Source of the DNA: Clostridiaceae bacterium
GTDB taxonomy: Bacteria > Bacillota > Clostridia > Oscillospirales > Acutalibacteraceae
NCBI GenBank assembly: GCA_016290665.1
Contig: JAEEUW010000014.1
Location: 1-34,641, forward strand
Direction of reading: 5' to 3'
DNA: 34,641 nt
A model generated the notes under the pieces. The model had not been told where the DNA came from and searched no databases. It was given only the letters and a program-made list of their open reading frames with translations. A program made the translations under genes and the position numbers. This document shows, piece by piece, positions 1-34,641 of this stretch (position 1 is its first letter; the number at the start of each line of letters is the position of its first letter).

Positions 1-25
1 AGTCCCTGATGGTGTACCATTAGGC

Positions 26-101
26 GGCCCGTTGGTCAAGTGGCCTAAGACTCCGGCCTCTCACGCCGGCAACAGCGGTTCGAATCCGCTACGGGTCACC
101 A
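26..101 (+). tRNA. tRNA-Glu (anticodon CTC)
   Basis: Acceptor GGCCCGT/ACGGGTC, anticodon stem CCGGC-CTCTCAC-GCCGG with CTC anticodon, T-arm GCGGTTCGAATCCGC, encoded CCA. Confidence 0.93.
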
Positions 102-155
102 TGATTTAGGCAGGTACCTAAACAAAAAAATGCTTTGATCAGAAATTCAAAGCAA

Positions 156-273
<118 letters not shown>

Positions 274-308
274 AAACACCGGTTAAGGACTCCTTGACCG
301 GTCATTTT

Positions 309-384
309 GCCTCCTTAGCTCAGTCGGTAGAGCATGCGGCTGTTAACCGCAGGGTCGTTGGTTCGAGTCCAACAGGTGGCGCCA
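309..384 (+). tRNA. tRNA-Asn (anticodon GTT)
   Basis: GCCTCCTTAGCTCAGTCGGTAGAGCATGCGGCTGTTAACCGCAGGGTCGTTGGTTCGAGTCCAACAGGTGGCGCCA; GTT anticodon in a 7-nt loop; CCA encoded; one U-U mismatch in the acceptor. Confidence 0.95.
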
Positions 385-386
385 AA
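357..386 (+). repeat. 30-bp direct repeat, unit 1 (tRNA-Asn T-arm/acceptor/CCA)
   Basis: GTTGGTTCGAGTCCAACAGGTGGCGCCAAA, identical to 571-600. Confidence 0.95.
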
Positions 387-424
387 GAAAAAACCGTTCC
401 AAAAGGAACGGTTTTTTCTTTGGC
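384..424 (+). terminator. Hairpin/terminator-like repeat, copy A
   Basis: AAAGAAAAAACCGTTCC-AAAA-GGAACGGTTTTTTCTTT; near-identical copy at about 2939-2979. Confidence 0.8.
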
Positions 425-494
425 ATTTTCAGTTTTACCCGTACCAACGACCCTTGCGTACAAGGCAGCCACATCGCGGCTGTTAACTGTCGCA

Positions 495-523
495 GGCAAA
501 ACAGTCCGATGGACTGTTTTGCC
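495..523. repeat. Perfect 13-bp hairpin
   Basis: GGCAAAACAGTCC-GAT-GGACTGTTTTGCC. Confidence 0.85.
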
Positions 524-570
524 GTTGCGATGTAATCTCGGTGCGGCAGCACCGAGCACCTTAAAACGGA

Positions 571-600
571 GTTGGTTCGAGTCCAACAGGTGGCGCCAAA
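571..600 (+). repeat. 30-bp direct repeat, unit 2 (orphan tRNA-Asn 3' fragment)
   Basis: Exact copy of 357-386 with no matching tRNA 5' half directly upstream. Confidence 0.95.
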
Positions 601-632
601 AAAATCAGCAACTTCGGTTGCTGATTTTTTTA
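597..632 (+). terminator. Intrinsic terminator
   Basis: AAAAAAATCAGCAAC-TTCG-GTTGCTGATTTTTTT. Confidence 0.85.
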
Positions 633-852
633 TCCAAGCCGCCTTGGCGGGTTGGTATGTAATCACGGCGCGTAGTATACATTTTCGGCCTGGAGCACAC
701 AAAAATTGGAAAAGAGAGAAAAAGCGCCACTGTTTTGCTTTCGCTCCTTGAAATTCCATTTATAATAAGATATACTGTAATTGATTTGAGAACGCAATCG
801 GTATTCCGTTTTCAAAGAAAAAACCATTGATTGTTAAAAAGGAGCTGATTCT

Positions 853-1848
853 ATGAACCCGTTTTCACTTGCATGGGAATCTATTCTCCATTTCAGTTTG
901 GCAGATACCCTTGCGCAAATCTCCGAAGCCCTGCACAATCTGCATTTTATTCCATGGTATTCGCTTTCACAGTTGAACTGGAACGATATTATCAAACTGA
1001 TCTCCAGCGGGGATGCCTTTGCAGCAACGCCCTTCGGCGAATACTGCGCCCAATATGCTGCCGTTATGACGAACTGGGCATATACGATGGCAGCCGTCGT
1101 CAGCATCATTATATTGTTGTGCAAACGCAATAAAAAATGGTTTTGGTACGTTTTCTTTGCAATCGTTGCCGTTATGAGCGTTACCTCTGTTGGTATGCAT
1201 ACGGCGGATTACGGAGAGTTTGTTCCTGGAACAATTACGACCAAGCTGCTGGCGAGTTTTGTGGATATGTCCTTTACGGAATTAATGGCGTGGTCAGGCG
1301 TGCTGTGCTTTATTTTTGAGTTTTATACAGACAAAAAAGCACGCAACCGTTTTGCATGGATCGTAACCGCATGGTCGGTTTTCATCTTGCTGATGCTCGC
1401 ATTTGAGGTTTTTGTTCAAAAGAACCGTCCGCTCTGGATCGGCGGCAGGGACGCGCTCGGCTTGCCGTATGATATGGGCGGCGATCACGGTGGCCTTTCC
1501 TTTGCGGAATTCGGTTGCTTTATTACCTGCCTTCCGTTGCTGTTCATCCTGTTTACAAAATTCAAAACCATTCCGAAAAAAGAACGCGGGTTGGTAATCT
1601 TACTGCTTTCCACTTTTGCTCTTGCTTTTGTGATTACTTCGCTTTGGGGCGACAACGAAGTTAACTTCCTGTTGCAGGGTAATCTGCAGGGACATTCGCT
1701 TTGGCACTTGCTGACTGCGATCGGCACCATGCTGGCTGTGATCTGGGTGGATAACCGTACGGAAAATCAAAACCGTCAAAAGGAGATCGATGCAGCTGTG
1801 GAAAAAGCGCTTGCGGAAAAGCAAAAAGTGAATGCCGGAACAGTATAA
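853..1848 (+). CDS. Multipass membrane protein with CREST (ceramidase/PAQR/Per1)-like motifs
   Basis: 331-aa ORF with RBS AAGGAG; S-x3-H (SVGMH), intramembrane Asp (FVDMSFTEL) and C-terminal H-x3-H (HSLWHLL) in hydrophobic context. Confidence 0.7.
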   Translation: MNPFSLAWESILHFSLADTLAQISEALHNLHFIPWYSLSQLNWNDIIKLISSGDAFAATPFGEYCAQYAAVMTNWAYTMAAVVSIIILLCKRNKKWFWYVFFAIVAVMSVTSVGMHTADYGEFVPGTITTKLLASFVDMSFTELMAWSGVLCFIFEFYTDKKARNRFAWIVTAWSVFILLMLAFEVFVQKNRPLWIGGRDALGLPYDMGGDHGGLSFAEFGCFITCLPLLFILFTKFKTIPKKERGLVILLLSTFALAFVITSLWGDNEVNFLLQGNLQGHSLWHLLTAIGTMLAVIWVDNRTENQNRQKEIDAAVEKALAEKQKVNAGTV

Positions 1849-1935
1849 CGCAGTTTCTTTGTGCTGGCAATGATCCCTCGGACGGAGTCAGATTGATCTG
1901 GATTATCTATCCATGCAGAAAAAGAGGTGTGTTTT

Positions 1936-2730
1936 ATGACTGAAAAGAAATCCTTTGTTGAAAGTAAAGCGTTTGCTTGCTTTGCCCTGATCTTTGGCAT
2001 TTGCGGATTGCTCCTCATGGCGCATCATATCTGCAGTTATGAGAATATTTTGCGACCGTTTATGGATTACCTGATCGAAAACAAGGTCATTACCAACGAC
2101 AAAAGCGGCATTGCGTTTCTCCGGATGTTTACCAATGAATCCAATATTTTGGTGGATCTTTATTTGATCCTGTTTGCGATCGGCGTATTCGGCAGCAAAA
2201 AGCTGTACAAATTTACGCATAATGAGCTGCTGCGCGGCGCGATCACGCTGAATATCGCAGTAACCGGCATTATCTATTTCACCGTGTTGCTGCCGAGCAG
2301 TTCTTCTTTTCCAACGGAGGTCAACGGTGTCAGCACAGGCGGCATGTGGCTATCGACGGTCGTCAATACTTGGGATCATCTGATCACGCCGGTTTTCTTT
2401 ACTGCCTTCTGGTTTTTCCCTGTTGAAAACAAAAAGGTTCCCGTTGTAAAAAACGCGCTATGGTTCCTGATCTATCCCATTTGTTACTTTGTTATGTGCA
2501 TTATCCTGGGCGCGATGGATGGGTTCTATCCGTATCCTTTCCTGAACGGCAGGCAGATGTGGGAGTTTATTCCCGGCTTGAAGGGAACGCCTTATAACTC
2601 CGTGATTGGTATTCTTCTTCTTGTGGCTGTTGTGGTGATCCTTTCCGCTGTCTTCTTTGGGGTCGGCTGCGGACTCAATGCGATCCACAACGCTGTTGTA
2701 AAGAAAACAAAGCGAATCGCTTCAGAGTAA
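1936..2730 (+). CDS. Pr6Pr / FAR-17a-AIG1-like membrane protein
   Basis: Polytopic; FTNESN, NTWDHLITP and YPYPFL motifs resemble the Pr6Pr/AIG1-like family. ATG at 1936 preferred over GTG at 1927 because of the upstream GAGGTG. Confidence 0.7.
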   Translation: MTEKKSFVESKAFACFALIFGICGLLLMAHHICSYENILRPFMDYLIENKVITNDKSGIAFLRMFTNESNILVDLYLILFAIGVFGSKKLYKFTHNELLRGAITLNIAVTGIIYFTVLLPSSSSFPTEVNGVSTGGMWLSTVVNTWDHLITPVFFTAFWFFPVENKKVPVVKNALWFLIYPICYFVMCIILGAMDGFYPYPFLNGRQMWEFIPGLKGTPYNSVIGILLLVAVVVILSAVFFGVGCGLNAIHNAVVKKTKRIASE

Positions 2731-2749
2731 AAAGAGTCCATATCCAAAG

Positions 2750-2792
2750 GAAAAAGCAGGCTGCTATATCAATGGGGCCGCTTTTTCTTTTT
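2750..2792 (+). terminator. Intrinsic terminator
   Basis: GGAAAAAGC...GCTTTTTCTTTTTCC inverted repeat after the 1936-2730 ORF. Confidence 0.6.
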
Positions 2793-2938
2793 CCGTCGTA
2801 TACGCATGAAACTTTGCTTCTTGTTGTGCTGAATATGATAAACGTCCGTTTTTGAGTTCAAAAAAAGGCATAGAATTGCAACGTCCCTTTATTCGAACCA
2901 TAAGTGTTCAATTAGTTGGACTTTCGTCACCCAATCAC

Positions 2939-2979
2939 AAAGGAAAAACCGTTCCAAAAGGAACGGTTTTTCCTTTGGC
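2939..2979. repeat. Hairpin/terminator-like repeat, copy B
   Basis: AAAGGAAAAACCGTTCC-AAAA-GGAACGGTTTTTCCTTT; differs from copy A at two positions that pair with each other. Confidence 0.85.
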
Positions 2980-3121
2980 CTCAGATATTTGCCCCGAACC
3001 ACCGACCCCGCGGTTGTGCAAAGCCGTGGGCGGCGCGTCAGCGCCCGCATGCGTGCTGTTTTTTGCCTATCTCCGATGGGCGGGCGGCTCGTTCTCTTTT
3101 GCAGGCGGTTCCCCGCGCCCC

Positions 3122-3150
3122 TTGCATTCCGCCCCGCCGTTTGCTATAAT
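3122..3150 (+). promoter_or_regulatory. SigA-type promoter
   Basis: TTGCAT-17 nt-TATAAT upstream of the 3183 ORF. Confidence 0.75.
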
Positions 3151-3182
3151 GAAACCGAAGCCAACAAACGGAGGGATCCCCT

Positions 3183-4475
3183 ATGCTGAAACGGTTTTTG
3201 AGCGCGTTCTTTGCGCTGGTGACGGCGCTGCTCGGCCACGCGCCGGCGGCGCAGAAGCAGACCGCGCCCGTGTTCACCGGCTCGTTTTTGCAGGCGTGGT
3301 ACTGCGTGGACTGGGACGAAAGCCGCTGGGACGCGGAGATTGACGCGATGAAAGAGGCCGGGCTCGACAAGCTGATTTTGCAGGACACGGCGCAGATGGA
3401 TCTGCGCGGCGGGTGGACCGTCTATTACCCCACGGAGCTCGACGCCCTGCGCGGCCACGGCGGGTACGGCGACGTGATCGAGGGCGCTTTGCGCGCGTGC
3501 CGGAAGGGCGGACTCCGGCTCTTCGTGGGCCTTGCGGGCTTTGAAAGCTGGTGGGTGCTCGGCGGGCTGTTCGGCCAGTATGACAAGGTCTGTTCCGTGA
3601 TGGCCGACATGCAGCGCGAGATTTTCGCGCGCTACCATGAGCGCTATCCCGAGGCCTTTTACGGCTGGTACTTCACGCCGGAGATCAGCAACGTTCCAAC
3701 GATGAAGGCGAGCGTGCCGAGCCTTGCGCGCGGACTGAACCGGGTGCTGGACACCGCGACCGCGCTCGACCCCGCCATGCCCGTGCTGCTGAGCCCCTAT
3801 TTCACCGAATACCTCGCCGTGCCGTCGGTGCTCGCGACCCTGCCGCTGTGGCAAACGCTGCTGGAGACGGCGCATTTCCGCGACGGCGATATCTTCTGCC
3901 CGCAGGACGCCGTGGGCGCGCAGTGGACGCCGCAGCGCGATCTGGAGAAGGTCTGGCAGATGTACCGCGAAGCGGTGGACGGCTGCGGCAAGGAGCTTTG
4001 CCTCTGGGCCAACTGCGAGACCCTGACCGTTGCGCGCAAGGCGATCCCGCTGATGCCGCCGGCCACGGTGGAAACCGTCAACAGCGCCGCCACGCTGGAC
4101 CGCCTCGTCTGGCAGATGCAGATTGCGGCGAAGTATTGCGACGAGATCGTGGCGTTCTCCTATAACCACTACTACTGCCCGCTGACCGGCACGCGCGTCT
4201 ACCACGACTGTTATCTCGATTACCTCAAAAACGGCTGCACGTTGGAACGGGAGGCGCCGACCGCGCCCGAAAACGTGCGCACGGAGGACGGCGTGCTGCG
4301 ATGGGAAGCGGCGAGTGACAACGTCGGCGTAGCGTATTACCTCGTGATGAAAAACGGCAAGGCCGTCGGCCGCGTGGAGGCCGGCGCAGACCTCGCCTTT
4401 GCGGTGAAGCGCGGCAGCTATGCCGTGACCGCGGTGGACGCGGCGGGGAACCGGTCGGCGGCAGTTCCGGCGTAG
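3183..4475 (+). CDS. Exported DUF4434-like (TIM-barrel, glycoside hydrolase-like) protein with C-terminal FN3-like region
   Basis: Signal peptide; FTGSFLQAWYCVDWDESRWDAEIDAMKEAGLDKLILQ and FYGWYFTPEISN resemble DUF4434; Pro/Ala-linked beta-rich tail APTAPENVRTEDGVLRWEAASDNVGVAYY. Confidence 0.75.
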   Translation: MLKRFLSAFFALVTALLGHAPAAQKQTAPVFTGSFLQAWYCVDWDESRWDAEIDAMKEAGLDKLILQDTAQMDLRGGWTVYYPTELDALRGHGGYGDVIEGALRACRKGGLRLFVGLAGFESWWVLGGLFGQYDKVCSVMADMQREIFARYHERYPEAFYGWYFTPEISNVPTMKASVPSLARGLNRVLDTATALDPAMPVLLSPYFTEYLAVPSVLATLPLWQTLLETAHFRDGDIFCPQDAVGAQWTPQRDLEKVWQMYREAVDGCGKELCLWANCETLTVARKAIPLMPPATVETVNSAATLDRLVWQMQIAAKYCDEIVAFSYNHYYCPLTGTRVYHDCYLDYLKNGCTLEREAPTAPENVRTEDGVLRWEAASDNVGVAYYLVMKNGKAVGRVEAGADLAFAVKRGSYAVTAVDAAGNRSAAVPA

Positions 4476-4492
4476 GGGGGCGTACAACAGAA

Positions 4493-4525
4493 CAAAAAAG
4501 CAGTCGGGAAAAGGGCTGCTTTTTT
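4493..4525 (+). terminator. Intrinsic terminator
   Basis: AAAAAAGCAG...CTGCTTTTTT. Confidence 0.75.
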
Positions 4526-4608
4526 GGTTCATATTTCTTTTTCAAATTTATGATACTTTTATGAGAATCCTATGATATAGTAGGTGGCGTGAGAGAAGGG
4601 GAGATTCC

Positions 4609-5514
4609 ATGTCCGGCAAAAAAAGAACTTTCAAGGATTACGCGGTGCTGTGCCTGTCGGTGCTGGCGGGCAACGCGCTTCTGGCGTTTCTGGTGGCGGC
4701 GTTCGTGCTGCCGCGGGGCATCCTTATGGGCGGCACCACCGGCATCGGTATCGTGCTGTCTAAGGTGACGGGGCAGGATACGGCGCTGTTCGTGTTTTTG
4801 CTCAACGTGGCGCTGCTGCTGTTCGGGCTGTTCGTGCTGGGCCGGCGCTTCTTCTTTTCCACCGCGGCGAGCTCGGTGCTCTATCCGGCGTTTCTGGCGC
4901 TGTTTCAGCGGATCCCCGGCATCGGCGCGCTGACCGACAACGACCTGCTCGCGGCCATCTTTGCGGGCTGTCTGCTGGGCGTGTCGCTCGGGCTCGTGAT
5001 GCGCGTCGGCTCCTCCACGGGCGGCATGGACGTGGTCAACCTCGTGTTCCACAAGTGGTTCCATTTCCCCATCGCCGTGCTGGTGTGGGTGTCGGACCTC
5101 GTCGTGATCGGCGGACAGGCGATCTTCGCCGGGCCAGAAAGCACGCTGCTCGGTATCCTCGTGCTGCTGCTCGAGACCATCGTGCTCGACCGGGTGATGC
5201 TGCTGGGTCAGTCGCAGCTGCAGATCTACGTGATCTCCGACAAATTCGAGCAGATCCGCGCGCGGCTGCTGCATGAGCTGGGCCTCGGCGTCACGATGAC
5301 GCTGATTGAAACGGGCCTTTTGGGCAAGCAGCAAAAGGGCGTGCTGTGCGTGGTGCACCCGCGCCAGCTTTACGCCGTGACGGCCTGCATCCGCGAAGAG
5401 GACCCGCTCTCGTTTATCACGATCACCAAGATCAAGGAGGTCCACGGCAAGGGCTTCACGCTGGAGCGCACCGCGGCGCAGATTGAAAATAACAGCTCCG
5501 AACCCGGAGCATGA
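4609..5514 (+). CDS. YitT family membrane protein (DUF161 + C-terminal DUF2179)
   Basis: VLPRGILMGGTTGIGIVLSK, GSSTGGMDVVNL and C-terminal FITITKIKEVHGKGF are typical of YitT. Confidence 0.88.
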   Translation: MSGKKRTFKDYAVLCLSVLAGNALLAFLVAAFVLPRGILMGGTTGIGIVLSKVTGQDTALFVFLLNVALLLFGLFVLGRRFFFSTAASSVLYPAFLALFQRIPGIGALTDNDLLAAIFAGCLLGVSLGLVMRVGSSTGGMDVVNLVFHKWFHFPIAVLVWVSDLVVIGGQAIFAGPESTLLGILVLLLETIVLDRVMLLGQSQLQIYVISDKFEQIRARLLHELGLGVTMTLIETGLLGKQQKGVLCVVHPRQLYAVTACIREEDPLSFITITKIKEVHGKGFTLERTAAQIENNSSEPGA

Positions 5515-5527
5515 AAGGAAGATATTT

Positions 5528-5965
5528 ATGATGAAAGCATTTTTCGCCAAGATCACGGCCTTTTTCCTCGCGATCCTCGCGTTCTTCGGCATTGCGCCCA
5601 AGACGCCCGCGCCGGAGGTCACCATCGGCAACGACGGCTACGCCATCATCGAGCACGGCGTGCAGTTTTCGTTTGACGCCAACGCGACCACGGGCTTCAG
5701 CTGGACGCAGAAGACCGACGGCGGCAGCGTGATTCTGGAAAAGGAATTTTACACCTCTCCCAAAACGGAAGAGCACGGCGTTGCCATGGCGGGGCAGGGC
5801 GGCACGCAGTATTACAACTACCGCGCCGTGACCCCCGGCACGACCACCATCACCTTCACCTATCAGCGGCCGTGGGAGCAGGAGCCGCCGGCGAAGACCT
5901 ATGTGGCGGTCGTGGTTGTGGCGAACGATCTGTCGGTACAGGTTGCGAGCTTTGAGGCGAAGTAA
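5528..5965 (+). CDS. Exported protease inhibitor I42 (chagasin-like) domain protein
   Basis: Three chagasin loop motifs in order: NATTGFSW, GQGGTQYYNY, YQRPWEQ; N-terminal hydrophobic segment. Confidence 0.8.
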   Translation: MMKAFFAKITAFFLAILAFFGIAPKTPAPEVTIGNDGYAIIEHGVQFSFDANATTGFSWTQKTDGGSVILEKEFYTSPKTEEHGVAMAGQGGTQYYNYRAVTPGTTTITFTYQRPWEQEPPAKTYVAVVVVANDLSVQVASFEAK

Positions 5966-6021
5966 GCATAGCCCCCCTTCGTCCGTTCCTGCATTTTTCT
6001 GCGCATTGGATCACACGCCCT

Positions 6022-6046
6022 TTGCTTTTTCGGGGCGGATATGATA
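6022..6046 (+). promoter_or_regulatory. Promoter-like block of LRR leader copy 1
   Basis: TTGCTTTTT...TATGATA, same internal spacing (18 nt start-to-start) as 17841-17865. Confidence 0.6.
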
Positions 6047-6055
6047 CACTGAAAG

Positions 6056-6216
6056 CGCCAAACAATAAACGGATCCCCCGCATATCCAAATACAAAACGA
6101 GACACACTCTGAAAAAAGTGCGTCCCGCTTCTTCGTTTTGTATTTGGAACAAGGGGTTTATTGTTTGGCGACAATGGGACGGCATTTTTTGTGCGTCCCA
6201 TGCGGACGCATTTTTT
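6056..6216 (+). ncRNA. Structured 5' leader RNA, copy 1 (candidate cis-regulatory RNA)
   Basis: 15-bp stem 6056-6070/6156-6170; 16-bp stem 6085-6100/6133-6148; apical GACACACT/AGTGCGTC; alternative hairpin 6174-6181/6194-6201; terminator TGCGTCC-CATGC-GGACGCA-TTTTTT 6192-6216. Confidence 0.65.
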
Positions 6217-6238
6217 GTTGTAAAAAGGAGATTTGGTT

Positions 6239-8401
6239 ATGAAGAAAATCAGTATTTGCATCGCGGCGATTTTGCTGCTCTGCTGTGCACTTTGTCTTTC
6301 CGCACTTGCGGCGGAAACACAAACGGTGGACGGCGTGGAATATCAGTATGAAGTCGTTGACGGCGCCGCCCGCATCCTGAGCTATACGCCCGCCCCGACG
6401 GAATGGACCGTGCCGGAGACGCTCGGCGGCGCTCCCGTCGGGACCGTTGCCGTGCTGATGCCGCAGACCCGCAGCCTGATTTTGCCCGCCACGGTGAAAA
6501 CCGTTACCGAAAACGTGCGCAACGGGTCCTCCATGCTGCTGTCGATCTCCGTCAGCGAAGACAACCCGGCGCTTTGTCTCGTGGACGGTGTGTTGCTGAA
6601 CAAAGAGAAGACCCAACTGGTGCTTTATCCGAAGGCCGGCGGCCCTTCGTCGTTTTGCGTGCCCGAAACCGTGACTTCCGTTCCCGCCGGGTTCTTCCAA
6701 AGCTGCAATCTGCTGGAAGAAATCAGCCTGCCTGCGGGCGTCACTGAGATCGGGGCCAATGCGTTTGCCTATTGCGAAGCCCTGCGCAGCGTCGCCTTTG
6801 CCGGCGCGCCCCAAAAGATCGGCAAGGACGCCTTTCTGCGCTGCAGCGCGCTCGCCGGCGTGGACCTCGGCGACCCGGTCCATTGGTGCGAAACCGATTT
6901 TGCCGACCGGCAGGCCAGCCCCATGCATCTGAAACCGCAGGTGCTTTCCGGCGGCAGCCCGCTGACCGCGCTCAGTGTGCCGGAGCCCGTTGCAAAGGTT
7001 TCCGCCTGGGCGTTTGAAAACTGCGCCGATCTGCAAACGCTGACGATGGCCGACAGCGTGAAGTCGATTGGGGACTACGCCTTCCGCGGCTGCAGTGCGC
7101 TGCGCGACCTGACCATGCCCCGTTATCTGGAAGCGGTCGGCGAAAAGGCCTTTGCCGGCTGTGACGCGCTGGAATCGTTCCTACTGCCGTTGAGTCTGAA
7201 AACGCTCGGCAAAAACGTGCTGACCGCCGCCAGCCATCTGAAGGTCCTTGCCGACTGCAGCGGCCTGATGGAGCTGCTCGGATTTGAAGAAATGATGCCC
7301 GCCGGTTCGCGCCTGTTTGCGCGCGCGGGCGCCGTGATGCCGGATCTGTTCCTTTTCCGCGGCATCTCGGTGACGGAGCTGCACCCCGAAGACTGCGCGC
7401 GCGGCATCCATTGTCTGGACTATTACACGCCGACGGTCATCCGCAAGCCCGCCTGCACGGTTAGCGGGCAGGAAGCCGTGGAGTGCTTGCTTTGCAACGA
7501 GATCGTCACCCGCGACACCGGGTATGCGCATCACGAGATGGAATATACGACCGTCCCGGCAACGACCGAAGCCGACGGCGAGCTGCATTATCACTGCAAA
7601 AACTGCTCCTACGCCGCCGTGGACGTTCTGCCGCGCATCAAAACGATCAGGCAGCAGGGCACGGTCTGTTCCTATACCGGCAAGCCGACCGCCATTTCGT
7701 TTTACATCGTTCGAACCGACGGACGACAGCTTTATTTGGGCGAAAACTACACGGTGCGTTATGAAAACAACACGGAGGTCGGCACCGCCACGGCGACCGT
7801 CGTTTTCAAGGGCCTTTATGCCGGCGCCCACCGCTTCACCTATCAGATCGTGCCGGCCAAGACGGCTTTGGTGAAGCAAAAGGACGCCTCGGCCTCTTCC
7901 GTCACGATCGCGTGGCGGAAGGTCAAGGGCGCGCAAAGCTACAAGGTGTATCGCTACGACAAGGCGCAAAAGTCCTACGTTCCGGTTTTGGAAACGGCCA
8001 AAAACAAAGCGAAGCTGAAAAAGCTGGAAAGCGGAACGACCTACAGCCTGCGCGTCTATGCCGTCCGCAAGGGCGTGCAGGGCGTGAGCAGCGCGGTGCT
8101 GAAGGCGGCCACCGCGCCGACCGCCCCGCAGGTCAAGCTCAAAGCGCTGAAGGGCGGCGTGCTGCGCGTTTCCTGGACGCGGCCGAAGGGCAGCAGCGGC
8201 TATCTTTTGCTGATCGGCGTGGATCCGACGATGGAAGAAGCGGTTGTGGCTGAAATCCCCGACAAAAAGACCAACCGGCTCGACCTGCCCGGCTTGCCGC
8301 GCGGCGAGACCTATTACGTGCAGGTGCTCGCCTACCGCGCCGTGAACGACGACGCGGTGCTCTCCAAGCCCTCCGGGCTCGCAAAGCTGCGGCTGGCATA
8401 A
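6239..8401 (+). CDS. Exported BspA-type (LRR_5) leucine-rich repeat protein with C-terminal FN3-like domains
   Basis: Signal peptide MKKISICIAAILLLCCALCLSALA; LRR_5 repeats (IGANAFAYCEALRSVAF, IGDYAFRGCSALRDLTMP); CxxC spacer; FN3-like tail. AAAAAGGAG RBS. Confidence 0.88.
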   Translation: MKKISICIAAILLLCCALCLSALAAETQTVDGVEYQYEVVDGAARILSYTPAPTEWTVPETLGGAPVGTVAVLMPQTRSLILPATVKTVTENVRNGSSMLLSISVSEDNPALCLVDGVLLNKEKTQLVLYPKAGGPSSFCVPETVTSVPAGFFQSCNLLEEISLPAGVTEIGANAFAYCEALRSVAFAGAPQKIGKDAFLRCSALAGVDLGDPVHWCETDFADRQASPMHLKPQVLSGGSPLTALSVPEPVAKVSAWAFENCADLQTLTMADSVKSIGDYAFRGCSALRDLTMPRYLEAVGEKAFAGCDALESFLLPLSLKTLGKNVLTAASHLKVLADCSGLMELLGFEEMMPAGSRLFARAGAVMPDLFLFRGISVTELHPEDCARGIHCLDYYTPTVIRKPACTVSGQEAVECLLCNEIVTRDTGYAHHEMEYTTVPATTEADGELHYHCKNCSYAAVDVLPRIKTIRQQGTVCSYTGKPTAISFYIVRTDGRQLYLGENYTVRYENNTEVGTATATVVFKGLYAGAHRFTYQIVPAKTALVKQKDASASSVTIAWRKVKGAQSYKVYRYDKAQKSYVPVLETAKNKAKLKKLESGTTYSLRVYAVRKGVQGVSSAVLKAATAPTAPQVKLKALKGGVLRVSWTRPKGSSGYLLLIGVDPTMEEAVVAEIPDKKTNRLDLPGLPRGETYYVQVLAYRAVNDDAVLSKPSGLAKLRLA

Positions 8402-8440
8402 CAAAAAGAACGCCGGCCGGCAAAACAAGGAGGCATTCTC

Positions 8441-8749
8441 ATGGATTTTGAATCTTTGTCTTTGTTCCACATCGGCATCCCGCTGTTTCTGCTCTTCGGC
8501 GCGGTCCAGTTCGGCCTTTCCTTTCTTCGTGCGGCGCGGCTGCGTAAAGCGCTGCGGGTCGCTGCGTTTTTGCCGATTGCTGCTGCTGCGGCCTATGTGG
8601 TGTTTGCGCTGCTGTGGCCGCACGGCGGCGGCTTCGTTGACGACGGCGCCTTTGCTGCTGCGCTGATCGGCATTCCCGCGCTGTTTGCGCTGGGCGGCAG
8701 CGTCATCGGGCTGCTGGTCGGGCGATTGGTGAAAAAGAAACGGGAATGA
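8441..8749 (+). CDS. Small hypothetical membrane protein
   Basis: 102-aa hydrophobic ORF with AAGGAGG RBS and basic C-terminus. Confidence 0.65.
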   Translation: MDFESLSLFHIGIPLFLLFGAVQFGLSFLRAARLRKALRVAAFLPIAAAAAYVVFALLWPHGGGFVDDGAFAAALIGIPALFALGGSVIGLLVGRLVKKKRE

Positions 8750-8788
8750 TTCCCGGCAATCATATTTGAAACACAGGAGGAAAACGAT

Positions 8789-9271
8789 ATGGCAAAACTC
8801 ACGGCATTTTTCATGGCGGTCTATCTGTTCCTTGCGGGCTTTTTCTATGGCGACGCCCCGACGCAGATTGAGATTCGGGAAAGCCCGTTCGACAACGGCC
8901 CCGTTGTTGTGCAGGTGCCGCACCACCCGGGCGGCGTGTTTGAGGAAGACGGCAAAACCGTCACCTATTATCACGTCAGCCAGAATTGGACGTTCCGCTG
9001 CAAAAACACCGGTCGCCCGGTCAAGGGGGAGTCGCATTATTATGCGACGCTTTCCCTGCGTCCGACACAGCCGGATCAGGCGCCGCTGCGGCTGCTTTAT
9101 GTTTCCGACGATGCGCTGGGCCGCGATGTGCTGATCAAGCACGGAGAAACGTTCAGCGTATACAGTTCCTTTGAAATCCCGGCGGATGCCCCTGCGGGCG
9201 TCTGGACGGTGGCGGTCAGCGTTTACGGCTTGCCGGAGGTCGTGTACGAGAACGCGCTTGTGATTGTGTAA
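8789..9271 (+). CDS. Hypothetical exported protein
   Basis: AGGAGG RBS; N-terminal hydrophobic helix then beta-rich domain; N-terminus resembles that of the I42-like protein. Confidence 0.65.
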   Translation: MAKLTAFFMAVYLFLAGFFYGDAPTQIEIRESPFDNGPVVVQVPHHPGGVFEEDGKTVTYYHVSQNWTFRCKNTGRPVKGESHYYATLSLRPTQPDQAPLRLLYVSDDALGRDVLIKHGETFSVYSSFEIPADAPAGVWTVAVSVYGLPEVVYENALVIV

Positions 9272-9285
9272 CCGGAAAACAAAGA

Positions 9286-9315
9286 ACGCACACCTCGGTG
9301 TGCGTCTTTTCTTTT
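9286..9315 (+). terminator. Intrinsic terminator between convergent genes
   Basis: ACGCACACC-TC-GGTGTGCGT followed by CTTTTCTTTT. Confidence 0.8.
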
Positions 9316-9322
9316 GTTCGGT

Positions 9323-9796
9323 TTATTCCGCCGGGGCGTCTTCGTCTGCGGGCGCTTCTTCTGCGCCTGCTTCGGCTGCCGGCTGCTCTTCCGGCCACGG
9401 GGAGTTATACGGCTCTTCCTTCTGGAACGCGCCGTTCTGGGCGGCCGCGTCCTTGAACTCTTCCACAAACGCCTTGGCCTTGTCGATCACGATGTCCTTG
9501 AGCTCTTCGAGCTTCGTGCCGGTCGGCGTTTCGTTCAGGTTCAGCACCGTGCCGTCCTGCTTCGTGATCTCGATTTCGCAGTCGAGCCCGAACGAGACCA
9601 GCGCCGTGGTCAACACCGCAAACGGGGCGGCGCCCAGGCCCACGATGGCGCCGAGGATGCCCGCGCCCAGGGGCAGATTGACCAGCGTTTCGCCGCGGCG
9701 CTTGAGCGTGACCTTGCTCGCGCCGCCGTCCTGCACCAGCGCCTTGATTTTTTCCACAATCTTTTCAGCCTGCTGCTTCAGTTGTTGTTCGTCCAT
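9323..9796 (-). CDS. DUF4342 domain-containing protein
   Basis: 157 aa; EKIVEKIKALVQDGGASKVTLKRRGETLVNLPLGAGILGAIVGLGAAPFAVL pattern typical of DUF4342. Confidence 0.75.
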   Translation of the reverse strand: MDEQQLKQQAEKIVEKIKALVQDGGASKVTLKRRGETLVNLPLGAGILGAIVGLGAAPFAVLTTALVSFGLDCEIEITKQDGTVLNLNETPTGTKLEELKDIVIDKAKAFVEEFKDAAAQNGAFQKEEPYNSPWPEEQPAAEAGAEEAPADEDAPAE

Positions 9797-9819
9797 CTTG
9801 TTTCACCTCAAAAAAGTTC

Positions 9820-9848
9820 TTGATTCCTGTTGCGGAAACTGGTATGAT
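9820..9848 (+). promoter_or_regulatory. SigA-type promoter for nadE
   Basis: TTGATT-17 nt-TATGAT. Confidence 0.7.
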
Positions 9849-9898
9849 TATAGCAGAATCCGGCTGCGAATGCAACCGTCTGAAAGGAAAGATGCATC

Positions 9899-10639
9899 AT
9901 GTTTGACGCACAGAAGGCAAAGGACGCCTGCGTGCAGTGGGTCCGCGATTTTTTTGAAAAGAACGGTAAGGGCTGCAACGCCGTGGTCGGCATCTCCGGC
10001 GGCAAGGACAGCTCCGTGGCGGCGGCGGTCTGCGCCGAAGCGCTCGGCCGCGACCGCGTGATCGGCGTGCTGATGCCCTGCGGCGAGCAGGCCGACATCG
10101 ACTGCGCGCTGGCGCTGGTGGAGCACCTCGGCATCAGGTATTACGTTGTCAACATCAAGGACGCGGTGGACGGCGTGACGAACGCGATTCCGTTTGCGCT
10201 TTCGAAACAGAGCACCACGAACCTCCCCGCGCGCATCCGCATGGCGACGCTCTATGCCGTGTCGCAGACGCACAACGGCCGCGTGGCGAACACCTGCAAC
10301 CTTTCGGAGGACTGGGTGGGCTATTCCACGCGCTACGGCGACGCCGCGGGCGACTTCAGCCCGCTGTCGCGCTTCACGGTGACCGAGGTCAAGGCCATCG
10401 GCCGCCTGCTGGGGCTGCCGGCGTTTCTGGTGGACAAGGTGCCCATCGACGGGCTCTCGGGCAAAACCGACGAAGAAAACCTCGGCTTCACCTACGCCGC
10501 GCTGGACCGCTATATCCGCGAGGGCGTGATCGACGACGAGGAGGCCAAAGCGAAGATCGACCGGCTGCACAAGCTGAACCTCTTCAAGCTGCAGCTGATG
10601 CCGGCGTTCGAATACGACGGCGATATCAAAGCGGAATAA
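9899..10639 (+). CDS. nadE: NAD(+) synthase, ammonia-dependent type
   Basis: P-loop VGISGGKDSS; NLPARIRMATLYAVSQ; VANTCNLSEDWVGYSTRYGDAAGDFSP. Confidence 0.93.
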   Translation: MFDAQKAKDACVQWVRDFFEKNGKGCNAVVGISGGKDSSVAAAVCAEALGRDRVIGVLMPCGEQADIDCALALVEHLGIRYYVVNIKDAVDGVTNAIPFALSKQSTTNLPARIRMATLYAVSQTHNGRVANTCNLSEDWVGYSTRYGDAAGDFSPLSRFTVTEVKAIGRLLGLPAFLVDKVPIDGLSGKTDEENLGFTYAALDRYIREGVIDDEEAKAKIDRLHKLNLFKLQLMPAFEYDGDIKAE

Positions 10640-10652
10640 GGGGGCGCGGACC

Positions 10653-11609
10653 ATGGCGTTTCAGTGGGTCTATATCGGCAGCGGCCACATTGCCGAAAAA
10701 ACCGCAGCCGACGTCACGCGCGGCGAGCACAGAATCGCGGCGGTCTTTGGCAGGAACAAAGAAACCGCGGCCGCGCTGGCCCAAAAGTACGGCGCGGCGG
10801 TCTATGACACCGCGGAGGACGCGATCCGCCACCCGGGCGCCGACGCGGTCTATATCGCAACGCCCCACACCTCGCACGTGGAGTACGCCTGCCTTGCCAT
10901 GCGGCTCGGAAAGCCGGTGCTTTGCGAAAAGCCGGTGGGCGTCACCGAAGCGGACGTGCGGACGCTGATCGCCTGCGCCAAAGAACACGACGTCTATTTT
11001 GCCGAAGCGATGTGGACGTGGTTTTCCGACGTGGCGCAGACGGTGAAGAGGTGGGTGCAAAGCGGCAGGATCGGTACGCCGACGCACGCGGAGCTCTATT
11101 ACTACTTCCCGGGGCTGATGAAGCCGCGCACCTCGCGCGTGCGCAAGCCGGAAACCGCGGGCGGTTCGCTTCTGGACGTCGGGATCTATCCGATCACCTA
11201 TTGCTACAATCTGTTCGGCGTACCGGACGAGATCCGCTGCGACGGCACGATCAAGGACGGGATCGATATTGAAGAGCACGTGACGCTGCGCTACGGCGCT
11301 CTGACGTGCGAGCTTCATTCCGGGCTCAACAACCTGCGCGAAAGCTGTCTTGTGGAGGGCACGAAGGGCACGGTGAGCCTGCCGGTGCTGTTCCACGTGG
11401 CGAGCAAGGCGACGCTGAAGACCGAAACCGAAAAGGAGGTCTTCCGCGGCAAAACGGATTATCTGACCCAGTTTGACCACGTGGCCGCGGACATCCGCGC
11501 GGGCAGAAAGGAGTCGGCGCTTGTGCCGCACGAAGCCACGCTGCAGTGCATGAGAATCATGGATGAATGCCGCCGGCAGATGGGACTGCGGTATCCGTTT
11601 GAGGAATAA
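10653..11609 (+). CDS. Gfo/Idh/MocA family oxidoreductase
   Basis: Rossmann-like N-terminus WVYIGSGHIAEKTAADV, PHTSHVEYACLAMRLGKPVLCEKPVGV, C-terminal GSLLDVGIYPI. Confidence 0.9.
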   Translation: MAFQWVYIGSGHIAEKTAADVTRGEHRIAAVFGRNKETAAALAQKYGAAVYDTAEDAIRHPGADAVYIATPHTSHVEYACLAMRLGKPVLCEKPVGVTEADVRTLIACAKEHDVYFAEAMWTWFSDVAQTVKRWVQSGRIGTPTHAELYYYFPGLMKPRTSRVRKPETAGGSLLDVGIYPITYCYNLFGVPDEIRCDGTIKDGIDIEEHVTLRYGALTCELHSGLNNLRESCLVEGTKGTVSLPVLFHVASKATLKTETEKEVFRGKTDYLTQFDHVAADIRAGRKESALVPHEATLQCMRIMDECRRQMGLRYPFEE

Positions 11610-11615
11610 CAAAAC

Positions 11616-11647
11616 AAGCCGGATGACGGGACCCCGTCATCCGGCTT
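11616..11647. terminator. Bidirectional terminator (convergent oxidoreductase/glnA)
   Basis: AAGCCGGATGACGGG-AC-CCCGTCATCCGGCTT perfect stem. Confidence 0.8.
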
Positions 11648-11664
11648 TGCTGATTGCTGACAGC

Positions 11665-12993
11665 TCAATATTTGCCAAGATAGTTGTCGATCTCCCACTG
11701 CGACACGCGCGTGCGGTATTGCTTCCACTCTTCCTCTTTGGCGTCGATGTATTTTTCGAAGACGTGCTGGCCGATGCAATTGCGCATGAAGTCGCTGTGC
11801 TTGAACTCATGCAGCGCTTCGCCCAGCGTCTTCGGCAGCGAGTGGATGCCCTGCGCGTGGCGCTCCGCCGTGGAAAGCGAAAAGATGTTGCTGTCCTTCG
11901 GCTCGGGCGGGGTGAGACCGCGCCGGACGCCGTCGAGACCGGCAAAGATGGCCGCCGCCATTTCCAGATAGGGGTTGGCTGCCGGGTCCGGGTTGCGCAG
12001 CTCAATGCGAGTGGCGCTCCCCTTGGCCGAGGGCACGCGGATCAGCGGGCTGCGGTTCTTGGCCGACCAGGCGATATAGACCGGCGCTTCATAGCCGGGC
12101 ACGAGACGCTTGTAGGAATTGACGATCGGGTTCGTCAGAATCGTCATTTCCTTGATGTGCTCCATCAGCCCCGCGATGAACTGATAGGCGACGGGGGAAA
12201 GGCCGTAGGGATCCGCCGGATCGTAGAAGGCGTTTTTGCCGTCCTTCATCAGCGAGATGTTCGTGTGCATGCCGGAGCCGCATTCGCCGAACAGGGGCTT
12301 CGGCAGGAAGGTGGCGTAAAGGCCGTGGCGGTTCGCCGTGGATTTGACGACATACTTGAAGGTCATCACGTTGTCGGCGGTGCGCAGCACCTCGTCGTAT
12401 TTAAAGTCGATCTCGTGCTGGGCGCGGGCGTTCTCGTGGTGCGACGCTTCGATCACGAAGCCCATGTTTTCCAGCGCCAGGCAGATCTCGTTGCGGCAGT
12501 CTTCGCCGCGGTCGGTGGGACCCAGCTCAAAGTAGCCGCCCATGTCGTGCGACTGGGTGGTCGGCTTGCCGTTTTCATCCAGCCGGAACAGGAAGAATTC
12601 GCACTCGGGGCCCACGTTGACCGTGAAGCCCATGTCCGCCGCCTCTTTGATCGCGCGGCGCAGCACGTAGCGCGGGTCGCCCTCAAAGGGGGTGCCGTCG
12701 GCGCGACAGACGTCGCAGATCAAGCGCGCGGTCTTGCATTCCTCGCGCCAGGGCAGGATCACGAAGGAATCGAGATCCGGATGCAGGCACATGTCGCTTT
12801 CCTCGATGCGCACGAAGCCGTCGATGGAGGAACCGTCGAAGCCGCAGTCGTTATTGAGCGCCTTCTGCAGCTGGCTCGTGGTGATCGACACGCTTTTGAG
12901 CATGCCCAGAATGTCGGTGAACTGCAAAAGCACGAACTTGACGTGCTCTTCCTTGGTGATGCGGACGATATCGTCTTTGGTATATCGGCTCAT
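11665..12993 (-). CDS. glnA: Glutamine synthetase, type I
   Basis: DGSSIDGFVRIEESDM, GPECEFFLF, GLYATFLPKPLFGECGSGMHTNISL, NSYKRLVPGYEAP, NPDPAANPYLEMAA. Confidence 0.97.
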   Translation of the reverse strand: MSRYTKDDIVRITKEEHVKFVLLQFTDILGMLKSVSITTSQLQKALNNDCGFDGSSIDGFVRIEESDMCLHPDLDSFVILPWREECKTARLICDVCRADGTPFEGDPRYVLRRAIKEAADMGFTVNVGPECEFFLFRLDENGKPTTQSHDMGGYFELGPTDRGEDCRNEICLALENMGFVIEASHHENARAQHEIDFKYDEVLRTADNVMTFKYVVKSTANRHGLYATFLPKPLFGECGSGMHTNISLMKDGKNAFYDPADPYGLSPVAYQFIAGLMEHIKEMTILTNPIVNSYKRLVPGYEAPVYIAWSAKNRSPLIRVPSAKGSATRIELRNPDPAANPYLEMAAAIFAGLDGVRRGLTPPEPKDSNIFSLSTAERHAQGIHSLPKTLGEALHEFKHSDFMRNCIGQHVFEKYIDAKEEEWKQYRTRVSQWEIDNYLGKY

Positions 12994-13019
12994 GGGGGAC
13001 CACCTCTTTCTCTATTGTT

Positions 13020-13048
13020 AATATAGCACGCGCGGGAATATTTGTCAA
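13020..13048 (-). promoter_or_regulatory. SigA-type promoter for glnA
   Basis: On the minus strand: TTGACA-17 nt-TATATT. Confidence 0.8.
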
Positions 13049-13109
13049 CAAAAAAGGGCGCGCGTTTTTGTGCATTAAGTAGATAAATCGGCCGAAACGG
13101 CGGTTTTCC

Positions 13110-13138
13110 TTGCAAACGAAACGCTTTTTTAATATAAT
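13110..13138 (+). promoter_or_regulatory. SigA-type promoter for the MFS transporter
   Basis: TTGCAA-17 nt-TATAAT. Confidence 0.8.
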
Positions 13139-13198
13139 AATAGAATCAGGGGCGGCGCCCCTTTTGAAAGTATTACCAAAACGTCGGGAGGCAATCTT

Positions 13199-14737
13199 AT
13201 GTCTGAGAAAGTAGAGAAACAGGAAAAGCTCAATTACAAGCGGACGTTCCTGATCGGCTTCGGCTTCATGGGCTGCATGCTGCTTTGGTCGGTCTATAAC
13301 TCCTATGTGCCCGTGATTCTGCGCGGCAAGCTCTCGCAGCTCGGTATCGCCGAGCTTGCCGGTTCCCACGCGTGGCTCGCGTGGCTGTCCGTGCCCCTGA
13401 TCGTCAACGCGATCATGACCATCGACAACGTGTTCGGCGTGGTGTTCCAGCCGCACTTCGGCAAGAAGAGCGACCGCACCCGCAGTAAGCTCGGCAAGCG
13501 CATGCCCTACATTCTGATCTGCCTGCCGATCTGCGCGCTGTTCTTCACGTTCATCCCCGTGGCCGCCACCGTGCGCGCCGCCGGCCTTTCCATCCTTCTG
13601 ATGATGGCGGTCATCATCTGCTTCAACTTTTTGATGTCTGTCTGGCGTTCGCCCGTCGTGTCGCTGATGCCGGACTTCACGCCCTCGGAGCTGCAGAGCG
13701 ACGCCAACGCCGTGATCAACATCATGGGCGGCGTCGGCCAGATGGTCGGCTTCGTGGTCGGCACGATCGCGTCCACCGTCTGCGGTCTGATCGGCTTCAA
13801 GGTGCTCTCTGAAAACCTGAAGGCCGGCACCAACGAGCTGGGCGAAGTGATCGACGCCAACGGCAACGTGGTGCTCAACGCCGCGGGCCAGCCCACCTAC
13901 GTCAACTATACGCCCGTCTTCGTGGTCGCGGCCGTCATCGCCGTGCTTTGCCTGGTCGTGCTCTATTTCTTCTATAAGAAGAACAAGCAGTATGACCTTT
14001 CGGCCAACGTCGGCGTTGTGGAAGACGGCGCCGAAGAAAAGAAAGAAAAGATCAAGATCAAGAACCTGCCGATCACCAAGGCGGAAAAGCGCTCGCTGTT
14101 CATTATGCTCGGCTCGCTGTTCCTGATCAACAACGCCACGGAAGCGATCATCCCCAACTTCACCAACTTTGCCAACGACACGCTGAAGGTGTCGCCGATC
14201 TATTCCACGCTGATGATGGCGGTCTTTGCCGTTTCGCTTGCCCTGTTCGGCATCCCCGCCGGCAAAATGGGCCGCAAGCTCGGCCGCAAGAAGACCATTA
14301 TCATCGGCCTTGCCGCCATCGTTGCGATGTTTGCGGTTTATCTGGTCATTTCCCAGGTCCTGCCCGCCAACCCGGACGGCTCGGTCAACAAGTTCACCTG
14401 GATCGCGCTGTGGGTCGCGCTCGTCGTGGGCGGCGCGGCGGTCGGCTGCATCAACATCAACACGCTGCCCCTTGTGCTCGCCATCGGCGGCCGCGAATAC
14501 GTGGGTACCTTCACCGGCTACTACTACACGGCTACGATGTCCGCTTCCGTCACCGGCCCCATCCTTTGCGGCCTTGTGATCGGTCTGTTCCATGAAGACT
14601 ACAACTACATGTTCTTCTTCTGCGCGATCTTCTTTGCGCTCGGCCTGATCGCCATCAACGGCGTCAAGCACGGCGAGGTCGCCAAGGGCGAAGACACCGC
14701 CTGGCTGGACGAAGCCGTGCAGAACGCCGAAGACTGA
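13199..14737 (+). CDS. MFS transporter (SLC45/GPH-like)
   Basis: 12-TM-like; FGKKSDRTRSKLGKRMPYI between TM2 and TM3, GKMGRKLGRKKTIIIGL at mid-protein. Confidence 0.88.
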   Translation: MSEKVEKQEKLNYKRTFLIGFGFMGCMLLWSVYNSYVPVILRGKLSQLGIAELAGSHAWLAWLSVPLIVNAIMTIDNVFGVVFQPHFGKKSDRTRSKLGKRMPYILICLPICALFFTFIPVAATVRAAGLSILLMMAVIICFNFLMSVWRSPVVSLMPDFTPSELQSDANAVINIMGGVGQMVGFVVGTIASTVCGLIGFKVLSENLKAGTNELGEVIDANGNVVLNAAGQPTYVNYTPVFVVAAVIAVLCLVVLYFFYKKNKQYDLSANVGVVEDGAEEKKEKIKIKNLPITKAEKRSLFIMLGSLFLINNATEAIIPNFTNFANDTLKVSPIYSTLMMAVFAVSLALFGIPAGKMGRKLGRKKTIIIGLAAIVAMFAVYLVISQVLPANPDGSVNKFTWIALWVALVVGGAAVGCININTLPLVLAIGGREYVGTFTGYYYTATMSASVTGPILCGLVIGLFHEDYNYMFFFCAIFFALGLIAINGVKHGEVAKGEDTAWLDEAVQNAED

Positions 14738-14751
14738 TCCGACACCACCTG

Positions 14752-14781
14752 ACAAGCGGGGAGCCCCCCGCTTGTTTTTTT
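14752..14781 (+). terminator. Intrinsic terminator
   Basis: ACAAGCGGGG-AGCC-CCCCGCTTGTTTTTTT. Confidence 0.85.
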
Positions 14782-14977
14782 GCAAAAAAAGCTGTAAGCT
14801 TTTGCGTTTTGCGGCATTTATTACATGAAGGGGTCTTTGTTTCGTTTCATGCCCGCCACGACTTCGCTAAAAACTGTTCACGATTTCGCTATTGATTTTT
14901 GCGGCGGTTGTATGATATGATAACAATGATCCATTGACGGAAGAATTTCCGAACGAACAGAAAGGAAGACAGAAGCT

Positions 14978-17740
14978 ATGAAACACGTGAAACAAACGCT
15001 CGCGATCCTGCTGACCGTACTGATGATCGTGACGGCCGTGCCGTTCGCCGCGTTCGGCGCCGGAAACGACCACACGCACAATTTCATCGACCAGGATCAC
15101 ACTGCAAAGTATCTCAAGTCCGAGGCCACCTGCAGCGCAAAGGCCGTCTATTATCTTTCCTGCCAGACCTGCCATATCAGCGCAAAGGGTATTGACGAAA
15201 GCAAAACCTTTGAGTACGGCGAAAAGAACGCGACCAATCACCCGACAGACAAGATCGAAGTGACGAAAGCCGCACAGGATCCGACGTGCATGAGCTCCGG
15301 CTGGACCGAGGAAAAGACCTGCAAGGCCTGCAACAAGGTCGTTGTGGCGTCCACGCTGATCGCCAGCGATCCGAACGCCCACAAGTCGGCGGACGGCAAG
15401 ACGGCGGACTGCACGCACAGCATCGTCTGCGCGGCCTGCGGTCAGACGATTGCGGTGAATCCCGACAATCATCCCGCAGACAAGATCAAAGTGATCAAAA
15501 AAGGAAAGGCCGCAACCTGCGGCGAAGCGGGCGTGAACGATATTCTTTATTGCAGCGCCTGTGAAAAGACCATTCAGGAAGACACCGCCATCCCCGCGAC
15601 CGGCAACCACACCGGCGGCACCGCCACCTGCGTCGAGCAGGCGACCTGCACTGTCTGCGGACAGAAATACGGCACGGTCGACGCGAACAACCACGACTTT
15701 GAAAAGGTTGCCGCCGTTGCGCCCAGCTGCACCGAAGCGGGCAACATCGAGCACTGGAAGTGCAAGCGCGAAGGCTGCGGCAAGCTCTTTGTGGAAGAGA
15801 ACGGCCAGAAGAAGGAGACCACTGCCGAGGCGGTCAAGGTGAACGCCGACGGCACGACCCACAAGAGCCTGAAGCGCATCGCCGCCAAGGCCGCCACCTG
15901 CTCCGCCACGGGCAACATTGAATACTGGCACTGCGATGACTGCGGCTACTACTACAGCGACGCCGCCGCCACGCAGAAGATTGACCAGAGCGCAACGGTG
16001 ATTGCGAAAAAAGACCACACCTGGGGCAAGCTGACGCTGGTCAGCGGCAACTGCACCAACGGCGGCACGGCAGAGCACGAGTGCTCGGTCTGCCATTTCA
16101 AAGAGACGGTGACCGTCGTTGCCGGCAAGCACCCCGACGAGGCGAAGAAGACCACGAAGGGCAAGGCCGCGACCTGCACCGAAAAGGGTACGTCCGACGA
16201 GATCGTCTGCGAGCTTTGCGGCACGGTGATTCAGCAGTCGACGGAAGTCGCCGCGCTCGGCCATAATTACGAAAACGGCAAGGCGACCGGCAAGAACGAC
16301 GGCACCCACACCATCGCCTGCGTCCGCTGCGGCGCGGCGGGCGACCCGATCCCCTGCACCGACGAGAACAAAGACTGCAAGTGCGACGTCTGCAAGCAGC
16401 AGCTCGCCCACGTGTTCACCACCTATACCCCGGTCGGCGACGCGACCTGCGCGGCCGACGGCCACAAGAAAGCCATCTGCGACGTCTGCAAGGTCGCCGA
16501 AGACATCCAGATCGACGAGGGCTCCAAGGACAGCGCCCAGCACAAGTATGTCTGGACCAACCTGAACGACGCGACCTGCATCGCGAACGGTCACCGCAAG
16601 GGCGTCTGCTCGGTCTGCGGCGCCGAGGTGATGGAGGAGATCTCCGACACCGCGCTGGGCCACGTCGATTCCGACTGGCAGTATCCCGAAGGCTTTGACT
16701 GCGAAGTGGGCGGCAACCGCATCAGACGCTGCACCCGCTGCGGCGACATCACCGCGACCGAGCCCATCGAGGGCCGCGCCCACACGCCGGTCATCGATCC
16801 CGAGGTGACCAAGACCTGCACCGTGGACGGCAAGACCGCCGGTTCCCACTGCGACATCTGCGGCAAGATTCTCACCCCGCAGATCATCTTCCCGGCCGAG
16901 GGCCACAAGGCGAACGAAAACGGCTTCACCGTGACGAAGAAAGCCACCTGCACCGAAGCGGGCGAACAGACCGCGGTCTGCGGCGTCTGCGGCGAAACCT
17001 TCACCGAGACGATTCCGGCAACCGGCCACAGCTATGTGGATACCGTGGTTCCGCCGACCTGCGAAGGCGCCGGCTACACGCTGCATAAGTGCAAGACCTG
17101 CGGCGACCAGTTCAAGGAAAACATCACCTCCGCCACCGGCCACAAGATGGTCCAGAAGATCCGCCCGGCCACGACCGACGAAAACGGCAAGGTCGTGCTG
17201 ACCTGCTCGGTCTGCGGCAAGAAGCAGGCCTACAAGGTCTATCGCATCAAGAAGATCACCCTGTCCCAGACGACCTTCGCGCGCGACAGCAAGGCGCACA
17301 AGCCGTCCGTGACCATCACCGACGCCAAGGGCAACAAGCTGACCAAAAACGTGGATTACAAGCTGAAGTTCTCTTCCGGCCGCAAGAAGATCGGCACCTA
17401 CAAGGTGGTCATCACCTTTATGGGCGAATACAGCGGCAAGGTTACCCGCAGGTTCAAGATCGTGCCGCCCGTGGTGAAGGGCGTCAAGGCGGTTGCCGGC
17501 AAGGGCAGCGCCAAGCTCACCTGGACGCAGAACAAGTATGCTGATATCTATGTCGTCTATTGTGCCACCGCGAAGGACGGCAAGTACAAGAAGCTCGGCT
17601 CCACCACGAACCTGACCTATACCGCCGCGAAGCTGACGAGCGGCCAGACCTATTACTTCAAGGTCGCCGCCGTGCGCCGGCTGGATTCCGGCAACTACTA
17701 CAGCGCAGACTTCTCGATCAAAAAGGCCACGATTCAATAA
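14978..17740 (+). CDS. Exported Cys-rich CxxC-repeat protein with C-terminal Ig-like/FN3-like module
   Basis: Signal peptide; about 17 CxxC motifs in ATCTEAG...CxVCG...GH units; C-terminus homologous to that of the 18078 ORF. Confidence 0.85.
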   Translation: MKHVKQTLAILLTVLMIVTAVPFAAFGAGNDHTHNFIDQDHTAKYLKSEATCSAKAVYYLSCQTCHISAKGIDESKTFEYGEKNATNHPTDKIEVTKAAQDPTCMSSGWTEEKTCKACNKVVVASTLIASDPNAHKSADGKTADCTHSIVCAACGQTIAVNPDNHPADKIKVIKKGKAATCGEAGVNDILYCSACEKTIQEDTAIPATGNHTGGTATCVEQATCTVCGQKYGTVDANNHDFEKVAAVAPSCTEAGNIEHWKCKREGCGKLFVEENGQKKETTAEAVKVNADGTTHKSLKRIAAKAATCSATGNIEYWHCDDCGYYYSDAAATQKIDQSATVIAKKDHTWGKLTLVSGNCTNGGTAEHECSVCHFKETVTVVAGKHPDEAKKTTKGKAATCTEKGTSDEIVCELCGTVIQQSTEVAALGHNYENGKATGKNDGTHTIACVRCGAAGDPIPCTDENKDCKCDVCKQQLAHVFTTYTPVGDATCAADGHKKAICDVCKVAEDIQIDEGSKDSAQHKYVWTNLNDATCIANGHRKGVCSVCGAEVMEEISDTALGHVDSDWQYPEGFDCEVGGNRIRRCTRCGDITATEPIEGRAHTPVIDPEVTKTCTVDGKTAGSHCDICGKILTPQIIFPAEGHKANENGFTVTKKATCTEAGEQTAVCGVCGETFTETIPATGHSYVDTVVPPTCEGAGYTLHKCKTCGDQFKENITSATGHKMVQKIRPATTDENGKVVLTCSVCGKKQAYKVYRIKKITLSQTTFARDSKAHKPSVTITDAKGNKLTKNVDYKLKFSSGRKKIGTYKVVITFMGEYSGKVTRRFKIVPPVVKGVKAVAGKGSAKLTWTQNKYADIYVVYCATAKDGKYKKLGSTTNLTYTAAKLTSGQTYYFKVAAVRRLDSGNYYSADFSIKKATIQ

Positions 17741-17754
17741 GACGATAACCGCAC

Positions 17755-17785
17755 CGGGCGGCGCCGAAGCGCCGCCCGCTTTCTT
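17755..17785 (+). terminator. Intrinsic terminator (duplicated, copy 1)
   Basis: CGGGCGGCGC-CGAA-GCGCCGCCCG-CTTTCTT. Confidence 0.75.
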
Positions 17786-17840
17786 GAATCAGGGGGCAGA
17801 GGTCAAGGAGCAAAGCGAAAGGGCGCCTTTACTAAAACGC

Positions 17841-17865
17841 TTGCTTTTTTCCTGAAAATATGATA
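17841..17865 (+). promoter_or_regulatory. Promoter-like block of LRR leader copy 2
   Basis: TTGCTTTTTT...TATGATA with spacing identical to 6022-6046. Confidence 0.6.
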
Positions 17866-17874
17866 AAGTGAATA

Positions 17875-18041
17875 CGCCAAACATTTCGCATAAATCTCTG
17901 CAATTTTCACGTATGTATTTTTACCTTTTGGTAGAAGTACATGCTCATTTTGGCATATGTGAATATTGCTGAGAGACTTGTTTGGCGACAGTTTGAGCTA
18001 TGTATTTTTACAGTGCGTAGCTTTTGCTGCGCACTTTTTTT
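17875..18041 (+). ncRNA. Structured 5' leader RNA, copy 2 (candidate cis-regulatory RNA)
   Basis: Closing stem CGCCAAACA (17875-17883)/TGTTTGGCG (17979-17987); inner stem 17895-17915/17954-17974; terminator AGTGCGTAGC-TTTT-GCTGCGCACTTTTTTT 18012-18041. Confidence 0.65.
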
Positions 18042-18077
18042 GCGCAGAATGTTTCATGCTCAAGGAGGCAAACCCAA

Positions 18078-20759
18078 ATGAAAAAGACACAACACATTCC
18101 GGCTGTGCTTTTCGCACTGCTGGCGATGTTCCTTTGCTTCGTTTTTTGCGCTTCCGCGCAGGACGCAAAAAGCGGCAGCTGCGGCGAAGCGCTGCAATGG
18201 ACGCTGGAAGACGGCACGCTGACCGTCAGCGGCACCGGCGAAATGGCGGATTATTCCCGCGATCAGGCGCCGTGGGCGGCGCAGACGGTGACCCGCGTTA
18301 TCGTGGAAGAAGGCGTGTCGTCCATCAGCGAAAACGCCTTCCGGCTCCATTTCAGTCTGGAACAGGTGACGCTGCCGGCATCGCTGCGCTCCATTGGCAA
18401 GACGGCGTTCTGGCAATGCGTTTCGCTGCAGAAGGCGGAACTGGCCGAAGGGCTGCAGACCATCGGCGCGCAGGCGTTCAAAGGCTGCAAGGCGCTGCAG
18501 GAGATCACGCTGCCGCAGTCGCTGGAATCCATCGGAGACGAAGCCTTCAGCGGCTGTGAAGCGCTGCCGCTGCTTTCGCTCGGGCCGAAGATGAAAACGG
18601 TGCCGGCTGGGGCGTTCAGCGACTGCAAGGCACTGCGCACCGCAACGCTTGACGACGCGATCACCGCCGTCGGCGACAACGCGTTTTTCCGCTGCGCCGC
18701 GCTGCAGCAGATTGCGCTGCCGCAAAGCCTGCAGACGATCGGCAGGAACGCGTTTGCCGAAACCGGCCTGTCGGCGGTCTCGCTGCCGCCGGCGGTGACA
18801 GAATTGGGAGACGCCGCTTTTTCGGGCTGCAACGCCTTGGAGGCGGTGACATTCCCCGACGGTCTGACGACTATCGGCAGCGGTGCGTTTATGAACTGCG
18901 CCGCGCTGAAAGAGGCACAGATTCCAAACAGCGTGACAACGCTCGGCGGCTCCGCGTTTTCGTCCTGCGCGGCGTTGACAAAGGTGACGCTGCCCAACAT
19001 GCTCACGGCGGTTCCCGAAAACTGCTTTTCCGGCTGCGCGCTGCTCAAAGAAGCTGCGCTGTCGGACGGCCTGACCGCGATCGGGACAGGAAGCTTTTCC
19101 GCCTGCGCGGCGCTGGAAAGCCTGCAGATCCCGGCAACTGTGACGGCAATCGGCGCGGCAGCGTTCCGGGGCTGCGTGTCGCTGGAAACCATAGAGCTTC
19201 CTGCCGCCGTCTCCGCCGTAGAAGCGGAGTCGTTTTCCGGCTGCAGCAAGCTGCAGAAAGCAACACTGCCGCAGCAGGCGACACAGATCGGCGACAAAGC
19301 GTTTGCTTCGTGCGGCTTGCTGAAGGACGTTGTTTTTCCGCTGCAGCTGAAGACCATCGGCAAAGAAGCCTTCCTGCGCTGCTATGAACTCAAAGTGTTG
19401 GCGTTGCCGCAAGGGCTGACCGCCATCGGCAAAGACGCGTTTGAAGGAACGGGCTGTCTGGAAGACCCCGAAAACCGAATCGACAGCTGCGTTTACGCCG
19501 GCAGTTATCTTCTGCAGGGCGATCCGGGCCGGACGACGTATGCGGTCCGAGAGGGGACGACCCTGATTGCGGATGACGCGCTGGTCTTAACGGACAAGCT
19601 GGAGACGATCACGCTGCCGGAAACGCTGACTTCGTTCGGCAATGCCGACTTTTCTGCCTGCACGGCGCTGCAGAAGGTAAACTACGGCGGTACGGAAGCA
19701 CAGTGGCACGCGCTGACGGCGGGCGGCAGGAAGCCGCTTGAACCGCTGGCGGCGGCCGAAGTGCATTGCAAAGCCGCAGACGGCAGCACGCTGGTGCTGT
19801 CTGCCGTTCCGATGCCGGAAACGGAATCCACCTGCACGGTGTGCGGCACCTACGGCGGCAAACAGTGCAGCAACTGCGGCGCGGTGGTTGTTCAGCCGAA
19901 GGAAAAGGGCATAGCGGCACACGACTGGGAAGAAAAAGAGAACCGGGGCGCCACCTGCGTGAAAAAGGGCACCGTCGTCTTTGTTTGCACCGTGTGCGGC
20001 GAAACCAGCACCGTGCAGCGGCTGATGCCGGGCGTGCATATGAACACGGGAACCGTTCCGGCAACGGAACCGACGTGCAAATCATTTGGTTACACCGAGG
20101 GCGTTTATTGCTACGACTGCCACAAGTATCTTTCCGGCCATCAGCAGCTGCCGATGGGGCACCGTTATACGGAGACCCTGAAGCCGGCCACCATGGAAAA
20201 GAACGGCAAGATTGTCAGGACCTGCGTCTACTGCCGGATGAAAAGCTCAACGCTGATCTATCGCGTTCAAAAGATCTCGCTTTCCGGTACGCGCTTCGTG
20301 TATGACGGCAAATCGCACAAGCCTTCGGTGACCGTTACCGACACCAAGGGCAACAAGCTCGTGAAGAAAGTCGATTACAGACTAAACTATTCTTCCGGCA
20401 GAAAAGCGGTCGGCATCTACACGGTCACCGTCACCTTCCAGGGCAACTATGCGGGAGAAAAAACGCTGAGCTTCAAAATTGTTCCGCCCGCGGTCAAGAA
20501 CCTGAAAGTGACCGCCGGCAAGAACAGCGCCAAGCTGACCTGGGCAAAGAACAAGCAAACCGATCTCTACATAATCTATCGGGCCGCTGCAAAAGACGGC
20601 AAGTATAAAAAGCTCGGTACTGCCAAAGAGCCGGCGTATACCGCGGAAAAGCTGACGGGCGGCAAGGTCTACTACTTCAAAGTAGTTGCTGTTCGCAAGC
20701 TGGATTCCGGCAATCTATACAGCGCCGATTCCGCGATTAAAAAAGTCAGAGTGAAATAA
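18078..20759 (+). CDS. Exported BspA-type (LRR_5) leucine-rich repeat protein with CxxC modules and C-terminal Ig-like/FN3-like module
   Basis: AAGGAGG RBS; signal peptide; many repeats of form LPxxLxxIGxxAFxxCxxLxxV; CxxC modules; C-terminal FN3-like. Confidence 0.9.
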   Translation: MKKTQHIPAVLFALLAMFLCFVFCASAQDAKSGSCGEALQWTLEDGTLTVSGTGEMADYSRDQAPWAAQTVTRVIVEEGVSSISENAFRLHFSLEQVTLPASLRSIGKTAFWQCVSLQKAELAEGLQTIGAQAFKGCKALQEITLPQSLESIGDEAFSGCEALPLLSLGPKMKTVPAGAFSDCKALRTATLDDAITAVGDNAFFRCAALQQIALPQSLQTIGRNAFAETGLSAVSLPPAVTELGDAAFSGCNALEAVTFPDGLTTIGSGAFMNCAALKEAQIPNSVTTLGGSAFSSCAALTKVTLPNMLTAVPENCFSGCALLKEAALSDGLTAIGTGSFSACAALESLQIPATVTAIGAAAFRGCVSLETIELPAAVSAVEAESFSGCSKLQKATLPQQATQIGDKAFASCGLLKDVVFPLQLKTIGKEAFLRCYELKVLALPQGLTAIGKDAFEGTGCLEDPENRIDSCVYAGSYLLQGDPGRTTYAVREGTTLIADDALVLTDKLETITLPETLTSFGNADFSACTALQKVNYGGTEAQWHALTAGGRKPLEPLAAAEVHCKAADGSTLVLSAVPMPETESTCTVCGTYGGKQCSNCGAVVVQPKEKGIAAHDWEEKENRGATCVKKGTVVFVCTVCGETSTVQRLMPGVHMNTGTVPATEPTCKSFGYTEGVYCYDCHKYLSGHQQLPMGHRYTETLKPATMEKNGKIVRTCVYCRMKSSTLIYRVQKISLSGTRFVYDGKSHKPSVTVTDTKGNKLVKKVDYRLNYSSGRKAVGIYTVTVTFQGNYAGEKTLSFKIVPPAVKNLKVTAGKNSAKLTWAKNKQTDLYIIYRAAAKDGKYKKLGTAKEPAYTAEKLTGGKVYYFKVVAVRKLDSGNLYSADSAIKKVRVK

Positions 20760-20765
20760 CCGCAA

Positions 20766-20796
20766 CGGGCGGCGCCGAAGCGCCGCCCGCTTTCTT
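20766..20796 (+). terminator. Intrinsic terminator (duplicated, copy 2)
   Basis: CGGGCGGCGC-CGAA-GCGCCGCCCG-CTTTCTTT, same stem-loop as 17755-17785. Confidence 0.75.
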
Positions 20797-20843
20797 TCGG
20801 AACGAAGGGCCCGAGGGCGCATGCCCCCTCCCCAAACCTCTCC

Positions 20844-20898
20844 ACTCTCAATTCTCCATTCTCAATTCTTAATTCTTAATTCTTAATTCTTAATTCCT
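20844..20898 (+). repeat. Short tandem repeat (7-bp AATTCTT-type)
   Basis: CTCAATTCTCCATTCTCAATTCTTAATTCTTAATTCTTAATTCTTAATTCC. Confidence 0.85.
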
Positions 20899-20938
20899 GC
20901 CCCCCGGCTCCTCAATTTCCCCTTTTTCCTCTTCGCTC

Positions 20939-20967
20939 TTGACTATTTCGCGTTTTTATTATATCAT
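20939..20967 (+). promoter_or_regulatory. SigA-type promoter for glyQS
   Basis: TTGACT-17 nt-TATCAT. Confidence 0.75.
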
Positions 20968-21002
20968 TACATGAAATGATTTGCGAAGCACAGGAGGCCC
21001 TT

Positions 21003-22382
21003 ATGAACAACACCGAAAAAACCATGGAAAAAATCGTCAGCCTTTGCAAGACCAGAGGCTTTGTTTATCCCGGCAGCGAGATCTACGGCGGCCTGTCCAA
21101 CGCGTGGGACTACGGCCCGCTCGGCGTGGAATTCAAGAACAACGTCAAACGCGCCTGGTGGAAGAAGTTCGTGCAGGAAAGCCCGTATAACGTCGGCCTC
21201 GATTCCGCCATTCTGATGAACCCGCAGGTGTGGGTCGCGTCGGGCCACGTGGGCGGCTTTTCCGACCCGCTGATGGACTGCAAGGACTGCAAGACCCGCC
21301 ACCGCGCCGACAAGCTGATTGAAGACACCGGCGTCAACCCGGCCGGCTGGTCGTTCGAGCAGATGAGCCAGTACATCAAGGACAACAACATCTGCTGCCC
21401 CGACTGCGGCAGCTGCAACTTCACCGATATCCGCAAGTTCAACCTGATGTATAAGACCTATCAGGGCGTCACCGAGGATTCCAAGAGCGAAATCTATCTG
21501 CGCCCCGAAACCGCGCAGGGCATTTTTGTCAACTTCCTCAATATCCAGCGCACCACGCGCCGCAAGGTGCCGTTCGGCGTCTGCCAGATCGGCAAGTCGT
21601 TCCGCAACGAGATCACCCCGGGCAACTTCATCTTCCGCATCCGCGAATTCGAGCAGATGGAGCTGGAGTTCTTCTGCAAGCCCGGCACCGAGCTGGAGTG
21701 GTTCGCCTATTGGAAGGATTACTGCAAGCAGTTCCTGCTTTCGCTCGGCATGCAGGAGGAAAACCTCAAGCTGCGCGACCACGAGCAGAAGGAGCTGTCG
21801 CACTATTCCAACGCGACGACCGACTTCGAATACAAGTTCCCGTTCGGCTGGGGCGAGCTCTGGGGCGTTGCCAGCCGCACCGACTTTGACCTGACCGCCC
21901 ACCAGACCACGAGCGGCAAGAGCCTCGAGTATTTCGACCCGGTCACCAACGAAAAGTATCTGCCCTACGTCATCGAGCCGTCGCTCGGCGCCGACCGCGT
22001 GGCGCTGGCCTTCCTCGTGGAAGCCTATGACGAAGAGGTGGTGGACGAAGCGAAGAACGACACCCGCGTGGTGCTGCACTTCCATCCGTACCTGGCGCCG
22101 TTCAAGGCCGCCGTGCTGCCGCTTTCCAAGAAGCTCGGCGAACAGGCGACCGAGGTCTATCACGCGCTGCAGAAGAAGTTCAGCGTCGATTACGACGACG
22201 CCGGCTCCATCGGCAAGCGGTACCGCCGCCAGGACGAGATCGGCACGCCGTTCTGCATCACCTATGACTTCGATTCCGTGGAGGACGGCTGCGTCACCGT
22301 GCGTGACCGCGACACGATGGATCAGATCCGCATGCCGATCGCCGACCTCGCCGCGTATATCGAAAGCAAACTGGAGTTTTGA
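21003..22382 (+). CDS. glyQS: Glycine--tRNA ligase (single-chain class II)
   Basis: [32 protein letters not shown]; zinc motifs [31 protein letters not shown]. Confidence 0.96.
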
Positions 22383-22385
22383 GAT

Positions 22386-22414
22386 AGGGATTAAGGGATT
22401 AAGGGATTAAGGGA
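22386..22414 (+). repeat. Short tandem repeat (8-bp GGGATTAA x3)
   Basis: AGGGATTAAGGGATTAAGGGATTAAGGGA directly after the glyQS stop. Confidence 0.9.
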
Positions 22415-22472
22415 CGCGCTGAACCTTGGTTCCGTAGAAAAATCATTCCCCGCGTTTCAAACGCTGTGGCAA

Positions 22473-22540
22473 TCCTCAGTCTCTCAGTCTCTTGGTCTCT
22501 CAACCCCTCAACCCCTCAACCCCTCAGCCCCTCAATCCCT
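22473..22540 (+). repeat. Short tandem repeat (CTCAGTCT / CCCCTCAA units)
   Basis: CTCAGTCTCTCAGTCTCTTGGTCTCTCAACCCCTCAACCCCTCAACCCCTCAGCCCCTCAATCCC. Confidence 0.85.
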
Positions 22541-22557
22541 GCCCCGGAGGTATTCTC

Positions 22558-22887
22558 ATGCATGACTTTTTAAAGAAATTCCCGTTCCCGCTGGTCGTTG
22601 TCATCGTGTATCTTTGCATCGGCTTTCTTGCGGGCGTCTGGCATCCGACGTGGCTGCTGTTTTTGCTGATTCCGGCCTATTATATGCTGGTCTGGTCGAT
22701 CGGCGAAAAGGGAAAGGGCGGCTCCACCCGCGAGGTGCTGCAGCGGTTTCCGTTCCCGGTGATCATCGTGATCGCCTATCTGGTGCTGGGCTTCGCCTTC
22801 CATCTGTGGCATCCGGGCTGGCTGATCTTTTTGCTGATCCCGCTGTATTATTCCCTGATCCCGCTGATCAAGGACGAAGAACAATAA
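22558..22887 (+). CDS. Small membrane protein with internally duplicated 2-TM repeat
   Basis: Two copies of FPFPxxxVIxYLxxGFxxxxWHPxWLxFLLIPxYYxLx; GGAGG RBS; ATG at 22558. Confidence 0.8.
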   Translation: MHDFLKKFPFPLVVVIVYLCIGFLAGVWHPTWLLFLLIPAYYMLVWSIGEKGKGGSTREVLQRFPFPVIIVIAYLVLGFAFHLWHPGWLIFLLIPLYYSLIPLIKDEEQ

Positions 22888-23000
22888 GCATCTTGGGCAG
22901 TCCGTCGGGCTGCCTTTTTTGTCAGACGGGCGTGATGTTTTGTCTGAACGTGCGTGTAAGAAACAGAAAGAGACGTCTTTCGGAAAGGAAGGATTCTTCC

Positions 23001-23552
23001 ATGGACAACGGTGCGAACAGCTATCGCCGCTGGCTCGAGGGCGACGAGAGCGCACTGACCGCGCTGGTGACGGCGTACCGTCCCGGGCTGCGGGCCTATC
23101 TTTGCGGCATCGTGCATGATTGGGCGCTGGCCGACGATCTGACGCAGGAGACCTTTGTCAAGCTCTGCCTCAAAAAGCCGCGCGACAAGGGCACCGCGTC
23201 GTTCAAGACGTGGCTCTATACCATCGGCCGCCGCACGGCGTTCGATTGGCTGCGCAAAGAAAAACGGCTGAAGCGCGTGTCGCTGGACGACTGCTTTGAG
23301 CTGGCCGGCGGCAGCACTCCCGAAACAGAGCTGCTGCGGGCCAGGACGACGGAACGGCTGAACGCGGCGATGGAAACGCTGCAGCCGCAGCACCGGCAGA
23401 TTCTGTATCTCATCTATTTTGAAGACTTCACGCCCGCGCAGGCGGCAAAGATCCTCGGCAAAAGCAGCCACAACGTGTCTGCGCTGCTTTACCGCGCCAA
23501 GGACGCCCTGCGCCGCGCCCTGAACGAGGAGGTTCTTTTCGATGAAAACTGA
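23001..23552 (+). CDS. ECF-type RNA polymerase sigma factor
   Basis: Sigma2-like DWALADDLTQETFVKLCLKKP...FKTWLYTIGRRTAFDWLRK and sigma4-like LQPQHRQILYLIYFEDFTPAQAAKILGKSSHNVSALLYRAKDALRRAL. Confidence 0.9.
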   Translation: MDNGANSYRRWLEGDESALTALVTAYRPGLRAYLCGIVHDWALADDLTQETFVKLCLKKPRDKGTASFKTWLYTIGRRTAFDWLRKEKRLKRVSLDDCFELAGGSTPETELLRARTTERLNAAMETLQPQHRQILYLIYFEDFTPAQAAKILGKSSHNVSALLYRAKDALRRALNEEVLFDEN

Positions 23553-24495
23553 CCGAGAAATGGCCGAAGCCATTCTGCAGGAAGTTCACACGCGCCGCGC
23601 CGCCAGAAAGCGCCGCACTGTTGCGCTCGCCGCGGTCGCAGTCGTTGCGCTCGCGGTGACGGCGGCGGTCGCCGGATGGCAGACGGGGCTGTTTCCGCCC
23701 CGCGCCGGAGGAGACTCGACTCAAATGGCGCTCGACGTCCAGCAGCAGCCGGTTTTGCCCGCGCCGGGAACGTCCGGCGTGCAGCAGCAGGCCGCGCAGG
23801 TGCCGGAACCCTCCGGCGACGGCGCCGCGCAGACGACAAACGGCATCACGACGACCGCCAACCTGACCACGAGCGCCCCGGCGCAGCAGGGACAGGCCGG
23901 CACCACGCAGGGCGCTTCTATGCCAAGCGAAGAGTCCGGCGGCGAAAGCTACGGCGGTCCGGTCGGCGGCGTGCGGATCCCCGCCCTGCCGCGGGACCGC
24001 ACGATTCAATACACCGGCGAAGCCGTCACCGACGAAGAGGCCGCGGCGTATTTCAAAGAGAATACGTGGCTGCAAAGCGCGCTCACCTCGAGCGGGGTGG
24101 ACGCAGGCGGTCTCCGCTTTGCCGAACACGGCTACTGCCACGTCAGCTATGACGGCACAGAGGGGAAGCCCCTTGAGGTGCGGCAGAACTTCCGCGACTA
24201 TCTTGTCTGGAACGGCAGGGGCGACCTGGTCGCCATTGTGACGCTGACGAAGGAAAACGGCGTTCTTTCCGCCACGCCGGCGTTCGGCGGCCCGTGGTTC
24301 GGCGACTACAGCGCCTTCTTGCAGCAGCACCGGGGCGAGGCGCTCGTCTTCGTCTATGCAGGCTGGATAGAGCTGGTCATCACGCCGGACAACCGGGTCT
24401 GCAACCCGCAGGGGACGGACGTCAGCCGGTATCTGGAGGGCATTGAAAACCCGTATGAGATCTTTCGCTGCGACGCGGCGACCTACACGCCATAA
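23542..24495 (+). CDS. Putative anti-sigma factor / single-TM protein
   Basis: Overlaps the sigma factor stop (ATGAAAACTGA); short basic cytoplasmic N-terminus, one TM, Gln/Pro/Thr-rich linker, extracytoplasmic domain. Confidence 0.65.
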   Translation: MKTDREMAEAILQEVHTRRAARKRRTVALAAVAVVALAVTAAVAGWQTGLFPPRAGGDSTQMALDVQQQPVLPAPGTSGVQQQAAQVPEPSGDGAAQTTNGITTTANLTTSAPAQQGQAGTTQGASMPSEESGGESYGGPVGGVRIPALPRDRTIQYTGEAVTDEEAAAYFKENTWLQSALTSSGVDAGGLRFAEHGYCHVSYDGTEGKPLEVRQNFRDYLVWNGRGDLVAIVTLTKENGVLSATPAFGGPWFGDYSAFLQQHRGEALVFVYAGWIELVITPDNRVCNPQGTDVSRYLEGIENPYEIFRCDAATYTP

Positions 24496-24512
24496 ATCAA
24501 AAAGCTCTTTTG

Positions 24513-24538
24513 GTTCCTTTTCTCTCGAGAAAAGGAAC
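24513..24538. repeat. 12-bp-arm palindrome, possible REP-like element
   Basis: GTTCCTTTTCTC-TC-GAGAAAAGGAAC, no T-tract. Confidence 0.8.
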
Positions 24539-24580
24539 GCCCGCGCGGCGAGCGCAAAAAAAAAGAACGGAGGGAACACC

Positions 24581-25282
24581 ATGAAACGAAAACTGAAAAC
24601 CGCGCTGCTTGTCGTGCTTTGTATTGCATTGGCAGTCGGCGGCGGATTCGGGTATTACGCGCTGAAAAAAGCGTGGTATCAAACCCACACCTTTCCCGTT
24701 CCCGACAAACCGGACGAGCTGGAAACCGAGCCCTACGTCATAGACTATCTCTTTGACCCGGACAATCTGCAGCAGATGACCGCCGCCGTTGACGATATCT
24801 TTGTCGGGCGCGCGGAAGCGTGCATCGGCACGACATATGAAGACGCGGACCTTCGCCGCGGAAAATGGGTCGGCACCCCCGCGACGCATTACCGGATCAC
24901 GAATCTCGGCAATATCAAGGGGAACCTGCGCACAGACGTGCCGCTGGAGGCGCAAACCTTCGGCGGCGTGCAGATCGGCGGCAAAACAGCCATGGCGCCG
25001 CCGGGCGGCTTTTTGACCGTGGGGCACTGTTACATTCTTCTGATGAGCGCGAATCCGGAGGGCGACCTCTGCTTCGGCCGGAAAGCGGATCTCGGCGCGC
25101 AGATCGACCGGGGAGAGCTGGCCGCCTATTTTGACAGCTTGCAATCGGAAGGAAACCCGACACTGCCGGACGGGGCGTCGCCCGCGCTGCAGACGATCGA
25201 CCGCTATGTGCAGGCGTATCAAAACCGGGACCCTGCCTTTGAAAGAGCCGAGCGCTATCCGTCGAAGTATGAGCAGGACTGA
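24581..25282 (+). CDS. Hypothetical membrane-anchored protein
   Basis: CGGAGGG RBS, N-terminal TM MKRKLKTALLVVLCIALAVGGGFGYYAL, extracytoplasmic domain. Confidence 0.7.
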   Translation: MKRKLKTALLVVLCIALAVGGGFGYYALKKAWYQTHTFPVPDKPDELETEPYVIDYLFDPDNLQQMTAAVDDIFVGRAEACIGTTYEDADLRRGKWVGTPATHYRITNLGNIKGNLRTDVPLEAQTFGGVQIGGKTAMAPPGGFLTVGHCYILLMSANPEGDLCFGRKADLGAQIDRGELAAYFDSLQSEGNPTLPDGASPALQTIDRYVQAYQNRDPAFERAERYPSKYEQD

Positions 25283-25299
25283 TTGTATCATGATGTTAT

Positions 25300-25345
25300 A
25301 AACCGCAGCGCCTCATGAAAACGAGGTGCTGCGGTTTCTTTTTTT
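25300..25345 (+). terminator. Intrinsic terminator
   Basis: AAACCGCAGCGCCTC...GAGGTGCTGCGGTTTCTTTTTTT. Confidence 0.85.
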
Positions 25346-25542
25346 GCCCTTCCCGGGCGCTTTTCTATTATATATATGTCTGTTTTCCGCATCCGTTCCG
25401 GCAAGCGGCGGCATAGCCTTGTGTCCGCTGCGGTTCCGACGCCCACATTTAGTGAAAAATCCCGGCGCGAACACCCGATATAGTGGTCAAAAATCGGCCG
25501 AAAAAAATCTGCATTTTTCACAAACTTTTTTTCGCAAAATCG

Positions 25543-25571
25543 TTGACATTTCACAAAGACTATGGTATCAT
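25543..25571 (+). promoter_or_regulatory. SigA-type promoter of the S10-spc operon
   Basis: TTGACA-17 nt-TATCAT. Confidence 0.85.
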
Positions 25572-25587
25572 ATCGAAGTCTGCGAGT

Positions 25588-25817
25588 GGGCATAGGTGGG
25601 TATAACTATGCCATCTTGCAACCAAACGATATGCGATGATGCGGGAGGTGGCTGCCCTCTGAGGCAGGGAATTTCCGCGGAGTATGTCCGATTCAAAACC
25701 GGGCGATCAATATGTTGCGCGATCAGCCGCTTCTTGCGTGGGCTCTGCCCAGCGGCCGACAGGCGTAAACTGCGCTTTTTTGGGCGCCATGCCGGAAATA
25801 TTGCCTTTCCGGTTTTT
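25588..25817 (+). promoter_or_regulatory. Structured S10-operon leader with terminator (attenuator-like)
   Basis: GGCATAG/CTATGCC and nested GCGG...CTGCC/GGCAG...CCGC hairpins, then CCGGAAA-TATTGCC-TTTCCGG-TTTTT at 25792-25817. Confidence 0.6.
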
Positions 25818-25900
25818 CAATGGGAAGGCAGGAAACACCCGGACAGGTTGACAAAAATCGCGAATGCCCGCCACACAATTTTTATGGAGGCGAACAATCA

Positions 25901-26212
25901 ATGGCAGTGAAGGAAAAAATCCGTATCAGACTGAAAGGGTATGATCACAACCTGGTCGACAAGGCGGCTGTGATGATCGTGGAAGCTGCGAAGCGCACCA
26001 ACGCGACGGTTTCCGGTCCCATCCCCCTTCCGACAGAGAAGGAAATCGTGACGATCCTGCGCGCGGTACATAAGTACAAGGACAGCCGCGAACAGTTTGA
26101 ACAGAGAACACACAAAAGACTCATTGACATCATCAGACCGACACCCAAGACCGTGGAGGCTCTGACAAATCTTGAAATTCCGGCAAGCGTTGAAATCGAA
26201 ATCAAGAGATAA
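25901..26212 (+). CDS. rpsJ: 30S ribosomal protein S10
   Basis: [31 protein letters not shown]. Confidence 0.97.
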
Positions 26213-26303
26213 CTGCTCTCTGAACTTCTGATTTATACCCGCACCGCTACCAGAAGGTCACGTTGGCGAAAGGTCCAACCAATAACCAAAGGAGGAAACA
26301 ATC

Positions 26304-26939
26304 ATGAAAAAAGGTCTTATCGGCAGAAAAATCGGCATGACGCAGATCTTCAACGACGCAGGGAACGTTGTCCCCGTCACCGTCGTGGAACTCGGCCCGT
26401 GCGCAGTCGTCCAGAAGAAGACGGTTGAATCCGACGGCTACGACGCCGTTCAGCTCGGCTTCGACGACAAGAAAGTTACCAGAACCACCAAGCCCGAAGC
26501 GGGCCACTTCAAGAAGGCGGACGTCGCCCCGAAGAAGGTCCTCAAGGAGTTCCGTCTCGACGATATCAGCGCGCTGAACGTCGGCGACATCCTCAAGGCT
26601 GATCTGTTCGAAGTCGGCGAAAAGGTCGACGTCGTCGGCACCAGCAAGGGCAAGGGCACCGCAGGCTCCATCAAGCGCTGGAACTTCTCCCGCCTGAAGG
26701 AATCGCACGGTACCGGCCCCGTCGCCAGACACGCCGGCTCCCTGGGCGCCTGCTCCGATCCGTCCCGCGTTTACAAGGGCAAGAAGCTCGCCGGCCACCT
26801 CGGCAGCGAACGCGTCACGATCCAGAATCTGGACGTTGTGAAAATCGACGCGGAAAACAACCTCATCGCGATCAAGGGCGCCATCCCCGGCCCGAAGAAG
26901 GGGATCGTCATGGTCGTCAACAGCGTGAAGAAAGCGTAA
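26304..26939 (+). CDS. rplC: 50S ribosomal protein L3
   Basis: MKKGLIGRKIGMTQIF; operon order. Confidence 0.97.
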   Translation: MKKGLIGRKIGMTQIFNDAGNVVPVTVVELGPCAVVQKKTVESDGYDAVQLGFDDKKVTRTTKPEAGHFKKADVAPKKVLKEFRLDDISALNVGDILKADLFEVGEKVDVVGTSKGKGTAGSIKRWNFSRLKESHGTGPVARHAGSLGACSDPSRVYKGKKLAGHLGSERVTIQNLDVVKIDAENNLIAIKGAIPGPKKGIVMVVNSVKKA

Positions 26940-26957
26940 AGAAAGGAGTTGTTCTGA

Positions 26958-27581
26958 ATGCCTAACGTAACAGTATTCGACGTCAACGGTAACAAAGTGT
27001 CAGAGCTTGCGCTCAACGAAAGCATCTTTTCCATCGAACCGAACGTTTCGGCGATGCATCTGATGGTCAAAGCGTATCTGGCAAATCAGCGTCAGGGCAC
27101 ACAGTCAACCCTGACCCGCTCGGAAGTTTCCGGCGGCGGCAAAAAGCCCTGGAGACAAAAGGGCTCCGGCCGCGCAAGACAAGGCTCCACCAGAGCGCCC
27201 CAGTGGTATCACGGCGGTATCGCCCACGGCCCGAAGCCGAGAGCTTACGGCCTGGCGGTCAACAAGAAGGTCAAGAGACTTGCCATGAAGTCCGCGCTTT
27301 CCTCGAAGGTGCTCGACGGTGAAATGATCGTCCTCGACGAGCTGAAGCTCGACGCGATCAAGACCAAGGAGATCGTCAAGGTGCTCGCCGCGCTGGAAAC
27401 CGGCAAAAAGACCCTCATCGTGCTTCCGGAGAAGGACGACATCATCTACAGAAGCGCAAGAAACATCGCGGGCGTCAAGGTTTCCCTTGTGAACACCCTC
27501 AATGTTTACGACATTCTCAACTGCAACAGCATGATCGTGCTGAAGGATGCGGTTGCCAAGATCGAGGAGGTTTATGCATAA
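26958..27581 (+). CDS. rplD: 50S ribosomal protein L4
   Basis: [37 protein letters not shown]. Confidence 0.97.
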
Positions 27582-27877
27582 TGGCACAGTTCGCACATGA
27601 CATCATCCTCAAGCCCGTCATCACGGAAGAATCCATGACCGGGACCGCGTTCAAGAAATACACCTTCAAGGTGAAGAAGAACGCGAACAAGGCCGAGATC
27701 AAAAAGGCGGTCGAAGAAGTCTTCGGCGTCAAGGTCGCAAAGGTCAACACCATGAACTGCAAAGGTCATCTCAGACGCTACGGCCGCTACGAGGGCTACA
27801 CCCCGTCGTGGAAGAAAGCGATCGTCACCCTGACCGAAGACAGCAAGACGATCGATTTCTTCGACGGTCTGCTCTAA
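27581..27877 (+). CDS. rplW: 50S ribosomal protein L23
   Basis: [14 protein letters not shown]; stop/start overlap with rplD. Confidence 0.96.
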
Positions 27878-27898
27878 TCCCTTAAACTATTAAATCCA

Positions 27899-27939
27899 AG
27901 TGGTAATGTATGGAGGCCGACATCCTCCGCGAAACCACT
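27899..27939 (+). promoter_or_regulatory. Intra-operon hairpin upstream of rplB
   Basis: AGTGGT...GGAGG-CCGACAT-CCTCC...ACCACT nested stem in the rplW-rplB gap. Confidence 0.55.
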
Positions 27940-27957
27940 GACAGGAGTGTGAATCAA

Positions 27958-28791
27958 ATGTCAATTCGTGTGCTCAAGCCCGTCACGAACGGCACGAGAA
28001 ACATGTCGTATACCGACTACACCGGTCTTTCCAAGAACGGTCCCGAGAGAAGCCTGCTGGCTCCCCTCAACAAAAAGAGCGGCCGCAACAGCTATGGCCG
28101 CATCACGGTTCGCCACCGCGGCGGCGGCAACCGCAGAAAGTATCGCATCATCGATTTCAAGCGCGACAAGTTCGACGTCAAAGCGACCGTCGCCTCGATC
28201 GAATACGACCCCAACCGCTCCGCGCACATCGCGCTGCTGCAGTATGAGGACGGCGAAAAGAGATACATCATCGCGCCCGACGGTCTGAAGGTCGGCGACG
28301 TGGTGGAAGCCGGTCCCGCGGCGGATATCAAGCCGGGCAACGCCCTGCCGCTTGTCAACATCCCCACCGGTACCTTCATCCACAACGTGGAGCTGTATCC
28401 CGGCCGCGGCGGCCAGCTTGCAAGAGCTGCCGGCAACGCCGCTCAGCTGATGGCGAAGGAAGGCGGCTACGCGCTGCTCAGACTTCCCTCCAGCGAGCTT
28501 CGCAAAGTGCCCGAAACCTGCATGGCGACGATCGGCGTCGTTGGCAACACCGACCACGAGAACGTCAAGATCGGCAAGGCCGGCCGTACCCGTCACATGG
28601 GCATCCGTCCGACCGTCCGCGGTTCCGTCATGAACCCGTGCGACCACCCGCACGGCGGCGGCGAAGGCAAATCCCCGATCGGCCGTCCCGGCCCTGTCAC
28701 CCCGTGGGGCAAGCCTGCTCTCGGCTACAAGACTCGTGCGAAGAAGAATCGTTCCGACAAGCTTATCGTGAAGCGTCGCAACGACAAATAA
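27958..28791 (+). CDS. rplB: 50S ribosomal protein L2
   Basis: [17 protein letters not shown]...[48 protein letters not shown]. Confidence 0.97.
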
Positions 28792-28816
28792 CGGTCGATG
28801 AAAGGAGCTATGAATC

Positions 28817-29098
28817 ATGAGCAGAAGCACTAAAAAAGGACCCTTCGTGCAGGAAAGACTGTATGACAGAGTCGTGAAAATGAATGAAAAGGGCGAAAAG
28901 ATCGTCCTGAAGACCTGGAGCCGCAGCTCCACGATCTTCCCCGAATTCGTCGGCCACACCTTCGCCGTGCACGACGGACGCAAGCACGTCCCCGTGTATA
29001 TCACGGAAGACATGGTCGGCCACAAGCTCGGTGAATTCGCGCCGACCCGCACCTTCCGCGGCCACGCCGGCTCGAAGACCTCGAACAACGGTAAGTAA
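28817..29098 (+). CDS. rpsS: 30S ribosomal protein S19
   Basis: [31 protein letters not shown]. Confidence 0.97.
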
Positions 29099-29118
29099 GT
29101 CGAAAGGAGTGTATTGAA

Positions 29119-29451
29119 ATGGAAGCAACCGCAAAAGTTACTTTTGTGCGCATTGCACCGCGCAAGGTGAAGATCGTTCTCGATCTGATCCGGAACCAGC
29201 CGGCCGACAAGGCCGCCGCGATCCTCAAGTACACGCCGAAGGCTGCGTGCGAGGTCGTTGCAAAGCTGCTGAAATCCGCTGTTGCCAACGCGGAAAACAA
29301 AGATATGGACACGTCCCGCCTGTACGTTGCGGAATGCTACGTCGGCCAGGGCCCGACCCTCAAGCGGATCCGTCCGCGCGCCCAGGGCCGTGCGAACCGT
29401 ATCAACAAGAAGACATCTCACATCACCCTTGTTCTCAAGGAAGCGGAATAA
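29119..29451 (+). CDS. rplV: 50S ribosomal protein L22
   Basis: [46 protein letters not shown]. Confidence 0.96.
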
Positions 29452-29470
29452 TTAAGGAGGAGGTTAAACA

Positions 29471-30184
29471 ATGGGCCAGAAAGTCAATCCTAACGGCTTA
29501 AGAGTCGGTGTTATCAAAGACTGGGAATCTCGTTGGTATGCAAAGAAGCATGACTTCGGCGACACCCTCGTGGAAGATTATGAGCTTCGTGAGTATCTCC
29601 TTAAAACACTCGCTCCCGCCGGCGTACCCAAAGTTGAGATCGAACGTGACGCCAAGCGCGTTCGCATCAATATCCACGTTGCGAAGCCCGGTATGGTGAT
29701 CGGTCGCGGCGGCGCCGAGATCGAAAAGCTGAAAGCCACCCTCGAAAAGAAGGTCGGCAAAGCGGTTTCGCTCAACATCATCGAGATCAAGAACCCCGAC
29801 GTCAACGCGCAGCTCGTTGCCGAAAGCATCGCGGGTCAGCTCGAACGCAGAATTTCCTTCCGCCGCGCACTCAAGCAGTCCATCGGCCGCGCCATGAAAA
29901 TGGGCGCCAAGGGCATCAAGTGCCAGGCGTCCGGCCGTCTGGGCGGCGCCGAAATCGCGAGAAGTGAAACGTACAAAGAGGGAACGATTCCCCTTCAGAC
30001 GATCCGTGCCGACATCGACTACGGTTTCGCTGAAGCCAAAACCACCTACGGACGCATCGGCGTCAAGGTCTGGATCTATGCAGGCGAAGTGCTTCAGGTT
30101 TCCAACAACGAAAACCGCCGCCGTCCGGACCGCCGTCGTCCCAGACAGCGCAGAGAAGATCGTCGGGAAGGAGGCAACAAATAA
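29471..30184 (+). CDS. rpsC: 30S ribosomal protein S3
   Basis: [39 protein letters not shown]. Confidence 0.97.
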
Positions 30185-30618
30185 TGTTATTACCGAAGCG
30201 TGTCAAACGTCGTAAAGTGCAGCGCGGCCGTCTGAAAGGCACAGCGCATAAGGGCAACCAGGTCACCTACGGTGATTACGGTCTTGTCGCCCTCGAACCC
30301 GCGTGGATCACCTCCAGACAGATCGAGGCGGCCCGTATCGCCATGACCCGCTGCATCAAGCGCGGCGGTCAGGTCTGGATCAAGATCTTCCCCGATAAGC
30401 CCATCACGCAAAAGCCGGCAGAGACCCGCATGGGTTCCGGTAAAGGCTCGCCCGAATACTGGGTGGCCGTTGTCAAACCGGGCCGTGTGATGTTTGAAAT
30501 CGCAGGCGTCGACGAAGCGCTTGCCCGTGAGGCGATGCGGCTTGCCGCAAACAAACTGCCGATCAAGTGCAAGTTCGCGACGAAAGCAGATCAGACAAAG
30601 GAAGGTGAACAGTCATGA
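30184..30618 (+). CDS. rplP: 50S ribosomal protein L16
   Basis: [25 protein letters not shown]; overlaps the rpsC stop. Confidence 0.97.
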
Positions 30619-30818
30619 AAGCTAGCGAAATCAGAAAACTGTCCGCCGCAGAGATGGACGAAAAGCTCGCAGAGCTGAAGAAGGAGCTTTTCAATCTTCG
30701 CTTCCAGCAGGCTGTGAATCAGCTGGATAACCCGATGAGAATCAACGCAGTGAAAAAGGATATCGCCCGGATCAAGACCGTTCAGCGCGACATCGAGCTT
30801 CACGGCGCAAATTCCTGA
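30615..30818 (+). CDS. rpmC: 50S ribosomal protein L29
   Basis: [43 protein letters not shown]. Confidence 0.96.
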
Positions 30819-30839
30819 GGAAAGGGAGGTACATGACAG

Positions 30840-31094
30840 ATGGAAAGAAACCTTCGTAAAACACAGGTTGGTATCGTGACGAGCGACAAGATGGAAAAGA
30901 CCGTCGTCGTGACGATCAAGGATAAGGTCCGTCACCCGCTTTACAAGAAGATCGTGAACCGCACCGTCAAGGTGAAGGCGCATGACGAAAAGAACGAATG
31001 CGGCATTGGCGACCGTGTGCTGATTATGGAAACCCGCCCCCTCTCCAAAGACAAGAGATGGCGCGTGGTCGAGATTATTGAGAAAGCCAAATAA
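30840..31094 (+). CDS. rpsQ: 30S ribosomal protein S17
   Basis: [32 protein letters not shown]. Confidence 0.96.
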
Positions 31095-31124
31095 TTTGGT
31101 GCAGCTTAAAGGAGGCCAAATACA

Positions 31125-31493
31125 ATGATTCAACAGCAGAGTTATCTGAAAGTTGCCGACAACACCGGCGCGAAGGAACTGATGTGCATTCGCGTACTGG
31201 GCGGCACCGGAAGAAGATATGCGAATATCGGTGACGTCATTGTTGCTTCTGTCAAGAAGGCAGCACCGGGTGGCGTCGTGAAAAAAGGCGAAGTCGTCAA
31301 GGCGGTCATCGTCCGCTCCGCGACAGGCGTTCGCCGCGATGACGGAACATATATCCGTTTCGATGAAAACGCAGCCGTTATCATCAGAGATGACAAAAAC
31401 CCCAGAGGTACCCGTATCTTTGGACCGGTTGCGAGAGAGCTTCGTGAGAAGGACTATCTGAAGATCCTCTCCCTTGCTCCCGAAGTACTTTAA
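31125..31493 (+). CDS. rplN: 50S ribosomal protein L14
   Basis: [27 protein letters not shown]. Confidence 0.97.
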
Positions 31494-31505
31494 GGAGGTG
31501 TCACG

Positions 31506-31841
31506 ATGAGTAAGGTTCACGTGAAAACAGGCGACCAGGTCGTTGTCATCAACGGCAAAGATCGTGGCGCCAGAGGCAAGGTCCTGCAGGTCAGCCCGAG
31601 CGAGGGCAAAGTGATCGTGGAAGGGATCAATGTTGTATCCAAGCATGTCAAGCCCCGCAAGATGGGTGAGCCGGGCGGCATCATCAAGGCGGAAAGCGCC
31701 CTGTATGCCTCGAAGGTTCAGCTGATCTGCCCCAAATGCGGCAGACCGACCCGCGTCGGCCACGTGATCGTGGAAGAAAAGGGCGGACAGAAGAAGATGC
31801 GCGTCTGCAAAAAAGCGGACTGCGGCGCAAAGTTTGAATAA
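31506..31841 (+). CDS. rplX: 50S ribosomal protein L24
   Basis: VKTGDQVVVINGKDRGARGKVLQV; KOW motif. Confidence 0.96.
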   Translation: MSKVHVKTGDQVVVINGKDRGARGKVLQVSPSEGKVIVEGINVVSKHVKPRKMGEPGGIIKAESALYASKVQLICPKCGRPTRVGHVIVEEKGGQKKMRVCKKADCGAKFE

Positions 31842-31850
31842 GGGAGGCAC

Positions 31851-32399
31851 ATGACGATGGCAAGATTGAAAGACACTTACGTCAACGAGGTTGCACCCGC
31901 GTTGATGAAGAAGTTCGGCTATAAGAGCGTGATGCAGATCCCGAAGATCGAAAAGGTCGTTGTGAACGTCGCCTGCGGCGAAGCGAGAGATAACTCCAAG
32001 ATCCTCGACGCGATCGTTTCCGATATCAGACAAATCACCGGTCAGCAGCCCGTGCTCTGCAAGGCGAAGAAGAGCGTTGCGAACTTCAAACTGCGCGAAG
32101 GCATGACCATCGGCGCGAAGGTGACGCTCAGAGGCGACAAGATGTATGAATTCATCGACCGCTTCTTCAACCTGGCGCTGCCCCGCGTGCGCGACTTCCG
32201 CGGTATCAACCCGAACGCGTTCGACGGCAGAGGCAACTATTCCGTGGGTATCAAAGAACAGCTGATCTTCCCGGAAATCGACTATGACAAGATCGACAAG
32301 GTCCGCGGCATGGACATCTGCTTTGTCACCACCGCGAAGACCGACGAAGAAGCAAGAGAGCTGCTCACGCTTATGGGCGCCCCGTTCGAGAAACAGTAA
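31851..32399 (+). CDS. rplE: 50S ribosomal protein L5
   Basis: [36 protein letters not shown]. Confidence 0.97.
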
Positions 32400-32412
32400 G
32401 GAGGAATTACTT

Positions 32413-32598
32413 ATGGCAAAGACTTCGATGAAAGTAAAGCAGAAAAGACCCGCCAAGTATTCCACAAGGCAGTATAACCGCTGCAAGATCTGCGGCAGAC
32501 CCCACGCGTATCTTCGTAAATACGGTGTGTGCCGTATCTGCTTCAGAGAACTCGCGCACGCAGGCCAGATCCCGGGCGTGAAAAAAGCAAGCTGGTAA
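32413..32598 (+). CDS. rpsZ: 30S ribosomal protein S14 type Z (zinc-binding)
   Basis: 61 aa; [40 protein letters not shown]. Confidence 0.96.
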
Positions 32599-32631
32599 GC
32601 AGTTGCAATCAAAACAGGAGGTAAAGGAATT

Positions 32632-33030
32632 ATGCAAGTTACAGACGCAATCGCTGATATGCTTACAAGAATCCGTAACGCAAGTTCAGCAAAACACGAT
32701 TCAGTGAAAATTCCTGCATCCAACGTGAAGAAGGCAATTGCGCAGATTCTTGTGGATGAAGGTTACATCAAGAGCTACACCGTCGAAGACGACGGCAAGC
32801 AGGGCATGATCACCGTACAGCTCAAGTACGGCCCGAACAAATCGCAGGTGATCACCGGTCTCAAGCGCGTCAGTAAGCCGGGTTTGAGAATTTACACAAA
32901 CTGTGAAGATATGCCCAAGGTGATGAAGGGTCTCGGCATCGCGATCCTCTCCACGTCCAAGGGCATCATGACCGACAAGGACGCACGCAAAGCCAATGTT
33001 GGCGGCGAAGTTCTTGCGTTCATCTGGTAA
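32632..33030 (+). CDS. rpsH: 30S ribosomal protein S8
   Basis: [56 protein letters not shown]. Confidence 0.97.
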
Positions 33031-33042
33031 GGAGGTGCCCAC

Positions 33043-33585
33043 ATGTCACGAATCGGTAAGAAAGCGATTACGATTCCCGCCGGCGTTGATGTCACAATCG
33101 AAGGCAACACCGTGACGGTGAAAGGCGCGAAGGGTACCCTCACCAATACCTTTAAGCCCAACATCACGATCGAAAAAGACGGCGCGGAGATCAAATTATC
33201 CCGCCCGGACGATCAGAAAGAAAACAGAGCACTTCACGGTCTTACCCGCACGCTGATCGCCAACATGATCGAAGGCGTGTCCACCGGTTTCAAGAAAGAG
33301 CTTGAAATCAACGGTATCGGTTACCGTGCCGAGAAGAAGGGCTCCGACCTTGTGATGAAGATCGGTTACTCGCACGACGTGATCATGTCTGAAACAGACG
33401 ACATCACGATCGACGTTCCGGCTCCGAACAAGATCGTCATCAGCGGCCCCGACAAGCAGAAGGTTGGCCAGTTTGCCGCGGAAGTCCGCGAAAAGCGTCC
33501 GCCGGAACCCTATAAGGGCAAGGGCATCAAGTACGCCGACGAACACATCCGCCGCAAAGAAGGCAAAGCCGGTAAGGGTAAATAA
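33043..33585 (+). CDS. rplF: 50S ribosomal protein L6
   Basis: MSRIGKKAITIPAGVDVTIEGNTVTVKGAKGTL; PEPYKGKGIKY. Confidence 0.97.
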   Translation: MSRIGKKAITIPAGVDVTIEGNTVTVKGAKGTLTNTFKPNITIEKDGAEIKLSRPDDQKENRALHGLTRTLIANMIEGVSTGFKKELEINGIGYRAEKKGSDLVMKIGYSHDVIMSETDDITIDVPAPNKIVISGPDKQKVGQFAAEVREKRPPEPYKGKGIKYADEHIRRKEGKAGKGK

Positions 33586-33609
33586 GATTGGTAAAGGAGT
33601 GAAATCACA

Positions 33610-33966
33610 ATGGTTACAAGACAAGACAGCAATAAAGCCAGACAAAAACGCCATAAGAGAGTGCGCGCGAAGATCAGCGGCACAGCAGCGTGTCCGCGTC
33701 TTAGCGTCTACCGTTCACTCAACCACATCTATGCCCAGCTCATCGACGACGTCAATGGCGTCACGCTCGCATCTGCGGCAAGTGTTGAAAAAGAGTTTGA
33801 GTACGGCGGAAACCAGGAAGCCGCGAAGAAGGTCGGCGAACTGCTCGCCAAGCGCGCTGCCGAAAAGGGCATCGAAGAATGCGTTTTTGACAGAGGCGGC
33901 TACATCTATCACGGTCGTGTTGCAGCGCTCGCCGAAGGCGCGCGTGAAGGCGGCCTGAAGTTCTAA
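33610..33966 (+). CDS. rplR: 50S ribosomal protein L18
   Basis: [38 protein letters not shown]. Confidence 0.96.
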
Positions 33967-33984
33967 GCAAGGAGGAAAATCAAA

Positions 33985-34485
33985 ATGACGAAAATTGATG
34001 CATCGGCTTATGAACTTACAGAACGCGTTGTCACGATCAACCGTGTTTCCAAAACCGTAAAGGGCGGTCGTATTTACAAATTCGCGGCCCTCGTGGTTGT
34101 CGGCGACGGCAACGGCATCGTCGGTTTCGGCCTCGGCAAATCCGGCGAAGTGCCCGACGCGATCCGTAAGGGTATTGAAGACGCGAAGAAGAATCTGATG
34201 AAGGTTGCGCTCAAGGGCACGACCATTCCCCACGAGATCGTCGGCAAGTTCGGCGCAGGCGTCGTCCTGCTGAAGCCGGCTGCCCCCGGTACCGGCGTGA
34301 TCGCCGGCGGCCCGGTCCGTGCGGTCGTGGAAACGGTCGGTATCAAGGATATCCGTACCAAGGCGCTTCGTTCGAATAACCCCTGCAACGTCGTCAGAGC
34401 GACGCTCGACGGACTTTCAAAGCTGCGCAACGTGGAAGAAGTTGCTGCGATCCGCGGCAAGTCCGAGCAGGAAATCTTAGGGTAA
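33985..34485 (+). CDS. rpsE: 30S ribosomal protein S5
   Basis: [50 protein letters not shown]. Confidence 0.97.
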
Positions 34486-34498
34486 GGAGGGCGCTGTC

Positions 34499-34641
34499 AT
34501 GGCAGATGTAAAGGTAAAGCTTGTGAAAAGCCTGATCGGCTGCAAGAAAGATCAGATCGCCACCGCCCATGCACTTGGTCTTCGCAAGATCGGGGACGAG
34601 GCTATTCAGCCGAACAACCCACAGACACAGGGCAAGGTGAA
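34499..34641 (+). CDS. rpmD: 50S ribosomal protein L30 (3'-truncated by window end)
   Basis: [57 protein letters not shown]; operon position. Confidence 0.93.

Follow-up and report, generated by a model that had tools for sequence, protein, structure and literature searches.

A family of probable transcription-attenuation leaders with a proposed b/c strand exchange in gut Clostridia

Overview

We describe a family of RNA elements in Clostridia that we believe to be transcription-attenuation leaders, in which the exchange of partners between two strands, b and c, would set the balance of termination and read-through. We put the probability of this reading at roughly 80%. Judged from sequence and covariation, the parts of the element, their predicted mutual exclusivity, their conservation and their position between a promoter and a start codon are clear, and the switch probably decides whether transcription stops or runs on into the gene. 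We started from a window of 34,641 nucleotides (assembly GCA_016290665.1 of a Clostridiaceae bacterium, contig JAEEUW010000014.1), which contains two copies of the element. All of the sequences that we used come from MAGs.

Two copies in the window

Copy 1 occupies positions 6022–6216 of the forward strand. Its promoter (6022–6050) has the -35 box TTGCTT at 6022–6027, a spacer of 17 bp and an extended -10, TGATACACT, at 6042–6050 (TGA-TACACT, with TACACT at 6045–6050). The extended -10 is 12 nt 5' of the G at 6057 in the hairpin that we call P1, which would place the transcription start at P1 itself. The P1 hairpin domain (6056–6170) is closed by a stem of CGCCAAACAATAAAC (6056–6070) and GTTTATTGTTTGGCG (6156–6170) and has an inner stem, TCCAAATACAAAACGA, at 6085–6100/6133–6148. 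Both stems are 100% complementary, and they are among only 15 inverted repeats in the window that are at least 14 nt long and at most 200 nt apart. In the predicted fold, strand a (GACACACT, 6101–6108) is the 5' arm of an apical hairpin, and strand b (AAAAAAGTGCGTCCC, 6112–6126) can take either a or c as its partner. Strand c (ATGGGACGGCATTTTTT, 6174–6190) would be the 5' arm of an antiterminator, whose 3' arm is strand d (6191–6201; c:d pairs 6174–6184 with 6192–6201). Strand d is also the 5' arm of an intrinsic terminator, with strand e and the U run (6204–6216) as the 3' arm and U tract. The region 6050–6225 folds at -70.9 kcal/mol (z = -6.7), and none of 200 shuffles was as good. The start codon of the putatively regulated gene is 22 nt past the U run; this gene (6239–8401, forward strand) encodes an exported BspA-type LRR_5 and fn3 protein of 720 aa (Pfam LRR_5 6.4e-33, fn3 2.3e-13). 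Immediately 5' of copy 1 is a gene for a chagasin-family peptidase inhibitor I42 (5510–5965).

A preliminary description of this DNA, made from the letters alone, had proposed an imperfect hairpin of about 115 nt after a promoter-like block, with a 15-bp closing stem and a 16-bp inner stem, and we found all of its pairings where it had placed them. It had also pointed out two mutually exclusive hairpins after P1, ATGGGACG (6174–6181) with CGTCCCAT (6194–6201) against TGCGTCC (6192–6198) with GGACGCA (6204–6210) and six U (6211–6216), and both are present, with energies in copy 1 of -15.7 for c:d and -10.9 for d:e. A third competing pairing, which it had considered possible, is real and longer than claimed: it joins b (6112–6126) to c (6174–6190) at -16.6 kcal/mol.

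The second copy (17841–18041, forward strand) is diverged, and its likeness to copy 1 is limited to the closing stem and the linker. Its fold has a z of -8.1. The promoter (17841–17869) consists of TTGCTT at 17841–17846, 17 bp and TAAAGT at 17864–17869, and the P1 hairpin domain (17875–17987) has the base CGCCAAACA/TGTTTGGCG. Strand b (GTAGAAGTACATGCTC, 17931–17946) forms 16 pairs with strand c (17992–18011), with one bulge, at -17.1 kcal/mol. Because strand c and strand a (17911–17927) both carry ATGTATTTTTAC, which is complementary to b, they compete for b. Strands d and e with the U run make up the terminator (18013–18041), and the gene that follows (18078–20759, forward strand) encodes an exported BspA-type LRR_5 protein of 893 aa (Pfam LRR_5 1.4e-120). 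The genome has four copies in all, the two beyond the window being at G000:C149 and C129. An LRR_5 protein follows three of the four; the remaining gene encodes a product whose start resembles a signal peptide and whose only match, to fn3, is marginal.

Several other features of the window are worth recording. The gene at 14978–17740 encodes a 920-aa protein with no Pfam match and has no element 5' of it; over its final ~500 nt it shares 72% identity with the end of the LRR gene at 18078–20759. Positions 25628–25709 are a known Rfam element, the S10-Clostridia ribosomal protein leader RF03136. At 383–453 and 2938–3008 lie two strong, near-identical terminator hairpins (CAAAG(A/G)AAAAACCGTTCC...), with 82% identity over 71 nt.

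Recurrence and shared anatomy

BLASTN with copy 1 against 59 relatives gave 22 places in 10 genomes, with at most five per genome. We then used a covariance model, R1, that holds the last 60 nt only (the end of P1, the linker, c, d and e). For the genus, R1 placed the element in 28 of 34 genomes, the per-genome maximum being 19 copies; the corresponding counts are 71 of 297 for the order and 49 of 288 for the class. A 249-genome sample of the phylum, which served as the negative control and also includes a few class members, yielded no genome besides the window's own. When 85,462 species were scanned with a pattern, nearly all of the matches listed were Clostridia, many of them from herbivore guts. 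A Delftia-labelled locus among the 80 matches that were rescored was not confirmed by the covariance model, and a Bradyrhizobium-labelled locus is among the matches listed outside those 80. The exact pattern GCCAAAC-gap-GTTTGGC, run over the family, matched in four other genomes, as chance could produce.

Rfam 15 had no family match at gathering score for both window copies and 20 representative loci, and relaxed thresholds (both window copies and L102) gave chance-level matches only, far below gathering. This bears out the preliminary description, which had recognised no named riboswitch class. We found no description of the family in the papers searched, although an unnamed earlier prediction is possible in the supplementary motif lists of PMC8040213. 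The element is in about a quarter of the sampled genomes of the order, common enough for its omission from Rfam to be a genuine gap.

In this way about 180 instances were gathered. R1 covers only the 3' part and had not contained their shared upstream anatomy, which makes that anatomy an independent test, and P1 and b are present in the upstream part that the model had not seen. The layout of the family is an extended -10, P1, an apical hairpin a:b, a long-range pairing b:c, an antiterminator c:d and a terminator d:e. A TAnnnT box lies exactly 12 nt 5' of the first P1 base in most instances, and the G at -14 is 86% conserved; this fixed spacing indicates that the RNA begins at P1. The base of P1 is usually GCCAAAC/GUUUGGC, followed by a GAC linker, and both are nearly invariant in the main class, with neighbouring pairs varying freely. 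Such near-invariance suggests recognition by a protein or ligand. P1 classes with a different 3' strand (GTGTGAC, GTTTCGC, GTGTGGT, GTTTAGC) mostly have their own complement and not that of other classes, and in the tandem copies of L215 the P1 stems are unrelated in sequence yet still pair. Near the P1 tip is the hairpin a:b, with a loop and 3' arm b like AAAAAUGCAAAUUCC, and downstream is strand c, like GGAGUUUGCGUUUUU, which is complementary to b. Conservation is highest in the P1 and b:c helices and in the GAC linker; at unpaired positions, for example the AATA after the 5' strand of P1, it is only ~55–75%, and no strongly conserved unpaired ligand pocket stands out. In the wider family (A3 columns 40–80, for example L102:4735-4943) there is an extra 5' sub-hairpin of the form AGGGATANTATACCCTTTTTT, a hairpin with a U run, which is possibly a pause site and is missing from the window copies and their subfamily.

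Some genomes have arrays of complete units as well as up to 19 copies. Arrays of three to five promoter-hairpin-terminator units stand before one gene at L221:2630-3547 (minus strand), L214:1039-1655, L215:3238-3688 (minus strand) and L218:732-1219, and in the L221 array two sequence types alternate. A simple attenuator does not need these arrays and does not explain them.

Covariation and alternative pairings

The b:c duplex has -16.0 kcal/mol in native instances versus -10.8 kcal/mol when strands are swapped between instances, and it is perfect over 14 nt in 68 of 163 native cases versus 3.5% of swapped ones, the swapped controls holding many near-identical variants. Double changes in b:c alternate between GC, AT, CG and TA at several positions and across subfamilies. 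Strand b pairs with a too, which could account indirectly for some of the b:c covariation. The antiterminator c:d behaves similarly (-17.5 native versus -11.9 swapped), and is stronger than d:e in 157 of 176 instances.

We also made a 40-sequence full-length alignment of a closely related set, A3. Here P1, b:c and d:e are 98.6% paired, a figure that falls to 32–46% after slides of 1–3 columns, and none of 500 shuffles, which ignore relatedness, reached the observed covariation. The double changes in A3 are mostly in P1 and d:e, with few in b:c. For c:d, 98.1% is paired, and one pair shows an AU/UA exchange in many sequences. A held-out set of 26 loci came from families of the class outside the order. 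Every one of them has P1, with a median score of 14 against 6 for shuffled sequence, and the P1 bases include the compensated GCUAAAC/GUUUAGC and GCGAAAC/GUUUCGC. In 15 of the loci b:c is perfect.

The pairings a:b, b:c, c:d and d:e form a chain in which neighbours are predicted to be mutually exclusive. We summed energies for an ON and an OFF state, and the difference was +3.6 +/- 5.2 kcal/mol with the pseudoknot penalty excluded; totals this close are as expected of a switch.

Proposed mechanism

Two features of an attenuator are present: a G+C-rich hairpin and U run between promoter and start codon, and a conserved alternative antiterminator c:d that excludes the terminator. The preliminary description had read copy 1 as an undescribed transcription-attenuation leader, and this is still the best reading, given the lack of an Rfam match, the recurrence through the genus and across the class, the covariation in P1, b:c, c:d and d:e, and the nearby start codons.

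We propose that the RNA would begin at the first base of the long closed hairpin P1. Near the P1 tip, strand b would be held in the small hairpin a:b, with c, d and e following P1. In the ON state b would stay in a:b, c:d would form, the terminator would be blocked and the gene would be transcribed. In the OFF state b would capture c, leaving d free for e, and the terminator would form and stop transcription. This b:c pairing would be a 14-bp pseudoknot extending backwards from the loop, in which the U run of c faces the A run in the loop of a:b. On this model b:c is an anti-antiterminator, and the shift of b between a and c would set expression, a balance that may be tipped by a factor (protein or small molecule) acting on P1. 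The direction of ON and OFF, actual termination and the factor acting on P1 are what we infer. Isolated c:d beats d:e in most instances, so that without b the gene would be read, and b:c removes c, which would allow termination.

Downstream genes

The start codon is less than 50 nt past the terminator in 92 of 169 instances and less than 100 nt in 120; 23 instances lack a credible one within 250 nt. It had been proposed that the leader controls a surface (LRR) protein. The two window copies do precede BspA-type LRR genes, but the family as a whole is not specific to such genes: LRR_5 was found by Pfam in only 19 of 120 downstream proteins, followed by DUF6273, CHAP, zinc ribbons and AMP-binding enzymes. 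The putative targets are diverse. An N-terminal hydrophobic segment, detected by crude hydropathy rather than by a signal-peptide predictor, is present in 65% of downstream proteins versus 22% of the remaining ORFs in these loci (odds ratio 6.8, p 3e-17), which suggests a regulon of mostly exported or membrane proteins. Scans of the downstream genes for defence systems and phage proteins gave no common theme. Related small proteins are encoded downstream of the elements at L109, L141, L143 and L174, several with a Cys-rich CLGNGEQGFECCCDECDYYLLCFPEFD-like stretch.

Alternative explanations

The dispersed, multi-copy inverted repeats could instead be a DNA-level element, such as a mobile repeat or recombination site with incidental RNA structure. 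The fixed promoter spacing and the compensatory changes in b:c, c:d and d:e go against this, BLAST of phage and plasmid collections gave no match to the element, and we regard it as very improbable. An integron-like recombination site, suggested by the repeat layout, was dropped because promoter, pairing switch and terminator are conserved. We give equally little credence to ribosome-mediated (leader peptide) or T-box attenuation. Alternative helices followed by a terminator would suit it in their general layout, but short ORFs preceded by an RBS are no commoner in the leaders (42 of 160) than in shuffled leaders (46 of 160), so the leader-peptide attenuator was rejected, and Rfam had no match to the T-box or another leader family. 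It is also unlikely, if less so, that the terminated RNA of ~160–200 nt is itself a functional small RNA, possibly trans-acting, with gene adjacency secondary. Arrays of complete units and the 23 instances that have no near gene would fit a small RNA. Against it, on the same strand start codons are concentrated in the first 100 nt past the terminator, so near that there is little room for another promoter, and the antiterminator c:d is conserved, which a pure small RNA would not need.

Two further proposals concern the input of the attenuator and are not alternatives to attenuation. It is possible, although less likely than not, that the input is an RNA-binding protein, which would bind the P1 base (GCCAAAC/GUUUGGC-GAC) or a:b and tip the switch. 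The near-invariant base and linker beside freely varying pairs speak for such a protein; however, the base does change, with compensation, in the four classes given above, and we found no candidate for it. The NusG counts make LoaP unlikely, since nearly every genome in the genus has a single match, the 19-copy G178 among them. Slightly less likely than a protein is a metabolite or second-messenger riboswitch, a counterpart of the c-di-GMP riboswitch with P1 as aptamer and c/d/e as expression platform. The many copies, tandem copies, diverse exported targets and attenuator layout fit such a regulon, and PMC6200980 describes one of this kind, in which c-di-GMP riboswitches of C. difficile control many surface genes. 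Against this, conservation peaks in helices and linker and not in unpaired AATA, the window subfamily is without the extra 5' sub-hairpin, and Rfam gave no riboswitch match. Conservation gives few hints of an unpaired pocket for a ligand, so the label "riboswitch" is unproven for this family.

We also offer, tentatively, a broader extension of the attenuator reading: a class-wide multi-copy RNA of gut Clostridia in which the b/c exchange is a natural toehold-like switch that answers a global signal and sets much of the exported proteome, and in which the array RNAs may act in trans.

Significance and comparison with known systems

BspA-type LRR and other exported proteins probably mediate the contact of gut Clostridia with their host and neighbours, and the papers searched gave nothing on how these mostly uncultured lineages control such genes. 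A single RNA family of clear anatomy here marks out one regulon per genome, offers directly testable mutants and hints at a signal.

In kind, the element as predicted belongs to the transcription attenuators. We found no described counterpart for a family that combines a 5'-terminal hairpin, strand exchange in cis, spread through the class and arrays of several units. The c-di-GMP (GEMM) riboswitches of Clostridioides difficile are one RNA class before many surface or exported genes, several acting on transcription termination (PMC6200980, PMC4759541). Our family resembles that regulon in its repetition before many surface or exported genes; unlike GEMM, it has no GEMM match in Rfam, and its conserved positions are helices instead of a pocket. 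Tandem copies of GEMM riboswitches are known elsewhere. LoaP processive antitermination uses a leader RNA hairpin in Firmicutes operons for terminator read-through and requires a NusG paralogue (PMC12691694). The hairpin in the leader and the predicted read-through are alike, but we did not see the paralogue here and the element has its own antiterminator. Like the attenuators of trp-type amino-acid operons, the family has a chain of overlapping exclusive helices with the terminator last, but it shows no leader ORF above chance and carries an extra helix a:b inside a closed 5'-terminal hairpin. In pT181/pIP501-type attenuators the trigger is an antisense RNA in trans. As in those, long-range pairing of a loop strand would pick antiterminator or terminator, with the difference that the strand, b, is here in cis.
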